Part shown: in pieces, positions 1-64,000 of the stretch
How positions within the stretch are numbered: position 1 is the stretch's first letter
Layout of the letters: each line of letters opens with the position of its first letter
Assembly: GCA_017399485.1 (NCBI GenBank)
Contig: JAFQCA010000006.1
Location: 62,001-126,000, forward strand
DNA from: Alistipes sp.
GTDB lineage: Bacteria; Bacteroidota; Bacteroidia; Bacteroidales; Rikenellaceae
Direction of reading: 5' to 3'
Length of the DNA: 64,000 bases
The notes under the pieces: generated by a model
What the model saw: only the letters and a program-made list of their open reading frames with translations
Told to the model about the DNA's origin: nothing
The model's database searches: none
Position numbers and translations under genes: made by a program

Positions 1-1
1 G

Positions 2-967
2 CAGGCCGCAAAAACATATATGCCTCTGCTGGAGAAACAGGAGGATGGTTATACCTTGCAGTTTAACGTCGTCGCATCGGCCCACGAGGCTCGTCGCGGC
101 AAGGTCAATCTCGTAGAGTGTGGTAATGCAACACCCAAAGCAGGTATTGCATCTCACGAAGCAGGCAAGGCCGCAGTCGAGGCTTTGGAGAGAGCCGCCG
201 CCGACCTCAAGAGTGGAGAGATAGATGCAGTGGTTACCGCTCCGATTGATAAGGAGAGTGCGCAGAGCGAGGAGTTCCGTTTTACAGGCCACACCGAGTT
301 CTTTGCCTCACATCTGGAGGGCGAGCCGATGATGATTATGTGCAGTGACCGTCTTCGTGTTGGTTTGGTTACAATCCACATCCCCGTAGCAGAGGTTAGC
401 AAGAACATCTCAAAGGAGAAGATTTTGCAATCACTCACAACATTACGCGCCTCGCTGAAGCAGGACTTTGGCATCGTGGAGCCCCGCATCGCAGTACTTG
501 CACTCAACCCCCACGCGGGCGAGGGTGGTATGCTCGGCACTGAGGAGCAGGAGATTATCAAACCCGCCATCGTCGAGGCTTTCGAGCAGGGCACATTAGC
601 ATTCGGCCCATTCCCCGCAGACGGCTTGTTTGCAAACGGAGGTTATATGAAGTATGATGCCGTATTGGCAATGTATCACGACCAAGGCCTGACGCCATTC
701 AAGACTCTATCACCCGATGGTGTGAACTTTACGGCAGGCTTGTCGGCAGTACGTACATCACCCGACCACGGTACGGCTTACGACATCGCGGGCAAGGGCA
801 TAGCCGATGCGCAGTCGATGCGTAACGCCATCTACTCTGCTATTGATATCGTTCGTAACCGCGAAGACTGGGCCAAATGGAACGCCAATCCGTTGCAGCG
901 TTTCGAGCGCGACAAGGGCCGCGACGTATCAATCAAGGATTTGAAGTTACCTGAGCAGGAGGAGTAA
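2..967 (+). CDS. pdxA: 4-hydroxythreonine-4-phosphate dehydrogenase PdxA (5' end outside window)
   Basis: PdxA oxidises and decarboxylates 4-phosphohydroxy-threonine in the DXP-dependent route to pyridoxal phosphate. The frame is open to the left edge (codons from base 2), so roughly 40 N-terminal residues are missing compared with the usual 330-360 aa. Visible family motifs are GHTEFF in the middle, NPHAGEGG, YHDQGLTPFK and the C-terminal TSPDHGTAYDIAGKG; the histidines in these motifs are the divalent-metal ligands known for the family. The protein ends with an acidic tail. It is followed on the same strand by two very small membrane-protein genes and thrS, with no hairpin terminator between them, so they may be co-transcribed. 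Confidence 0.95.
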   Translation, partial: QAAKTYMPLLEKQEDGYTLQFNVVASAHEARRGKVNLVECGNATPKAGIASHEAGKAAVEALERAAADLKSGEIDAVVTAPIDKESAQSEEFRFTGHTEFFASHLEGEPMMIMCSDRLRVGLVTIHIPVAEVSKNISKEKILQSLTTLRASLKQDFGIVEPRIAVLALNPHAGEGGMLGTEEQEIIKPAIVEAFEQGTLAFGPFPADGLFANGGYMKYDAVLAMYHDQGLTPFKTLSPDGVNFTAGLSAVRTSPDHGTAYDIAGKGIADAQSMRNAIYSAIDIVRNREDWAKWNANPLQRFERDKGRDVSIKDLKLPEQEE

Positions 968-976
968 AGAAAGAGA

Positions 977-1011
977 ATTCAAAATTCAAAATCGAAGATT
1001 GAAGATTGAAT
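977..1011. repeat. Short AT-rich direct repeats between genes
   Basis: The gap after pdxA holds two back-to-back 7-mer repeats, AAAATTC-type and GAAGATT-type, each about two copies. Such low-complexity A/T spacers occur between genes in Bacteroidales. No promoter box is visible here. Confidence 0.4.
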
Positions 1012-1026
1012 AAAAATTAAAGAGAT

Positions 1027-1257
1027 ATGTTAGAGCAGGGAAGGCCGCAAAGAACTCGAACCAATATGGCATTGTGGGTATCAGTCGCTATATTGTCAAT
1101 CCTTGGCTTGGGCGCAAATGTCTACAAGGCAAATACCGGCGACGAGTTGGATTGGGCCTCGACCATTGCCGAGGCAGCGTGTCTATTGACGGCAGGACTA
1201 TTTATCTTTGACAATAGACTCAAGAAGCGCAAGGTGCAAGAAGAGGAGAATAAGTAG
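1027..1257 (+). CDS. Small two-helix membrane protein, unknown function
   Basis: This 76-residue protein is not recognised as a named family. It has a short basic N-terminus, a hydrophobic helix at about residues 14-33, a short polar loop with acidic residues, a second hydrophobic helix at about 45-62 and a strongly charged Lys/Arg/Glu tail. That pattern fits a two-pass inner-membrane protein with both ends in the cytoplasm. An in-frame ATG at 1066 (MALWVSVAIL) is an alternative start. It sits 59 bp after pdxA and 29 bp before another two-helix protein of the same layout, and the two may be distant duplicates. Confidence 0.6.
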   Translation: MLEQGRPQRTRTNMALWVSVAILSILGLGANVYKANTGDELDWASTIAEAACLLTAGLFIFDNRLKKRKVQEEENK

Positions 1258-1286
1258 AAAGGTTTAACAAAATAAACTTTAGAGTT

Positions 1287-1484
1287 ATGGAGAGAAAGAG
1301 AGCGTGGAAGATTAACCTTTGGGCACATCGTTTTACGTTGGTATTAGCCATTATTATTTTGGCCATTAACTTTTTCACTTCTCAACCAATCGAGTGGTTC
1401 TATGTCGGTTTGGGAGCATTGATGGTATGCAGCTCGGTGCTGAATATAAAAACCGCCAAACGCGAACTACGCAAAGAAGAATAA
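1287..1484 (+). CDS. Small two-helix membrane protein, unknown function
   Basis: This 65-residue protein has a basic start (MERKRAWK), two hydrophobic helices at about residues 14-31 and 37-53, and a Lys/Arg/Glu-rich tail. Length, topology and tail composition resemble the gene just upstream, although identity is low. The two could be diverged copies or subunits of one small membrane complex, which is inference. No enzyme motif is visible. The gene lies 95 bp before thrS, and the intervening leader looks structured. Confidence 0.6.
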   Translation: MERKRAWKINLWAHRFTLVLAIIILAINFFTSQPIEWFYVGLGALMVCSSVLNIKTAKRELRKEE

Positions 1485-1504
1485 TTTTGAATTAAAAATT
1501 AATC

Positions 1505-1554
1505 GAGCCCGAAACCGTATTCCGTCTCGTAATTGTGGAAGCGGGAGGAGGCTC
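1505..1554 (+). promoter_or_regulatory. Possible structured mRNA leader of thrS
   Basis: Directly upstream of thrS there are nested complementary segments. GAGCC (1505-1509) pairs with GGCTC (1550-1554), and inside it CCG (1515-1517) with CGG (1542-1544) and TTCC (1520-1523) with GGAA (1537-1540). The hairpin is not followed by a T-run, so it is not a terminator. thrS leaders bind ThrRS in some bacteria; whether this one does is unknown. Confidence 0.35.
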
Positions 1555-1579
1555 AAAACATAAAACTTAAATAACAATT

Positions 1580-3526
1580 ATGATTAAAATCACATTTCCT
1601 GATGGCAACGTTAAGGAGTTTGCCAAAGGAACAACTGCTTACCAAGTAGCCGAGAGCATCAGCCCTCGTCTCGCTGCCGACTGTCTGGCCGCTTCGGTAA
1701 ACGGCGCTACTGTCGATATGACACGCGCCATCGACGAGGACGCAACAATCAAGTTCTACAAGTGGGACGATGCCGAGGGCAAGCACGCCTTCTGGCACAC
1801 ATCATCTCACCTCTTGGCAGAGGCTTTGCAGAGTCTCTACCCGGGCATCAAGTTCGGTATCGGCCCTGCTATCGACAACGGATTCTACTACGACGTAGAC
1901 TCTCCCACCCCCATCACCGAGGGCGACTTGGAGGCCATCGAGAAGAAGATGCAGGAGTTGGCTCGCCAGAAAGAGGAGTTGGTGCGTTCTGAGGTATCGA
2001 AAGCCGATGCACTAAAGACATTCACCGAGAAGGGCGACCAATACAAGGTCGAGTTGATTCAAGACCTTGAGGATGGTACCATCTCATTCTATACTAACGG
2101 CTCGTTCACCGACCTTTGTCGTGGTCCGCATATTCCCAACACGGGTGTTATCAAGGCCGTAAAACTTACATCAGTTGCTGGTGCTTACTGGCGCGGTAAC
2201 GAGAAGAACAAGATGCTTACACGTATCTATGGTATCTCGTTCCCCAAGAAGTCAATGCTCGATGAGTATTTGGCTATGATTGAGGAGGCCAAAAAGCGTG
2301 ACCACCGTAAGTTGGGCAAGGATTTGGAACTCTTTATGTTCTCACAGCGCGTAGGTCAGGGTCTTCCGATGTGGTTGCCGAAGGGTGCCGAGTTGCGTGA
2401 CCGTTTGGAGCGTTTCTTGCGCCAGATTCAGAAGGATTATGGTTATCAGCAGGTTATAACTCCGCACATCGGTAACAAGGATTTGTATGTTACATCGGGC
2501 CACTACGCAAAGTATGGCAAGGATTCATTCCAGCCTATCCATACTCCATTTGAGGGTGAGGAGTACTTGCTCAAGCCGATGAACTGCCCCCACCACTGCG
2601 AGATTTATCGTTCGAAACCCCGTTCATATAAGGACCTGCCCGTACGTTTGGCAGAGTTTGGTACGGTATATCGTTACGAACAGTCAGGTGAGTTGCACGG
2701 CCTTACGCGCGTGCGTAGTTTCACACAGGACGATGCTCACCTCTTCGTTCGTCCCGACCAACTTCTGGAGGAGTTCGAAAAGGTTATCGACATCGTGCTA
2801 TATATCTTCCGCACGTTGAAGTTTGATAACTATACAGCACAGATTTCGTTGCGCGACCCCAATAACACCGAGAAGTATATCGGCTCGGACGAGAATTGGG
2901 AGAAGGCCGAGTCGGCTATCATTCAGGCTTGTAAGGAGAAGGGTCTCAACACTACTGTCGAGTTGGGCGAGGCTGCATTCTATGGTCCTAAGTTGGACTT
3001 TATGGTGAAGGATGCTTTGGGCCGCAGTTGGCAGTTGGGTACCATTCAGGTAGACTACAACTTGCCAGAGCGTTTCGACCTTACATACAAAGGCAACGAC
3101 GATAAGTTACATCGCCCGATTATGATTCACCGCGCACCGTTTGGTTCTATGGAGCGTTTCGTGGCCGTTTTGTTGGAGCATACAGCAGGCAAGTTCCCCT
3201 TGTGGCTCACTCCCGACCAAGCAGTTATCCTGCCTATTTCGGAGAAGTTTAACGACTATGCTAACGATGTAGCAAAACGTTTGGGTAAAGCCGATATTCG
3301 TGTACATGTAGATGAGCGTAACGAGAAGATTGGCCGTAAGATTCGCGACAACGAGTTGAAGCGTATTCCGTTCCTGCTCATCGTCGGCGAGAAGGAGGCT
3401 CAAGAGGGCAAGGTATCGGTTCGCGTACAAGGCGAAGGCGACAAGGGTGCTATGACCATTGAGGAGTTCGCAGCACACATTTCGTCTCTCGTCGATGCTG
3501 AAATCGAAGCAAACAAGATGGAGTAA
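1580..3526 (+). CDS. thrS: Threonyl-tRNA synthetase
   Basis: ThrRS charges tRNA-Thr in the cytoplasm. The 648-aa protein has the full class IIa layout: an N-terminal TGS domain (about 1-62), the editing domain with the HxxxH motif (HTSSH, 73-77), and a class II catalytic core. The core includes the zinc-ligand region MNCPHHC (334-340) and motif 2 around the [15 protein letters not shown] stretch. A C-terminal anticodon-binding domain follows. Length is normal for the family. infC follows after 52 bp, the classical thrS-infC order. Confidence 0.98.
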
Positions 3527-3578
3527 GGCCACAGGCCACTCCACAAAACAAACATAAGTAAAACAAACATTTACCAAT

Positions 3579-4184
3579 TTGGCAATTACACAAAAACCTT
3601 TTCCGCCGCGTCCCGTACAGAACGGCGGAAACAAGCCTCAGCAGGGGATGCGAGGCAAACGAGTAGAGAAAGAGAACCCCAATCGTATCAACGAGGAGAT
3701 TACCGCCCCGACAGTGCGTCTTGTAGGCGATAATGTCGAGCCTAATACGGTAGTATCACTTCGTGAGGCATTGGCTATGGCAGATGAGATGGAGTTGGAT
3801 TTGATTGAAATTTCACCCAAAGCCGACCCTCCGGTATGTCGCATAGCCGATTACCAAAAGTTCCTCTACCAACAAAAGCGCAAGGCCAAGGAGATTAAGG
3901 CTAAGCAGGTGAAGATTGTAATCAAGGAGATTCGTTTTGGTCCGCAGACCGACGACCACGACTACAACTTCAAACTCAAGCACGCCGAAAACTTCATCAA
4001 GGAGGGCGCGAAGGTTAAGGCATCGGTATTCTTCCGTGGTCGCTCAATCGTATTCAAGGAGCAGGGAGAGATTCTGTTGCTACGTTTCGCTACCGACTTG
4101 GAGGAGATTGCAAAGGTTGAGGCAATGCCTAAACTCGACGGCAAGAAGATGAATATGATTCTTGCGCCCAAGGGCAAGAAGTAA
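3579..4184 (+). CDS. infC: Translation initiation factor IF-3, non-ATG start likely
   Basis: IF-3 binds the 30S subunit, prevents premature joining of 50S and checks initiator tRNA. The conserved body begins at about residue 36 ([10 protein letters not shown]) and contains [15 protein letters not shown] and the C-terminal domain with [16 protein letters not shown]. The start is uncertain. The frame opens at TTG 3579, has an in-frame ATT at 3585 (IF-3 genes often use rare AUU-type starts for self-regulation), and the first ATG is at 3648. An N-terminal basic, Pro/Gln/Gly-rich extension results if translation begins at TTG. The usual rpmI and rplT do not follow; a terminator hairpin comes 30 bp after the stop. 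Confidence 0.93.
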
Positions 4185-4213
4185 GGGTCTGCAATAAGAC
4201 AAACCCCATAATG

Positions 4214-4263
4214 AAAAATCCGACACGGAGGTCTATAATTCGACTTCCTATGTCGGATTTTTG
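4214..4263 (+). terminator. Rho-independent terminator after infC
   Basis: A perfect 12-bp stem, AAAAATCCGACA (4214-4225) with TGTCGGATTTTT (4251-4262), plus further imperfect pairing inside, ends in a T-run. It closes the thrS-infC unit and excludes starts of the next gene upstream of it. Confidence 0.85.
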
Positions 4264-4296
4264 TGTAAAACGAGTAAAAGGTTGTGGTTTATTTCG

Positions 4297-4304
4297 TACC
4301 TTTG
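4297..4304 (+). promoter_or_regulatory. Promoter -7 box TACCTTTG for the LuxE-like gene
   Basis: TACCTTTG matches the Bacteroidota TAnnTTTG consensus exactly. Its last base is only 5 nt before the ATG at 4310, so the transcript would begin at or next to the start codon. A clear -33 box at the right distance is not seen. Confidence 0.6.
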
Positions 4305-4309
4305 TTATT

Positions 4310-5275
4310 ATGAATTTAGCAGATAAAATATTTTCTATAAAAACCGAGCAGGAGTTTGAGCAGGTGACATTGGAGGTGTTTCGCTTTCAAGCCGAGCATT
4401 GCGCACCCTACAAGCGATATATTGAGTTGCTGGGTGTATCGCCTTGCGAGGTTAAGAGCATTGAGCAGATTCCGTTCCTGCCGATAGAATTTTTCAAGAC
4501 CTTTGATATATATTGCGGCGAGGGCGAGCCTGAAAAGGTCTTCACATCGAGCAACACAGGCGGAACAACGCCCTCGCGTCACGCAATGCAGAGCCTTGCC
4601 CATTACGAGAGAGTCTTTACAGCCGCTTTCGAGTCATTCTATGGTGCGACAGAGCAGTGGAGTATATATGGTCTGTTGCCCAACTATCTCGCTCGCGAAG
4701 GCTCATCGCTGGTATATATGACAGACCGCTTGATATCACGCTGTGGCAGCGGAGGATTCTATCTCGATGATTATGAGAAACTTCTTGCCGACCTTGCCGC
4801 TGACAACAAACCCAAAATCTTGCTCGGAGTGAGTTACGCGCTATGGGATTTGGCCGAACAGTACGCCCCTAAGTTATCCAATACAATAGTTATGGAGACC
4901 GGCGGAATGAAGGGCTACCGCGAGGAGTTACCCAAAGCAGAATTTCATCGCATACTAACTTCAGCATTTGGGGTTGAGCAGATACACTCCGAATATGGAA
5001 TGGCCGAACTCACATCGCAAGCCTACTCTAAGGGAGAGGGCATTTTCCGTGCGCCCAAATGGATGAAAGTTTTGACTCGTGACGTAAACAACCCTTTACG
5101 ACTACAATCCGCAGGAAGTCGTGGAGCGATAAATATTATTGACTTGGCAAACCTTTCGTCGTGTGCGTTTATTGCAACTCAAGATGTTGGTACGGTTCTT
5201 AGTGATGGGGCATTCAGCATCGAAGGCCGTCTGTCGGGCGCCGACATCAGAGGGTGCAACCTGCTTGTCCAATAA
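4310..5275 (+). CDS. LuxE-like acyl-protein synthetase family protein
   Basis: The protein (about 321 aa from ATG 4310) resembles the LuxE / acyl-protein synthetase branch of the adenylate-forming superfamily. LuxE members activate a fatty or carboxylic acid with ATP and form an acyl-enzyme. Visible family features are PFLPIEFFKTF near residue 60, the nucleotide-loop-like TSSNTGGTTPSRH, the mid-protein METGGMKG and the EYGMAELTSQAY segment. The real start is taken as 4310 because the longer frame runs through the infC terminator and the -7 promoter box lies just upstream. The acyl substrate is not predictable. In Bacteroidetes such genes often stand alone, as here. Confidence 0.8.
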   Translation: MNLADKIFSIKTEQEFEQVTLEVFRFQAEHCAPYKRYIELLGVSPCEVKSIEQIPFLPIEFFKTFDIYCGEGEPEKVFTSSNTGGTTPSRHAMQSLAHYERVFTAAFESFYGATEQWSIYGLLPNYLAREGSSLVYMTDRLISRCGSGGFYLDDYEKLLADLAADNKPKILLGVSYALWDLAEQYAPKLSNTIVMETGGMKGYREELPKAEFHRILTSAFGVEQIHSEYGMAELTSQAYSKGEGIFRAPKWMKVLTRDVNNPLRLQSAGSRGAINIIDLANLSSCAFIATQDVGTVLSDGAFSIEGRLSGADIRGCNLLVQ

Positions 5276-5356
5276 CATCTGGCACCTAAAACTAATTTTA
5301 CCAACAAGGTGATTGTTGCCGCCAACCTGAACAAACAATTAAAAATATAGATTACA

Positions 5357-6658
5357 ATGAGACGATTTTTATCAATCTTCGTAGCCATTGTTGCGACATT
5401 CAACGTTTACGTCGCCGAGGCCCAACCCAAACAGACAATAATCACGGTTGCCGTAGCGCCCGAAAACACCGATTGGCAGTATGAATGCGGTGACGATGTG
5501 ACCTTCTCGCTCACAGTGTGCAAGTCGGGTATCCCACTCAAGGGAGTCGAGGTATATTACGAGATTTCAGAGGATATGATGTCTCCGCATAAGAAGGGTA
5601 ACATCACACTCGAAGATGGCACAATGCAGATTGAAGCAGGAACGATGAAACGTCCAGGATTCCTTCGTCTACGTGCGTGGGCTACATACGATGGCAAGCG
5701 ATATGTGGGTACAGCAACTGCAGGCCTCGACATAGACCGCATAGAGCCGACAACTTCTGCGCCCAAGGATTTTGACGAGTTCTGGGCAAAGGCAATAGCC
5801 GACAACAACAAATTGGAGATGTTACCTCGTTTGGAACTTGTACCTGAAAAATGTACCCCCACGGTTAATGTATACTCGGCAAGTTTCCAGAATCTACGCA
5901 ATGGTTGCCGTATGTATGGTACGATGTGCGTACCAGCCAACATCAAGCAGGGTGACAAGTTGCCCGCTATACTGATAGTTCCCGGAGCAGGATGCCGCGC
6001 ACGTACAGGATACTATACCGAGGCAGAGCAAGGTTTTGTCACGTTGGAACTTGGAATCAACCATATACCGACGGTTATGGACGACGAGATTTACGCCCAA
6101 CTGAAGGCCGGTATGATGTACGAATACCAATTCTACAATATGGACAACAAAGACAGATATGTATATAAGGGCATATATGTAGGTTGTGCTCGTGCGGTAG
6201 ATTTTTTGGCCGAACTCGATTTTATAGATGCCAACCGCATAGGTGTGATGGGGGGCTCGCAAGGTGGTGCCTTATCAATCACAACTGCCGTACTCAATCC
6301 CAAAGTGAAGTGTCTGGCAGTCTTCTATCCAGCCCTTGCCGACCTGACTGGTTATCTGCACGGACGTGGCGGAGGCTGGCCTCATCCATTCCGTAATGGC
6401 TATATGGCTACCAAGGAGCGCATCGAGACATCACGATATTATGATGTTGTAAACTTTGCACGCAAGGTAAGTGTACCAGTCTTTTACTCATACGGATTCA
6501 ACGATATGACCTGTTGCCCCACATCAACGACTGCGGCATATAACGCCATTCCCACAGCCGACAAGGAGCGTTGGATTGTTCCCGAAATAGAACATTGGAC
6601 ATATCCTGAGCAGAATACAGCTCGCTCAAAGTGGATGATGGAACAACTCAAAAAATAA
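5357..6658 (+). CDS. Secreted carbohydrate esterase, CE7 acetyl-xylan esterase / cephalosporin-C deacetylase family
   Basis: The 433-aa protein has a Sec signal peptide (hydrophobic residues about 4-20, cleavage after AEA), an N-terminal beta-sandwich extension of about 130 residues, and an alpha/beta-hydrolase domain of the AXE1 type. The nucleophile elbow is GGSQGG with Ser301, the acid is probably Asp383 in FNDMTCCP, and the base His413 in EHWTYPEQ. CE7 enzymes remove acetyl groups from xylo-oligosaccharides or related acetylated sugars. With a signal peptide and no lipobox it probably works in the periplasm. It stands alone and ends at a shared bidirectional terminator. Confidence 0.88.
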   Translation: MRRFLSIFVAIVATFNVYVAEAQPKQTIITVAVAPENTDWQYECGDDVTFSLTVCKSGIPLKGVEVYYEISEDMMSPHKKGNITLEDGTMQIEAGTMKRPGFLRLRAWATYDGKRYVGTATAGLDIDRIEPTTSAPKDFDEFWAKAIADNNKLEMLPRLELVPEKCTPTVNVYSASFQNLRNGCRMYGTMCVPANIKQGDKLPAILIVPGAGCRARTGYYTEAEQGFVTLELGINHIPTVMDDEIYAQLKAGMMYEYQFYNMDNKDRYVYKGIYVGCARAVDFLAELDFIDANRIGVMGGSQGGALSITTAVLNPKVKCLAVFYPALADLTGYLHGRGGGWPHPFRNGYMATKERIETSRYYDVVNFARKVSVPVFYSYGFNDMTCCPTSTTAAYNAIPTADKERWIVPEIEHWTYPEQNTARSKWMMEQLKK

Positions 6659-6679
6659 TATTATAGAAGCAAAGATATG

Positions 6680-6715
6680 AAGGGCTGCACATTGATTTTA
6701 TGCAGCCCTTTTTAT
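6680..6715. terminator. Bidirectional terminator between convergent esterase and GT2 genes
   Basis: AAGGGCTGCA (6680-6689) pairs with TGCAGCCCTT (6701-6710) and is followed by a T-run. It serves the esterase and, less strongly, the convergent glycosyltransferase gene. Confidence 0.8.
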
Positions 6716-6731
6716 AACTTAACATCAGCGT

Positions 6732-7676
6732 CTACATACCCTTGCCCGCTATAAGCCACGCCAACCAATTATAGGCGGCAAGCACCGATGGACGCATCCA
6801 CCGTGGCAGAGCATTGAGGATACGCACCTTACGCTCGATACGCTTGGACATAGTATTGTAGGCAAAGAACTCCAACGCCCGACGCGCCTGACTCGTACCG
6901 CCACGAGCACTCTCGACGAGCGCCTTGCCCAATGCCACACGTGCAACATATTCATTGCTGATAGCCGATGCCGACTCATCATACAAATCCTCCAGCGAGA
7001 ATTCACTCTGCTCGGCGCGATAGATAGAGGCCGAACGATTAGATGCCGACTTTTGGTATATTATCATAGGTTGAGCCCAGAAAGCCACCTCCGCCTCGCG
7101 GGCTATTTTGGTCCATAGATATTGGTCCTCACCCATACGCATACCCACAGGGAAACCGCCCAAACGAAGCACCAAATCACGTCGCAACGTTGTAGCCGAG
7201 GGAATCAGGACATAGCGATGCATAGACTCCGTAAAGAAATCGACCTTGCCCGTCTGCTTGGGTGTTGAGCCAACTATACTTCGCATATTATCCTCGACGT
7301 AAAATCCCGTACCATAGGCACCACATTCGGGCCAGCGCTCAATCATCTCGTGTACCGCTTTCAGGTACTCAGGACTCCATATATCATCACCATCAAGCAG
7401 GGCAACCCACTCGCCTTGTGCCATCTCAATAGCCCTATTACGCGCAGCGCTCACCCCTGCATTTGCTTGGCGCACCAACTTAACGTGAGGCTTATCAGCA
7501 ATCAACTTTTCTACTATCTCGGCACTGCCATCCGTCGAGCCGTCATCTATAACGATAACCTCTCGCGGGCGCACCGATTGCGCCAACACCGAGATAAGCG
7601 TGGTGTAGATAGTTGATGCCTTATTATATAAAGGTATTACAACCGATATGTCACACGAAGGCTTTGTATTCTGCAT
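6732..7676 (-). CDS. Glycosyltransferase family 2
   Basis: A GT-A fold family 2 glycosyltransferase of about 314 aa. After a short N-terminus come the nucleotide-sugar site VVIPLYNKASTI, the IDDGSTDGSAEI loop, ANAGVSAARNRAI, and the metal-binding ALLDGDDIW (DxD-type). The ATG at 7676 is preferred over the upstream ATG at 7733, because a complete promoter lies between them on this strand and the longer frame would overlap the divergent gene. It has no membrane helices. It is divergent from a GNGPSL protein that is also probably sugar related, so both may modify a surface glycan (inference). Confidence 0.88.
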   Translation of the reverse strand: MQNTKPSCDISVVIPLYNKASTIYTTLISVLAQSVRPREVIVIDDGSTDGSAEIVEKLIADKPHVKLVRQANAGVSAARNRAIEMAQGEWVALLDGDDIWSPEYLKAVHEMIERWPECGAYGTGFYVEDNMRSIVGSTPKQTGKVDFFTESMHRYVLIPSATTLRRDLVLRLGGFPVGMRMGEDQYLWTKIAREAEVAFWAQPMIIYQKSASNRSASIYRAEQSEFSLEDLYDESASAISNEYVARVALGKALVESARGGTSQARRALEFFAYNTMSKRIERKVRILNALPRWMRPSVLAAYNWLAWLIAGKGM

Positions 7677-7680
7677 ATTA

Positions 7681-7711
7681 TTGCAAATGTAACGTTTTTT
7701 TATTAGTTTTG
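7681..7711 (+). promoter_or_regulatory. Promoter of the GNGPSL gene (TTG-N20-TAGTTTTG)
   Basis: TTG (7681-7683), a 20-nt spacer and TAGTTTTG (7704-7711) form a plus-strand promoter 22 nt before the ATG at 7734. It shares almost every base with the divergent GT2 promoter. Confidence 0.7.
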
Positions 7712-7714
7712 CAA
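7684..7714 (-). promoter_or_regulatory. Promoter of the GT2 gene (TTG-N20-TACATTTG)
   Basis: Read on the minus strand, TTG (7712-7714), a 20-nt spacer and TACATTTG (7684-7691) match the Bacteroidota promoter. The start codon is only 7 nt beyond the -7 box, implying a very short or absent 5' leader. The element interlocks with the opposite-strand promoter. Confidence 0.75.
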
Positions 7715-7733
7715 TAGGATAAATTGAAGTCAA

Positions 7734-8630
7734 ATGCGCCTATCAGAAAAAATCATATCGGCTCTGCGCAACTCATTTGAGACTGCGCTCTTTTTTGCGA
7801 CAATGGCCGTCAAGGAGAATTTCCGCAACTATGTTGCCGAGTCTGGAGCAAACGATATGAATCCTTCACGACGTATGGCCATCTTGGGCAACGGTCCATC
7901 GCTCTCGGCGGACCTACCTCGACTGATTGATTCAAAATATTGGGAGCAGGCAGATATGTTGGCAGTAAACTTCTTCGCTATGGGTGAGGAGTTTTCAATC
8001 ATAAAGCCCAAATACTATATAGTCTCGGACCCTGTATTTTTCCGCAAAGCAGGCCACTCGGAGCGTATAGACAACCTTTATGCAGCCCTACGTGACAAGG
8101 TGACGTGGCCTATGACATTGTATGTGCAATATTACAACCCTGACAATTTTGACTATGTAGCAGCCGTAGGGCACAACCCCAATATACGCATCGTAAAGTT
8201 TCACTCAACCTTGTACAGAGGTTTCCGCAATATAGAGTTCTGGTGTTACCGCAGAGGTTTAGGAGCAGGTAACTTCGGCACTGTGGTGCAAAACGGAGAG
8301 TTCATAGCCATCCTGCTTGGCTACAAAACAATAGAACTGTTTGGAGTGGACCACACTATGCTTGAGGGTTTGATGGTCAATGACCGCAACCAACTGTGTC
8401 GTCGCCAAACATACTACTACGACAAGGAGCCTGCGGTTCCCAAACCCATATACGTCAATGCTACCACACCTCCGCAGCCCTACACGATGCATACCTTTTT
8501 GGCCGAGATGGCTGAACTATTCCGCGGGCACGAGGTGATGCGCGATTATGCTGCGGAGCAAGGTGTGAGAATCATAAACCGCACGCAAGGCTCGATGATT
8601 GATGCCTATGAGCGTGAGCCTTTGCAATAG
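7734..8630 (+). CDS. GNGPSL-motif protein, possible GT42 sialyltransferase-like / DUF115-like glycosyltransferase
   Basis: The 298-aa protein has no signal peptide. At residues 52-57 it carries GNGPSL, the nucleotide-binding signature seen in GT42 (Cst-type) sialyltransferases and DUF115 proteins. Further on it has DPVFFRK in the position of a conserved Asp/Pro segment and AILLGYKTIELFGVDHT, which resembles the LGYKEIYLxGxD stretch of that fold. The exact family and donor are uncertain. Its divergent neighbour is a GT2 enzyme, which supports a role in surface glycan synthesis. An alternative is a Maf-like or small-molecule-binding protein of the same fold. Confidence 0.6.
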   Translation: MRLSEKIISALRNSFETALFFATMAVKENFRNYVAESGANDMNPSRRMAILGNGPSLSADLPRLIDSKYWEQADMLAVNFFAMGEEFSIIKPKYYIVSDPVFFRKAGHSERIDNLYAALRDKVTWPMTLYVQYYNPDNFDYVAAVGHNPNIRIVKFHSTLYRGFRNIEFWCYRRGLGAGNFGTVVQNGEFIAILLGYKTIELFGVDHTMLEGLMVNDRNQLCRRQTYYYDKEPAVPKPIYVNATTPPQPYTMHTFLAEMAELFRGHEVMRDYAAEQGVRIINRTQGSMIDAYEREPLQ

Positions 8631-8668
8631 AACAATTCATTAAAAGGGAGTGTTGCCACATATAACAA

Positions 8669-8707
8669 AAAAAACGAATTACCCCCCGAAAGGGATAATT
8701 CGTTTTT
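8669..8707. terminator. Bidirectional terminator
   Basis: AAAACGAATTA (8671-8681) pairs with TAATTCGTTTT (8696-8706), extended by CCC/GGG, with A- and T-runs on the two sides. It separates two convergent genes. Confidence 0.85.
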
Positions 8708-8725
8708 ATCTTTTCAAACGGCACT

Positions 8726-9661
8726 CTACTCTGAGGCAGGCACCGAGTCTGATGCTTGGATTATCTGTACAAGATACTGCTCGATATCATCGGCTTTGGT
8801 ATTTTTCAACAATACGGTTTTCTGCTCATCCAGCAAATAGAGGCGAGGCAGTGTACGCAAATCATAGAGATTCTCCGACTTAATCTTACCCGACGCATCG
8901 AATACGTGCAACCACTCTTTGGGTGAATCGGCACGGAACTTCTCCCACGCAGCCTTATCGCCCTCAACACATACGGCAACAATCTTTATTCCGCCTGCTC
9001 GTTGCAGATAATTCACCAAACGGGCCTGTGTCAAACGAAAACGCTGCAACTTACAATCCAAATTATCTGCCGCATAGAAAAAGAGTATCGAAACGGGGGC
9101 CTCGATATCCGACAACTTGGCCTTGCTACCATCAACCAACTGCATATCAAAATCTACGGCAGCACTACCCTCGTTATTCATCTCCAATATCACCAACTGC
9201 TTTTGATAAGGCTCCTTATCGGCCTTATTCAAAGCCTTTGAGATTAACGCCGATTGCAACAAACCTCTATATGCGGCTTCGTTATATAGCGGAGAGGCTG
9301 TGCCATAGAGATATTTATCGGCCAACGACAACATCATAAGCAAACCCTCCTTTGAAGTCTCGGCCTTCTTTACCAACGCCGTCATTGACGATATCAATGT
9401 CTCGCTATTGAGCAACGGGAAGATTGAGGCCATATCAATCAGGCCCTGCTCTACAAGGGCTTCACTCGCCGTAGCGAAATCCACATTATCCCAGAAATGT
9501 TCCCCCAGATATTTTGCACGCGCCTGCGGGTCGGTTATCTCGTCGGGAACTGTAACCATAGGGAATGTCACCTTCTCGGCTGCTGGAGCAGTCTGCTCCT
9601 GTGCCATTAAGGCTTGCGAAAATAGAATTATGAACGTTAATAATACAAAAAGTCTCTTCAT
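8726..9661 (-). CDS. Secreted DUF5106-type protein with a thioredoxin-like domain lacking CxxC
   Basis: The 311-aa protein starts with a Sec signal peptide (cleavage near MAQ). An alpha-helical region of about 150 residues follows, as in DUF5106 proteins of Bacteroidales, and then a C-terminal thioredoxin/AhpC-like fold. In the fold, the strand FFYAADNLDCKL holds a single Cys where TlpA-type oxidoreductases have CxxC, and TLPRLYLLD supplies the cis-proline region. A normal disulfide exchange is therefore unlikely. The start at 9661 is supported by a complete promoter 28 nt upstream. It may be a periplasmic binding or scaffold protein (inference). Confidence 0.75.
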   Translation of the reverse strand: MKRLFVLLTFIILFSQALMAQEQTAPAAEKVTFPMVTVPDEITDPQARAKYLGEHFWDNVDFATASEALVEQGLIDMASIFPLLNSETLISSMTALVKKAETSKEGLLMMLSLADKYLYGTASPLYNEAAYRGLLQSALISKALNKADKEPYQKQLVILEMNNEGSAAVDFDMQLVDGSKAKLSDIEAPVSILFFYAADNLDCKLQRFRLTQARLVNYLQRAGGIKIVAVCVEGDKAAWEKFRADSPKEWLHVFDASGKIKSENLYDLRTLPRLYLLDEQKTVLLKNTKADDIEQYLVQIIQASDSVPASE

Positions 9662-9689
9662 ACAATTACTCTTTTTTCAATTCGAATAA

Positions 9690-9720
9690 CAAATGTAGTA
9701 ATTTATTCGTAATCTGCAAA
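9690..9720 (-). promoter_or_regulatory. Promoter of the DUF5106-type gene (TTTG-N19-TACATTTG)
   Basis: On the minus strand TTTG (9717-9720), a 19-nt spacer and TACATTTG (9690-9697) fit the consensus. The promoter overlaps the tail of the intergenic gap after clpB. Confidence 0.8.
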
Positions 9721-9758
9721 AAACAAGGCCCGCCCAATCGTTTAAGGCAGGCCTGTTT
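9721..9758 (-). terminator. Terminator after clpB
   Basis: Imperfect inverted repeat with arms 9721-9734 and 9746-9758 (GGCC and GCC/GGC core, AAACA/TGTTT base). On the minus strand the stem is followed by a run of T. Confidence 0.65.
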
Positions 9759-9760
9759 GA

Positions 9761-12364
9761 TTAATTAGAAAACTTCAGTTCCTCACCGTCGGCGTCTATG
9801 GTAATGGGGCGTTCGCGATTCACCTCACCTGCCAGAATTCGCTTCGACAGTTCGTTCACCACCTCACGCTGAATAACTCGCTTAACGGGGCGCGCTCCAT
9901 ACAACGGGTCGTAACCCAGTTTTGCAATCAACGCCTTGGCTGCAGCCGTATAATGCAACTCTACACCATTATGCTTGAGCATCTGCGAGATTATGCCCAT
10001 CTGGATATCCACAATCTGCTCTATATCGCTACGAGTCAATGGCTCAAACATTACAATTTCGTCAATACGGTTCAAGAACTCTGGCTTAAGTTGAGTCTTT
10101 AACAACTCTATGACTTCATCTCGTGTACGCTCTACTACATCCACAGGTACTACACCGCCGTCAAAGGCTTGAGAAAAATGCTCCTGAATCAGATGAGAGC
10201 CCATATTTGAGGTCATAATGATTATCGTATTGCGAAAATCAACCGTACGGCCCTTATTATCTGTCAAGCGGCCATCGTCCAACACCTGCAACAAGATGTT
10301 AAAGACGTCGGGATGGGCCTTCTCAATCTCATCCAACAACACCACAGAGTAGGGCTTGCGGCGTACGGCCTCGGTGAGTTGACCACCCTCGTCATAACCT
10401 ACATATCCCGGAGGTGCACCCACCAAACGCGATACGCTATGACGCTCCTGATATTCGCTCATATCTATTCGTGTCAGCATCGAGTCATCGTTAAAGAGGA
10501 ACTCCGCCAGAGCCTTTGCCAATTCGGTCTTACCCACACCTGTTGTACCCAAGAAGATAAACGAGCCGATAGGCTTGCGGGCATCGCTCAACCCTGCACG
10601 CGAGCGACGCACAGCATCCGATATAGCCTCGATAGCATTCTGCTGGCCCACTACGCGTTTATGAAGTTCCGCCTCCATCTTCAGCAACTTTTCGCGCTCC
10701 GACGAGAGCATACGTTTTACAGGAATACCGGTCCAGCGCGATACAACCTCGGCTATATCTTGCGAATCGACCTCCTCCTTAATCATAGCCTCGCCACCTG
10801 TCGTAGTCAGGTGCAGTTGTTCCTGAAGAGCCGAAATCTGCTTCTCGGCCTCAACAATCTTACCATAACGAATCTCGGCCACACGCCCATAATCGCCCGA
10901 ACGCTCGGCCTGCTGAGCCTCGACCTTGAGTTGCTCTATCAAATCTTTATTCTGCTGAATCTTCTGCAAGAGGTCGCGCTCGCCCTGCCATTTGGCACGT
11001 AGCGCAGCCTCCGAAGATTTCAGTTCCTCGATTTCACGCGTCAATGACTCCACTCGCTGTTCATCGTTCTCGCGACGTATAGCCTCGCGCTCGATTTCGA
11101 GTTGACGGATACGACGGTCCAGATTATCAATCTCTTCGGGGACCGAATTCATCTCCAAACGCAAATGCGCCGCTGCCTCATCAATCAAATCAATAGCCTT
11201 ATCGGGCAAGAATCGAGATGTAATATATCGGTGCGAGAGTTCAACTGCGGCAATAATCGCATCATCCTTAATACGCACCTGATGATGATTCTCATATCGC
11301 TCCTTCAATCCTCGAAGAATAGATATTGCATCCTCCGTGGTGGGCTCATCAACCATAACCTTCTGGAAGCGACGCTCCAACGCCTTATCCTGCTCGAAAT
11401 ATTTCTGGAACTCATCGAGCGTGGTGGCTCCTATCGTACGCAACTCGCCACGCGCCAAAGCAGGTTTGAGGATATTGGCTGCATCCATCGCTCCGCTCGA
11501 TTTACCCGCTCCTACAAGAGTGTGAATCTCGTCAATAAAAAGCAGTATCTCACCGTCGCTGGCTATAACCTCCTGCACAACACCTTTCAATCGCTCCTCA
11601 AATTCTCCCTGATACTTTGCTCCTGCAACCAAAGCACCCATATCGAGCGAGAAGATTGATTTCGACTTCAAGTTCTCAGGCACATCTCCATCGACAATAC
11701 GGTGGGCTATCCCCTCAGCAATAGCCGTCTTACCGACACCTGCTTCACCGACAAGGATGGGATTATTCTTCGTACGACGCGATAGAATCTGCAACACTCG
11801 ACGAATCTCCTCATCGCGGCCAATAACAGGGTCCAATTTACCGCTACGCGCCATCTCGTTCAGATTTATGGCATACTTGCCCAAAGCATTGAACTCCTGC
11901 GACGAAGTTTGAGAATCAACAGTCGCACCTTTACGAAACTCCTTTATCGCCGCCACCAAATCCTTCTCGGCTGCACCGTTACGCTTAAGCATATCGGCTG
12001 CTGCTCCTCGCTCGGCCACCAAGCCCAATAGCAGATGTTCGACAGAGGCATATTTATCGTTAAATGTACGGGTAAAGTCCACACCGCGCTGAATTACCTT
12101 CGAGGTATCACCAGAAAAGAACTGCTCTCCATTGCCACCCGAAACACGGGGAATAGAGTCAAGAGCCTTAGCGACCTCATCCTTCAACGTACGGACATTT
12201 ACGCCGACACGTCCCAACAAGAATGTACCCAATGAATCATCGTCCTTTATAAGCACACTCAACAAGTGCATAGGCTCCACCGCCTGCTGCCCTCTCTCTC
12301 TCGCAAGCGACACCGCTCCCTGCAGAGCCTCCTGCGCCTTAATGGTCAAAGAATTAATATTCAT
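9761..12364 (-). CDS. clpB: ATP-dependent disaggregase ClpB
   Basis: ClpB is the Hsp100 hexamer that, with DnaK, pulls polypeptides out of aggregates. The 867-aa protein has the N-terminal Clp repeat domain (1-145) and NBD1 with Walker A GEAGVGKT near residue 205. A long coiled-coil middle domain (about 405-525) separates it from NBD2 with GTTGVGKT near 605 and the Walker B VVLLDEIEK. The middle domain distinguishes it from ClpA and ClpX. It is transcribed alone from a gap that carries repeated GACA-type elements which also occur upstream of groES (see findings). Confidence 0.97.
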   Translation of the reverse strand: MNINSLTIKAQEALQGAVSLARERGQQAVEPMHLLSVLIKDDDSLGTFLLGRVGVNVRTLKDEVAKALDSIPRVSGGNGEQFFSGDTSKVIQRGVDFTRTFNDKYASVEHLLLGLVAERGAAADMLKRNGAAEKDLVAAIKEFRKGATVDSQTSSQEFNALGKYAINLNEMARSGKLDPVIGRDEEIRRVLQILSRRTKNNPILVGEAGVGKTAIAEGIAHRIVDGDVPENLKSKSIFSLDMGALVAGAKYQGEFEERLKGVVQEVIASDGEILLFIDEIHTLVGAGKSSGAMDAANILKPALARGELRTIGATTLDEFQKYFEQDKALERRFQKVMVDEPTTEDAISILRGLKERYENHHQVRIKDDAIIAAVELSHRYITSRFLPDKAIDLIDEAAAHLRLEMNSVPEEIDNLDRRIRQLEIEREAIRRENDEQRVESLTREIEELKSSEAALRAKWQGERDLLQKIQQNKDLIEQLKVEAQQAERSGDYGRVAEIRYGKIVEAEKQISALQEQLHLTTTGGEAMIKEEVDSQDIAEVVSRWTGIPVKRMLSSEREKLLKMEAELHKRVVGQQNAIEAISDAVRRSRAGLSDARKPIGSFIFLGTTGVGKTELAKALAEFLFNDDSMLTRIDMSEYQERHSVSRLVGAPPGYVGYDEGGQLTEAVRRKPYSVVLLDEIEKAHPDVFNILLQVLDDGRLTDNKGRTVDFRNTIIIMTSNMGSHLIQEHFSQAFDGGVVPVDVVERTRDEVIELLKTQLKPEFLNRIDEIVMFEPLTRSDIEQIVDIQMGIISQMLKHNGVELHYTAAAKALIAKLGYDPLYGARPVKRVIQREVVNELSKRILAGEVNRERPITIDADGEELKFSN

Positions 12365-12462
12365 AATATATTGCGTTTTTTGATTTTTTTGTTTTACCCC
12401 TAAAAACGCAAATCCTTTGCCATAGACCCAAATCAGACATTAATAACAATATTTGGCAGACT

Positions 12463-12502
12463 TTGACAGCCCGTCAATGCCATTATCCGACATTTTGACA
12501 GA
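12463..12502 (-). promoter_or_regulatory. GACA/TGTC repeat elements upstream of clpB
   Basis: The gap contains an inverted repeat TTGAC-AGCCC-GTCAA (12463-12477) and, 11 nt on, GACATTTTGACA (12489-12500). No TAnnTTTG box is visible in the clpB gap, so a different type of promoter control is plausible. A similar element is found upstream of groES. Confidence 0.35.
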
Positions 12503-12532
12503 TTTAGGCAGAACAACCCGTTCTCCAATACA

Positions 12533-12570
12533 CAAAAAAATCCCTTCACCCGTTAAGGCGAAGGGAACCA
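12533..12570 (-). terminator. Terminator after glpT
   Basis: TCCCTTC (12541-12547) pairs with GAAGGGA (12560-12566). On the minus strand the hairpin is followed by at least eight T (12533-12540). Confidence 0.8.
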
Positions 12571-12650
12571 CAAAAAAACCGAACAACAATATCGGTCAGA
12601 CACCTTCAAGCAAAGAAACCACACCCTACCAAAAAGGCTCCCGACACTGT

Positions 12651-14078
12651 TTAATGTTGCGCTGCGCGCTGCTGCATCAGCACATACTCTTTCTTCCACG
12701 TTACGGCACAAATCAATGTTGCCACAACACACCCTGCAATAAACAACCAGAACGTCACGCCCCAACCGAGCGAACTATGCCCTGCAATCTGTCCTACGAC
12801 AATCTTCGACAGCAAAGCATCGCCCAACAGATAGCCAAACAAGCCAACGAAGCCTGCGGCAGTACCTGCGGCATTCTTCGGAACAAAACTCAAAGCCTGA
12901 ATACCTATAAGTGCGATAGGGCCATATACGGCAAATCCTGTAAGTGCCAATGAGAAATAGACAACCATAGCCAACACACCTTCGCCACCGCCAAACAATG
13001 CGGCAACAGCCTCAGCCTGCCAATATCCCAAAATACCGACCAATACCATAATCATATATATGACATTAACAGGGGCGCATCGGCCACTAAAGAACTTCGA
13101 AGATAGCCAGCCACAAATGATAGTACCGGGAATACCCGCATACTCAAACAGCGAGAAGGCAAAACGGCTCTCATCAGGCGACATAATCTGCATCTCCTGC
13201 AAATAAGTGGGCGACCAATCACTCACACCGTAACGGATGAAATAGACAAACACATTGGCTATGGCAATCATCCACAACAGTCCATTCTTAAAAACATAAT
13301 CGACAAACAAGCGACGGAACGGAATCTTCGACTCTTCGCCCGCAGCAGCCTGACGACTTGTATAGTCATTGCGATACTCCTCGATTGGGGGCAGACCACA
13401 CGACTCTGGAGTATCTCGCAAAGTCCACCAGCAGAATGCCGCAAAACAGATAGCAACAACCGATGGGAAAATAAACGCTGCACGCCAACTCTCCGAAATG
13501 CCCATCACGGCAAATACGGCTATGCCTGCCGATACCAACAAGCCAAGCGAGCCGCCACCTACATTGTGCGAGCAGTTCCAAATCGACATCTTGAAACTAC
13601 GCTCATTCTGCGAGAACCAATGCGCCATAATACGACCACACGGCGGCCAGCCCATACCCGAGAGCCAACCCACAACCAACATAAAGGCAAAGAGTATAGC
13701 ACCATTGACGGCTATCGACGGAGAATAAGGCACCAAGCCAACACTCATCATCACGAGCGACGCTATTATCAAACCCACGACCAAGAATTTACGGGCATCG
13801 GAGTGGTCCGACAGACTACCCATAATAAACTTACTGAAGGCGTAGGCAATCGGGATACCCGCCATAGCAAAACCAGCCGTCTCCTTATCGAGCAAGCCCT
13901 CGGCAATCATACCTGGAGCCGCAAGCGACAGATTCTTACGCACCAGATAGTAGGCTGCATATCCAAAAAATGCCCCTAAAAACACCTTCAATCGCATACG
14001 GCGGTACTCCGCATCTATCTTATCGGCTGCCAAACGCTCTCGCGCAGCAGGGGGAGAAAAAAAATCAAGTATAGCCAT
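12651..14078 (-). CDS. glpT: Glycerol-3-phosphate transporter (MFS, GlpT type)
   Basis: A 475-aa major-facilitator protein with about 12 hydrophobic segments, of the organophosphate:phosphate antiporter family. It would exchange external glycerol-3-phosphate for inner phosphate across the inner membrane. Family features are the N-terminal YRRMRLKVFLGAFFGYAAYY region, YYLVRKNLSLA with the conserved Arg, and GWPPCGRIMAHWF in the middle of the first half. UhpT/UhpC-like relatives are the alternative. glpD lies 58 bp upstream on the same strand, so uptake and oxidation of glycerol-3-phosphate form one unit. Confidence 0.9.
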   Translation of the reverse strand: MAILDFFSPPAARERLAADKIDAEYRRMRLKVFLGAFFGYAAYYLVRKNLSLAAPGMIAEGLLDKETAGFAMAGIPIAYAFSKFIMGSLSDHSDARKFLVVGLIIASLVMMSVGLVPYSPSIAVNGAILFAFMLVVGWLSGMGWPPCGRIMAHWFSQNERSFKMSIWNCSHNVGGGSLGLLVSAGIAVFAVMGISESWRAAFIFPSVVAICFAAFCWWTLRDTPESCGLPPIEEYRNDYTSRQAAAGEESKIPFRRLFVDYVFKNGLLWMIAIANVFVYFIRYGVSDWSPTYLQEMQIMSPDESRFAFSLFEYAGIPGTIICGWLSSKFFSGRCAPVNVIYMIMVLVGILGYWQAEAVAALFGGGEGVLAMVVYFSLALTGFAVYGPIALIGIQALSFVPKNAAGTAAGFVGLFGYLLGDALLSKIVVGQIAGHSSLGWGVTFWLFIAGCVVATLICAVTWKKEYVLMQQRAAQH

Positions 14079-14136
14079 TGTTACTATAATTTACGGTTTT
14101 CGAAGGCGAATGTAATAAAAATTCAGCAATTCAGCC

Positions 14137-15702
14137 CTAACAAACTATATAATTATTTGAGACATTGACAAACGACTCAACCTGCTCATCAATCCACGTT
14201 TTGTCTTTACCCATCTCCTCAGCCATCACTTCAGCCACCCTGCGAGCAACATTTTGCGCCTCACGTGCATCGACAAACAACAAACGCACACGACGAGCCA
14301 AGACATCCTCAACCGTCTGCGCCATCTCCTCTCTTACGGCCCACAACACTTCGGCTACCGTATAACCATACTTCTCGCTCAAGCGCTCCCCCAACGCAGG
14401 ATTTTCGTTAATCATCTGACGAATAGCAGGCTCATCGCTACCATATACATACATATGGTCTGCCAAATTGGGATTAGGACGCCAGCCGTGTATCTTCAAT
14501 TTACGAGTTGCGCACTTACGCTTCTCGACTTTACCCATCTCGATAGCCTTATCGACTGTATCCTCAGCCATACGTCGGTATGAGGTCCACTTGCCACCCG
14601 TAATGGTTATAAGGTCGTGGTCCGAAACGATAATCTTGTGGCTACGCGACACCTCTTTTGAACTCTTGCCCTCCTTTTTGGGCGCTGCCAACGGACGCTG
14701 ACCAGCAAACACAGAAACAATGTCTTTACGTGTAGGTGCGGGCGACATATAAAGGCCTGCCGTCGAGAGAATAAAATCAATCTCCTCATCCAACGGTTTT
14801 GGTTCGCTCTCGGCCACAGGTCGCTGAATATCTGTCGTACCTACAACAACCTTATCGTGCCAAGGCACAGCAAACAACACGCGGCCATCCGAAGTTTTGG
14901 GGACCATTATGGCGTAATCGCTCTGCAAGAACTTCATATCAAGTACAAGGTGAACACCCTGACTCGGCACCACCATCTTTGGCATATCGGGCTTATCCAT
15001 CTGCATAACCTCATCGACAAATATACCGGCAGCATTGATGACCGCCTTGGCCTTGACTCTATACACCTTACCACTCATCATATCGCGAGCCACGACTCCA
15101 CAGACCTTGCCCTGCTCATCGTGCAACACACTCTCTACGGCTGTATAATTAGCAACAACAGCGCCCTGCTCAACTGCAGTCTGGGCCAGATTAACCGCCA
15201 TACGCGAGTCGTCAAATTGACCATCGTGATAAACCACACCACCCTTCAGGCCCTTAACCTCCGATGTAGGCAGATACTCCAACACCTTTTTAGCCGAGAT
15301 GAAGCGTGAACGACCATAGCCAAAACCAAACGACAAAATATCGTAGAACAACAAACCACAGAAATACAAGAAATTATCCCAATGGCTGTAATTGGATATC
15401 ACAAATGCCTGGTCCTTAACCAGATGAGGAGCGTTCTGCTTCATCAAACCACGCTCGTGAAGTGCCTCTCGCACCAAATCGACCTCCAATTTCTGCAAAT
15501 AACGCACTCCGCCGTGAACGAGTTTCGTAGAGCGGCTCGATGTACATTTTGCAAAATCCTCTCGCTCGAATAGGGCTACACTATAACCGCGAGCAGCAGC
15601 ATCTACGGCACAACCCAAACCTGTTGCGCCACCACCGATAACAACCACATCCCAGACCTTATCCTGGTCGTCAAGACGTGACAAAAGTTGATTTCTGTCC
15701 AT
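14137..15702 (-). CDS. glpD: FAD-dependent glycerol-3-phosphate dehydrogenase
   Basis: GlpD oxidises glycerol-3-phosphate to dihydroxyacetone phosphate at the membrane and passes electrons to quinone. The 521-aa protein has the FAD-binding Rossmann motif VVIGGGATGLG (20-30), the family signature with SSRSTKLVHGGVRYL, and the motif PWHDKVVVGTTD in the catalytic part. The C-terminal helical domain is complete. It is the first gene of the glpD-glpT unit. No glycerol kinase or facilitator lies nearby. The region upstream holds a full promoter overlapped by operator-like repeats, and the divergent gene encodes a DeoR-family regulator. Confidence 0.95.
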   Translation of the reverse strand: MDRNQLLSRLDDQDKVWDVVVIGGGATGLGCAVDAAARGYSVALFEREDFAKCTSSRSTKLVHGGVRYLQKLEVDLVREALHERGLMKQNAPHLVKDQAFVISNYSHWDNFLYFCGLLFYDILSFGFGYGRSRFISAKKVLEYLPTSEVKGLKGGVVYHDGQFDDSRMAVNLAQTAVEQGAVVANYTAVESVLHDEQGKVCGVVARDMMSGKVYRVKAKAVINAAGIFVDEVMQMDKPDMPKMVVPSQGVHLVLDMKFLQSDYAIMVPKTSDGRVLFAVPWHDKVVVGTTDIQRPVAESEPKPLDEEIDFILSTAGLYMSPAPTRKDIVSVFAGQRPLAAPKKEGKSSKEVSRSHKIIVSDHDLITITGGKWTSYRRMAEDTVDKAIEMGKVEKRKCATRKLKIHGWRPNPNLADHMYVYGSDEPAIRQMINENPALGERLSEKYGYTVAEVLWAVREEMAQTVEDVLARRVRLLFVDAREAQNVARRVAEVMAEEMGKDKTWIDEQVESFVNVSNNYIVC

Positions 15703-15720
15703 TTTTATGTTTATCTATTT

Positions 15721-15737
15721 TGTTTCGAGTCAAAAGG
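15721..15737. promoter_or_regulatory. Secondary operator-like site in the glpD leader
   Basis: GTTTCGAGTCAAAAGG resembles the TTTCGAAACAAAAG element that lies over the glpD promoter. It would fall in the 5' leader of glpD and could be an auxiliary repressor site (inference). Confidence 0.35.
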
Positions 15738-15841
15738 GCACTCCTTCAAGCGACAAATATCGCCAGCAGGTTGATTTTAGGCATATTCAGGAGTTAAAAT
15801 CGCATCTACGCCACTCCCAAATAGTACAAAATGCACACTGC

Positions 15842-15888
15842 GCGTTTCATTTCGAAACAAAAGTAGTGTTATTTTGAAACATACGCAA
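15842..15888 (-). promoter_or_regulatory. glpD promoter with overlapping operator-like repeats
   Basis: On the minus strand TTG (15886-15888), a 20-nt spacer and TACTTTTG (15858-15865) form a promoter. The spacer contains TTTTGAAAC (15872-15880) and the transcription start region contains the palindrome TTTCGAAA (15850-15857). An outer inverted repeat GTTTCA (15844-15849) / TGAAAC (15875-15880) brackets the -7 box. This is a natural place for the divergent DeoR-type repressor to bind. Confidence 0.55.
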
Positions 15889-15969
15889 CTTTTACAGGCA
15901 AAAACTATATAAATTGCCGAATTTTATGACATTTAGAGGTCTTTTATCACCTATTTATCCGATTTTTAC

Positions 15970-15977
15970 TATCTTTA
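15970..15977 (+). promoter_or_regulatory. Possible -7 box TATCTTTA for the DeoR-type regulator
   Basis: TATCTTTA has one mismatch to TAnnTTTG and lies 30 nt before the ATG at 16008. No clear -33 box is present. Confidence 0.35.
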
Positions 15978-16007
15978 CGAATCGAAATCAACATTAAACG
16001 TCATTGT

Positions 16008-16784
16008 ATGACAATAAATGAACGACATAGCATCATAATCAAAGAGTTGGATGCCAAAGGTTCGGTAAGCGTCACCGAACTCTCAACCCTGCTCAATGTT
16101 TCGGAAGTGACCATTCGAAAGGACTTGACTCTGCTCGAAGAGAACAAACTACTCTACCGAGCACACGGCAAGGCTATAAAGATAAGCCCCTATATCAATG
16201 ACCGCGACGTAAATGAGAAGGAGCGCCACTACCCTGCCGAAAAGAGTGCCATAGGTCGTGCCGCTGCGCGTTTGATTGAGCCAAACGACTCAATAATCAT
16301 TGCATCGGGTACTACAGTTATGTTTTTTGCCCGTGAGATTCAGCCCGATGAGATTCAAGGCAAACTAACAGTCATAACACCCGCATTGAACGTAGCATCG
16401 GTGTTGGCCAAAAATCCTAATATGGAGGTTATTTTGTTGGGCGGCATAGTGCGAGGAAGCGCATTGTCGGCTGTAGGTTGCGATGCCGAGCGTATGATGG
16501 AGAACTTCACCAGCAGTAAACTATTCATCGGAGTCGATGGACTCGACCTCGAATACGGACTCTCGACAACCAACCTTTTGGAGGCCAACCTAAACCGCCA
16601 GATGATACGCTCCACACAAAAGACTATCGTACTGTGCGACTCCTCAAAATTTGGGCGTCGAGGCTTCAGCCGTATCTGCGGGATAGACGACATTGACCAG
16701 ATTATTACCGACAGCGGCATCCCGCAACATACACTCATAGCGTTGCAACAACGAGGAATCGAAGTCAGCGTAATAGAGCCATAA
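16008..16784 (+). CDS. DeoR/GlpR-family transcriptional regulator
   Basis: The 258-aa protein has an N-terminal DeoR helix-turn-helix (residues 1-57, with SVTELSTLLNVSEVTIRKDL). The C-terminal DeoRC sugar-phosphate sensor domain contains IASGTTVMFFA and the LFIGVDGLD motif. DeoR regulators sense phosphorylated sugars or polyols. It is divergent from glpD-glpT, and operator-like repeats sit on the glpD promoter, so a GlpR-type role is likely. The effector (glycerol-3-phosphate) is inferred, not visible. It ends 70 bp before dnaX. Confidence 0.85.
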   Translation: MTINERHSIIIKELDAKGSVSVTELSTLLNVSEVTIRKDLTLLEENKLLYRAHGKAIKISPYINDRDVNEKERHYPAEKSAIGRAAARLIEPNDSIIIASGTTVMFFAREIQPDEIQGKLTVITPALNVASVLAKNPNMEVILLGGIVRGSALSAVGCDAERMMENFTSSKLFIGVDGLDLEYGLSTTNLLEANLNRQMIRSTQKTIVLCDSSKFGRRGFSRICGIDDIDQIITDSGIPQHTLIALQQRGIEVSVIEP

Positions 16785-16839
16785 CCACCAAATAGAGAAA
16801 AAGCAAGTACAAAACCGATACTCATTACAGAAAATTTAC

Positions 16840-16847
16840 TATCTTTG
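16840..16847 (+). promoter_or_regulatory. dnaX promoter -7 box TATCTTTG
   Basis: TATCTTTG matches the consensus exactly and ends 7 nt before the dnaX ATG at 16855, so the mRNA leader would be very short or absent. A TTG box at the expected distance is not seen. Confidence 0.6.
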
Positions 16848-16854
16848 CGGTGCT

Positions 16855-18675
16855 ATGAGTGAATTTATCGTTTCGGCACGAAAATATCGCCCCTCGACGT
16901 TTGCGTCGGTTGTAGGGCAACAGAGTATCACCTCGACGCTAAAGAATGCGATTGAGCGTGGTCAGTTGGCGCACGCATATCTCTTCTGCGGTCCTCGCGG
17001 AGTAGGTAAGACTACGTGTGCCCGAATATTCGCCAAAGCGATAAACTGCCTCAATCCCAATGGAGCCGAAGCGTGCAACGAGTGTGAGTCGTGCCGCGCC
17101 TTCAACGAAGGTCGCTCGCTCAATATCCACGAGTTGGATGCCGCGTCAAACAACTCGGTAGATGATATCCGCTCACTTATCGAGCAGGTGCGCATAATGC
17201 CACAAATAGGCAAATATTCGCTCTTCATCATCGATGAGGTCCATATGTTGTCGCAGCAAGCGTTCAACGCCTTCCTAAAGACTTTGGAGGAGCCTCCCAA
17301 GCACGCGGTATTCATTCTGGCGACAACCGAAAAGCACAAAATCATCCCGACAATACTCTCACGTTGTCAGGTTTACGATTTCAACCGCATACGCGTCGAG
17401 GATTCGGTCCACTACCTCAAACATATTGCCGACAACGAGGGCGTAACCTATGACGAGGAGTCACTCAACCTTATAGCCCAGAAGGCTGACGGAGGTATGC
17501 GCGACGCACTCTCGATGTTCGACAAAGCAGTATCGTTCTGCAACGCCAACCTGCAATATCGTGCCGTAGCCGACACACTAAATGTTTTGGATTACGACAC
17601 TTACTTCTCGATGACGGAATTGCTACTCAATGGTGACTATGTTTCGGCTTTATTGCGTTTTGACGAAGTGTTGTCGAAGGGTTTTTCGGGGCAGACATTT
17701 ATGGCTGGTCTGAATCAGCATATGCGTGATTTGTTATTGGCCAAAGGCCCGGCCATATCGCTTATAGAACTTACGGGCACATTGCTTGAGCGTTACCGCA
17801 GTCAGGCGGCACAATGCCCTGAAGAGTTTTTATTCGGAGCCATATCGCTGCTGACGGAGGCTGACGGTAAGATAAAGCAGTCGTCTAATCAGAGATTGTT
17901 GGTGGAACTGGGACTTATGAAGATTGCAGGTCTCGGCAAAAAAAAAAATGATGGGGGCTCAATAAGCCTTTCGGCAGAGGATTTTTCGCTACCCGACCTG
18001 CCAGACAAGATTACACCTATAGCCAACACTGCCACGATATCGGTTACGCAGGCTCAACCGAAACAACCATCGCAACCTATCGCATCAGCATCGAGTAACG
18101 CGTCAGACAATGAGTCACAGAGTATTCCGCAACCGACACAACCGCAACCCAAGATTGAGCCTACACCCAATCGAGAGCCAAGCGGCAATCAACATCAATC
18201 AGTACCGTCTGCTCGTACAAGCGTTTCGAGGTTATCCATTGCCAATTTGATGCGAGGTGCTGTCAGCACACCGACAGACGAGGAGGAGCAACCAGCCAGC
18301 AAGAGCGAGATAACGATTGACGCCCGTAGCGAAGAGAAGATTGCAGCCGTAAAGGAGAGAGTCATAAAAGATATTCTTGAGGAGCGACCTCGTTTTGTAG
18401 TAGCATTCGAATCGATGCAGATTGAGGGACATCGTATAAAGGTCGAAGTGCCAACATCACAACTCTACGAGGAGATTATGCGCTCGAAGACAGAGATATT
18501 GATGCAGATAGCACAAACGGCAGGCGTTACGGGAATGTTGGAGTTGGATATTAAAATAAACGAGCAGATAAAGGCCTCGCGACCTATAAAATTAGAGGAC
18601 CGCATAAAGTTTATGACCGAGCGTAATGAGAATATTCTCTTACTCAAACGACTGCTCGATATGGACTACGAATAG
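16855..18675 (+). CDS. dnaX: DNA polymerase III subunit tau (and probably gamma)
   Basis: Tau/gamma is the ATPase of the clamp loader. The 606-aa protein has Walker A GPRGVGKTT (about 43-51), a four-Cys zinc module (CLNPNGAEACNECESC), Walker B FIIDEVHML and the EEPP motif. Domain III ends near residue 355. Then comes a run of 11 A (17938-17948) encoding KKKN, a Pro/Gln/Ser-rich linker (about 375-480) and the tau-specific C-terminal domain. The A-run is a classic site for slippage or -1 frameshifting. The -1 frame meets TGA immediately after the run and the +1 frame stops 6 codons later, which would give a gamma-like product of about 365-370 aa. Confidence 0.96.
   Translation: MSEFIVSARKYRPSTFASVVGQQSITSTLKNAIERGQLAHAYLFCGPRGVGKTTCARIFAKAINCLNPNGAEACNECESCRAFNEGRSLNIHELDAASNNSVDDIRSLIEQVRIMPQIGKYSLFIIDEVHMLSQQAFNAFLKTLEEPPKHAVFILATTEKHKIIPTILSRCQVYDFNRIRVEDSVHYLKHIADNEGVTYDEESLNLIAQKADGGMRDALSMFDKAVSFCNANLQYRAVADTLNVLDYDTYFSMTELLLNGDYVSALLRFDEVLSKGFSGQTFMAGLNQHMRDLLLAKGPAISLIELTGTLLERYRSQAAQCPEEFLFGAISLLTEADGKIKQSSNQRLLVELGLMKIAGLGKKKNDGGSISLSAEDFSLPDLPDKITPIANTATISVTQAQPKQPSQPIASASSNASDNESQSIPQPTQPQPKIEPTPNREPSGNQHQSVPSARTSVSRLSIANLMRGAVSTPTDEEEQPASKSEITIDARSEEKIAAVKERVIKDILEERPRFVVAFESMQIEGHRIKVEVPTSQLYEEIMRSKTEILMQIAQTAGVTGMLELDIKINEQIKASRPIKLEDRIKFMTERNENILLLKRLLDMDYE
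17938..17968 (+). promoter_or_regulatory. Candidate programmed slippage site in dnaX (A11 + stop)
   Basis: Eleven consecutive A (17938-17948) are followed directly by TGA in the -1 frame (17949-17951). A small hairpin GGCT/AGCC (17956-17959 with 17965-17968) lies just downstream. Transcriptional slippage or ribosomal frameshifting here would create the short gamma form, as known from Thermus (A9 run) and E. coli (A AAA AAG). Confidence 0.65.
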
Positions 18676-18768
18676 GAGTGCAACCGCCTTCAATGCAAAT
18701 CCGTTAAGAGTGTGCGGCTGCAGGAACTAAGATTGAAATAAATTAATAGACTAAAAATATAAAAGGAA

Positions 18769-20067
18769 ATGGCAAAGAAGAACTTTGTAGAGGAGTTGGA
18801 ATGGCGTGGTATGATTCATACGATGATGCCCGGCGTTAAGGAGCAACTCGAGAAGGAGATGACAACGGCATATTTGGGCATTGACCCCACAGCCGACTCA
18901 TTACATATCGGTCACTTGGTAGGCGTTATGATATTGAAGCATTTTCAGATGTGTGGACACCGCCCCATCGCATTGGTAGGAGGTGCAACGGGTATGATTG
19001 GCGACCCCAGCGGTAAGTCGCAGGAGCGTAATCTGCTTGACGAGGCCACATTGCGTCACAATCAGGAGGCTATCAAGCGTCAGTTGGCCAAATTGTTGGA
19101 TTTCGAGTCGGATGCCGAGAACAAGGCACTTTTGGTAAACAACTACGATTGGATGAAGGAATTCTCGTTCTTGGATTTTGCGCGCGATATAGGCAAGTGT
19201 ATCACCGTTAATTATATGATGGCAAAGGACTCTGTAAAGAAACGTTTCAATGGCGAAGGCGAGGGTATGTCGTTTACGGAGTTCACTTATCAATTGTTGC
19301 AGGGTTATGACTTCTTGCATCTATACCAGACACTGAACTGCAAGGTACAGTTGGGTGGTGCCGACCAGTGGGGTAACATCACTACAGGTACTGAACTTAT
19401 CCGCCGCAAGTTGGGCTCGGAGAATGAGGCATTTGCTATCACTTGCCCCTTGATTACAAAGGCCGACGGCACTAAATTCGGCAAGACCGAGAGCGGCAAT
19501 GTATGGCTTGACGCCCGCTATACTTCACCTTATAAGTTCTATCAGTTCTGGTTGAATGTGAGCGACGAGGATGCAAAGCGTTACATCAAGATTTTCACAC
19601 TCCTCGACAAGGAGACCATCGATGCACTTATCGCCCGTCACGACGAGGCTCCCCACTTGCGCGAGTTGCAAAAGACTCTGGCAAAGGAGATTACCACAAT
19701 GATTCACTCGGCTGAGGAGTATGAGAAGGCTGTAGAGGCATCACAAATACTCTTCGGAGGTGCTACATCTGAGGCCCTGCGTCGTCTGGACGAGCAGACT
19801 CTGTTGCAGGTATTCGAAGGTGTTCCTCAATTCACCATCGCAAAGGAGCAGTTGGGTTGTGCGTTTGTTGATTTGGCTGCCGACCTCACAAAAGTATTCC
19901 CCTCAAAGGGCGAGTGCCGCAAGATGGTACAAGGTGGCGGCGTTGCACTCAACAAGGAGAAAGTCACTGACCCGATGCAGACCGTAACGGAGAGCGACCT
20001 CATCGCTGGCAAGTATATGATTGCTCAACGCGGTAAGAAGAACTACTTCTTGATTATCGTAGAGTAA
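18769..20067 (+). CDS. tyrS: Tyrosyl-tRNA synthetase
   Basis: TyrRS charges tRNA-Tyr. The 432-aa class I synthetase has HIGH at 46-49 ([10 protein letters not shown]), the KMSKS equivalent KFGKT in [19 protein letters not shown], and a C-terminal S4 RNA-binding domain (from about 365, [15 protein letters not shown]). The length matches the bacterial TyrRS type with an S4 domain. folB begins 19 bp after its stop, so the two are probably co-transcribed. No T-box leader is seen. Confidence 0.97.
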
Positions 20068-20086
20068 AACAATCGAAGTGAACGCT

Positions 20087-20440
20087 ATGCTCTACACAAT
20101 AAATTTGCAGGATATGGAGTTCCGTGCCTACCACGGTTGCTACGACTTGGAGCAGAAGGTGGGTAACAGGTTTAATGTTGCGCTGAAAATCACAACCGAG
20201 TTGGGCGAAGTGGCCGACGAGGATGCTGTCGAGAAAGCTGTAAACTATCTTACCGTTTATGAGGTAGTGAACCGACAAATGGCCGTCACCTGCCGCACCA
20301 TAGAGAGCGTGGCACAAAATATTATCTGTGCCGTCAAGGAACAATTCCCGCAGATTGTCGAGATAGAGTGTACGGTGGCGAAACTTGCTCCGCCATTAGG
20401 AGGTAAAATCGGCAGAGTAAGCGTCACGTTAAGAGGATAA
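20087..20440 (+). CDS. folB: Dihydroneopterin aldolase
   Basis: FolB converts 7,8-dihydroneopterin to 6-hydroxymethyl-dihydropterin and glycolaldehyde in folate synthesis. The 117-aa protein shows the family pattern: a conserved start with MEFRAYHGCYDLEQKVGN (catalytic Tyr and Glu region), a central NYLTVYEVV, and the C-terminal KLAPPLGGKIGRVSV with the catalytic Lys. ATG 20087 is preferred to the GTG at 20078 because family N-termini begin close to this point. It follows tyrS closely and ends at a strong bidirectional terminator. Confidence 0.92.
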   Translation: MLYTINLQDMEFRAYHGCYDLEQKVGNRFNVALKITTELGEVADEDAVEKAVNYLTVYEVVNRQMAVTCRTIESVAQNIICAVKEQFPQIVEIECTVAKLAPPLGGKIGRVSVTLRG

Positions 20441-20442
20441 AC

Positions 20443-20485
20443 AATAAGACCTATCAGACTTTGAGCCTTGATAGGTCTTATTCAT
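20443..20485. terminator. Bidirectional terminator between folB and the oxidoreductase gene
   Basis: A perfect 14-bp stem, AATAAGACCTATCA (20443-20456) with TGATAGGTCTTATT (20469-20482), lies between two convergent genes. Confidence 0.85.
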
Positions 20486-20514
20486 TAGTGAACATATATA
20501 ACAAACGAAAATCG

Positions 20515-21756
20515 TTAGTCCCAATTTATATCTACCGTCACACCTTCTCGACGGCTACGCTCGGCATTAAAGCACACGACGTGACTCTCAATGGCATCAG
20601 CAATATCTGAGCAAAAACCCTCTCCACGAGAAGATATTGCCTGCAAAAAGGCATCGACAATATTAAGGTCGGCCCCAGCGTGGAAAGGTTGCCCTTCGAG
20701 ATGAGAATAATCAAGCACATAATCTTCGCCATTTCGGAAATGGCGAACTCGCAGGCTCCGCTCATCACCATCAATCTCGCCATTGGTTAATTTTATATGT
20801 GTGCGGCGACAATCATCGCGCGTAAAAGCATTAACGGCAATCGACATTGTCACACCATCTTCCATCTCAAGATTGACAACCTGATGGTCTACCACATCAT
20901 TCTCACAGCGGAAAACACAACGCCCATAACGCCCCGACAACAACTCCTGCTCAATAACATCCTCCAAACACCCTCCCGACGGTACATTAAAATTTGCTAT
21001 CCACTCTTTGCGATTACGATATAGGTCAACCGCCGAATAGGGGCAATTACTCTCCACTTTGCACGCCACACACCTTGCCGAACTTCCCAGCGGAGCATTC
21101 TTCTCCTTAAACCAATTCAACGAGCCAAACGAACTCACTCGCTTGCACCGCGAAGAGCATAACCACAAAAGAAAATCAATATCGTGGCAACACTTTGCTA
21201 CCAGAAGCGGGTTGCTCGATTGTTCATTGCTAAAAATACCGCGAACATAACTATGCATCATCCTGTCAAGATTTATCTCGGCGGTATGATTTATAGATAT
21301 TATCTGTCCTAACGAACCTGAATCAACTATCTGCTTAATCTTTTGAAAATACGGATGATAACGTAAGATGTGGCACACCGCGACAACAACGCCGCGACGA
21401 TTGGCCGCTTGACGTATCTGCTCACACTCATCCAAACTCTGCGCAATGGGTTTCTCAAGAAGTACATTATAGCCCGCATCAATCGCCATCATACAAGGCT
21501 CAAAATGCTTATCTTCCGGAGTACATATAAATACTGCATCGGCTTGAATCTTGGCGGCAAAAAATTGTTCATAACAAGTAAAACAATTACTTGGCGCGAG
21601 ATTAAACTCTTCGGCTACCCTCTCTCGGCGCAAATCGACAGGTTCGACCACTCCAACCAATTTAACCTTCTGCCGATTTTGTATAACATACTCCAGATAT
21701 TTATTAGCGCGATTGCCGGCACCTATTACGACAACGGATATTTGACGTTCATTCAT
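20515..21756 (-). CDS. Gfo/Idh/MocA-family oxidoreductase with a three-Cys insert
   Basis: A 413-aa NAD(P)-dependent oxidoreductase. The N-terminal Rossmann fold starts with VVVIGAGNRAN (8-18) and carries the family motif EKP (101-103), and it is followed by the alpha/beta substrate domain. The family acts on sugars, inositols or their derivatives; the substrate is not deducible here. At 229-238 there is a CxxCx5C cluster (C229, C232, C238) followed by PYSA, which may bind a metal. It has no signal peptide, so it acts in the cytoplasm. It is a single-gene unit facing folB, with no sugar-utilisation partners beside it. Confidence 0.85.
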   Translation of the reverse strand: MNERQISVVVIGAGNRANKYLEYVIQNRQKVKLVGVVEPVDLRRERVAEEFNLAPSNCFTCYEQFFAAKIQADAVFICTPEDKHFEPCMMAIDAGYNVLLEKPIAQSLDECEQIRQAANRRGVVVAVCHILRYHPYFQKIKQIVDSGSLGQIISINHTAEINLDRMMHSYVRGIFSNEQSSNPLLVAKCCHDIDFLLWLCSSRCKRVSSFGSLNWFKEKNAPLGSSARCVACKVESNCPYSAVDLYRNRKEWIANFNVPSGGCLEDVIEQELLSGRYGRCVFRCENDVVDHQVVNLEMEDGVTMSIAVNAFTRDDCRRTHIKLTNGEIDGDERSLRVRHFRNGEDYVLDYSHLEGQPFHAGADLNIVDAFLQAISSRGEGFCSDIADAIESHVVCFNAERSRREGVTVDINWD

Positions 21757-22162
21757 TTTTTAAGGATTTAGGGTTCAACTTTTGGTTATGCAAATTTACG
21801 AAATTTGGCCCGTCACAAGAACCTCGCGCAACCCGAAAGTGGATGTCTCAAAGAGTTAGCCAGACTTACAATTATGACTATCAATCACATCGCCCCTACA
21901 ATAAGTCCATTCCACAAAGATATTTCGCACAATAATATATGGAGTATAGCATCCAATTATACGCCAGCCTCCACATATTTAGAGGACAAATCATACTCCC
22001 CAATAATATCCATATAACCTGCAAACAAATACCTGAAAAATATTATGTCATCTTTTGTGCTACAACAATATTAGCGACAAAAATGCGGTCAATGCCGACG
22101 CCCTGCAAAGAAAAATACGTTGCACTCGACAAGTAATTATTATTAATATAGTAATTTTTGCG
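21757..22162. other. Intergenic region of about 400 bp without a supported gene
   Basis: This gap between divergent genes holds a minus-strand -7 box TAAATTTG (complement of 21791-21798) for the oxidoreductase gene. The rest is AT-rich. A 70-codon open frame (21805-22017) has no family resemblance, no promoter and an unlikely composition, so I do not call it. No hairpins or repeats stand out. Confidence 0.5.
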
Positions 22163-22170
22163 TATATTTG
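22163..22170 (+). promoter_or_regulatory. -7 box TATATTTG of the NSS transporter gene
   Basis: TATATTTG is an exact match to the consensus, 23 nt before the ATG at 22194. A -33 box at the right spacing is not obvious. Confidence 0.55.
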
Positions 22171-22193
22171 CGCGTTAGTTAGGCTAAAAGATT

Positions 22194-23540
22194 ATGAGTG
22201 AACAAGCAAGAGCCTCGTTTGGAGGCAAGTTGAGTGCCATATTGGTGGCTGCAGGTTCGGCTATCGGATTGGGAAGTATTTGGCGTTTCCCATATATGGC
22301 AGGTGAGCACGGAGGTGCTGCATTTTTGTTGGTCTATCTGCTATGTGTATTTGCAGTAGGAATACCTGTTATGCTGGCAGAGTTTACCGTAGGCCGTCAC
22401 ACCAAGCAGAATGCCGTCGGAGCATATCGCTCACTCTCGCGCCCCTGGCGTTGGTTAGGCTATAACGGAGTGCTGGGTGCATTGTTTATTTCAGGCTACT
22501 ACTACATTGTAGCGGGTTGGTCTTTGGAGTATCTGGTAAGTTCTGCGACAGGGGCACTCTACTCTTCATCGGAGTCGTTTTCGGCACAATTTGATGCATT
22601 TCAAGCATCCCCACGCCAAGCGATATACACCATAATTTTTATCTTGCTGACACACCTCATCATCATTCGTGGCGTGGTCAAGGGTATCGAAAAGGCCTCA
22701 AAGGTAATGATGCCAGCATTGTTTATCATCCTGATTATTATGGCCATACGCGTAGCATTTATGCCAAACGCCGCAGAGGGTTACCGATTCCTTTTATCTC
22801 CTGATTTCAAAGAGGCGTTCTCGCCCGATACAATATTCACCGCCGTAGGGCAAGCCTTCTTCTCACTATCGGTAGGTATGGGATGTATGGTCACTTATGC
22901 CTCGTATTTCAAATCGAATAACAACCTGACGGGCACTTCAATGAGCGTAGCATTGCTTACGTTGCTTGTTGCCGTATTGGCAGGTTTGGTTATATTCCCT
23001 GCCGTATTCAGCGCAGGCCTGGAGCCCACAGAGGGCGCTTCGCTCATATTCATCACATTGCCAGAGATATTCAAAGATATGCCCTTCGCGTCGTTATGGT
23101 CTGTGATATTTTTCATTCTGCTGACCTTGGCATCACTCACCTCGACCATATCATTCCACGAGGTTATCACCGCCTACTTTGCCGAGGAGCATAATCTCTC
23201 GCGCAAAAATGCAACACGTCTTACATCAGCCCTCTCTGTAGGATTGTGTATGCTCACGCTGCTTTGGCACTTCGACCTTGATTTTGCAGGTCTGCATCTT
23301 CAGAATATTTCATTCTTCGACATCTTTGACTACACGTCGGCAAACATCATTATGCCGCTCGGTGGTCTACTCACTTGTATTTTCGTTGCGTGGTGGATGA
23401 AGCCTACTCTGTTGCGTGACGAGATTACAAACTACGGAGCATTAAAAGGCCGTATGTTTAAGTTGTTATACTTCACGTTGCGTTACATCACGCCATTGCT
23501 AATCATCTATATTTTCATTAGCAACTTAGGCTTATTGTAG
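22194..23540 (+). CDS. Sodium-dependent transporter, neurotransmitter:sodium symporter (NSS/SNF) family
   Basis: A 448-aa inner-membrane protein with about 11 hydrophobic helices. Helix 1 carries AAGSAIGLGSIWRFPYM, the unwound Na+/substrate-binding segment of LeuT-type transporters, and the sequence continues with GGAAFLLVYLLCVFAVGIP typical of the family. These symporters import amino acids with Na+; members with 11 helices are common in bacteria. The substrate cannot be read from the sequence. It is a single-gene unit ending at a strong terminator shared with the convergent ferritin gene. Confidence 0.93.
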   Translation: MSEQARASFGGKLSAILVAAGSAIGLGSIWRFPYMAGEHGGAAFLLVYLLCVFAVGIPVMLAEFTVGRHTKQNAVGAYRSLSRPWRWLGYNGVLGALFISGYYYIVAGWSLEYLVSSATGALYSSSESFSAQFDAFQASPRQAIYTIIFILLTHLIIIRGVVKGIEKASKVMMPALFIILIIMAIRVAFMPNAAEGYRFLLSPDFKEAFSPDTIFTAVGQAFFSLSVGMGCMVTYASYFKSNNNLTGTSMSVALLTLLVAVLAGLVIFPAVFSAGLEPTEGASLIFITLPEIFKDMPFASLWSVIFFILLTLASLTSTISFHEVITAYFAEEHNLSRKNATRLTSALSVGLCMLTLLWHFDLDFAGLHLQNISFFDIFDYTSANIIMPLGGLLTCIFVAWWMKPTLLRDEITNYGALKGRMFKLLYFTLRYITPLLIIYIFISNLGLL

Positions 23541-23558
23541 AGCCACACGCAAGCATAA

Positions 23559-23601
23559 AACAATGGGGGTTGTCCAACATAGTTGAACAACCCCCATTGT
23601 T
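23559..23601. terminator. Bidirectional terminator between transporter and ferritin genes
   Basis: A perfect 15-bp stem, AACAATGGGGGTTGT (23559-23573) with ACAACCCCCATTGTT (23587-23601), lies between convergent genes. Confidence 0.85.
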
Positions 23602-23622
23602 ATAAAAGTTTGTATCCGTCCT

Positions 23623-24150
23623 TTACTCTGCCGTAGCCAAAGGTGACGGTGTGTTATATACACGTGCTGCCAACTCCTTGTCAATCATATAGAGGCCCAA
23701 CTTATCGCCACCTACCAACTTCAGTTCGTCGATAATATCGCGTGCGCTCTCCTCCTCTTCGACCTGCTCATCGACAAACCATACCATACGATTAGCCGTT
23801 GCCACATCCTTCTCTTCGGCCGCCAAGTTGCAGAGATTGTGGATAAGCGATGTCACCTTCTTCTCGTGAGAGAGAGTCTGCTCGAACATCGCAAGCGGGC
23901 TGTCCCACTCGGTCTCCACCTCAGCAATAGGAGCCAACTTTACACGACCACCACGAGAGAGTAGATAATTGATAAAAATCTGTGCGTGGTCCTGCTCCTC
24001 CTTAAACTGAATCGCGAACCAATTTGCTACACCTTTCAAGCCCTTGTCGGCTGCCGCCATCGACATCGAAAGATAGAGATATGCCGACCACATCTCGGCA
24101 TTAATCTGCGCATTCAGCGCATTCTGCATTTTCTCGCTCAACATAGTCAT
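23623..24150 (-). CDS. ftnA: Ferritin (FtnA type)
   Basis: Non-haem ferritin, a 24-subunit iron-storage shell. The 175-aa protein forms a four-helix bundle. The ferroxidase ligands are seen in NAEMWSAYLYLSMS (Glu17-Tyr region), KEEQDHAQIF (Glu-Glu-x-x-His) and LAAEEKDVAT. It has the RGGRVKL loop typical of bacterial FtnA and lacks the haem Met pattern of bacterioferritin. A start at 24144 (MLSEKMQN) is also possible. A -7 box TATATTTG lies upstream on the same strand. Confidence 0.95.
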   Translation of the reverse strand: MTMLSEKMQNALNAQINAEMWSAYLYLSMSMAAADKGLKGVANWFAIQFKEEQDHAQIFINYLLSRGGRVKLAPIAEVETEWDSPLAMFEQTLSHEKKVTSLIHNLCNLAAEEKDVATANRMVWFVDEQVEEEESARDIIDELKLVGGDKLGLYMIDKELAARVYNTPSPLATAE

Positions 24151-24181
24151 CTGTTTTAGAAATAAAAAATTTTTGTTATTG

Positions 24182-24189
24182 CAAATATA
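24182..24189 (-). promoter_or_regulatory. -7 box TATATTTG of the ferritin gene
   Basis: The complement of 24182-24189 reads TATATTTG, 31 nt before the ferritin start. A well-spaced -33 box is not clear. Confidence 0.5.
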
Positions 24190-24356
24190 ATATCTAAAGT
24201 CAAAAAATGTGCAGAATTACGATTTTTATTTTTTATAGCACGATAAAATATGCTTATAGTAAGCCCAAATAATCACAAATTTGAGTTCACATATTGACAA
24301 CACTCTATTTTTCAAACGATTTTTCTTCACTCGGCTAATAATTCTACTTTTTTTTG

Positions 24357-24364
24357 TAAATTTG
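24357..24364 (+). promoter_or_regulatory. -7 box TAAATTTG of the fumarase gene
   Basis: TAAATTTG fits the consensus and would give a 5' leader of about 90 nt before ATG 24460. The stretch from 24190 to 24356 is very AT-rich and shows no gene. Confidence 0.5.
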
Positions 24365-24459
24365 CAAAGATTTTGAATGCTTTAACCCCGTGCGGAGTGA
24401 GAGGCGCAACAACAGAGAGGACAATATTTCGAAAAAACAGATAAAACAAAGAGATTATT

Positions 24460-26076
24460 ATGGCTGATTTCATCTACCAAGAGCCCTATCCTATCGAGAA
24501 GGACACTACAGAGTATGAACTCGTAACGAAAGATTACGTTAAGGTTGTCGAGTGCGATGGCCGCAAGATTTTGAAGATTGACCCCAAAGGTCTTGAGTTG
24601 CTATCAAAGCGTGCGTATAACGACGTATCATTCTATCTGCGTCCTGCACACTTGCAGAAGTTGGCAAACATTCTGGAGGATAGCGAGGCTTCGGACAACG
24701 ACAAGTTTGTGGCTTACACTATGCTTATGAATCAGGCCGTAGCAGCCGAAGGCGAGTTGCCTACTTGTCAGGATACAGGTACAGCAATCTGCATCGGCCA
24801 CAAGGGTGAGGACGTATATACAGGCGCAGACGACGCCGAGTGTATTGCAAAGGGTGTTTACGAGACCTACAAGGAGCGTAACTTACGTTACTCACAGGTT
24901 GTGCCTTTCACTATGACCGACGAGAAGAACTCGGGCACAAACCTTCCTGCACAGATTGATATCTATGCAGGTCATCCGGGTTCTATGGAGTACGAATTCT
25001 TGTTCATCACCAAAGGTGGTGGCTCTGCAAATAAGACATTCCTCTATCAGCAGACCAAGGCTCTCTTGAATGAGAAGTCGCTCGTTGCATTCTTCAAGGA
25101 GCATTTGAAGGATTTGGGAACATCGGCTTGTCCTCCATACCACTTGGCAGTCTGCATCGGTGGAACATCTGCCGAGATGTGTCTTTCGACTGTGAAGAAG
25201 GCTTCGGCTGGTTATTTGGACCATCTGCCCACATCGGGCAACGAAGGTGGTCGTTGTTTCCGCGATTTGGAGTGGGAGGAGCGAATCACCAAGATGTGCC
25301 AGGAGATGGGTATGGGTGCACAGTTTGGCGGTAAGTACTATGTTCACGATGTACGCGTCATCCGCGCTCCGCGTCACGCCGCAAGTTGCCCCGTTGCCAT
25401 CGGTGTAAGTTGCTCGGCAGACCGTAATATCAAGGCCAAGATTACTCCCGAGGGTATCTTTGTTGAAAAGTTGGAGAAGAATCCCGCACGTTTCCTTCCT
25501 GCGCAGGCTCCCGCTATGACACCTGCCGTAGATATCGACTTGGATGAGGGTATGGATAAGGTTCGCGCCATCTTGACAAAATATCCTATCAAGACTCGCC
25601 TCAACCTCAAGGGTACGCTTATCGTGGCACGCGACATCGCTCACGCTCGCATCAAGCAGATGTTGGACGAGGGACAGCCTATGCCCGAATACTTCAAAAA
25701 GCATCCCGTTTACTATGCAGGTCCTGCAAAGACTCCCGAAGGAATGCCGTCTGGCTCATTCGGCCCCACAACAGCAGGTCGTATGGACCCCTATGTAGAC
25801 CTCTTCCAGAAGGCTGGCGGCTCAATGGTTATGGTAGCCAAGGGTAACCGTTCGAAGGCTGTAACTGATGCTTGCCAAACAAATGGCGGTTTCTATCTCG
25901 GCTCTATCGGAGGCCCTGCCGCTATCTTGGCAAAGAACTCTATCAAGAGTGTAGAGGTGGTCGATTTCCCCGAACTCGGTATGGAGGCCGTACGTAAGAT
26001 TTATGTTGAGAACTTCCCTGCGTTCATCATCGTTGATGACAAGGGCAACGACTTCTTCGCAGATTTTGCACATTAA
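24460..26076 (+). CDS. Class I (iron-sulfur) fumarate hydratase
   Basis: The enzyme interconverts fumarate and malate with an oxygen-sensitive [4Fe-4S] cluster. The 538-aa protein matches the fused class I type (FumA/FumB). The N-terminal alpha domain has PTCQDTGT with Cys103, and Cys224 (TSACPPY) and Cys318 (GVSCSADRN) fit the other cluster ligands. The C-terminal beta domain contains [11 protein letters not shown] and GGPAA. In an anaerobe it probably serves the reductive branch from malate to fumarate and succinate. It is a single gene with its own promoter and terminator. Confidence 0.96.
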
Positions 26077-26092
26077 TTATAGACTGAATGAT

Positions 26093-26130
26093 AGTTTTGC
26101 ACCTCGCGCGGGGTGCAAAACTTCATTTTT
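26093..26130 (+). terminator. Terminator after the fumarase gene
   Basis: AGTTTTGCACC (26093-26103) pairs with GGTGCAAAACT (26112-26122), followed by a T-rich run. Confidence 0.85.
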
Positions 26131-26194
26131 CGCTCTGCCAATAAAATAAAATGCAGAGAAAATCCGTTTTGGAAAGGAATTAACAACAGAGCAA

Positions 26195-28033
26195 ATGAAT
26201 TCATTTTTCAGACACATTCTACTCACTTTTTGCGCTATCGTATGTTTCCTATCGGCTCGTGCTGACGGTAACGTTACATTTGAGATAAACACTCCGCTGA
26301 TTGTCACTGCGGGTGAGATGTTCCGCGTTGAGTTCGTATTGGAGAACGGCAAGCCCGACGGCGGAGCCATCACGGCTCCCGACTTTGCAGGACTGGATGT
26401 ATTGGCAGGCCCGACAATCTCGACAGGTCATTCGTTCAGCAACATCAATGGTGTTAGCAGCAGTAAGAGCACATATACAGTAACTTATGTCGTTACGGCT
26501 CAAGCGGCTGGTAACATCACTATAGGGGCCGCCAAAGTCGAAGTAGACGGAAAGGCCTATTCGACCAAAGCAACCCCCATCGAGGTAGTTGCACAAAGCG
26601 AGCAGAAACAGCAGGATGAGGCTGTAGAACACGGCGCATCACTACAAAGCCAAGTGGCTGAAGATGATATTCTTTTGCGATTAAACCTATCGCGTTCGAC
26701 GGTATATCAAGGCGAGCCCATCCGAGCATCGCTTACCCTCTACACTCGTGCCAGCATAGCGGGATTAGAGGATGTTAAATTACCCTCGTTCAATGGTTTC
26801 TGGTCGCAGGAGTTACCTACCGACAACTATCAGGCGAAACGAGAGACCGTAGATGGCAAAGTATATAACTCTCAAATAATCAAGGAGTATCTACTCTATC
26901 CCCAGCAAGCGGGTACGCTCACCATAGAGCCATCGGACATCACCGCCGTAGCACAAGTCATAATGCGTAACAATCGCACATTTGACCCCTTCTTTGGTGG
27001 AGGCGCCGAAGTCTATAACGTACGTCGTAAACTCACTACCGGCAAGGTAAACGTAACGGTAAAGAGTCTACCTGCGGGAGCCCCCGACACTTTCAGCGGT
27101 GCTGTAGGTCAATTTACTATGACGAGCGAGCCGCCTGCATCGGAACTAAAGGCCAATTCTGCGGCCACCTATACCGTACGCATATCGGGCACAGGTAATT
27201 TGACCTTCATTCAAGCCCCGAAATTGACTCTGCCCACATCGTTTGAACTATACGATATCCGAACAACAGAGTCGATACACTCCTCAACGGTAGGTACCAA
27301 CGGCTACCGTCAATTCGAGTATCCTTTTATTGCTCGTGCCGAAGGAGAGTACAACATCCCTTCTATTGAATTTACGTTCTTCAGTCCAGAGAAGGAGACA
27401 TACGTAACACTATCGACTGATGCTCTTATACTTAATGTCTCGCCCGACTCTACAATCGGAGCGCAACAACCTGCCCAACTCATCACAGGCCCGTCGAAGG
27501 AGGGCGTAAGACAGCTGGGTAGCGACATCCGCTTTATCAAAATTGGAGCACCAGCCCTGCGTTCATCGGCCACACCACTGATGTTGAGTACCACCTATTT
27601 TGTGTTGCTCATCTTAATCATTGCTATTTTCATCGCGTTATATTACGTTCTTCGTCAAAGAATACGCAATAACAAAAACACGGTTCTGGTACGTAATCGC
27701 AGAGCCAACAAGGTTGCCGTCCAGCGATTCCGCGCTGCCGAGAAATCTATGCGCGAAGGCAATCGCCACGCCTTCTTTGAGGAGGTATTACGCGCCTTGT
27801 GGGGCTATATGAGCGACAAATTGAACATCCCCGTGGCCGACCTTTCGAAAGAGAATATACGTGAAGAGTTGCAACGTCGTGGCGTCAGTGCAGAGGATGC
27901 ACGCCACTTTACCGACATCATATCGCGTTGCGACGAGGCGCAATATTCACCCGTCGAGTCGGTTGCAATGAACGAAGTATATGCCGACGGTATAAGCATC
28001 ATTTCGCATATTGAATCTATCATAAAGAGATAA
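26195..28033 (+). CDS. batD: BatD family protein
   Basis: BatD belongs to the Bacteroides aerotolerance (Bat) set of envelope proteins. The 612-aa protein has a signal peptide (cleavage near ARADG), several repeated beta-sandwich domains in the periplasm (about 25-440), one membrane helix near residues 470-490, and a cytoplasmic C-terminal domain of about 120 residues. batE follows after 10 bp. The usual moxR-batA-batB genes are not upstream; a terminated fumarase gene is, so the locus is split in this genome. Confidence 0.88.
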   Translation: MNSFFRHILLTFCAIVCFLSARADGNVTFEINTPLIVTAGEMFRVEFVLENGKPDGGAITAPDFAGLDVLAGPTISTGHSFSNINGVSSSKSTYTVTYVVTAQAAGNITIGAAKVEVDGKAYSTKATPIEVVAQSEQKQQDEAVEHGASLQSQVAEDDILLRLNLSRSTVYQGEPIRASLTLYTRASIAGLEDVKLPSFNGFWSQELPTDNYQAKRETVDGKVYNSQIIKEYLLYPQQAGTLTIEPSDITAVAQVIMRNNRTFDPFFGGGAEVYNVRRKLTTGKVNVTVKSLPAGAPDTFSGAVGQFTMTSEPPASELKANSAATYTVRISGTGNLTFIQAPKLTLPTSFELYDIRTTESIHSSTVGTNGYRQFEYPFIARAEGEYNIPSIEFTFFSPEKETYVTLSTDALILNVSPDSTIGAQQPAQLITGPSKEGVRQLGSDIRFIKIGAPALRSSATPLMLSTTYFVLLILIIAIFIALYYVLRQRIRNNKNTVLVRNRRANKVAVQRFRAAEKSMREGNRHAFFEEVLRALWGYMSDKLNIPVADLSKENIREELQRRGVSAEDARHFTDIISRCDEAQYSPVESVAMNEVYADGISIISHIESIIKR

Positions 28034-28043
28034 CGACTATAAT

Positions 28044-28874
28044 ATGAAGCGAATATTCACCATACTTTTTTTCCTCTCACTCTCGGTTGTGACAAGTCTT
28101 GCACAAACAGATGCCCAGACAGCACAAGCCAATGTCGATAACACAGAGCAGGCCCAACCTACCGAGTCGGTTTCGGATAACACAGATGATTTGTGGCAGA
28201 GAGCCAACACAGCATATAACAGTGGCGATTATGCACAAGCCGAAACGTGCTACACCCGTATATTGGAGCAGGGGCTATATTCGGCATCGCTCTATTACAA
28301 TCTGGCAAACGCCCACTTCAAACAGAACGAATTAGGCAAGGCACTACTCTACTACAATCGCGCATTGCGTCTGCGTCCCAATGACGAAGATATACGTCAC
28401 AACCTTGAATATGCCAAGCAATCGACAAAAGACAGCATCGAGGAGATTCCCGAATTTTTCCTTAAGACGTGGATTAAATCTCTGCGCGGAGCATTGAGTT
28501 GCACGACGTGGAGTATACTATCACTTGTTATGCTGGCTACGGCGTTAGCCTTTGGACTTATCTATATGCTGGCACAACGACTATCGTTGCGCAAAACAGG
28601 TTTTTATTTGATGGCTATTGCAGCGTTGTTGTTCATTATCACTACGGCCTTTGCGTGGAGCGAGCGCAATATGCTCATCAAGCGTAGCGAAGCCATCGTT
28701 ATGGACTCTGCCGTATCTATCAAGAGTTCACCAGACCGCTCGGCAACAGAACTATTCGTACTTCACGAAGGTACTAAGGTAACCATCGGCGAGGCCATCG
28801 ACGGCTGGGCCGAAGTGCGTATTGCCGATGGCCGTAAGGGCTGGATTGAGGAGGAACGCATCGAGCGAATATAA
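28044..28874 (+). CDS. batE: BatE-like TPR and SH3-domain protein
   Basis: The 276-aa protein starts with a signal peptide (cleavage near LAQT) and has TPR repeats at about 50-125 (WQRANTAYNSGDYAQAE, LYYNLANAHFKQNELGKALLYYNRALRL). Two hydrophobic helices follow (about 155-210), then a C-terminal bacterial SH3-type domain (about 225-276, ending with GRKGWIEEE). That is the BatE arrangement. TPRs suggest protein-protein contacts in the periplasm, with the SH3 domain perhaps near peptidoglycan. It is co-transcribed with batD. Confidence 0.85.
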   Translation: MKRIFTILFFLSLSVVTSLAQTDAQTAQANVDNTEQAQPTESVSDNTDDLWQRANTAYNSGDYAQAETCYTRILEQGLYSASLYYNLANAHFKQNELGKALLYYNRALRLRPNDEDIRHNLEYAKQSTKDSIEEIPEFFLKTWIKSLRGALSCTTWSILSLVMLATALAFGLIYMLAQRLSLRKTGFYLMAIAALLFIITTAFAWSERNMLIKRSEAIVMDSAVSIKSSPDRSATELFVLHEGTKVTIGEAIDGWAEVRIADGRKGWIEEERIERI

Positions 28875-28910
28875 TATTCATAAAGCAAAAACTAACCCCT
28901 AAACACCACA

Positions 28911-29507
28911 ATGTCGCGTTTATTGCAGGAGGCCGTTTCGGAATTTGCCAAGTTACCGGGTATAGGACGCAGAACCGCCCTACGTCTTGCTATGCATCTG
29001 CTCAAGATGGAGACCTCGTCGGTAGAGCAGATGACCGATTCGATTGCCCGTTTCCGCCGCGATATACGCTATTGCGAACTATGCAACAATCTCTCCGACA
29101 CTGACCGTTGTCCTATCTGCAACAACCCTGAGCGTGACCGCTCGACAATATGCGTTGTGGAGCAGGTCGGCGATTTGATGTCTATCGAGAATACCCGTCA
29201 ATATCGCGGCCTCTATCACGTCTTAGGTGGTGTTATATCGCCAATGCAGGGCATAGGCCCATCGGATTTGAAGATTGACCTGCTGCTCGACAAAGTCGCG
29301 TCAGGCTCTGTCAAAGAGGTCATTCTTGCAATATCAACTTCGGTTGAGGGTGAGACTACTCTGTTCTACATTATGAATCGCCTGAAACAATACCCCGAAG
29401 TCAAGGTCTCGACAATCGCTCGAGGCATAGGCTTTGGTGACGAATTGGAGTATGTCGATGAATTGACCATCACTCACGCCCTTCTGAATCGCCGCGAAGT
29501 GAAATAA
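28911..29507 (+). CDS. recR: Recombination protein RecR
   Basis: RecR works with RecO and RecF to load RecA at ssDNA gaps. The 198-aa protein has the N-terminal helix-hairpin-helix (KLPGIGRRTALRLA), a four-Cys zinc finger (C55, C58, C67, C70), and a C-terminal Toprim domain beginning with ICVVEQVGDLMSIE. Length is standard. It follows batE by 36 bp and may share its transcript. recF is also in the window, 11 kb away. Confidence 0.97.
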   Translation: MSRLLQEAVSEFAKLPGIGRRTALRLAMHLLKMETSSVEQMTDSIARFRRDIRYCELCNNLSDTDRCPICNNPERDRSTICVVEQVGDLMSIENTRQYRGLYHVLGGVISPMQGIGPSDLKIDLLLDKVASGSVKEVILAISTSVEGETTLFYIMNRLKQYPEVKVSTIARGIGFGDELEYVDELTITHALLNRREVK

Positions 29508-29661
29508 TTTTTTATTTACACTTGCCTATCATTCAGCGAATTAGCATATCGAAATAAAAATTTTTCAAAAAAAGTGCCATTTTCGATGTTACAAAATGGC
29601 TACTTTGTCGTATTACTTATGACTGCGAAGCAAACCGTAGAGCGCCTAAACAAACGTAAGA

Positions 29662-30162
29662 ATGAATAGTGAAGAGATAAACAGAGAGTTTATACGTCTC
29701 AAAGATGCGGCATATCGCTATGCCGTAAGTCTGCTTCACAGCCACGACGAGGCGGCTGATGCCACGCAAGACCTCTACGAGAAGTTGTGGCAACGACGTT
29801 TGTTCATTCGCCGCAACGGGTTTGAATCGCTGGTGATGGTCAGCATCCGCAATATATGCCTTGACCGCATAAAGGCAAGGAGGCGCGGACGACAATTCAC
29901 ACCACTTGAAGATGTGGAGGCCCCGCCAACCCACAAAATGGGGAACGACCAAAGCGAATTATCGGCCATCGTGCATAGGCTCATAGCCGCACTGCCGGAT
30001 AGAGAACGCGAAGTGTTGCATCTGCGCGACAGCGAGGGGTTGGAGTTTGAACACATAGCCGAGATAGTCGGCTCCACAGAGGCGGCAGTGCGTATGGCCT
30101 GCTCCCGAGCGAGAAGTAAAGTTAAAGAGGAACTAATAAAGATAATGAATTATGGAGTATAA
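29662..30162 (+). CDS. ECF-type RNA polymerase sigma factor
   Basis: The 166-aa protein has sigma region 2 (AAYRYAVSLLHSHDEAADATQDLYEKLW) and region 4 with helix-turn-helix (LPDREREVLHLRDSEGLEFEHIAEIVGSTEAAVRMACSRAR). It lacks regions 1 and 3, as do extracytoplasmic-function sigmas. The next gene overlaps its end by 11 bp and encodes a single-pass membrane protein, the usual place of the cognate anti-sigma factor. Beta-barrel and DUF4252 genes follow. An envelope-stress or surface-homeostasis regulon is likely (inference). Confidence 0.92.
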   Translation: MNSEEINREFIRLKDAAYRYAVSLLHSHDEAADATQDLYEKLWQRRLFIRRNGFESLVMVSIRNICLDRIKARRRGRQFTPLEDVEAPPTHKMGNDQSELSAIVHRLIAALPDREREVLHLRDSEGLEFEHIAEIVGSTEAAVRMACSRARSKVKEELIKIMNYGV

Positions 30163-30613
30163 AGAGTTTACAAAACGCTATTTCGACGGAGAGTTATCCT
30201 CTGCCGAGGAGCAGACTCTGCGCGAAGTCCTTATGACTACTGCCGACGAGAATCTGACCTCCGACGAGCGTGCCGCCAAGGCATTGTTACGTTATGCTTC
30301 ACTCAAGAGCGACGCTTCGGTCAGAATACGTCTGCACGACAGCCGTGAGAATAAACGTTCACGTATGACAGATACCGTGCTCGCCTTAGGCTCGATGAAT
30401 ATCGCACGTATTGCAATGACTACGGCATTAGGTGTTATGCTTATCGGCCTTATGATACACTTTACGCGCCCGACGGTCTATGGTTATCACAACGGCAAGC
30501 CGATAACATCGTATGATGAGGCTCAACTCCTGGCGCAGGATATATTCGACAACCTTGCGCACGAAGGCTTTGCCGAGGAGCATAATCTGCAAGACCTCTT
30601 CACGCTCGACTAA
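30152..30613 (+). CDS. Putative anti-sigma factor, single-pass membrane protein
   Basis: The 153-aa protein has a cytoplasmic N-terminal part with YFDGELSSAEEQTL, similar to the start of many anti-sigma domains. One membrane helix lies near residues 86-106, and a periplasmic tail of about 45 residues follows. No zinc-binding HxxxCxxC motif is visible, so it is not a ZAS-type. The 11-bp overlap with the sigma gene implies translational coupling and supports the role. The peptide between residue 107 and the C-terminus would be the sensor side. Confidence 0.7.
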   Translation: MEYKEFTKRYFDGELSSAEEQTLREVLMTTADENLTSDERAAKALLRYASLKSDASVRIRLHDSRENKRSRMTDTVLALGSMNIARIAMTTALGVMLIGLMIHFTRPTVYGYHNGKPITSYDEAQLLAQDIFDNLAHEGFAEEHNLQDLFTLD

Positions 30614-30657
30614 AAAGATATTTCTCAACTTATTAACTATATAAAGTACCAACAACA

Positions 30658-31482
30658 ATGAAAACAAAGAATCATTTTATCTCGCTCGTCGTTATCTCGC
30701 TCATCACTTTTGTGGCAACCGTTTTGGCAATCACTCCTGCTCAGGCGCAGTTCCTGATTGGCAGCGACGGTTTGAAGTTCGACACAACAGACAATAAACA
30801 ACCCGTGCAGGCCTCTTCTATCGTGATGGTAAAAAAATCCAAAAAGAAGACAGAATTAAGAATCGGGCGCAGCAATATCTCGACGATTCCTTCATATGAG
30901 ATTGGTTGGAATATCTTGTCTACACCCGACTACGGATTGTATGCAGGTAGCGAAGTGGGCGATTTCTTCAATATCAGAGAGTGGAAATCTACACAGTTTA
31001 CTGTCAATCTTCTGCAGGCATCGGCCTCCAACCTCTCACGCACGTTGGGTATCTCGGCAGGTTTGGGTATCCGCGCCAACAACTACCGTTTTGCCTCAAA
31101 CCAATCCATCGAGCGCACAACAGGTATCGTGATGCCTTATGAGGTGGGCCCATCGGAGAAAGGTCGCTCACCCAAAAAGAGCAAGTTCAATGTAGCATCT
31201 ATCCACATTCCCGTCGAGATATTCTTCGGCAACCCGAGAAAGTTTGCATTCTCGGTAGGAGGTTATGTCGATATGGTAATGAACTCACACACCAAGATTA
31301 AATATCACGGTGGTCACAAAGATAAGGTGCATAATTTCCCCACCAACTTTATTCAGGCGGGAGCCGTTGCGCGCCTTACGTTCCACCACTTCTCGGTATA
31401 TGCCGCCTATCAGCCTACGTCGATATTCAAGACCACGCGCGGCCCCGAGGTGCAGCAGTGGAGCATCGGTATAGCATTATAA
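30658..31482 (+). CDS. Outer-membrane beta-barrel protein of the ECF operon
   Basis: The 274-aa protein has a signal peptide (cleavage after AQAQ). The rest is rich in alternating polar and hydrophobic beta-strands with Gly and aromatic residues and ends in a hydrophobic strand (WSIGIAL), as expected of a small barrel (PorT or OMP_b-brl type). It lies 44 bp after the anti-sigma gene. In Bacteroidetes this sigma / anti-sigma / barrel / DUF4252 order recurs, so the barrel may be part of a sensing circuit or a target of it (inference). Confidence 0.75.
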   Translation: MKTKNHFISLVVISLITFVATVLAITPAQAQFLIGSDGLKFDTTDNKQPVQASSIVMVKKSKKKTELRIGRSNISTIPSYEIGWNILSTPDYGLYAGSEVGDFFNIREWKSTQFTVNLLQASASNLSRTLGISAGLGIRANNYRFASNQSIERTTGIVMPYEVGPSEKGRSPKKSKFNVASIHIPVEIFFGNPRKFAFSVGGYVDMVMNSHTKIKYHGGHKDKVHNFPTNFIQAGAVARLTFHHFSVYAAYQPTSIFKTTRGPEVQQWSIGIAL

Positions 31483-31514
31483 ACGTGTTTGCTTTTAATA
31501 AAAATACTCTCGCT

Positions 31515-32078
31515 ATGAAAAAGTTTTTTATTATATTTGCAGTTGTGGGTGTAGCCTTTTTGTTGCCCTCAAAGGCCGAAGCACAGACCAAAGCCTTTAA
31601 GGAGAAGTACAAACAGATTACACACAATATTGAGACTCAACCTAATCATCAATTTAAGGAGATTGAGGCAACTCTGTTTTCGGGTGATGTGTTACGAAGT
31701 CTTACACCAAAAGAGAGACAAGATGATAATAACTCTTTGACAAAGCGCATTCATTGTATATACCAGTTGAAGATGCCTATCTCAAGGTCAACCAATGCGA
31801 TTGCCCACAACGAGTATATGAGTATCCGCAACATCGTTAATAGCAAGGACTACACAGTGGTCAGCCGTATAACGATTGACAACGACACTTACGAGGTTTT
31901 TCAATCCTCGCAATCAAGGCCTCAAGAGTTTATGGTGATTATCAGCAATAAAGAAAAGGCTGTCATATGCGATATTGTAGGTTTCATCTCGTTGCCAGAT
32001 ATACTAAACTTGATTGACCCCAAAGTAAAGGCCAAAATCAATGAGAATGTTATAGACTCGTTGGATTTGAAGAATTAG
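31515..32078 (+). CDS. DUF4252-like secreted protein
   Basis: The protein (187 aa from ATG 31515) has a signal peptide (MKKFFIIFAVVGVAFLL, cleavage near AEAQ). Its C-terminal half, with EFMVIISNKEKAVICDIVGFIS, resembles DUF4252 proteins, which sit in ECF sigma operons of Bacteroidales. The longer frame from 31458 overlaps the previous gene and lacks a signal sequence at its start, so 31515 is chosen. Function is unknown; it is probably an exported partner of the sigma/anti-sigma pair. Confidence 0.7.
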   Translation: MKKFFIIFAVVGVAFLLPSKAEAQTKAFKEKYKQITHNIETQPNHQFKEIEATLFSGDVLRSLTPKERQDDNNSLTKRIHCIYQLKMPISRSTNAIAHNEYMSIRNIVNSKDYTVVSRITIDNDTYEVFQSSQSRPQEFMVIISNKEKAVICDIVGFISLPDILNLIDPKVKAKINENVIDSLDLKN

Positions 32079-32093
32079 AACAATGCACAAAAT

Positions 32094-33155
32094 ATGAAAC
32101 GACTTCTATGTATGACTCTATGCCTTGTGGCTGTGCTTACGGCGACAAGTGCAACGGCTCAACGTAACCCCGACGCCAACCGCGACGGGGTGTTGCGTAT
32201 TCTGGCTATCGGCAATAGTTTCTCGGACGACGGTATGGAGTATCTGCCCAAACTGCTCTACCACCTCAAAATCGAGAATGTCGAGGTAGCACGCCTCTAC
32301 GTCGGTGGCTGCTCGCTCAAACAACACGTAGAGTTCTACGAGCAGGAGAAATCGCCTTATCAGTTCTACCGCTCGACGGCAGGCGAAAACGCTTGGGTAA
32401 AGTCAGAAGGCGAATCGCTCAAGAATGCACTTCAGATGGGCGATTGGGACATCATCACTATGCAGCAGGTATCGGGGCAGTCGGGTAAGTATGAGACTTA
32501 TAAGCCATATCTTGAAAAGTTGGTCGCCATAGTACGCGAGGCGCAACCGAAGGCTCATTTGGCGTGGCATATGACGTGGGCATACGGCAGTGAGAGTACA
32601 CACGGCGACTTCCCTAAATACAACCGCGACCAGTTGCAGATGTACAACGAGATACGCGCCACAGCAAAGCAGATGTTGAAGGAGTACGACTGCTTCGATT
32701 ATCTGATTCCGACAGGCACTGCCATACAGATGTTGCGCAACACCCCCATCAACAATACTCCGAAGGACCTCACGCGCGACGGCTTCCACTTGGGTTATGG
32801 TCTGGGCCGCTACGCCGCCGCCTGCGTATGGTATGAGACTCTGATTAAGCCATTTACCCACAAGTCGATGGAGGGCAACGGCATATTCGTAATGAAGGGC
32901 GACCAATTCGCCGACCGCTACGCCGCAGTCTACTGCGAGCGTGCCGCCGTTATGGTCTCAAAAAAGCCCTTTGACGTGCGCCCCATCAAGAGCGTCTATC
33001 GTTTGGTGTCAAAGCCCTTGAGTCACGTATATATTGTAATGGATACCGACCGCTTGGCAAAGGATGAGGAGGCCTATATGAAGGAGGTACGCCCCTACAT
33101 CAAGCGCATATTCACAAGCACCATTATCGACGAAGTACTGAACAGCAACAAATAA
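32094..33155 (+). CDS. Secreted DUF4886 protein (SGNH-hydrolase-like)
   Basis: The 353-aa protein has a signal peptide (cleavage near ATAQ) followed by LRILAIGNSFSDDG, the block I Ser of SGNH-type hydrolases. The rest follows the DUF4886 pattern (ITMQQVSGQSG in the middle, and TRDGFHLGYGLGRYAAAC with the Asp-x-x-His block V). Such proteins are found in polysaccharide-related loci of Bacteroidetes, and a deacetylase or esterase role is plausible but unproven. It lies 15 bp after the DUF4252-like gene and 12 bp before the FAD oxidoreductase, so all three are probably co-transcribed. Confidence 0.8.
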   Translation: MKRLLCMTLCLVAVLTATSATAQRNPDANRDGVLRILAIGNSFSDDGMEYLPKLLYHLKIENVEVARLYVGGCSLKQHVEFYEQEKSPYQFYRSTAGENAWVKSEGESLKNALQMGDWDIITMQQVSGQSGKYETYKPYLEKLVAIVREAQPKAHLAWHMTWAYGSESTHGDFPKYNRDQLQMYNEIRATAKQMLKEYDCFDYLIPTGTAIQMLRNTPINNTPKDLTRDGFHLGYGLGRYAAACVWYETLIKPFTHKSMEGNGIFVMKGDQFADRYAAVYCERAAVMVSKKPFDVRPIKSVYRLVSKPLSHVYIVMDTDRLAKDEEAYMKEVRPYIKRIFTSTIIDEVLNSNK

Positions 33156-33167
33156 CACACCCCTAAA

Positions 33168-35018
33168 ATGAAACGACTTCTTACACTCGTTGCGCTGCTC
33201 TGCACATTCTCGGCTACCCACGCCAAAGGCATCTTGGTCGAGGCCGAAAGTTTTGCCAATGCAGGCGGCTGGAGTATCGACCAGCAGTTTATATTCGAGA
33301 TGGGCTCACCCTATCTGATTGCACACGGTATGGGTGCGGCAGTAGAGGATGCTACAACCAAAGTTACGCTATCGAAGTCGGGCCTATATCATATATATGT
33401 ACGTACCTATAATTGGACTTCGCCCTGGAGCGAGAAACGTGGTGCGGGAGCATTCCACCTGGGCATTGACGGCGAATTGCTGGAGCAGGAGTTGGGTGCG
33501 ACGGGCAAGGCGTGGATGTGGCAATATGCAGGAGCCGCCGAGATTGCGAAGGGTGATATCGAGTTGCGCTTGCACGATATTACGGGTTTTGACGGGCGTT
33601 GCGATGCCATATACCTCACAACCGACAAAGCAGATGTACCACCCGTCGGGGGTGATGCATTGGCCGAGTTCCGCCTAAAGCATAATCCACGAAAGATTAA
33701 GAGCGTGAAATACGACTTTGTAGTCGTGGGTGGTGGTGTTGCAGGTATGTGCGCTGCGGTGGCTGCGACACGCTTGGGTTGCGAGGTGGCACTCATAAAT
33801 GACCGACCTATATGGGGCGGATGTAACTCTTCGGAGACGCGCGTACACTTGGGAGGCCACATCGAAATGGAACCTTACACCAATCTCGGAAACTTGATTA
33901 AGGAGTTCGGCCCTTCGCGCGGTGGTAATGCACAGCCCGCCGACAACTACGAGGACGAGAAGAAACGCGCCTTCCTTGAGGCAGAGGAGGACCTCACGCT
34001 ATACCCCTCATATAAAGTATATAAGGTAGATTGCAAAGGAGGCAAAATCAAGGCCGTCTATGCGCAGCACATCTCTTCGGGCGAGATTATCCGTTTCGAA
34101 GCCCCCATATTCTCGGATTGTACGGGCGACGGCACCGTAGGTTATCTGGCTGGCGCCGACTACTCGATGGGCCGCGAAGGCCGCGATGAGTACAACGAGC
34201 CATCGGCCCCCGAAAAGGGTGACAAATTGACAATGGGCTCGTCGGTACAATGGTACTCGGTGGCGAGTGCCTCAAAGAGCGACTTCCCGCTGTTTGAGTA
34301 TGGACTCGACTTCAATGAGAAGAGTTGCGAGAAGGTGACTATGGGCGAGTGGACTTGGGAGACAGGTATGAACTACGACCAATGCAAGGAGTTTGAGCGC
34401 ATACGCGACTACGGCCTGATGGTAGTCTATTCGAATTGGAGTTTCCTGAAGAATAGGCTTCAGAACAATGAGAAGTATCAAAATCGTACGCTTGGTTGGG
34501 TGGCCTACATTGCCGGCAAACGCGAGTCGCGCCGCTTGTTGGGTGACCACGTCCTGACCGAGAACGACCTCATAGGCGAGGTGCAATATCCCGACGCATC
34601 ATTTACTACGACGTGGAGTATCGATTTGCACTACCCCGACCCAAAGAACACAGAACACTTCCCCGATGCAGAGTTTAAGTCAATCTGTACGCACGGGGCT
34701 GTGAATCCTTATGCTGTACCTTACCGTTGTCTATACTCTCGCAACATCGACAACCTGTTTATGGCAGGTCGCGACATCAGTGTCACGCACATAGGATTGG
34801 GTACAGTTAGAGTTATGCGAACTACGGGTATGATGGGCGAGGTTGTCGGAATGGCTGCATCGTTATGCCAGAAGCACCGATGTCTGCCACGAGGCATTTA
34901 TACATCCCACCTCGAAGAGTTGAAGGCCCTGATGCGCGAGGGCGCAGGCCAACAGGGTCTACCCAACAACCAGACCTACAACACAGGCGGCAACTGGCCT
35001 ACATACAAGAAAAAGTAG
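33168..35018 (+). CDS. Secreted FAD-dependent oxidoreductase with N-terminal beta-sandwich
   Basis: The 616-aa protein has a signal peptide (cleavage near HAKG). A carbohydrate-binding-like beta-sandwich (about 20-160, starting ILVEAESFANAGGW) precedes an FAD-binding domain starting with YDFVVVGGGVAGMCAAVAA (about 182). The end carries the family pattern NLFMAGRDISVTHIGLGTVRVM. It belongs to the PF12831-like FAD oxidoreductases that are often exported in Bacteroidetes and found in glycan-degradation loci. The substrate is unknown. It is the last gene of the operon, before a strong terminator. Confidence 0.82.
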   Translation: MKRLLTLVALLCTFSATHAKGILVEAESFANAGGWSIDQQFIFEMGSPYLIAHGMGAAVEDATTKVTLSKSGLYHIYVRTYNWTSPWSEKRGAGAFHLGIDGELLEQELGATGKAWMWQYAGAAEIAKGDIELRLHDITGFDGRCDAIYLTTDKADVPPVGGDALAEFRLKHNPRKIKSVKYDFVVVGGGVAGMCAAVAATRLGCEVALINDRPIWGGCNSSETRVHLGGHIEMEPYTNLGNLIKEFGPSRGGNAQPADNYEDEKKRAFLEAEEDLTLYPSYKVYKVDCKGGKIKAVYAQHISSGEIIRFEAPIFSDCTGDGTVGYLAGADYSMGREGRDEYNEPSAPEKGDKLTMGSSVQWYSVASASKSDFPLFEYGLDFNEKSCEKVTMGEWTWETGMNYDQCKEFERIRDYGLMVVYSNWSFLKNRLQNNEKYQNRTLGWVAYIAGKRESRRLLGDHVLTENDLIGEVQYPDASFTTTWSIDLHYPDPKNTEHFPDAEFKSICTHGAVNPYAVPYRCLYSRNIDNLFMAGRDISVTHIGLGTVRVMRTTGMMGEVVGMAASLCQKHRCLPRGIYTSHLEELKALMREGAGQQGLPNNQTYNTGGNWPTYKKK

Positions 35019-35030
35019 TGTGATTAGCGT

Positions 35031-35075
35031 AAAACAGATATAGGGCGGCAATTTCAGCCACCCTATATCTGTTTT
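35031..35075. terminator. Bidirectional terminator
   Basis: AAAACAGATATAGGG (35031-35045) pairs with CCCTATATCTGTTTT (35061-35075), with extra GGC/GCC pairing inside. It lies between the FAD oxidoreductase gene and the convergent META lipoprotein gene. Confidence 0.85.
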
Positions 35076-35092
35076 ACGTCGTATGGAAATTA

Positions 35093-35515
35093 TTATTTGC
35101 TGACAGCCTTCAAGACGGCTCGTAACTCACCCTTCGACAACAGGAGCAGCATATCTCCATCTATCTCGTAGTGCGTTGTACTCTCCAAAATCTGAGAGAA
35201 ACGGCTCTCCAACTCAGCGTTGGAACACATCATTCGTGTCGCAGCCACTGCTCCAAAGGTCATTCCGCCCTTCTCCGTTACGGTATAATCGCCCATCATA
35301 CGGTTGCAGACTCCTACACCGCCAAAGGCTCCATCCTTACCGAAGGTAAAAACAAACTGCTCGGGCGAAATGTTTAGTTCGCGCTCCATCATCTTCTCCA
35401 GATGCCACTCCGTTCCTACCAGCGGCAAATTATTCTTACCCTTGCGACAAGCGCAACAACCCGAAATCACAACTGCCATCGCTACAACCAAGACAATATA
35501 AAAAAACTTCTTCAT
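35093..35515 (-). CDS. META-domain (HslJ-like) lipoprotein
   Basis: The 140-aa protein has a lipoprotein signal peptide with lipobox ISGC (Cys20). One META domain follows, recognisable by GTEWHLEKM at the start, the GGVGVCNRMMGDYTV core and the ATRMMC segment. META proteins such as HslJ are linked to envelope or heat stress, but the biochemical role is not established. It is divergent from ridA, and its -7 box lies inside the ridA promoter spacer. Confidence 0.85.
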   Translation of the reverse strand: MKKFFYIVLVVAMAVVISGCCACRKGKNNLPLVGTEWHLEKMMERELNISPEQFVFTFGKDGAFGGVGVCNRMMGDYTVTEKGGMTFGAVAATRMMCSNAELESRFSQILESTTHYEIDGDMLLLLSKGELRAVLKAVSK

Positions 35516-35578
35516 AATACTCTTATTCTATTTATTCCTAATATTTATTTTACGGCTGAACAATCTTCACGCCATATC

Positions 35579-35611
35579 TTTGGGCAAAGATAGATAATTT
35601 TTATATCTTTG
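35579..35611 (+). promoter_or_regulatory. ridA promoter (TTTG-N21-TATCTTTG), overlapping the divergent -7 box
   Basis: TTTG (35579-35582), a 21-nt spacer and TATCTTTG (35604-35611) form the ridA promoter. On the minus strand another TATCTTTG (complement of 35585-35592) sits within the spacer and probably serves the META lipoprotein gene. Confidence 0.7.
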
Positions 35612-35692
35612 CTACGCATTGCAGTCAAAAAGGTAGTTTTGATTGCTCTATACATTCATTCGACATATAAATAACAAACTAAAAAATTGATT

Positions 35693-36067
35693 ATGAAGAA
35701 GATTATTGCATCGCCTCTCGCCCCAAAGGCTGTAGGCCCATATTCACAAGCCGTAGAGAACAATGGTACGTTGTATGTTTCAGGACAGTTGCCTATCGAC
35801 GCATCGACTGGTTCTATGCCTGAGAGCATTGAGGAGCAGACTCGTCAATCACTCACAAATATCGGCCACATACTTCACGAGGCGGGTTACGACTATGCTG
35901 ATGTAGCCAAAGTATCGGTATTGCTGGACGATATCGCAGATTTTGCTGCTATGAACGGAGTATATGCGACATTCTTTACCGAGCAGATGCCCGCCCGCGT
36001 ATGTTACGAAGTGGCTAAGTTACCTATGGGTGCCAAAGTCGAAATAGACGCTATCGCAGTAAAATAG
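35693..36067 (+). CDS. ridA: RidA family enamine/imine deaminase
   Basis: RidA hydrolyses reactive 2-aminoacrylate and related imines released by PLP enzymes. The 124-aa protein has the family signature region APKAVGPYSQAVENNGTLYVSGQLP and ends with ARVCYEVAKLPMGAKVEIDAIA, where Arg and Glu of the active site lie. ATG 35693 is taken instead of the TTG at 35687 because the usual N-terminus MKKIIAS starts there. It has its own promoter and terminator. Confidence 0.95.
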   Translation: MKKIIASPLAPKAVGPYSQAVENNGTLYVSGQLPIDASTGSMPESIEEQTRQSLTNIGHILHEAGYDYADVAKVSVLLDDIADFAAMNGVYATFFTEQMPARVCYEVAKLPMGAKVEIDAIAVK

Positions 36068-36093
36068 ATTTTATAAAGATACAAACAATGTGG

Positions 36094-36129
36094 ATATGCG
36101 TTGGAGGTGCATCCGACGCATATTTTTTC
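36094..36129 (+). terminator. Terminator after ridA
   Basis: ATATGCGTTGGA (36094-36105) pairs with TCCGACGCATAT (36112-36123) with one G-T pair, followed by a run of T. Confidence 0.85.
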
Positions 36130-36275
36130 GATTTGTAAATAACTTGTCGAAAATTATTCATTATTAATTGCGCCTATCGCACTATTTTTTCGGACCTTTG
36201 TATTGGTGCAACTCGCGCCACCTTAATGACGAACAATTTACTAAAACAGACCATAACTCAAAGAGGCTCAACATT

Positions 36276-38819
36276 ATGACTAAAACCAACAAGACACTCA
36301 ACGAAGTGAGTTACGCCGATGCCGTAGCGGCATCGAAAGAGTACTTCGGCGGAGACGATTTGGCTGCCACTGTGTGGGTAAGCAAATACGCGCTGAAGGA
36401 TTCATACGGCCATATCTTCGAGAAGACGCCCGAAGATATGCACCACCGCATCGCGGCAGAAATAGAACGCATCGAGAAGAAGTATCCTAACCCGATGAGC
36501 AAAGAGGAAGTATTTGCTCTGCTTGACCACTTCCGCTACATCATTCCGCAGGGTGGTCCTATGACGGGTATTGGAAATAATCTTCAGGTCGCTTCACTCT
36601 CAAATTGCTTTGTTATCGGAACCCGTAACCACGCCGACTCATATGGAGGTATCTTCCGTATGGATGAGGAGCAGGTGCAGTTGATGAAGCGTCGCGGCGG
36701 TGTAGGTCACGACCTTTCAGGATTGCGTCCTACAGGCGCACCCGTTCTTAACTCAGCCCTCACATCTACGGGTATCGTACCTTTTATGGAGCGTTATTCA
36801 AACTCTACTCGTGAGGTCGCTCAGGATGGTCGTCGTGGAGCATTGATGCTTTCACTCTCGATAAAGCACCCCGATGCCGAGCGTTTTATCGACGCAAAGA
36901 CACAGTCAGGTAAAGTTACAGGAGCCAACGTATCTATTAAGGTTGATGACGAATTTATGCGCGCTGCCATAGAGGGCCGTTCATACAAGCAGCAGTTCCC
37001 TATCGATGCCGAGAAACCAAAGACTGAGGTGAATATTGACGCCAAGAAATTGTGGGAGAAGATTATCCACAACGCTTGGCAGTCGGCAGAGCCCGGAGTA
37101 TTGTTCTGGGATACAATCATCCGCGAGAGTGTGCCCGACTGCTATGCAGACTTAGGCTTCAACACTGTATCGACAAACCCCTGTGGCGAGATTCCTTTGT
37201 GTCCTTATGACAGTTGCCGTCTGTTGGCGTTGAACCTTTTGGGCTATGTAGAGAATCCGTTTACCCCCGATGCCAAATTTAACTTTGACCTCTTCCGCGA
37301 GCACGTTGCCAAGGCTATGCGTATGATGGACGATATTATTGATTTGGAGTTGGAGAAGGTAGACCTTATCATAGGCAAAGTGGCCGGCGACCCCGAGGAG
37401 GAAGATATCCGCCACGTCGAGTATGAGTTATGGAAGAAGATTAAGGATATGGCTCTCAAGGGACGTCGTACAGGTCTTGGTATTACTGCCGAGGGCGATA
37501 TGTTGGCCGCTTTGGGCTTGCGTTACGGCTCGGATGAGGCGATAGAGTTTGCTGTAAGCGTACACCGCACATTGGCCGTAGAGGCTTATCGCGCATCAAC
37601 AAAGATGGCTGGCGAGCGTGGTGCATTCCCCATCTTTGACGCTGCACGCGAGGTTAACAACCCGATGATTCAACGCATCAAGGATGTAGACCCCGAACTC
37701 TACAAGGAGATGTGTGAGAAGGGCCGTCGTAACATCGCAATGCTGACCATCGCTCCGACTGGTACGACATCGCTTATGTCACAAACAACATCTGGTATTG
37801 AGCCCGTATTCCGTCCCGTATATAAGCGTCGTCGCAAGATTAATCCGTCGGACAAGGGCAAGAAGGCCGACTTTATCGACGAGATGGGCGAGAAGTTCGA
37901 GGAGTATTATGTGTATCACCATCAATTCGTTAAGTGGCTTGAGAGCAACGGATACGACACAAGTAAGTTGCAGAGCATCTCAGATAACGAATTGGCAAAA
38001 TGGTTGAAAGCATCACCCTATCACGGAGCAACGGCCAACGATATTGACTGGGTAGCCAAAGTACGTATGCAGGGTGCTATCCAGAAGTGGGTAGACCACT
38101 CTATTTCGGTTACCGTAAATCTGCCTAATGACGTTAGCGAGGAGTTGGTGGCAGATGTATACCGCACCGCTTGGGAGTGTGGATGTAAGGGTGTTACCGT
38201 ATATCGTGACGGCTGTCGTACAGGCGTGCTTATCGACACCAAATCAAAGAACCAGAAGAAGTGTGACTCTGGCACAAATACCCAGAAGCGCCCCAAATCA
38301 ATTCCTGCCGACATCGTACGTTTCAAGAATGGCAGCGAGGATTGGATTGCGTTCGTAGGTATTCAGAATGACCGCCCGTATGAGATTTTCACCGGTAAGA
38401 TTGAGGAGGATGCAATGTATATCCCTCGCAAGATTACCAAGGGCTGGATTATAAAAGTTCGCGAGGAGGATGGCTCAAAGCGTTATGATTTCCAATACGC
38501 AGACCGCTATGGCTACATCAACACCATTGGAGGTATCTCACGCTTGTTCGATGAGGAGTTCTGGAACTATGCGAAACTTATCTCAGGTGTTTTGCGTCAC
38601 GGTATGCCTATCGACAAGGTTGTACACCTGATTGACGGTTTGCACCTTAATAGCGAGAGCATCAACACGTGGAAGAACGGCGTACAACGCGCTCTTAAGC
38701 AATACATTGCAGATGGAACTCGTTCAAAAGGCAAATGCCCGCAGTGCGGTCAAGAGGAGATGGCTTACCAGAATGGATGTTTGACTTGTATGTCGTGCGG
38801 TTATTCTAAATGCGGTTGA
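36276..38819 (+). CDS. nrdJ: Adenosylcobalamin-dependent (class II) ribonucleoside-diphosphate reductase
   Basis: The enzyme reduces ribonucleotides to deoxyribonucleotides using a B12-derived radical. The 848-aa protein (ATG 36276; the longer frame to 36168 has no family match) shows the class II core. It has GIGNNLQVASLSNCFVIG with the first redox Cys, FNTVSTNPCGEIPLCPYDSCRLL with the radical Cys and Glu, and TIAPTGTTSLMSQTTSGIEP. The C-terminal zinc ribbon has four Cys (CPQCG ... CMSCG) plus a terminal CG. No cobalamin riboswitch is visible in the 208-bp leader region. A weak promoter candidate is GACCTTTG at 36193. Confidence 0.93.
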   Translation: MTKTNKTLNEVSYADAVAASKEYFGGDDLAATVWVSKYALKDSYGHIFEKTPEDMHHRIAAEIERIEKKYPNPMSKEEVFALLDHFRYIIPQGGPMTGIGNNLQVASLSNCFVIGTRNHADSYGGIFRMDEEQVQLMKRRGGVGHDLSGLRPTGAPVLNSALTSTGIVPFMERYSNSTREVAQDGRRGALMLSLSIKHPDAERFIDAKTQSGKVTGANVSIKVDDEFMRAAIEGRSYKQQFPIDAEKPKTEVNIDAKKLWEKIIHNAWQSAEPGVLFWDTIIRESVPDCYADLGFNTVSTNPCGEIPLCPYDSCRLLALNLLGYVENPFTPDAKFNFDLFREHVAKAMRMMDDIIDLELEKVDLIIGKVAGDPEEEDIRHVEYELWKKIKDMALKGRRTGLGITAEGDMLAALGLRYGSDEAIEFAVSVHRTLAVEAYRASTKMAGERGAFPIFDAAREVNNPMIQRIKDVDPELYKEMCEKGRRNIAMLTIAPTGTTSLMSQTTSGIEPVFRPVYKRRRKINPSDKGKKADFIDEMGEKFEEYYVYHHQFVKWLESNGYDTSKLQSISDNELAKWLKASPYHGATANDIDWVAKVRMQGAIQKWVDHSISVTVNLPNDVSEELVADVYRTAWECGCKGVTVYRDGCRTGVLIDTKSKNQKKCDSGTNTQKRPKSIPADIVRFKNGSEDWIAFVGIQNDRPYEIFTGKIEEDAMYIPRKITKGWIIKVREEDGSKRYDFQYADRYGYINTIGGISRLFDEEFWNYAKLISGVLRHGMPIDKVVHLIDGLHLNSESINTWKNGVQRALKQYIADGTRSKGKCPQCGQEEMAYQNGCLTCMSCGYSKCG

Positions 38820-38864
38820 TGACTGACAAATAATGCAAAAAATGTAAAAAAAAGAGAATATTTC
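38820..38864. other. Start of the AT-rich gap between nrdJ and the OmpA-family gene
   Basis: The gap between nrdJ and the OmpA-family gene is 203 bp. No hairpin terminator follows nrdJ directly. The remainder of the gap is the promoter and leader of the next gene. Confidence 0.4.
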
Positions 38865-38895
38865 TTGCTTATTAAAATTTTTATTTACATCTTTG
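38865..38895 (+). promoter_or_regulatory. Promoter of the OmpA-family gene (TTG-N20-CATCTTTG)
   Basis: TTG (38865-38867), a 20-nt spacer and CATCTTTG (38888-38895) match the consensus with one mismatch. The inferred 5' leader is about 120 nt long. Confidence 0.6.
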
Positions 38896-38920
38896 CATCT
38901 GTATATGTGGCTTTAAGCGG

Positions 38921-38948
38921 CTTTTGCACGGTTTTTTCAGTGCAAAGG
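38921..38948 (+). promoter_or_regulatory. Hairpin in the 5' leader of the OmpA-family gene
   Basis: TTTGCAC (38923-38929) pairs with GTGCAAA (38940-38946), giving a 7-bp stem with a T-rich loop. It is not followed by a T-run. Leader hairpins often stabilise outer-membrane protein mRNAs; this is inference. Confidence 0.35.
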
Positions 38949-39022
38949 TTGTGATTCCGAGTTATATATACATAGTGTAAACAGGTTTATTAATTCACAG
39001 CACAATAAACTATTTAGAAATT

Positions 39023-40189
39023 ATGAAAAAATTTTTACTTACTATCGCTATTGTAGCGATTTCTGCGGGCAGCGTATTTGCCCAGGAGAATTCAGCAGAG
39101 AAACTCCGCTGGAAGGGTATTATGAACAACGGCTTCTGGTCTAACTGGGAGATTGGTTTGGCAGGTGGTATCAACGCAACTGCTTGGAATGAGTTGGGTG
39201 GTGTTGACAACCAGAAATCAATCGGCGACCTTGGTTGGCAGATTGAGGGTAACCTTACAAAGTGGTTTAACCCCATCGTAGGTGCTCGTTTGCAGGTTGT
39301 TGGTGGTCAGTTGAACGTATCTGATGACAATGGCGCAAAGAGCAAATGGATTTATCCTCACGTAGACGGTATTGTAAACCTTTCTAACTGGATTGGTGGT
39401 TACCGTGAGGATCGCGTGTACTATGCAAAGTTGTTTGCTGGTGCAGGTGTTAGTTTTGTAAATGTTGGTGACAATGGTGGTGATGGTTTCGCTGCTGCTG
39501 GTGGTTTGATTAACACATTCCGCGTATGCAAGCAGTTGGATATCAACTTGGAGTTGAAGGCTATCCTTACTCCTGGTCGTGATATGCCTGCAGCTATCGC
39601 TTCTATGCCTATCGGTGAGTATGGTCAGATGTACTCTGCTACTTTGGGAGTTGCTTATCGTTTCAACAAGCGTAACTGGGATAAGGCTTACTCTCAGGAG
39701 GAGGTTGACGGTTACTTGGCTGCTATCGCTGCTTTGGAGGCAGGTTTGGCAGATGCACACCGCAACGCTGGCAAGTTGTCAGAGCGTTTGGCTGCTCAGA
39801 AGGCTGCTACAGACCAGGCTTTGAAGGATAACGAGGCTTTGCGTGCTGAGTTGGCAAAGAGAAAGACATCTGTAGTTTCTTCAACTGCATTGTTCTTCAA
39901 CCTCAACAGCGCCCGTCTTTTGGACCGTGCTAAGTCTTCAATGCAGATTTTGGCTGAGACTATCGCTGCTGCTCCGAAGGATCAGGTATTTACACTCGTA
40001 GGTCACGCTGACGATGAGACTGGTTCACCTGAGTACAACCAGAAACTTTCTGAGAAGCGTGCTAAGGCTGTTTACGATTACCTCGTAGAGAACGGTGTAA
40101 ACAAGGATCAGTTGACTTGGAAGGGTGTTGGTTCTTCACAGAACATCTTCCCCATCAACAGCACAAACCGTGTAGTTATCGTAAAATAA
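39023..40189 (+). CDS. OmpA-family outer-membrane protein
   Basis: The 388-aa protein has a signal peptide (cleavage near VFAQ), an N-terminal eight-stranded-type beta-barrel (about 25-225), a helical linker (about 230-290), and a C-terminal OmpA peptidoglycan-binding domain. That domain includes TLVGHADDETGSPEYNQKLSEKRA and the later Arg. It anchors the outer membrane to the cell wall. Codon use is more biased than in neighbouring genes (frequent GCT, GGT, GTT, AAG), which points to high expression. It is a single gene with a promoter, a long leader and a strong terminator. Confidence 0.94.
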   Translation: MKKFLLTIAIVAISAGSVFAQENSAEKLRWKGIMNNGFWSNWEIGLAGGINATAWNELGGVDNQKSIGDLGWQIEGNLTKWFNPIVGARLQVVGGQLNVSDDNGAKSKWIYPHVDGIVNLSNWIGGYREDRVYYAKLFAGAGVSFVNVGDNGGDGFAAAGGLINTFRVCKQLDINLELKAILTPGRDMPAAIASMPIGEYGQMYSATLGVAYRFNKRNWDKAYSQEEVDGYLAAIAALEAGLADAHRNAGKLSERLAAQKAATDQALKDNEALRAELAKRKTSVVSSTALFFNLNSARLLDRAKSSMQILAETIAAAPKDQVFTLVGHADDETGSPEYNQKLSEKRAKAVYDYLVENGVNKDQLTWKGVGSSQNIFPINSTNRVVIVK

Positions 40190-40206
40190 TTTAGCGACAT
40201 AGAAAT

Positions 40207-40238
40207 GAAAGGCTCACCATAATAGGTGGGCCTTTTTT
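40207..40238 (+). terminator. Terminator after the OmpA-family gene
   Basis: AAAGGCTCACC (from 40208) pairs with GGTGGGCCTTT (40225-40235) with one G-T pair, followed by T. Confidence 0.85.
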
Positions 40239-40324
40239 GTGTTGTTATACAAAGAGTATTGTTGAGATAGATAATATCTCCCGAACAAAGAGGGACAAAG
40301 AAGGACAAAAAATACTAACACTGC

Positions 40325-40360
40325 AAAAAAAATCTGCTAACGAACACCATTAGCAGATTT
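40325..40360 (-). terminator. Terminator of the recF-DUF721 unit
   Basis: AAATCTGCTAA (40330-40340) pairs with TTAGCAGATTT (40350-40360). On the minus strand it is followed by a run of T (complement of 40325-40332). Confidence 0.8.
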
Positions 40361-40388
40361 ATACCTTTAATATAATAGTTCCTCACTC

Positions 40389-40679
40389 TTATTTGATTAT
40401 AACGACATTTACAAGCCTTACACCTGAAATTCTATTTATTTCAGCGGCTAAGGTTTCGCGACGGTTGAATAACTCGGCTCGGACTACGCTCGATGTTATA
40501 TGAGCATACAAAACGTGATTATCCAATCTCAGCGAAGAGGTCAGCGAGGCAACCCTCTCCCCTACCACCTCGCGCCAAGTGTCGGGCAGACGTCCCTCGG
40601 CGACCTTTGCCGCAACATAAGGACGTTTGAAGAACTCCTCTAACACCTCGCCTATATGTACTGTTTCACTTCGTTTCAT
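40389..40679 (-). CDS. DUF721 (DciA-like) protein
   Basis: The 96-aa protein is of the DUF721 type; the related DciA proteins load the replicative helicase in bacteria without DnaC. Visible pattern: an N-terminal helix with EVLEEFF, then LPDTWREVVGERVASLTSSLRLDNHVLYAHITSSVVRAELFNRR, which fits the KH-like fold of DciA. It overlaps the stop of recF by 4 bp (ATGA type), indicating translational coupling. A role in DNA replication is likely but not shown for this short form. Confidence 0.82.
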   Translation of the reverse strand: MKRSETVHIGEVLEEFFKRPYVAAKVAEGRLPDTWREVVGERVASLTSSLRLDNHVLYAHITSSVVRAELFNRRETLAAEINRISGVRLVNVVIIK

Positions 40680-41764
40680 AACAGCACGTCGCCCCCTTCA
40701 ACTGTATATAGATTATACTTCGTACTTGCGCGCGACAAAATGTCCTCCAAACGAACTTTATTGCAATCGGTAATACATATTTGGCCGAAATCATCTCCCG
40801 ACACAAGTTCCAACAATCGCTCAACACGTTGCATATCCAACTTATCGAACAAATCGTCAAGCAACAATATAGGCTTTTCACCCACTGTCTCAGCCAGAAG
40901 GCGATACTGCGCCAACTTCAACGCTATGAGAAACGACTTCTGTTGTCCCTGAGAGCCATACTTGCGCAGTGGATAACCACCAATCCTAAAAATCACATCA
41001 TCACGATGAATACCTACTGTCGTGAACTGATTTACAATATCTCTTTCGCGAGAGCGTAACAGCAACTCTTCGAGTGGCATCTGCTCCAATTCCGAGCGAT
41101 AGGTTATCTCCACCTGCTCTTTATCGTCGGACAATACCTTATAATATAATGCGACCAATGGCTGCATCCGCTCTACTATCTCACGCCGTTGCTGATATAC
41201 CACGTTACCGTGCTCCGAAAGTTGCATATCGTATATCTGCAACATCGCCTCATCGGACGAAGATTTAAGGAACTTATTTCTCTCTGCCAAGACAGCATTA
41301 TATCGCATCAAGGCCTGCATCGAGTGTCTATTCATCTGCGAGAGAAAGGCATTAAGATAGCGGCGGCGCTCCTCGGCGGCATCGGTGATAAGTTCTGTAT
41401 CCTGCGGAGAGACTATCACAACGGGGAAGTTACCGACGTGGTCGGCTATACGCTCATACTCCTTACCATTGCGCTTGAGTATTTTACCACCACGACGTGA
41501 GAACGAACAGTTTACCAACTCTGCACGTCCGTCATCAGTCATATACGAACCCTCAGCGACAAAGAAATCCTCGCCGTGCATTATGCTTTGACCATCGGTC
41601 ATCGTAAACGCCGACTTTGACATCGACAGATAGTAGATAGCATCAAGAATATTTGTCTTTCCGGCGCCATTATCACCCACAAAACAATTTACGCCTTCGA
41701 CCAAAGCAATTTCGCTCTGTCGAAGATTCTTGAAGTTTATGAGTAACAATTTTTTCAGTCGCAT
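40676..41764 (-). CDS. recF: DNA replication and repair protein RecF
   Basis: RecF is an SMC-like ATPase that helps RecOR load RecA at gaps. The protein (362 aa from ATG 41764) has Walker A GDNGAGKTNI, a RecF-type central helical region, the ABC signature region around YGSQGQQKSFLIALKLA, and Walker B ILLLDDLFDKLD. An upstream in-frame ATG at 41794 adds 10 residues, but RecF proteins usually begin with MRLKKLLLINFKN. A -7 box TAACTTTG lies at 41803-41810 on this strand, so both starts remain possible. The gene is coupled to DUF721. Confidence 0.93.
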   Translation of the reverse strand: MRLKKLLLINFKNLRQSEIALVEGVNCFVGDNGAGKTNILDAIYYLSMSKSAFTMTDGQSIMHGEDFFVAEGSYMTDDGRAELVNCSFSRRGGKILKRNGKEYERIADHVGNFPVVIVSPQDTELITDAAEERRRYLNAFLSQMNRHSMQALMRYNAVLAERNKFLKSSSDEAMLQIYDMQLSEHGNVVYQQRREIVERMQPLVALYYKVLSDDKEQVEITYRSELEQMPLEELLLRSRERDIVNQFTTVGIHRDDVIFRIGGYPLRKYGSQGQQKSFLIALKLAQYRLLAETVGEKPILLLDDLFDKLDMQRVERLLELVSGDDFGQICITDCNKVRLEDILSRASTKYNLYTVEGGDVLL

Positions 41765-41802
41765 TGGCCAATAATTTTTGATGTTTTCACTCAATTACAC
41801 CT

Positions 41803-41810
41803 CAAAGTTA
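41803..41810 (-). promoter_or_regulatory. -7 box TAACTTTG of recF
   Basis: The complement of 41803-41810 reads TAACTTTG, an exact consensus match. The start of transcription would be close to 41796. No good -33 box is seen. Confidence 0.5.
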
Positions 41811-41895
41811 CAATTTTTCATCGACTTTAACCCATTTTGAGCCTCTTGATTCACATTTTAATCACTTGTTTATGTGTTTTTTGCATTTTTTATTA

Positions 41896-41903
41896 TATTT
41901 TTG
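41896..41903 (+). promoter_or_regulatory. -7 box TATTTTTG of the TPR gene
   Basis: TATTTTTG fits the consensus, 44 nt before ATG 41948, in a very T-rich tract. The -33 box is unclear. Confidence 0.45.
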
Positions 41904-41947
41904 CATTTTGAATCAGACGAATATTAACTAAAAAACAATAAAATTCT

Positions 41948-42625
41948 ATGGCAAAAGAGGTATTAACTCCCCAAGAGGAGATGCTTGAAAATGCACAAAC
42001 TCAAACCGAAAACTTCTTCGAGAAGAACAGCAAGATGGTGGTAGTAGCCATCGTAGTAATTTTTGCTCTTGCAGCCGCAATCTTCGGCTACAAGAAATTC
42101 GTCCGCGAGCCACAACTCAATCAGGCTCAGGAGATGCTTTATGCAGCACAGTACCGTTTCGAGCAGCAGAATGCTGACTATGCATTGGCTCTCAATGGTG
42201 ATGCAAATGCTCCCGGGTTCGCAGCCGTTGCCGAGCAGTATGCAAATACTCCCGCAGGTAACTTGGCACAACTCTATGCTGCCGCTTGCGCATTGCGTCT
42301 TGGCGAATACGACCAGGCTGAAGTTTACATCTCAAAATACTCAAAGGTGAAGGGCCTTGCTGGTGCTATGATTAACGCTATGGCTGAGGGTATTAAGGGC
42401 GATATCGCAGTTGAGAAGGGCGATTATGCTGCCGCTGCAAAGTATTTCGAGGTTGCTGCCAATGCGAGCGAGAACGATTTCACAACACCTATGTACTTGC
42501 GTAAGGCTGCTCAGGCATACCGCAAGGTTGGTGATAACGCTTCATCGGAGAAGTGCTTGAACGTTATCAAGAACAAGTATCCCGGTTCAAGCGATGCTCG
42601 CGAGGCTGAGAAGTTTATCAACTAA
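41948..42625 (+). CDS. TPR membrane protein (YfgM-like)
   Basis: The 225-aa protein has a cytoplasmic N-terminus, one membrane helix at about residues 30-47 (MVVVAIVVIFALAAAIFGY), and a periplasmic helical TPR region with repeats around AAQYRFEQQNADYALAL, YAAACALRLGEYDQAEVYI, GDYAAAAKYFEVAA and YRKVGDNASSEKCLN. That layout is like YfgM, which works with the PpiD/Sec chaperone network in E. coli. In related Bacteroidales this gene type lies between recF and ribH, and here a ribH-like gene follows after 30 bp. Confidence 0.82.
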   Translation: MAKEVLTPQEEMLENAQTQTENFFEKNSKMVVVAIVVIFALAAAIFGYKKFVREPQLNQAQEMLYAAQYRFEQQNADYALALNGDANAPGFAAVAEQYANTPAGNLAQLYAAACALRLGEYDQAEVYISKYSKVKGLAGAMINAMAEGIKGDIAVEKGDYAAAAKYFEVAANASENDFTTPMYLRKAAQAYRKVGDNASSEKCLNVIKNKYPGSSDAREAEKFIN

Positions 42626-42655
42626 TACATTCCACACCCTACACAACGATAGGCT

Positions 42656-43057
42656 ATGGAGCGACTCAAGATAGGTATCGTCATTGTTGATGAGCAAACA
42701 GAGTTTGCCCAACGCAATTTGGCTGCCACGATTGAGACTCTAAAGGCCATAGGTTGTACAGAGCAAAATATTCTGTTGCGTCACGCGCCGCGCCTATTTG
42801 GAGTTGCACTGACCACTCAATTTTTTGCTGAATATACCGATGTCGATGCCGTTGTAGTTTTGGCTGAGAACGATAACTCGCCTGAATATGCGGCTATGTT
42901 GTATGGGGTTACCAAATTGCAGATTTCGTGGAATATGCCCGTTTTGATTGGTGACTGCATAGTTGCCAGCGAAGTAGCCGATATGGTTGCAATGCAAAAC
43001 GAGATGGAGGCCGCAGCCCCCGAACACATATCTCCAGACCGTAAATCGATAAATTAA
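42656..43057 (+). CDS. Lumazine-synthase-like protein, catalytic residues lost
   Basis: The 133-aa protein aligns in outline with 6,7-dimethyl-8-ribityllumazine synthase (RibH). It has the N-terminal IGIVIVDEQTEFAQ strand-helix, TIETLKAIGCTEQNILL, the VDAVVVLAE strand and the PVLIGDCIVASEVAD strand. The defining catalytic segments are absent. The PGAFEIP stretch reads HAPRLFGVAL, and GxVIRGxTxHFDYV, which carries the proton-donating His, is replaced by AENDNSPEYAAML. It is therefore very unlikely to make riboflavin precursor. It is in the place where ribH is expected and has not decayed by frameshift, so it probably has a new, perhaps structural, function. Confidence 0.65.
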   Translation: MERLKIGIVIVDEQTEFAQRNLAATIETLKAIGCTEQNILLRHAPRLFGVALTTQFFAEYTDVDAVVVLAENDNSPEYAAMLYGVTKLQISWNMPVLIGDCIVASEVADMVAMQNEMEAAAPEHISPDRKSIN

Positions 43058-43097
43058 GACGTATATCCTCTTCGATGAGGGTGTCGTGCAAACAGAA

Positions 43098-43130
43098 AGG
43101 CCGCCTGACGATTGTCTGGCGGCCTAATTC
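43098..43130. terminator. Bidirectional terminator between the ribH-like and DUF3127 genes
   Basis: AGGCCGCC (43098-43105) pairs with GGCGGCCT (43118-43125), with additional GAC/GTC pairing inside and a T-rich end. Confidence 0.75.
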
Positions 43131-43147
43131 TTTACATTACGACGTGA

Positions 43148-43525
43148 TTAGAACGGGAGGTCATCGACCTCAGCCATAGGCTGTTGTGGCGCAGCATAGG
43201 CTGGCTCATCTCCAAACGGTGGCATATCGGGCATAGCAGCCGCTTCGGGCGCAGCCGCAGCCTGCTTGGGCTGCACTCGCCACGCACGCACATCGGTATA
43301 CCACTTGCCATTATACTCTCGTGACTCAATATTCACCGAAACGATATAGGTCTCACCCTCCTTCAAACTCTCGGCATCGGTGGGCTTATTGAAGAATGTC
43401 ACGCATACCTTACGCGAAAACTCACTCGGCAGCTCAAACACGATATCCTGACGCTGCCACTCTCCACGTGCCGACACACCCTTTGTCACGGGTAACTTCT
43501 TATAAACAATTCCTTCGAACTCCAT
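43148..43525 (-). CDS. DUF3127 protein with SSB-like acidic tail
   Basis: The protein (125 aa from ATG 43525) has a DUF3127 beta-barrel domain (MEFEGIVYKKLP start, WQRQDIVFELP, VCVTFFNKP, GETYIVSVNIESREYNGKWYTDVRAW), likely an OB fold. A disordered Pro/Ala/Gln linker follows, and the terminal DDLPF resembles the C-terminal tip of single-strand DNA-binding proteins. The longer frame to 43567 passes through the promoter and is rejected. The tail suggests contact with SSB-interacting repair and replication proteins (inference). Confidence 0.82.
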   Translation of the reverse strand: MEFEGIVYKKLPVTKGVSARGEWQRQDIVFELPSEFSRKVCVTFFNKPTDAESLKEGETYIVSVNIESREYNGKWYTDVRAWRVQPKQAAAAPEAAAMPDMPPFGDEPAYAAPQQPMAEVDDLPF

Positions 43526-43549
43526 AACTAAACTTATTGATTTTATTGC

Positions 43550-43581
43550 CAAAGATACAAAAAACACTTTTTTTCAGCAAA
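43550..43581 (-). promoter_or_regulatory. Promoter of the DUF3127 gene (TTTG-N20-TATCTTTG)
   Basis: On the minus strand TTTG (43578-43581), a 20-nt spacer and TATCTTTG (43550-43557) match the consensus fully and end 24 nt before the ATG at 43525. Confidence 0.85.
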
Positions 43582-43703
43582 TTTATATTATGGAACGAAA
43601 TTAGTAATGCACACCATTGAAGGGTGTCTGGCACAAAATATTCACATAGGGTATATGCAGTCGCCCCTCAAGCAACAGGATTTTCACATAAAACATTACG
43701 ACA

Positions 43704-44450
43704 ATGAAAAGAGTATTTGTTTCTTTGACCTCCATCCTACTTATAGCGGCAACCGCTATCGGTATTATCTCCTGCTCGGACGATGACAACGACATCTACC
43801 GCAACCTCTATCCCAACGCGTTGGTGACGGTAAAACCCGTCGATGCCAACTCGTTCTATATGCAATTAGATGACAACATTACACTCAAGCCTACAAATAT
43901 GACCTCTTCGCCATATGGTAACCGTGAGGTGCGAGCATTGGTAAACTTCGACTATGTCAATCAAGACGCCTCGCCATACAACCGCGCGGTATGGGTAAAT
44001 TGGATAGATAGTATTTTGACAAAACCTGCTGTCCCAATCACCGATTTACAGCCATCGGTAGAGTACGGTGACGACGCAGTCGAGATAGTGCGCGACTGGG
44101 TTACGATTGCAGAAGATGGCTATCTGACTCTACGCTTTCGCACTCTATGGGGCCTGCGAGGTCGTCCGCACTCGGTAAATCTCGCCACAGGGGTAAATCC
44201 CGATGATGCCTACGAGGTAGAGTTCTTTCACGATGCAAACGGCGACACACCCACACATTACGGCGATGCCATCGTTGCATTCCGCCTCGACGGACTACCC
44301 GACACCGACGGAAAGACCGTAAAACTAAAACTCAAATGGAAATCTTTCTCCGGTTATCGTTGGGCCGAGTTCGACTATTGCACAGGAGATGCAACAATCG
44401 CTCCGAATAACGATATGCTAAAAATGCGCCCCGCCATAGAGATAGAATAA
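43704..44450 (+). CDS. NigD-like lipoprotein
   Basis: The 248-aa protein has a lipoprotein signal peptide with lipobox IISC (Cys24) followed by an acidic stretch (SDDDND), then two domains of the NigD-like type. Typical motifs are NALVTVKP at the start and DAVEIVRDWVTIAEDGYLTLRFRTLWG in the second half. NigD was named for a Bacteroides gene near a bacteriocin-like cluster; the function of these outer-surface or periplasmic proteins is unknown. It is alone and faces groEL. Confidence 0.85.
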   Translation: MKRVFVSLTSILLIAATAIGIISCSDDDNDIYRNLYPNALVTVKPVDANSFYMQLDDNITLKPTNMTSSPYGNREVRALVNFDYVNQDASPYNRAVWVNWIDSILTKPAVPITDLQPSVEYGDDAVEIVRDWVTIAEDGYLTLRFRTLWGLRGRPHSVNLATGVNPDDAYEVEFFHDANGDTPTHYGDAIVAFRLDGLPDTDGKTVKLKLKWKSFSGYRWAEFDYCTGDATIAPNNDMLKMRPAIEIE

Positions 44451-44481
44451 AACTCACCAACGTCTATCGAACACATAATAC

Positions 44482-44530
44482 AAAAAAAAGGCTGTCCTCA
44501 AACCATAAGTCGGGACAGCCTTCATCTTTA
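44482..44530. terminator. Bidirectional terminator between the NigD-like gene and groEL
   Basis: AAGGCTGTCC (44488-44497) pairs with GGACAGCCTT (44513-44522), flanked by an A-run on one side and T-rich sequence on the other. Confidence 0.85.
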
Positions 44531-44550
44531 TCGTGTAATATGATTCTCTA

Positions 44551-46188
<1,638 letters not shown>

Positions 46189-46237
46189 CTAAAGTTTATT
46201 AAATACTCCTAAAAAAGAATACTCTGTTATCAGTTGA

Positions 46238-46507
46238 TTAATAGATAGCCAAGATATCGCTCTGCTTCATAATGAGGTAATCTACGCCCTCGATGTTGAG
46301 TTCTGTACCAGCGTACTTGCCATAGAGTACAGTATCGCCCTCTTTAACCTCCATCTTTACATCTGCAGTGCCAGGGCCTACGGCTACTACCTTACCCATC
46401 AAGGGCTTCTCCTTTGCTGTGTCGGGGATAAACAGACCACCTGCGGTCTTCTCTTCTGCCGGATTGGGCAATACCAATACGCGGTCTGAAAGCGGTTTAA
46501 TTGTCAT
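46238..46507 (-). CDS. groES: Co-chaperonin GroES
   Basis: GroES is the seven-subunit lid of GroEL. The 89-aa protein begins [35 protein letters not shown] in pattern, with the mobile loop in the middle of that stretch, and ends with [13 protein letters not shown]. The length is slightly below the usual 95-97 aa because the loop regions are short. It is the first gene of the groES-groEL operon. Confidence 0.98.
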
Positions 46508-46550
46508 AATTGTATAATGTTTTAAGTTAAAATTTGTTTACACATTTGGG

Positions 46551-46567
46551 GTAGTCATCGCGACTAC
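46551..46567. promoter_or_regulatory. Inverted repeat upstream of groES
   Basis: GTAGTC (46551-46556) and GACTAC (46562-46567) form a perfect inverted repeat with a 5-nt spacer, 44 bp upstream of the groES ATG. It could be an operator or a leader hairpin. Confidence 0.35.
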
Positions 46568-46639
46568 GCTTTTTATATGAACAACAGATGTGCCAAACCG
46601 TTTTAGGACCTAAAAATCTGTCATATTGCGCCACGTAGG

Positions 46640-46652
46640 TGACAAAATGTCA
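46640..46652. promoter_or_regulatory. TGACAAAATGTCA inverted repeat upstream of groES
   Basis: TGACA-AAA-TGTCA is a perfect 5-bp inverted repeat with a 3-nt spacer. A related GACATTTTGACA lies upstream of clpB. Neither gene has a clear TAnnTTTG promoter, so the element may mark heat-shock control. Confidence 0.4.
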
Positions 46653-46753
46653 GTCACAGAGTCAAAACTCTGCCCTCAAAACAATAATCTGCCATTCAAA
46701 GTGCGAAGTTTGCAAAATTATTTTTAATTTTGAGCATAAAATCGGAAATTGTT

Positions 46754-48613
46754 ATGAAAAAATATTTTTTAATTCTACTCTCTACCATTCTTTTTGCATC
46801 AGTATCGGCCTCTGCGCAGGCTCTCGACTACGATAAATTGGCTCCGCACCCACGTCTATTGCTCAAGAATGGCGACATTGCGGCAATGAAGGAGTTTCGT
46901 GACCGCTCGGATAATGCCCGCGAAGTGCACAATCGCATAATCTCGACGGCTGACGGCTACCTCTCGGCTATGCCTCTTACCCGCAAAATGACGGGGCGCC
47001 GTCTACTCTCGACATCTCGAGAGGCACTTAAAAGAATATTTTATCTCTCATACGCATATCTAATGACCGATGATGTGCGTTATGCGGCTCGTGCCGAGCG
47101 CGAGATGCTGGCAATATGCGAATTTGAGGATTGGAATCCTGCGCACTTCTTGGATGTCGGCGAGATGACTATGGCATTAGCCATCGGTTATGATTGGCTG
47201 TATCGTTACCTGCCCGTACACTCTCGCAGCATAATCGGCACCACAATTTACGAAAAAGGCCTACGAGCATCCGAGAACGATAAACAGGCTTGGTTCTTTA
47301 CCGCCAACAATAATTGGAATCAGGTCTGCAATGCAGGTATGATTTATGGTGCATTGGCCACTATGGAGCGCTCGCCCGAATACTGCAAGGCTCTTATCGC
47401 CAAATGTCTCGAGTCAAACCCCATAGCACAAAAGTGTTATGAGCCCGATGGCGGATATCCCGAGGGCTTCGGTTATTGGGACTATGGCACAGGCTTCGAG
47501 GTGATGCTGGTGGCGGCTTTGCAGTCGGCTTTGGGAACTGATGCGGGTATCGCTTCTCAGCAGAGTTTCCTCCGCTCGGCAACCTTTATGACCTATATGA
47601 CAACCCCGTCAGGCAAATGCTACAACTACTACGATTCAGGCTCTGGTATGTCTTGCATATCATCAAAATATTGGTTTGCCCGTCAGTTAAACGACCCGTC
47701 GATTGTTGCAGTGGATGAGTTGTTGATTAAGCAGGGTAAAGTTCCTGGCGACAGATTGTTGCCTATTTATATGGTATTCGGTTCGGCGCTCGACTTGAGC
47801 AAGACACAACTACCCAAGAGCAAGACGTGGTTCAATAAGGGTGAGGCGCCCATATTTGCATATCGTAGCGGCTGGGAGAACGCCGATGATACATATTTCG
47901 CCATCAAGGGAGGTAAGGCGAGCAGTAACCACGCCCATATGGACGTAGGCTCGTTCATCTACGAGAAAGATGGAGTGCGCTGGGCTGTCGATTTGGGTAT
48001 GCACGACTACAACCGCTTGGAGCAGGCGGGCGTCGACCTCTGGAACAGAAGCCAGGACAGCGAGCGCTGGAGTATCTTCCGTATTGGCGCAGAGTCGCAC
48101 AATACACTTATCTTCAACGGCAAACGCCACAAAGTCGATGGTATGGCCGAGATTATCGAGACCTTCGATACTCCTCGTCGCAAGGGCGCTGTTGTCGATA
48201 TGTCGGCAGCATTTGAGGGCGAGGCCACCGAGGTAAAACGTACTGCCGAGTTAGATAAGAACGACAATTTGAAGATTACCGACCATATCGTTTGTGGCGA
48301 AAATCCCGCCATCGTTGAGTGGCGTATGGCTACAAATGCCGAAGCGCAAATTGTCGCACCTAATATCATTATGCTGACACAGGATGGCAAAACAATGTAC
48401 CTCAGACTCAAGTGCCGAGGCACGGTAGAGGCTAAGATATGGCCCGACCATAAGTATCAGGAGTTTGAGATTGTCGATAAGGACCTTCGTCGCGTAGGAT
48501 TCGTTCTTCAACTCAAGGCAGGCCAGACTGCAGATATGGAGGTTACGTTGTCCGACGAGCGCGGTAAAAGCATCTCTTTACCCAAATTGAATCTCGGTCT
48601 AAAACGTAAATAA
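46754..48613 (+). CDS. Heparinase II/III-family protein, secreted (putative polysaccharide lyase)
   Basis: The protein (619 aa from ATG 46754) has a signal peptide (cleavage near ASAQ). An alpha/alpha-toroid domain (about 25-370) contains GEMTMALAIGYDWLY and NNNWNQVCNAGM. The beta-sheet heparinase II/III domain follows, with ASSNHAHMDVGSFIYE (catalytic His region) near 395-410. Lyases of this fold cleave uronic-acid polysaccharides such as heparin or alginate. The substrate is not predictable, and no PUL (SusC/SusD) is adjacent. The start at 46730 lacks the signal-peptide N-terminus and is rejected. Confidence 0.85.
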   Translation: MKKYFLILLSTILFASVSASAQALDYDKLAPHPRLLLKNGDIAAMKEFRDRSDNAREVHNRIISTADGYLSAMPLTRKMTGRRLLSTSREALKRIFYLSYAYLMTDDVRYAARAEREMLAICEFEDWNPAHFLDVGEMTMALAIGYDWLYRYLPVHSRSIIGTTIYEKGLRASENDKQAWFFTANNNWNQVCNAGMIYGALATMERSPEYCKALIAKCLESNPIAQKCYEPDGGYPEGFGYWDYGTGFEVMLVAALQSALGTDAGIASQQSFLRSATFMTYMTTPSGKCYNYYDSGSGMSCISSKYWFARQLNDPSIVAVDELLIKQGKVPGDRLLPIYMVFGSALDLSKTQLPKSKTWFNKGEAPIFAYRSGWENADDTYFAIKGGKASSNHAHMDVGSFIYEKDGVRWAVDLGMHDYNRLEQAGVDLWNRSQDSERWSIFRIGAESHNTLIFNGKRHKVDGMAEIIETFDTPRRKGAVVDMSAAFEGEATEVKRTAELDKNDNLKITDHIVCGENPAIVEWRMATNAEAQIVAPNIIMLTQDGKTMYLRLKCRGTVEAKIWPDHKYQEFEIVDKDLRRVGFVLQLKAGQTADMEVTLSDERGKSISLPKLNLGLKRK

Positions 48614-48644
48614 TCCGATATTTTTTAAGTTTTTTCCGATTTTA

Positions 48645-48676
48645 TTTGGAAAAGAACGCAAAACCCTCTATATTTG
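48645..48676 (+). promoter_or_regulatory. Promoter of tRNA-His (TTTG-N20-TATATTTG)
   Basis: TTTG (48645-48648), a 20-nt spacer and TATATTTG (48669-48676) match the consensus fully, about 30 nt before the tRNA. Confidence 0.85.
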
Positions 48677-48705
48677 CACACCGATTCGGGAAATCGAGTC
48701 AAAAT

Positions 48706-48780
48706 GGTGGATGTAGCTCAGTTGGTTAGAGTGACGGATTGTGGTTCCGAAGGTCGTGGGTTCGAATCCCATCTTCCACC
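48706..48780 (+). tRNA. tRNA-His (anticodon GTG)
   Basis: The cloverleaf is complete. The acceptor GTGGATG pairs with CTTCCAC (one T-T mismatch), preceded by the G at -1 that is characteristic of tRNA-His and pairs with the discriminator C at 48780. The D arm is TAGCTCAGTTGGTTAGAG, the anticodon loop TTGTGGT (GTG), and the T arm GTGGGTTCGAATCCCAT. CCA is not fully encoded. The last 18 nt including CCCA are duplicated at 48976. Confidence 0.97.
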
Positions 48781-48782
48781 CA
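48765..48782 (+). repeat. Direct repeat, first copy (3' end of tRNA-His)
   Basis: AATCCCATCTTCCACCCA at the end of tRNA-His recurs at 48976-48993. Tyrosine-recombinase elements often integrate at such tRNA ends and duplicate them. Confidence 0.75.
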
Positions 48783-48795
48783 TAGAACAAGCAAG

Positions 48796-48830
48796 AAGGT
48801 GTTGATTATTCAACACCTTTTGTTTTTATT
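48796..48830 (+). terminator. Terminator after tRNA-His
   Basis: AAGGTGTTGA (48796-48805) pairs with TCAACACCTT (48810-48819), followed by TTGTTTTTATT. Confidence 0.85.
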
Positions 48831-48975
48831 GTCTCTCCGCAAATTTATTTGCAGAGAGATGCGATGAAGACAAAAGATTGTGTAACAACTTCTTGCGCAG
48901 TGATATGGCAGTGCCCGCGCGGCGAGCGCTAGGGAGAGGCGTTAAGCGGAGCGAACACAAGTTCGCGCAGTAGCC
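48831..48975. other. Odd non-coding segment between the tRNA-His repeat copies
   Basis: No gene is supported here. A 13-bp stem with one mismatch (48832-48844 with 48847-48859) starts the segment. The stretch 48905-48970 is much more GC-rich than the flanks and contains GCCCGCGCGGCGAGCGC and AAGCGGAGCGAAC. It may be the remnant of an integrated element or an unrecognised RNA. Confidence 0.5.
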
Positions 48976-48993
48976 AATCCCATCTTCCACCCA
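48976..48993 (+). repeat. Direct repeat, second copy of the tRNA-His 3' end
   Basis: An exact 18-nt copy of the tRNA-His 3' end, AATCCCATCTTCCACCCA, lies 211 bp downstream of the original. The bases before it do not match the tRNA, so only the 3' end was copied, as in an att site. Confidence 0.75.
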
Positions 48994-49019
48994 AAACATC
49001 AAAAAAACATCTGAAAATG

Positions 49020-49053
49020 AGGGTTATCACTACAGTGATGACCCTTTTTTTGT
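49020..49053 (+). terminator. Terminator downstream of the second tRNA-end copy
   Basis: AGGGTTATCAC (49020-49030) pairs with GTGATGACCCT (49035-49045) with one G-T pair, followed by a T-run. No coding gene precedes it, so it either backs up the tRNA terminator or ends an unrecognised transcript. Confidence 0.7.
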
Positions 49054-49127
49054 GTCCGTATTTGTAGCCCAATGGCAATACAGACTCTATATTATCGGTC
49101 AATCTGCCAATAAAATCTCTCGCCTAT

Positions 49128-49158
49128 TTTGCAAGTTCCCGATTATTGAGTATCTTTG
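49128..49158 (+). promoter_or_regulatory. murA promoter (TTTG-N19-TATCTTTG)
   Basis: TTTG (49128-49131), a 19-nt spacer and TATCTTTG (49151-49158) match the consensus fully, 20 nt before the murA ATG. Confidence 0.85.
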
Positions 49159-49178
49159 ATAAAAATTAACTTTTCACT

Positions 49179-50489
49179 ATGGCTATTTTCAAAGTAGAAG
49201 GAGGCCACCGTCTTCACGGCTGTGTGACGCCTCAGGGTGCAAAAAATGAAGCATTACAGATATTGTGTGCCACACTCCTAACCAAGGAGCGCGTGGTTGC
49301 GAGCAATATACCTCAGATACTGGATGTTATGCAACTCATCGACCTTCTGCGACAGATGGGCGTCGAGGTGGAGTGCTTGAGCGAGGATACCTATTCATTC
49401 CGTGCTGCAAATATCAACATCGACTACCTCCGTAGCGACGATTATCACAACCGTTGCCGCCGTCTGCGTGGCTCGGTGATGATGATTGGTCCGTTGTTGG
49501 CGCGTTTTGGCGTAGGCTACATCCCCAAGCCCGGAGGTGACAAGATTGGCCGCCGCCGTTTGGATACCCACTTCTTGGGTTTCCAGAAGTTGGGCGCAAC
49601 ATTCAACTTCGACCAAGCCGAAGAGTTTTATTCTGTAGAGGGCAAAAATCTCAAAGGTTGCTATATGCTTTTGGACGAGGCTTCGGTTACGGGTACTGCC
49701 AACATTATTATGGCCGCCGTTATGGCTGAAGGTACGACAACCATCTATAATGCCGCCTGCGAGCCCTACATCCAACAGTTGTGCCGTATGCTCAACCGTA
49801 TGGGAGCAAAGATTTCGGGTTTGGCATCCAACCTGCTGACAATCGAGGGTGTAAAGGAGTTGGGCGGTACAGAGCATCGTCTGTTACCCGATATGATTGA
49901 GGTAGGTAGTTTTATAGGTATGGCCGCTATGACGCAGTCGGAACTCACCATCAAGGATGTATCGTACGACAATCTCGGTATCATACCGTCACAATTCTCA
50001 CGTATGGGTATTCGTTTCGAGCAACGAGGTGACGACATCTACATCCCCCAGCAGGACCACTATGCGATAGAGAGTTTCATCGACGGTTCTATTATGACTA
50101 TCGCCGACGCTCCGTGGCCGGGTCTGACACCCGACCTGCTCTCCATATTCCTGGTTGTAGCAACTCAGGCTAAAGGCTCTGTGCTGATTCATCAAAAGAT
50201 GTTCGAGAGTCGTCTGTTTTTTGTCGATAAGTTGATTGATATGGGCGCACAGATTATTCTATGTGACCCGCACCGTGCAACCGTCATAGGCCACAACCAT
50301 CGTATGCGTCTTCGCGCTACCAAGATGACTTCGCCCGACATTCGCGCAGGTGTGGCATTACTCATTGCGGCAATGAGTGCCGAGGGTGTAAGCACCATCC
50401 AGAACATCGAGCAGATTGACCGCGGTTACAAGGATATTGACGGACGTTTGAACGCCCTGGGTGCAAAGATTACACGCATCGAAGAGTAA
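49179..50489 (+). CDS. murA: UDP-N-acetylglucosamine 1-carboxyvinyltransferase MurA (Asp-type)
   Basis: MurA transfers enolpyruvate from PEP to UDP-GlcNAc, the first committed step of peptidoglycan synthesis. The 436-aa protein has the EPSP-synthase-like repeated fold, with GAKNEALQILCATLL at the N-terminus (UDP-GlcNAc site) and DIRAGVALLIAAM near the C-terminus. The catalytic loop is PKPGGDKIGRRRLDTH, with Asp121 where E. coli has Cys115. That Cys is the residue alkylated by fosfomycin, so an Asp-type enzyme is expected to be intrinsically resistant. The gene has its own strong promoter, and a YbjQ-family gene follows after 32 bp. Confidence 0.96.
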   Translation: MAIFKVEGGHRLHGCVTPQGAKNEALQILCATLLTKERVVASNIPQILDVMQLIDLLRQMGVEVECLSEDTYSFRAANINIDYLRSDDYHNRCRRLRGSVMMIGPLLARFGVGYIPKPGGDKIGRRRLDTHFLGFQKLGATFNFDQAEEFYSVEGKNLKGCYMLLDEASVTGTANIIMAAVMAEGTTTIYNAACEPYIQQLCRMLNRMGAKISGLASNLLTIEGVKELGGTEHRLLPDMIEVGSFIGMAAMTQSELTIKDVSYDNLGIIPSQFSRMGIRFEQRGDDIYIPQQDHYAIESFIDGSIMTIADAPWPGLTPDLLSIFLVVATQAKGSVLIHQKMFESRLFFVDKLIDMGAQIILCDPHRATVIGHNHRMRLRATKMTSPDIRAGVALLIAAMSAEGVSTIQNIEQIDRGYKDIDGRLNALGAKITRIEE

Positions 50490-50521
50490 ACCGACTATAA
50501 ACCACTTAAACAACACAGACA

Positions 50522-50848
50522 ATGATTATTACAACGACAAGCAATATCGAAGGTTATCACATTACCCAATATGTGCAGTTGGTATCGGCCAATGTAGTTG
50601 TCGGCACAAACATATTCTCGGATTGGTTTGCTTCGCTGACCGATGTTTTTGGTGGCAAATCGAGAACCTACCAACGAAAGTTGGATGATGTCTATGAGGC
50701 GGCCATCAAGCAGGTGGAGCGTGAAGCACAACGACTTGGAGCCGATGCTATCGTAGGTCTCAAGATTGACTTTGGCGAGATTTCGGGCAAGGATAAGAGT
50801 ATGTTTATGGTATCTGCCGTAGGCACAGCCGTGAAGATAAGCCGATAA
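50522..50848 (+). CDS. YbjQ / UPF0145 family protein
   Basis: The 108-aa protein matches the YbjQ family: a start like MIITTTSNIEGYHITQYVQLVSANVVVG, the central helix with AAIKQVEREAQRLGADAIVGLKIDF, and a final strand VSAVGTAVKI. Family members form pentamers; a heavy-metal-binding label exists but the function is not established. It follows murA closely and ends at a bidirectional terminator. Confidence 0.9.
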   Translation: MIITTTSNIEGYHITQYVQLVSANVVVGTNIFSDWFASLTDVFGGKSRTYQRKLDDVYEAAIKQVEREAQRLGADAIVGLKIDFGEISGKDKSMFMVSAVGTAVKISR

Positions 50849-50891
50849 CATCCTATCTATCAGGCACAACAAGGACTAATGATGTAAAAAT

Positions 50892-50928
50892 AATAGGTTG
50901 GCACTTATCTGAGTGACCAACCTATTTC
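50892..50928. terminator. Bidirectional terminator
   Basis: AATAGGTTGG (50892-50901) pairs with CCAACCTATT (50917-50926), with CACT/AGTG pairing inside. It lies between the YbjQ gene and the convergent mqnD. Confidence 0.85.
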
Positions 50929-50948
50929 GTTCTATTGTGTAGGCAACC

Positions 50949-51740
50949 CTACAACTCCTCTAATCCTGTAAGAAGGGTTATTGCCCGACGGCCTTGCTCG
51001 CCCAACGACAATGAGAAATCATTTACAAACAGAGCGATGTGCTTCTCTATGACATCATCCTCCATCTCTTGAGCGTGAGACTTTATATAATCACGCGACA
51101 ACAACGGATTGTCAAACGCATACTCTATGCTACGCCTCAAAACTCGCTCAACCCTGCTACGCATATCATCACCCAACTCTCGCTTGATGACAATACCTCC
51201 CAACGGCAGTGGCAAGTCGGTCTGTCGCTCCCACTCTACGCCCAAATCGGCCACCAACTCCAGTTTGCGTCGTTCATAAACGAAACGTCCCTCGTGAATC
51301 AACACACCCGCATCGGCATCACCTCGCTCCACAGCCTCCGCTATCTTCGAGAAGAGCATCGGCTCGCGATACTCAATCTGCGGAAACAGACGCCCAACCA
51401 ACGCATTGGCCGTAGTATGCACGCCTGGCACAAGCAGATGCTTTATCGCCCCCTTATCACCCTTACGACGCACCAGCAACGGACCATTGCCACGTCCCAG
51501 AGCCGCACCACTATCAAGCAGACGATAATGTTGCTTGATGGCAGGTAGTACGGCGCAACTTATTTTGCTGATATCGGGGCCCAACGCCTCGACACCGTGA
51601 TTTAACTCCTCAATGTCGTGATACTCCACCTCAAACGAGAGCCCTTCACAATCAATCCGCCCATTAACAATGGCATCGAACATAAAGGTATCATTCGGGC
51701 AAGGCGATATCGATAGTCGCAGAGTCTTATCCAAAGCCAC
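50949..51740 (-). CDS. mqnD: 1,4-dihydroxy-6-naphthoate synthase MqnD
   Basis: MqnD converts cyclic dehypoxanthine futalosine to 1,4-dihydroxy-6-naphthoate in the futalosine route to menaquinone. The 263-aa protein has the periplasmic-binding-protein-like fold, with the signature SPCPNDTFMFDA near the N-terminus and GRGNGPLLVRR and the catalytic-His segment VPGVHTTANAL in the middle. It starts 2 bp after the rhamnosidase gene, and mqnB lies further upstream, so pathway genes are on one transcript. Confidence 0.92.
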   Translation of the reverse strand: MALDKTLRLSISPCPNDTFMFDAIVNGRIDCEGLSFEVEYHDIEELNHGVEALGPDISKISCAVLPAIKQHYRLLDSGAALGRGNGPLLVRRKGDKGAIKHLLVPGVHTTANALVGRLFPQIEYREPMLFSKIAEAVERGDADAGVLIHEGRFVYERRKLELVADLGVEWERQTDLPLPLGGIVIKRELGDDMRSRVERVLRRSIEYAFDNPLLSRDYIKSHAQEMEDDVIEKHIALFVNDFSLSLGEQGRRAITLLTGLEEL

Positions 51741-51742
51741 AA

Positions 51743-54448
51743 TTACAATTTACTTGAGAATTTATAACTTCCCGATTTCACCTCATACAGAGCATAGCCA
51801 TCACGCTTGCCTACGGACTTCACATAGTCGCTCTCCTTAACCTTCGGAGCATCGGCACCACAAGGCACCCAGATTGTTGCAGTTGCACCCACAGGTACAT
51901 CGCACTCCAACGTAAAGCGGCCCTTGCGGCACTGCCACTTGATGTCAATAGTTCCGTAGGTCGTGTCGTGTGAATAATTAACACACTCCAAGCCTTCGGG
52001 AATAACGGGCTTAACATCAAATGTGCGGAATCCAGCCTCGCCACAACGCAAGCCTGCCAAATCGCGGTAGAACCAGCCTATACCTCCACCAAACATCGGG
52101 TGGTTACGCGAGTTACCGCCATCCCACTGCTCCCAAGTAGTGGTTGCACCCTGCTCAATCCACCAACCGAATGATGGGAAATCGCGCTGGTTGATAATCT
52201 TATAAGCCAAATCCTTCAAGCCATTATCACACAACACCTCAAAGAGATAACGTGTGCCACCAATACCTGTATCCAGATGGTCATTCACCTCGGCAATATT
52301 ACTCTTTAATGCTGCAACTACCTTATCACGATACTCTGTCGGAACACCCATCTTGAGTGCATACACATTACTTCCGTGCTTGCCATAAGAGCCCGTTGCA
52401 GGGTCGTAGAACGCCTTATGGAATGCGGTTGCCGTCTTATCGCGCAACGCAGCAAACTCCTCAGCCTCAGCCTCGTGGCCCAACTTCTTTGCTACTGTAG
52501 ATGCGATGTCGGCACTCATCCAAAGATAGAATGTATGTACCAACTCTCCGCGAGGGAACTCTCTGGGAGGACACCAATCGCCCAAGTTCTTCCACTGACA
52601 TACATCGTGCGAATGCATAATTCCAGTTTCGTCATCAACCCAAGTGGTCATCCAACGTACGTGCTTGCACATAGCCTCAAAGTTCTGCTCCAACATACGC
52701 TCATCGCCATAGTGGGTGTAGAACTCCCACGGCATAATCTCCATAGCGGCACCCCAAGCCACACCACCGCCACAACCGGGCTGCCAAGGTGCACCATTAG
52801 GAATGTATCCGCTAATAGACTGCGAGCCACGAATATCGCGAATCCACTTATTGTAGAATGCGGCGGCATCGAAGTTATGCATTACCGTAACACACGCAAT
52901 CTGGCCATCACCCGTATATGCCGAGCGCTCACGATGCGGGCAGTCGCTGGCTATAGCACCGTGCATATTATCCAATTGGCTACGTTGCCATATTTTATTG
53001 ATTGTATTGATAAGGTCGTTAGAGGTCTCAAACTTACCAGAGCGCTCAACATCGGAATTTACGGCGTGAGCCTCAACCTGTGCCGACGAAAGATTATCAA
53101 TACCCGAAATCTCAACCTCAGAGAATACAAACCACGTAAAACGCGCGTGATATGACTCATCGCCTGAGCCCTTGGCAATATAGATGTTATCACCATTACC
53201 TGGCGACTCGCTCAAATACTTTATCGAAATCTTCTGGCCCTCTTCGGCTACAATATTTTTCAATGCAACCCATCCTGAAATCTCTTCGGGGAATTTTACC
53301 TTAATTGTACCGTTCTCCTGCTTATCAATGCTGATGGAGGCATAGCGCTGTGTGATACGGTCAGCAGGGCCATTCTGCGGAATAAGTTTTCCGATAGGTG
53401 TACGCTTTACGGCAGCCTTCGCCCACGCAGAATCATCATAATCGGCGGTACTCCAACCCTCGTGCTCCAGACGGGCATCGTAGCACTCTCCATAATAGAT
53501 TTGGTTGCTGGTAATAGCACTTTTCTCTGCCGTCCAACTCTCATCCGATGCTATAATCTCCGTTGTTCCATCCTCATACTCGAGTTCTATCTGACCGATG
53601 AAACGCGGTGTACCATAACCCTGCACCCAATTACGAGTGGTATTATAAAAACCATCACCCAATATTACACCAAAGGCATTATCGCCCTCATTGAGCATCG
53701 ACGTAAAATCGTGCGACAGATACATAATGGTGTATTCGGCAAACGGGTCGGTAACAACAATGCCCTTATCTTTCAACTCTGGACGCGATGAATAGTTTGT
53801 CTGGTTGGGAGATAGATAATCCTCGCCTATACGCTCGCCATTCAAATATATTTCGTGATAACCCACACCCGTTCCATAGTAACGTGCCGACTTTAAGCCC
53901 GCTTTCACCTTAAACTCCTTACGCAGGAGTGGCGCAGCGTCAAATTCCAACGTACCACGACTATCGTATGACTGTTCTCCCTGCCAGGGCGCACCAATCC
54001 ATTTACCCTGCCACTCATCTTGCGACAAAAGGCCCATATGCCACATTGCAGGCGCACTCCACTCCGAAGCATTGCCCTGCTCATCCCACACCTGCACTTG
54101 CCACCAATACGATGTGCGCGACTTGAGTGCAGGGCCTTGATAGGTTATAAAAGCCGAATCATCGGATTCCACCTTGCCGCTATCCCATACGGGATTATCA
54201 AAGCCATCGGCAGAGTCGGCAACACGAATACGATATGCCGTCTGGGCCGCACCCTTACGCGATGCTATGTTAGTATTTACCCACGCAAAACGCGGATTCT
54301 GAATATCTAGCAAAGGGGTTGCTTGGTACTCACAAGTCAAATCGGCAGGCTGAATCGAGGGCTTACCCCCCTTAGCCTCTACTTGAAACGATGTAAGAGC
54401 CATTGCACACAACAGCACCACCGCCAATAAGTTCTTTAGGTTTTTCAT
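51743..54448 (-). CDS. Alpha-L-rhamnosidase, glycoside hydrolase family 78, secreted
   Basis: The 901-aa protein has a signal peptide (cleavage near VEAKG) and a fibronectin-III-like N-terminal domain with WWQVQVWDEQGN. Beta-sandwich domains follow, including the one with YGTGVGYHEIYLNGERIG, then the (alpha/alpha)6 catalytic barrel. The barrel carries the GH78 signature SDCPHRERSAYTGDGQ and later WIEQGATTTWEQWDGG with the catalytic Glu. It removes terminal L-rhamnose from glycans or glycosides in the periplasm. It is inserted between mqnB (58 bp upstream) and mqnD (2 bp downstream). Confidence 0.93.
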   Translation of the reverse strand: MKNLKNLLAVVLLCAMALTSFQVEAKGGKPSIQPADLTCEYQATPLLDIQNPRFAWVNTNIASRKGAAQTAYRIRVADSADGFDNPVWDSGKVESDDSAFITYQGPALKSRTSYWWQVQVWDEQGNASEWSAPAMWHMGLLSQDEWQGKWIGAPWQGEQSYDSRGTLEFDAAPLLRKEFKVKAGLKSARYYGTGVGYHEIYLNGERIGEDYLSPNQTNYSSRPELKDKGIVVTDPFAEYTIMYLSHDFTSMLNEGDNAFGVILGDGFYNTTRNWVQGYGTPRFIGQIELEYEDGTTEIIASDESWTAEKSAITSNQIYYGECYDARLEHEGWSTADYDDSAWAKAAVKRTPIGKLIPQNGPADRITQRYASISIDKQENGTIKVKFPEEISGWVALKNIVAEEGQKISIKYLSESPGNGDNIYIAKGSGDESYHARFTWFVFSEVEISGIDNLSSAQVEAHAVNSDVERSGKFETSNDLINTINKIWQRSQLDNMHGAIASDCPHRERSAYTGDGQIACVTVMHNFDAAAFYNKWIRDIRGSQSISGYIPNGAPWQPGCGGGVAWGAAMEIMPWEFYTHYGDERMLEQNFEAMCKHVRWMTTWVDDETGIMHSHDVCQWKNLGDWCPPREFPRGELVHTFYLWMSADIASTVAKKLGHEAEAEEFAALRDKTATAFHKAFYDPATGSYGKHGSNVYALKMGVPTEYRDKVVAALKSNIAEVNDHLDTGIGGTRYLFEVLCDNGLKDLAYKIINQRDFPSFGWWIEQGATTTWEQWDGGNSRNHPMFGGGIGWFYRDLAGLRCGEAGFRTFDVKPVIPEGLECVNYSHDTTYGTIDIKWQCRKGRFTLECDVPVGATATIWVPCGADAPKVKESDYVKSVGKRDGYALYEVKSGSYKFSSKL

Positions 54449-54506
54449 TTATCTATGTTTTTTATATCTTTATGTTCTTTCTATTACTTCCAACTCTTGC
54501 TATTTA

Positions 54507-55067
54507 TTAATTATGCTCCGTCTGCGCATCATACAGTTCGCACAGCACTTCGGCCAGATGTTCTACAGCCTCATCTGCTCGCCACAACTGCCTCTCATCG
54601 CCCACTCGGTTCGAAATAGTGCGCAGGTGTGAATACTCCACGCCCCACGCCCGACATACTGCGCCTATGGCAGCACCCTCCATCTGTTCAACTACGGGCA
54701 ACGCTTCAGCATCACTCACGCTATCCTCGCCCAACGACTCTCCGCAACGACTGACCGTCGCAGCCTTCACCTCTGGCAACGAAGTACATCTTCTCGGCTC
54801 ATATTGCTCGGCATATCGTGCAGGCAGGCCCTGCTCGTAATCGGTTACAACCTCTACAGTTGTACCCACATCAAGCCTCTCGTCACACGCCCCAGCAATC
54901 CCACACAGCACCACCCGCACAGGTTGCTCTTTGGCTATGATGCGCGATAGTGTAGCGGCTGCCTGCGACATACCGACACCCACAATGCGCACCTCGGCTT
55001 GAGGTCGCAGGATTCTAAAGCGTGCAGCCTCAAACTCTGTAGGGAAGAGGTATAACGTGATAGGCAT
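54507..55067 (-). CDS. mqnB: Futalosine hydrolase MqnB
   Basis: MqnB removes hypoxanthine from futalosine. The 186-aa protein belongs to the nucleoside phosphorylase / nucleosidase fold, with VVLCGIAGACDERLDVGTTVEV and the conserved QMEGAAIGAVCRAWGVEYSHLRTISNRVGD (Met-Glu for ribose binding, Asp as general acid). MTA/SAH nucleosidase is the alternative, but the short length and mqnD on the same transcript favour MqnB. It starts 13 bp after the aminopeptidase gene. Confidence 0.85.
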   Translation of the reverse strand: MPITLYLFPTEFEAARFRILRPQAEVRIVGVGMSQAAATLSRIIAKEQPVRVVLCGIAGACDERLDVGTTVEVVTDYEQGLPARYAEQYEPRRCTSLPEVKAATVSRCGESLGEDSVSDAEALPVVEQMEGAAIGAVCRAWGVEYSHLRTISNRVGDERQLWRADEAVEHLAEVLCELYDAQTEHN

Positions 55068-55080
55068 ACTCTCGCTACAG

Positions 55081-56475
55081 TTACTCCTGACCTACAATGG
55101 CCTCAACATCCTCAACCGTAATAGGTATCTGCTTCGAACCAATCTGCTTTGAACCTGTCTCGGTAACAATGAGGTCATCCTCCAGACGTATGCCACCAAA
55201 GTCGCGATAATCACGCAACTTGTCATAATTTACAATACCCTTGAACTTACCCTCCGACTCAAATTTGTCGATAAGAGCAGGCACGAAATATATGCCCGGC
55301 TCGTCCGAGAGTACCGTACCCGGCATCAAGCGCCACCACTGACGTGTAATACAGCAAGCCGAAGCCTTGGCGCGCTCCTCAACATCGGCAAACGAGAATG
55401 AACGCTCACCAATATTTTCGCAGTCGTGAACATCCAAACCAATACCGTGTCCCAAGCCGTGAGGCATAAACAGATATGCCGCACCCGCTGCCATAGCATC
55501 ATCAACCGAGCCTCGCACCAAATCGAGCGATTTCAAGCCCTCAAGGATTGTGCGCGATGCCACATCCGAATACTCCATATACATCATACCCGGACGCAAT
55601 GCCGCTGCAGCATCATCGTGAGCCTTCAAGACTATATTGTAAATATCCTTCTGCTTTTGCGTAAACTTACCACTGACGGGGAACGTACGCGTATGGTCCG
55701 AAACATAACCATTCAAATGCTCACCACCCGCATCACACAACAGCAAGCGGCCATCGGTCATTATACCTGAATGGTCGTGATTATGCAACACCTCGCCGTG
55801 TTGTGAAAGGATAGTCGTAAACGACACTCCCGTACCATAACGCAACGCTGCGCCATCTACGGCACCTGCCACTTCGTGCTCCGAGCGGCCTGCACGCGTC
55901 AATCGCATAGCGGTTGTGTGCATCTGATATCCAATCTCGAAAGCCTCCTCCAAAGCAGCAATCTCCTCTGCCGATTTTCTCTCTCGCATCTCGGCTACGG
56001 CAAACAACAAATCGAGTGATTTACGGGCGTGCAACATCGAGGGCTGGATTCCCAACAAGTCGCTCATCATAAGTTTTGTCTCACCACGATATGGCGGCAG
56101 ATAGTGAACCTCGCGACCCAATGCTATGGCTCGCTGGATATCTTGAGCAAGCGAAGCCATAGGCTTGGCCTGCGCCACACCCACCTGCTCAGCAAAATCA
56201 CGGATAGTAGGCTGCGGGCCCATCCAGATAATATCATCTACCGTAAAATCATCGCCATAGAGAGTCTCCTCACCCGATTCAACATCAATCACACCCACCA
56301 ACGAAGGCACGCTATGACCGAAATAATAAAGGAAAGTAGAATCCTGACGGAAATTATAGGTATTGTTGGGATAATTAAACGGTGACTCCACATTACCGGG
56401 CAACAAAATCACGCCTTTACCCACGCGGCGGCACAACTCCCTGCGACGCGCTACATAAATATCTTTTGCAAACAT
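55081..56475 (-). CDS. pepP: Aminopeptidase P (Xaa-Pro aminopeptidase, M24B)
   Basis: The enzyme releases N-terminal residues that precede proline. The protein (464 aa from ATG 56475) has the N-terminal non-catalytic domain with NYPNNTYNFRQDSTFLYYFG, and the pita-bread domain with the two-metal ligands. These are LLLCDAGGEHLNGYVSDHTRTFP (two Asp), the His of PHGLGHGIGLDVHD, and Glu in LSDEPGIYF and IRLEDD. The longer frame to 56529 starts with a sequence unlike the family, so 56475 is chosen. It heads the pepP-mqnB-GH78-mqnD run. Confidence 0.94.
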   Translation of the reverse strand: MFAKDIYVARRRELCRRVGKGVILLPGNVESPFNYPNNTYNFRQDSTFLYYFGHSVPSLVGVIDVESGEETLYGDDFTVDDIIWMGPQPTIRDFAEQVGVAQAKPMASLAQDIQRAIALGREVHYLPPYRGETKLMMSDLLGIQPSMLHARKSLDLLFAVAEMRERKSAEEIAALEEAFEIGYQMHTTAMRLTRAGRSEHEVAGAVDGAALRYGTGVSFTTILSQHGEVLHNHDHSGIMTDGRLLLCDAGGEHLNGYVSDHTRTFPVSGKFTQKQKDIYNIVLKAHDDAAAALRPGMMYMEYSDVASRTILEGLKSLDLVRGSVDDAMAAGAAYLFMPHGLGHGIGLDVHDCENIGERSFSFADVEERAKASACCITRQWWRLMPGTVLSDEPGIYFVPALIDKFESEGKFKGIVNYDKLRDYRDFGGIRLEDDLIVTETGSKQIGSKQIPITVEDVEAIVGQE

Positions 56476-56529
56476 AATTTTATATTTTTTTTTAACATTA
56501 CTTATCTCAAAAACTGAAGCATATATCAA

Positions 56530-56759
56530 TTAAAATCCTCTCAATCGTACATTCTCGGCCACATCGAACCTTAAACCACATCCGCAATAAAAGCGCCATT
56601 ACCACCCTTTTTGCAGAGGATACATCCTAAAGTTTTCATCATCCACAAAGATATAATAAATTCCGTAAGATATAAATATCTTATCTTCTATTTTTTCATA
56701 ATTACTGCTCGGCAACAGAAAATATGAATCTCAGAGGCATAATTTTGAATTTATATTCG
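56530..56759. other. Non-coding gap upstream of ileS
   Basis: This part of the 392-bp gap between the divergent pepP and ileS genes contains no supported gene, hairpin terminator or clear promoter for pepP. The sequence is AT-rich with a mixed-composition centre. Confidence 0.4.
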
Positions 56760-56767
56760 TATATTTG
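56760..56767 (+). promoter_or_regulatory. -7 box TATATTTG of ileS
   Basis: TATATTTG fits the consensus and gives a leader of about 95 nt before the ileS ATG. The leader holds a 14-bp palindrome CTCTTTATAAAGAG (56780-56793). No T-box features (specifier loop or antiterminator) are seen. Confidence 0.5.
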
Positions 56768-56867
56768 CACGATATATACCTCTTTATAAAGAGTGGGGCG
56801 AAGAAGATTATTTGATAATTGGCCCAAAACATCGCAGAAAAATAGAGAAAAATAAAATAGAGCAGTT

Positions 56868-59800
56868 ATGAAGTTCAATGAGTACAAAGGTCTCGATTTG
56901 GCAAAAGTTGCCGACGAGATATTGAAGAAATGGGATGCCGATGACACATTCCACAAGAGTATCACCACACGTGAAGGTCACCCCTCATTTGTATTCTACG
57001 AAGGCCCCCCTTCGGCAAACGGTATGCCGGGTATCCACCACGTTATGGCGCGTACCTTGAAGGATGTTATCTGCCGTTATAAGACACAGCAGGGTTACTT
57101 GGTACACCGCAAGGCTGGCTGGGATACACACGGTCTGCCCGTCGAGTTGGGTGTCGAGAAGAAGTTGGGTATCACCAAAGAGGATATCGGCAAAAACATA
57201 TCTATCGAGGAGTACAACCGTACTTGCCGTGAGGCTGTGATGGAGTTTACCGATGTTTGGGAGAATCTGACAAAGCAGATGGGTTATTGGGTAAATATGG
57301 ACGACCCCTACATCACATACGACAACAAATACATCGAATCATTGTGGTGGCTTTTGCGCCAACTCTACGACAAGGGACTTTTGTATAAGGGTTACACTAT
57401 TCAGCCCTACTCTCCCGCAGCAGGTACAGGACTCTCGACACACGAATTGAATCAGCCCGGTTGCTACCGCGATGTCAAGGATACTACAATGGTTGCACAG
57501 TTCCGCATCGTCGAGCCAAAGCCCGAGATGGAGGGTTGGGGTACACCCGTATTCCTTGCGTGGACCACAACTCCTTGGACTCTACCGTCAAATACTGCGC
57601 TCTGCGTCGGCCCGAAGATTGACTACGTTGCAGTTCGCTCTTACAACGGCTACACAGGCGAGAAGATTACGGCAGTGTTGGCCGAGCCATTGCTCTACAC
57701 TCACTTCAACAAGAAGGCCGAGGGCTTGGCATTGGACTCTTACAAGGCGGGCGACAAACTCATCCCCTTTGAGGTTGTAGGTCGCTGGACAGGCCCCGAA
57801 TTGGAGGGTATGCACTACGAGCAGTTGATTCAGTGGGTTAAGCCCGTTGAGTTGGATGAGAATGGCGAGTGGCAAAACGCTGCCGACAAAGCCTTCCGTG
57901 TGATTTTGGGAGACTATGTTACCGTAGAGGACGGTACAGGTATCGTACACATTGCTCCTACATTCGGTGCCGATGACGCATTTGTTGCACGTCAGGCCGG
58001 CATCCCCTCACTCTTTATGATTAACAAGCGCGGTGAGACTCGCCCGATGGTTGATTTGCAGGGTAAGTTCTACTTGATGGAGGAGTTGGACGAGAAGTTC
58101 GTAGCAGAGTGTGTCGATGTAGAGGCATACAAGGAATATGAGGGCCGCTGGGTTAAGAATGCTTACGACCCGCAGTTTACCGTAGATGGCAAGTATGACG
58201 AGGCCGCTGCTCAAGTTGCCGAGTCGCTTGACGTATATATCGCTATCAACCTCAAGGGTGTGAACAAGGCCTTCAAGATTGAGAAGCACGTTCACAACTA
58301 TCCCCACTGCTGGCGTACCGACAAACCCGTTTTGTACTATCCGCTTGACTCGTGGTTTATCCGCACAACAGCCCTTAAGGAGCGTATGATGGAACTCAAC
58401 ACCACAATCCACTGGAAGCCCGAATCGACAGGTACAGGCCGTTTCGGCAAGTGGTTGGAGAACCTGAACGACTGGAACCTTTCACGTTCTCGTTTCTGGG
58501 GTACACCGCTACCTATCTGGGCTACCGAAGACCGCTCGGAGTTGAAGTGCATAGGCTCAATTGAGGAGTTGATGGCCGAAATTGAGAAGAGTATCGCTGC
58601 GGGCAATATGACCGAGAACCCATACAAAAACTTCAAGGTAGGCGATATGTCTAAGGAGAACTACTCTGTAGAGAACATCGACCTGCACCGCCCCTACGTT
58701 GATTCTATCATCCTCACCTCATCGAAGGGTGAGCCTATGAAGCGCGAAAGCGACCTTATCGACGTATGGTTTGACTCAGGTGCTATGCCCTATGCGCAAA
58801 TCCACTATCCGTTTGAGAATGGTGGTGCCGACTTCAAAGAGGTATTCCCCGCTGATTTCATCGCCGAGGGTGTGGACCAGACTCGTGGTTGGTTCTTTAC
58901 TTTGCACGCCATAGCATCTATGTTGTTTGATTCTGTAGCATTTAAGAATATCATCTCCAACGGTCTGGTATTGGACAAGAACGGCAACAAGATGTCGAAG
59001 CGTCTGGGTAATGCCGTAGACCCGTTTGAGGTATTATCGACCTACGGTGCTGATGCTACTCGCTGGTATATGATTTCTAACTCTCAGCCTTGGGACAACC
59101 TCAAGTTCGACAAGGATGGTGTTGATGAGGTACGTCGTAAGTTCTTCGGTACACTATATAACACATATTCATTCTTCGCACTCTACGCCAACGTCGATGG
59201 TTTCACAGGCAAGGAGGCCGAGATTCCCGTTGCAGAGCGTCCCGAGATTGACCGCTGGATTATATCTCTACTCAACAGTCTGGTCAAGGAGGTCACAACA
59301 TACCTCAACGACTACGACCCCACACCTGCGGCACGTGCTATTCAGGAGTTTGTGGGCGAGAACCTCTCTAACTGGTATGTACGTCTCAACCGTAAGCGCT
59401 ATTGGGGTGGCGGTATGAGTGACGATAAGTTGGCAGCCTACCAGACACTCTACACCTGCTTGGAGACCGTAGCGAAGTTGGCAGCGCCATTTGCGCCATT
59501 CATCTCGGAGCGTATCTTCTGCGACCTGAATGCTATGAGTGGCCGTCACGTAGAGTCTTCGGTACACTTGTCTCAATTCCCCGTAGCCGACGAAACGCTC
59601 ATCAACAGCGAGTTGGAGCAGACAATGGATATCGCTCAACGCCTCTCATCAATGGTGTTGGCTCTGCGTCGCAAGGTGAACATCAAGGTGCGACAGCCCC
59701 TTACCAAGATACTTATACCCGTACTTGACCCCGATATGGCTCGCCACATTGAGGCCGTAAAGAGCCTTGTAATGGGTGAGGTAAACGTAAAGGATATAGA

Positions 59801-60356
59801 GTTGCTGAGCGACACAACAGGTGTTATCACAAAACGCATAAAACTAAACTTCAAGAACTTCTGCCAGCGTTACGCAAAGTATGCCAAGCAGATGGCAGCC
59901 CTCGCGGCAACATTCTCGCAGGAGCAGATAGCGCAAATCGAAAATCAGGCCGAGACCACTATCGACATCGCTGGCGAGCAGATTATTGTTACGGCAGCCG
60001 ACTTTGAGATTACATCAGAGGATATGCCGGGTTGGTTGGTTGCATCAGAGGGTAAACTGACCGTTGCTCTCGATATTACAGTAACTGACGAGTTGCGCCG
60101 TGAAGGTGTGGCACGCGAGTTGATTAATCGCATCCAAAACATCCGTAAGGATTCAGGCTTTGAGGTTACCGACAAGATTCGTGTCGAGATTGAGGCTAAG
60201 GAGATTGTTGCAGGTGCAATAGAGCATTTTGCGGCATACATCGCATCACAGACTCTCGCGACTGAGGTTAAGGCGGCAACACAGCCTATGGGTGATGTGA
60301 TGGTTGATTCCGAAATCGACGAAGAATCGCTCAAGATAGCCGTAACACGCCTCTAA
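56868..60356 (+). CDS. ileS: Isoleucyl-tRNA synthetase
   Basis: IleRS charges tRNA-Ile and edits valine. The 1162-aa protein is of the long type. The HIGH equivalent is GIHHVMARTLKD (near 55-66), the CP1 editing domain contains AWTTTPWTLPSNTALCVG, and the KMSKS motif is GNKMSKRLGN near residue 705. A C-terminal helical anticodon domain follows, with an extra C-terminal region of about 120 residues. It lacks the C-terminal zinc Cys cluster of the E. coli short type, as expected for the eukaryote-like (type 2) IleRS, which is often less sensitive to mupirocin. Confidence 0.97.
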   Translation: MKFNEYKGLDLAKVADEILKKWDADDTFHKSITTREGHPSFVFYEGPPSANGMPGIHHVMARTLKDVICRYKTQQGYLVHRKAGWDTHGLPVELGVEKKLGITKEDIGKNISIEEYNRTCREAVMEFTDVWENLTKQMGYWVNMDDPYITYDNKYIESLWWLLRQLYDKGLLYKGYTIQPYSPAAGTGLSTHELNQPGCYRDVKDTTMVAQFRIVEPKPEMEGWGTPVFLAWTTTPWTLPSNTALCVGPKIDYVAVRSYNGYTGEKITAVLAEPLLYTHFNKKAEGLALDSYKAGDKLIPFEVVGRWTGPELEGMHYEQLIQWVKPVELDENGEWQNAADKAFRVILGDYVTVEDGTGIVHIAPTFGADDAFVARQAGIPSLFMINKRGETRPMVDLQGKFYLMEELDEKFVAECVDVEAYKEYEGRWVKNAYDPQFTVDGKYDEAAAQVAESLDVYIAINLKGVNKAFKIEKHVHNYPHCWRTDKPVLYYPLDSWFIRTTALKERMMELNTTIHWKPESTGTGRFGKWLENLNDWNLSRSRFWGTPLPIWATEDRSELKCIGSIEELMAEIEKSIAAGNMTENPYKNFKVGDMSKENYSVENIDLHRPYVDSIILTSSKGEPMKRESDLIDVWFDSGAMPYAQIHYPFENGGADFKEVFPADFIAEGVDQTRGWFFTLHAIASMLFDSVAFKNIISNGLVLDKNGNKMSKRLGNAVDPFEVLSTYGADATRWYMISNSQPWDNLKFDKDGVDEVRRKFFGTLYNTYSFFALYANVDGFTGKEAEIPVAERPEIDRWIISLLNSLVKEVTTYLNDYDPTPAARAIQEFVGENLSNWYVRLNRKRYWGGGMSDDKLAAYQTLYTCLETVAKLAAPFAPFISERIFCDLNAMSGRHVESSVHLSQFPVADETLINSELEQTMDIAQRLSSMVLALRRKVNIKVRQPLTKILIPVLDPDMARHIEAVKSLVMGEVNVKDIELLSDTTGVITKRIKLNFKNFCQRYAKYAKQMAALAATFSQEQIAQIENQAETTIDIAGEQIIVTAADFEITSEDMPGWLVASEGKLTVALDITVTDELRREGVARELINRIQNIRKDSGFEVTDKIRVEIEAKEIVAGAIEHFAAYIASQTLATEVKAATQPMGDVMVDSEIDEESLKIAVTRL

Positions 60357-60386
60357 AGCCGATTGCTAATATTTTTAGTGTAAAGA

Positions 60387-60418
60387 TTTGGTAATTGTAA
60401 AAAATTACCTTATCTTTA
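60387..60418 (+). promoter_or_regulatory. Promoter of the DksA-type gene with inverted repeat in the spacer
   Basis: TTTG (60387-60390), a 20-nt spacer and TATCTTTA (60411-60418) form the promoter. The spacer holds a perfect 7-bp inverted repeat GGTAATT (60390-60396) / AATTACC (60403-60409). Confidence 0.6.
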
Positions 60419-60443
60419 CATTAAACCTAAAACTTTTACAACT

Positions 60444-60824
60444 ATGGCAGAAGAGAGAGTAAGATATGGAGACGCCGATTTGGCAGAATTTAAGCAAATA
60501 ATTCTAAAAAAATTGGAACAGGCGAAAGCCGACTATGAATTGTTGCGTGCCAACATCACTCATTCGGCAGACAACGATACGCAAGATACATCTCCCACAT
60601 TCAAAGTATTGGAGGAGGGTGCAACAACTCTCTCAAAGGAGGAGACTGGTCGTTTGGCTGCTCACCAGATGAAGTTCATCCGTAACTTGGAGATGGCTTT
60701 GGTTCGTGTTGAGAACAAGACCTACGGCATCTGCAAAACGACAGGCAAACTCATTCCCAAAGAGCGTCTGATGCGTGTACCCCACGCCACAGAGTGCATC
60801 GAGGCCAAAGAGGGCCGCAAGTAA
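60444..60824 (+). CDS. DksA/TraR-type zinc-finger-like protein
   Basis: The 126-aa protein has the DksA/TraR layout: a long helical hairpin (about 10-90) and a C-terminal finger region. DksA-type proteins reach through the secondary channel of RNA polymerase and adjust transcription with ppGpp. The usual four Cys are reduced to two (YGICKTTGKLIPKERLMRVPHATEC, Cys96 and Cys119), so zinc binding is weakened or absent, which is common in this Bacteroidetes subgroup as I know it. The stop is followed after 16 bp by a 13-bp tandem repeat. Confidence 0.88.
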   Translation: MAEERVRYGDADLAEFKQIILKKLEQAKADYELLRANITHSADNDTQDTSPTFKVLEEGATTLSKEETGRLAAHQMKFIRNLEMALVRVENKTYGICKTTGKLIPKERLMRVPHATECIEAKEGRK

Positions 60825-60840
60825 AGAGGTGCGCAAAGGG

Positions 60841-60972
60841 CCGAGAGAGGGAGCCGAGAGAGGGAGCCGAGAGAGGGAGCCGAGAGAGGGAGCCGAGAGA
60901 GGGAGCCGAGAGAGGGAGCCGAGAGAGGGGGCCGAGAAGAGGGGGCCGAGAAGAGGAGCCGAGAAGAGGAAG
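60841..60972. repeat. 13-bp tandem repeat, 10 units
   Basis: The unit CCGAGAGAGGGAG is repeated about 10 times. The first six copies (60841-60918) are identical, the seventh differs by one base, and the last three change to 13-14 bp variants with GAAGAGG. Except for the CC in each unit, the plus strand is all purine. It lies between the DksA-type stop and a bidirectional terminator, so it is probably in the 3' UTR. Long open frames across it (Arg/Glu/Gly/Pro-rich) are composition artefacts. Confidence 0.9.
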
Positions 60973-61027
60973 AGAAGGTCAAAAGTAGCAAGAGGACCAC
61001 AAGTAATTATTATGACATCGTAGATAT

Positions 61028-61058
61028 AAAAAGTATTGCCATAAGCAATACTTTTTTT
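61028..61058. terminator. Bidirectional terminator
   Basis: AAAAAGTATTGC (61028-61039) pairs perfectly with GCAATACTTTTT (61045-61056), followed by more T. It serves the DksA-type gene and the convergent response regulator gene. Confidence 0.9.
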
Positions 61059-61112
61059 GTGTTAATGATGCCAAAAGTGGCGCTTTTAAGATTATTATAT
61101 AAGACAAAAAAT

Positions 61113-61769
61113 TTATATCTCTACAAATCCATTCCGAATGGCATACACCACAAGACTTGCCGTATTCTTGCATCCGCTCTTTTCCAGAATATTGGCTCGA
61201 TGCTTATCCACCGTTCGTTTCGAGATAAACAACTTGTCGGCAATCTCCTGCGTAGACAATCCCTGACAAATAGCCAGCAACACCTCTAACTCACGTTCCG
61301 ACAACCTGTCAGCATCTGCAATATCATCTGCGAAACCACCTGTTGTCCCAGCCGAGCGTATAGAGTGTGACAAAGACTCCAATAACGATGTGCTGAAATA
61401 TGTTCCACCCTCAACGACAGTATCTACAGCCTCCACTACCTCCGCAAACTCCGAATCCTTCAACAAGAAACCCTTCGCACCGCTGGACATCATATCCGAG
61501 TAATAGGCATTATCGCCAAACATCGAGAGTGTAATGATTTTCAAATCCGGTAACATCTCCAATGCTCGACGTGTCGTCTCGGCACCATTCATCTGCGGCA
61601 TCGAATAATCCATAAAAACGACATCTGGCTGCGCCTGCATAAGCACCGACAGAAACTCCTCTCCGCTCCCCGCGTCAGCCACAATACTAAAATCCTTGCG
61701 CGACGAGAGCAGTACCTTCAAACCCTTACGAAAGAGCGAATGGTCATCTACGAGTGCTATGCGTATCAT
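61113..61769 (-). CDS. NarL/FixJ-type response regulator
   Basis: The 218-aa protein has a receiver domain (residues 1-120) with Asp8/Asp9 and the phospho-acceptor Asp54 in VVFMDYSMP, Thr/Ser in IITLSMFG and Lys in FLLKD. A LuxR-type helix-turn-helix follows (about 150-215, LSERELEVLLAICQGLSTQEIADKLFISKRTVDKHRANI). The kinase gene lies 3 bp upstream on the same strand, so they form a pair. The target genes and signal are unknown. Confidence 0.95.
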   Translation of the reverse strand: MIRIALVDDHSLFRKGLKVLLSSRKDFSIVADAGSGEEFLSVLMQAQPDVVFMDYSMPQMNGAETTRRALEMLPDLKIITLSMFGDNAYYSDMMSSGAKGFLLKDSEFAEVVEAVDTVVEGGTYFSTSLLESLSHSIRSAGTTGGFADDIADADRLSERELEVLLAICQGLSTQEIADKLFISKRTVDKHRANILEKSGCKNTASLVVYAIRNGFVEI

Positions 61770-61772
61770 TCT

Positions 61773-62786
61773 CTATCTGCGTTTTTTATCTTTGCGTTTA
61801 TCTCTCTTGGACGAGGCATCAAATGCCGCAGGCGCAGCAACCATACGTACCGCACCACGCACATTGACCTTTACCGTAGCACGCATTCCCCGCCCCTTCG
61901 AAGAGTTTATATCAAACTCTCCATTCAACGAGTTCACGCGTGAATTAATATTCGACAGACCCATACCGCAATCCATCATTGACTGAGGATTAAAGCCTCG
62001 ACCATTATCCGTATATTGCAACTCCAGCATATCACCACCCGATGTGAGCGACAATCGAATTTCGCTACAGCCCGAATGTTTTAGCGAATTGGTTATAAGT
62101 TCACACACCACGCGATACATAATAACCTCTATATCTGAATCATAACGCTCACCTCGCAGATTCGTAGCATACGAAATCTTCACATTGTGTAGCGTTTGCG
62201 AACGTTCGATAAAGTTTTGTATTCCTCGTGCCAGTCCAAAATCACTCAAGACGTGAGGCGACAGATTATTCGATATCTCACGCAACGAACGCAGAGCCTC
62301 ATCCACGACATACAACGTATTATCAAATATCTCGCGTCGCTCGGCATCCAACTCCTCACGCTTTATTGCCGAAAGTGATATCTTGGCCGACGAAAGCAAA
62401 GGCCCCAAACCGTCGTGCAACTCCTTGGAGAATGTAGAGCGAGTCTTCTCTTCGGCTCGCAGTACGGCGGTTAGTATTCTCTTTTCGGTCAATTGGCGAT
62501 GACGATTAAGTCGATTGATATACACAAACAGCCTGTCGAGCAACACAATACCTACCGAAATACATACCGAAACAACAATATCGCACCACACCATAGCAAC
62601 GATGGATACCGAATTTCCGTAACTCATCCACAACTGCAACAGACGCTCTGCGGCAAGCACAACAAAACCTATGATAAACAAAAACCAAATGGCATTGTAT
62701 TTAGTCAAACGAACTAAACGGATGGCATAATACATTGCAACAAACTGCACTATGATTGCCAAATAGAGCAAAACTCGAATCATCAT
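61773..62786 (-). CDS. Sensor histidine kinase, HisKA_3 (NarX-like) type
   Basis: The 337-aa protein has three predicted membrane helices in residues 3-88 with almost no periplasmic loop, then a coiled-coil stretch. The HisKA_3 domain has phospho-acceptor His124 in FSKELHDGLGPLL, and the HATPase_c domain has the N-box CELITNSLKHSG and G-box DNGRGFN. The C-terminus is a basic tail (KRDKRKDKKRR). With so little extracytoplasmic sequence, the signal is probably sensed in the membrane or cytoplasm (inference). surE lies 47 bp upstream on the same strand. Confidence 0.93.
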   Translation of the reverse strand: MMIRVLLYLAIIVQFVAMYYAIRLVRLTKYNAIWFLFIIGFVVLAAERLLQLWMSYGNSVSIVAMVWCDIVVSVCISVGIVLLDRLFVYINRLNRHRQLTEKRILTAVLRAEEKTRSTFSKELHDGLGPLLSSAKISLSAIKREELDAERREIFDNTLYVVDEALRSLREISNNLSPHVLSDFGLARGIQNFIERSQTLHNVKISYATNLRGERYDSDIEVIMYRVVCELITNSLKHSGCSEIRLSLTSGGDMLELQYTDNGRGFNPQSMMDCGMGLSNINSRVNSLNGEFDINSSKGRGMRATVKVNVRGAVRMVAAPAAFDASSKRDKRKDKKRR

Positions 62787-62833
62787 AAGCCTATATACCT
62801 TTTATAATATTTATACCTCGCTTTCCTGCTACT

Positions 62834-63634
62834 TTACACCTTCTCCTGCGGGCTATTCAATACTTTTTCAAGAAAAGGCACTCTCTCGTAGGCCGTCATA
62901 TCGACCTGCACGGGTACTACTGCCACATAACCGTTAGCCAGTGCCCACTCGTCGGTATCGTTGGCCTCCACTTCGCAATTGCAGAAGCCTCCTTTCAACC
63001 AGAAATATGCTCTGCCACGAGGGTCTTCGTGACGATAGAAATCTTCGTGCCACAAACCTCTGCACTGACGGCATAACTTCACACCCTTAATCTCCGACTG
63101 AGCAATATTCGGAACATTTACATTAAGGCACAACCCACGAGTCTGCTCCTCGGGACTCTCCAACACCGCTGCCACGATACTGCGAGCATACTCTTTGGCC
63201 GCCGCGAAATCGGCATCGGCAGCGTGGTCGGTGAGCGACAACCCTATTGATGGCACCCCATAGAAACTACCTTCTATGGCTGCACCCATCGTTCCCGAAT
63301 ATAGCACATTTACTCCAGCATTTGAGCCGTGATTGATGCCCGAGATAACCAAATCGACACGTTGCGAGGTGAGCATATAGTCAAATGCCAACTTCACACA
63401 ATCGACAGGAGTACCCGACAATGAGTAGACCTCCAACCCCTCCTCGCGCTGTTGCTCCTCCAGAAACAGAGGGTCATACATCGTGATTGCCTGACTACGT
63501 CCGCTCTGCATCGTCGCAGGAGCAACGGCAACGACACGACCAAACTCGCGCGCCACATCGAGGGCTACTTGAAAGCCTTTTGCCGAAAAGCCATCGTCGT
63601 TGGTCACAAATATCAATCTATCTTTACTCTTCAT
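62834..63634 (-). CDS. surE: 5'/3'-nucleotidase SurE
   Basis: SurE is a metal-dependent phosphatase of nucleoside monophosphates linked to stationary-phase survival. The protein (266 aa from ATG 63634) starts MKSKDRLIFVTNDDGFSAKG, with the metal ligands Asp13-Asp14. It continues with APATMQSGRSQAIT and the conserved ISGINHGSNAG and YSGTMGAAIEG segments. The longer frame to 63694 adds a Cys-rich segment that is not in the family and overlaps the -7 box, so it is rejected. The kinase-regulator pair follows on the same strand, perhaps as one transcript. Confidence 0.94.
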   Translation of the reverse strand: MKSKDRLIFVTNDDGFSAKGFQVALDVAREFGRVVAVAPATMQSGRSQAITMYDPLFLEEQQREEGLEVYSLSGTPVDCVKLAFDYMLTSQRVDLVISGINHGSNAGVNVLYSGTMGAAIEGSFYGVPSIGLSLTDHAADADFAAAKEYARSIVAAVLESPEEQTRGLCLNVNVPNIAQSEIKGVKLCRQCRGLWHEDFYRHEDPRGRAYFWLKGGFCNCEVEANDTDEWALANGYVAVVPVQVDMTAYERVPFLEKVLNSPQEKV

Positions 63635-63693
63635 CTTATCTAAATTCAGGCCGCCCACACAGCGGCAACATAATCTTGGATTTCTGTTATGCA

Positions 63694-63701
63694 CAAAGAT
63701 A
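63694..63701 (-). promoter_or_regulatory. -7 box TATCTTTG of surE
   Basis: The complement of 63694-63701 reads TATCTTTG, an exact match, 59 nt before the surE ATG at 63634. No clear -33 box. Confidence 0.55.
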
Positions 63702-63773
63702 AAAAAATATTCTGATTTTAACCGCCCCGTCAGATTTTTTCTGCCTCACTTCGCGCTTTGACATATAGTGAGG

Positions 63774-63804
63774 TTGCAAATTTCGAAAATATACGCTAAT
63801 TTTG
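63774..63804 (+). promoter_or_regulatory. Promoter of the right-edge gene (TTG-N20-TAATTTTG)
   Basis: TTG (63774-63776), a 20-nt spacer and TAATTTTG (63797-63804) match the consensus, about 90 nt before ATG 63896. Confidence 0.7.
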
Positions 63805-63895
63805 GGAGAGCATTAACCCATCTAACGATGCCTCCTATTGGGGATTTATGGATGCGATGATGCATTGATGCAGACAAACTAAAATACTAAGCAAT

Positions 63896-64000
63896 ATGGA
63901 ACAGAAGACTTACAAGAAAAAGTACACTAATGCCGACTACTACACCGACGGCAAATTCAACGAGGATGTTGCCAAGAAAGCATTCCTGGATATGTTTGAG
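63896..64000 (+). CDS. Start of a protein gene cut by the window edge, unknown function
   Basis: Only the first 35 residues are visible, starting MEQKTYKKKYTNADYYTDG and continuing KFNEDVAKKAFLDMFE. There is no signal peptide, and the start is strongly charged and aromatic. A faint resemblance to cupin-type sugar isomerase-like proteins comes to mind, but it is too short to assign. The ATG at 63896 has a good upstream promoter, so the frame is real. Confidence 0.7.
   Translation, partial: MEQKTYKKKYTNADYYTDGKFNEDVAKKAFLDMFE

Follow-up and report, generated by a model that had tools for sequence, protein, structure and literature searches.

Lumazine synthase (RibH) is an enzyme of the textbooks that also serves as a model for capsids and as a target for antibacterials, and its subunit is built on a parallel α/β sheet with the active site at the C-terminal ends of the strands. 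Among its divergent relatives, RibH2 of Brucella and Mesorhizobium (1di0, 2obx) has the same fold, and its structures have substrate-analogue inhibitors bound and the catalytic loops present. The archaeal pentameric riboflavin synthase (2b98, 2b99), which is also recovered in our fold search, has the lumazine-synthase fold but no longer performs the lumazine synthase reaction, and catalyses the next step of the pathway.

Then, could a RibH persist after catalysis itself has been lost? Here, we examine a gene in a 64,000-nucleotide stretch of DNA from an Alistipes sp. (GCA_017399485.1, contig JAFQCA010000006.1, positions 62,001 to 126,000; hereafter the window), the product of which is referred to as the window protein. 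It resembles RibH (PF00885, TIGR00114) in locus, fold, orthologous descent and the core motifs of active Rikenellaceae RibH, but the window protein lacks the active-site loops, the catalytic residues, helix α4 and the N-terminal extension of about 20 residues found in canonical RibH, and its genome lacks ribBA and ribE. Unlike RibH2, it has no catalytic loops and is the sole copy; unlike the archaeal riboflavin synthase, it has no active site, and its genome has neither ribE (PF00677) nor ribBA. The fold and the family are already known, whereas the open-licence PMC literature yielded no report of a catalytically dead, non-capsid RibH retained by riboflavin auxotrophs, and such a protein is, as far as that literature goes, what is new.

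A ribH orthologue in its original place

The gene is located at 42656..43057 (+), where an unbroken open reading frame runs from an ATG to the stop codon, which is included in the coordinates, and encodes 133 amino acids. A gene encoding a TPR_21-domain protein with a hydrophobic N-terminal segment (41948..42625, +; PF09976, E 4.8e-6) lies 30 bp upstream, and the divergent neighbour of this pair is recF (40676..41794, -; SMC_N, E 1.5e-17), followed by a dciA-like gene (40389..40679, -; PF05258, E 2.6e-11). Directly downstream, on the opposite strand, is a gene for a DUF3127 protein (43148-43567, -). The TPR gene is found immediately upstream on the same strand at 124 of 124 loci with this degenerate form of RibH, and 64 of 66 canonical Alistipes loci show this arrangement as well; one chance wrong-frame read accounts for the two exceptions. 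An apparent TPR-RibH fusion in one genome (G012, an open frame of 451 aa) is likewise spurious, an open frame that arose by chance where the TPR gene was read out of frame.

The PF00885 profile matches residues 4-99 of the window protein with E 2.3e-5 and 24.8 bits, below the curated cut-off of 26.7 bits, and the score for the equivalog TIGR00114 is 20.5 bits, short of its cut-off of 84.6. Within the degenerate clade, the profile E is 1e-60. An AlphaFold (AF2) model built from 44 related sequences has pLDDT 91 and pTM 0.84, and every top Foldseek match to it in the PDB is a lumazine synthase or a design derived from one, as is each of the top 39 rows of the structure alignment search. Superposed on the Bordetella lumazine synthase (9znh), the model gives Z 17.0 and an rmsd of 1.8 Å over 119 aligned residues. 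The window protein is thus predicted to keep the lumazine synthase fold, and since a confident fold match is joined by a clade profile E of 1e-60, the likeness to RibH is beyond chance.

With the synteny described above, and with a RibH tree that joins the degenerate forms to the RibH of Rikenellaceae, the gene is a ribH orthologue, inherited vertically and in place. The sequence-only reading had recognised the ribH position behind the recF/TPR pair, the intact frame and the strand-helix outline of RibH, and it was right in each; it had also taken the gene for a paralogue, and this part has to be given up, as the genome (94.9% complete) holds no other PF00885 match. The second, catalytic ribH that had been proposed for a check is therefore not present among the matches to that profile, and neither ribBA nor ribE was found there in searches with PF00926 and PF00677.

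Loss of the active site and of riboflavin genes

We compared 83 distinct degenerate sequences with 42 distinct canonical RibH sequences of Alistipes, using the numbering of the B. subtilis enzyme (BsLS). Val81, Ile82, Arg127, Arg/Lys131 and Lys135 are deleted and Glu58 is replaced in all 83; Phe22, which is Trp in Alistipes, is replaced in 82, and the catalytic His88 is absent from 82. The loop after β3 is trimmed (residues 70-78; 42863..42889, +); its canonical counterpart is GCVIQGDTRHFD, which includes the catalytic His. After β4 there is a deletion site (residues 99-101; 42950..42958, +) at which helix α4, the phosphate-binding Arg and the GNKG motif are gone, leaving a gap at BsLS 127/131/135 in 83 of 83. 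Consequently, the PGxFE and GxVIxGxTxHF motifs and the catalytic residues are deleted or replaced in 82-83 of the 83 sequences, the window's included. The loss of the catalytic motifs, already read from the letters of the window, is thus confirmed and goes further than was supposed. With every tested catalytic residue lost, the window protein is, by its sequence, a predicted pseudoenzyme.

The same deletion bears on assembly. In icosahedral lumazine synthase, α1 contacts α4 and the end of β4 contacts the α4-α5 loop, and α4 together with this loop makes the threefold and twofold contacts of the capsid (PMC2935281). This contact segment is deleted in 83/83 degenerate sequences, and a canonical 60-mer capsid is therefore unlikely, which weakens the earlier suggestion of a structural or cargo role of that kind.

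To what extent is the rest of the pathway retained? Our genus sample comprises 121 Alistipes genomes, mostly MAGs from ruminant or herbivore hindgut according to their record titles. PF00885 scores separate a canonical group of 42 genomes, which reach 173-187 bits, from a second group with 12-38 bits, and a profile made from the degenerate form lifts the second group to 72 genomes, leaving 7 with neither form. No genome has both. One form or the other is present in 114 of the 121, and in all 48 genomes of at least 90% completeness. ribBA (PF00926) and ribE (PF00677) were each detected in 40 of the 42 canonical genomes, and every canonical genome has one or both of them, whereas the 79 others have neither. 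The window's genome is among the latter, and its RibH has no working riboflavin pathway of ribBA and ribE to belong to. Judged by gene content, Alistipes with degenerate RibH appear unable to make riboflavin, and FAD synthetase (PF06574) is present in 111 of the 121 genomes, the window's included.

The degenerate gene is kept in 25 of 25 genomes that lack ribBA and are at least 90% complete. The 7 rib-less genomes without a detectable homologue are all less than 90% complete; two of them, G093 and G094, fall within the degenerate clade and may genuinely have lost the gene. G102 (L041), a canonical-RibH Alistipes with a genome of 1.3 Mb that is 97% complete, retains both ribBA and ribE, and among the canonical sequences of the RibH tree its RibH stands nearest to the degenerate clade.

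In addition, the FMN riboswitch (RF00050) is found in 24 Alistipes genomes without canonical RibH and in no canonical genome. Where its surroundings were read (L233:1711-3123 (+), L234, L236, L237, L240 and L241), it lies directly upstream of a gene for a large TonB-dependent receptor with CarboxypepD_reg, Plug and OMP barrel domains, and a tatC-like gene is often adjacent. This arrangement, of which no paper was found in the open-licence PMC literature, is consistent with flavin import, and the receptor is a candidate outer-membrane flavin importer.

Selection, descent and the conserved pole

None of the 72 degenerate frames has an internal stop, and about 235 nonsense changes would be expected under neutrality in the 22 disjoint pairs from which dN/dS was estimated. 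The pooled value is 0.088 (bootstrap 0.072-0.104), compared with 0.040 (0.026-0.054) for 19 pairs of canonical RibH, both by a simple Nei-Gojobori count rather than a codon-model fit and for pairs of at least 75% identity. Our first estimates, 0.27-0.29, were too high because they included pairs whose synonymous sites are saturated, and came down to 0.088 under this identity limit. Degenerate RibH is under strong purifying selection across dozens of species.

What is kept lies mainly at the pole opposite the active site. Of the residues invariant in canonical RibH, the degenerate sequences keep 73% at the opposite pole, 22% at the active-site pole and 29% elsewhere in the core; the pole groups were defined by topology, at a stage when the motifs were already known. 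Four conserved motifs make up the patch: GCxxxNI in the α1-β2 loop of the opposite pole (residues 33-39; 42752..42772, +), FFAEYTDVDAV at the end of α2 and in the loop to β3 (residues 56-66; 42821..42853, +), QxxWNM at the end of α3 before β4 (residues 89-94; 42920..42937, +) and MVxxQxEME in the C-terminal helix (residues 110-118; 42983..43009, +). Along the protein, pN/pS is lowest in FAEYTDVDAVVVLA (0.20) and highest in the tail (0.64). A58, Y60, T61 and D64 are present in 83/83 degenerate sequences, and V63 in 98%. As a whole, the patch reads GCxxxNI, FFAEYTDVD, QxxWNMP and MVxLQxEM, and since the active RibH of most other Rikenellaceae genera carries it too, it predates the loss of riboflavin synthesis. 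In assembled lumazine synthase, the end of α3 is turned towards the inside of the particle (PMC2935281, channel description), and the whole patch would presumably lie on that face.

In the rpoB+rpoC tree (IQ-TREE), the degenerate Alistipes group together as a single clade nested among the canonical ones (SH-aLRT 86, not starred), which supersedes the three losses within the genus suggested by a FastTree of RecF+TPR. The sequence-only reading had held the gene to be repurposed rather than dying; the intact frames, the selection and the stable clade, the last from the family-tree comparison it had proposed, bear this out.

A second case was found in the sister genus g44, where the genome G195 encodes, again at the recF-TPR locus, a degenerate RibH trimmed in the two segments that are cut in Alistipes. 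It lacks ribBA, and its four g44 relatives have the enzyme and ribBA. G195 groups with g44 both by rpoB+rpoC (97*) and by RecF+TPR (98*), and the latter grouping with its own genus rejects a horizontal transfer of the locus from Alistipes. The first RibH tree placed G195 with the degenerate clade on a branch of 1.58, which we read as long-branch attraction. Because G195 belongs with g44 and the degenerate Alistipes are one clade, we count a single loss in Alistipes and another in g44, that is, at least two separate losses with the same outcome. G195 retains FAE-T-VDAV, LEWNMP and AMVGLQ-EME.

Possible reasons for retention

In our reading, the pseudoenzyme is probably retained for a non-catalytic role that RibH is likely to have had before riboflavin synthesis was lost. 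An Alistipes lineage would have given up riboflavin synthesis while ribH was inherited vertically; catalysis would then no longer have been selected and the active-site pole would have eroded, while the opposite pole would have been kept because it already had a second purpose, the likeliest being that of a small scaffold that binds protein. That the ancestral non-catalytic pole is kept in two lineages suggests such a scaffold role before catalysis was lost, and two observations, the case of G195 and the persistence of ancestral residues, favour a role that predates the loss over one gained after it. The opposite order, in which a new role as a ligand-binding protein, an enzyme or a regulator was found only after riboflavin synthesis had gone, is unlikely: the long stem branches of the RibH tree and a few near-fixed residues peculiar to the degenerate clade (K5, E116, A121) would fit it, but the most constrained residues are ancestral and common to active RibH, and the independently rib-less G195 has kept its versions of the same motifs. 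That the site of the ancestral ligand now serves to hold riboflavin taken up from outside, the protein being a flavin binder or carrier, is more doubtful still. Species with degenerate RibH must import flavin, and some lumazine synthases do bind riboflavin (for example 1kyv of S. pombe, among the Foldseek matches); on the other hand, the stacking aromatic (Phe22/Trp) is replaced in 82/83, and no part of the protein is less conserved than the active-site pole.

It is very improbable that the gene is a slowly decaying relic without function. The apparent loss of the whole riboflavin pathway and an overall divergence above that of canonical RibH could be taken that way, but the dN/dS between close species, the absence of stops in all 72 genomes and the retention of the gene in 25/25 good genomes refute it for the clade overall, so that it could hold in single species only. 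Moreover, other Bacteroidales have a normal gene or none that was found: 311 of 393 genomes are over the PF00885 cut-off, 62 high-quality genomes have no PF00885 hit, and the sole match below the cut-off is the window's own. Scarcely credible, finally, is an active lumazine synthase with unusual catalytic residues. Its predicted fold is intact, and single active-site mutations in the B. subtilis enzyme are often mild (PMC2935281), but an uncharged residue at Arg127 inactivates that enzyme (PMC2935281) and this residue is deleted in 83/83, and neither ribBA, which makes the butanone substrate, nor ribE, which uses the product, is present. The retention of a pre-existing non-catalytic role is accordingly the reading we prefer.

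The broader reading, to which we give somewhat less than an even chance, is that the RibH of Rikenellaceae, the active Alistipes enzyme included, is a two-job protein, the non-catalytic job of which sits at the opposite pole and outlives riboflavin synthesis, so that loss of the pathway has exposed it twice. A scaffold kept after pathway loss would be a natural separation of function and would point to an unrecognised role of RibH.

As to a partner, the TPR gene accompanies RibH across Rikenellaceae, and since the pair stayed together through the loss of catalysis, we guess that the membrane protein encoded directly upstream may bind the degenerate RibH, a candidate by adjacency. Coevolution of the two is not supported: the ratio of TPR distance to RecF distance is 2.20 in the large degenerate Alistipes subclade versus 1.56 in canonical Alistipes, and this acceleration is absent from the other two degenerate subclades and from G195, so that TPR is faster in one degenerate subclade only.

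A match to PF00885 need not mean riboflavin prototrophy. Of the 68 Alistipes genomes over its cut-off, 26 carry the trimmed gene, and profile-based vitamin surveys of ruminant gut genomes could therefore misread them. Since Pfam finds most of the degenerate Alistipes genes but not all, deeper remnants may also exist elsewhere in Bacteroidales. In 20 loci of other Bacteroidales families (L292-L311), we also found RibH of two types. One, which is the type found in Rikenellaceae, adjoins a TPR gene at 9 loci, 8 of them with recF in view, and begins with MATxxNLSxYD..VPSA; the other, at 10 loci, is sited elsewhere without a TPR neighbour and begins with xxxLEGKLxA, while L302 has the first type of N-terminus and no TPR neighbour. 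The two types suggest an old replacement by transfer.
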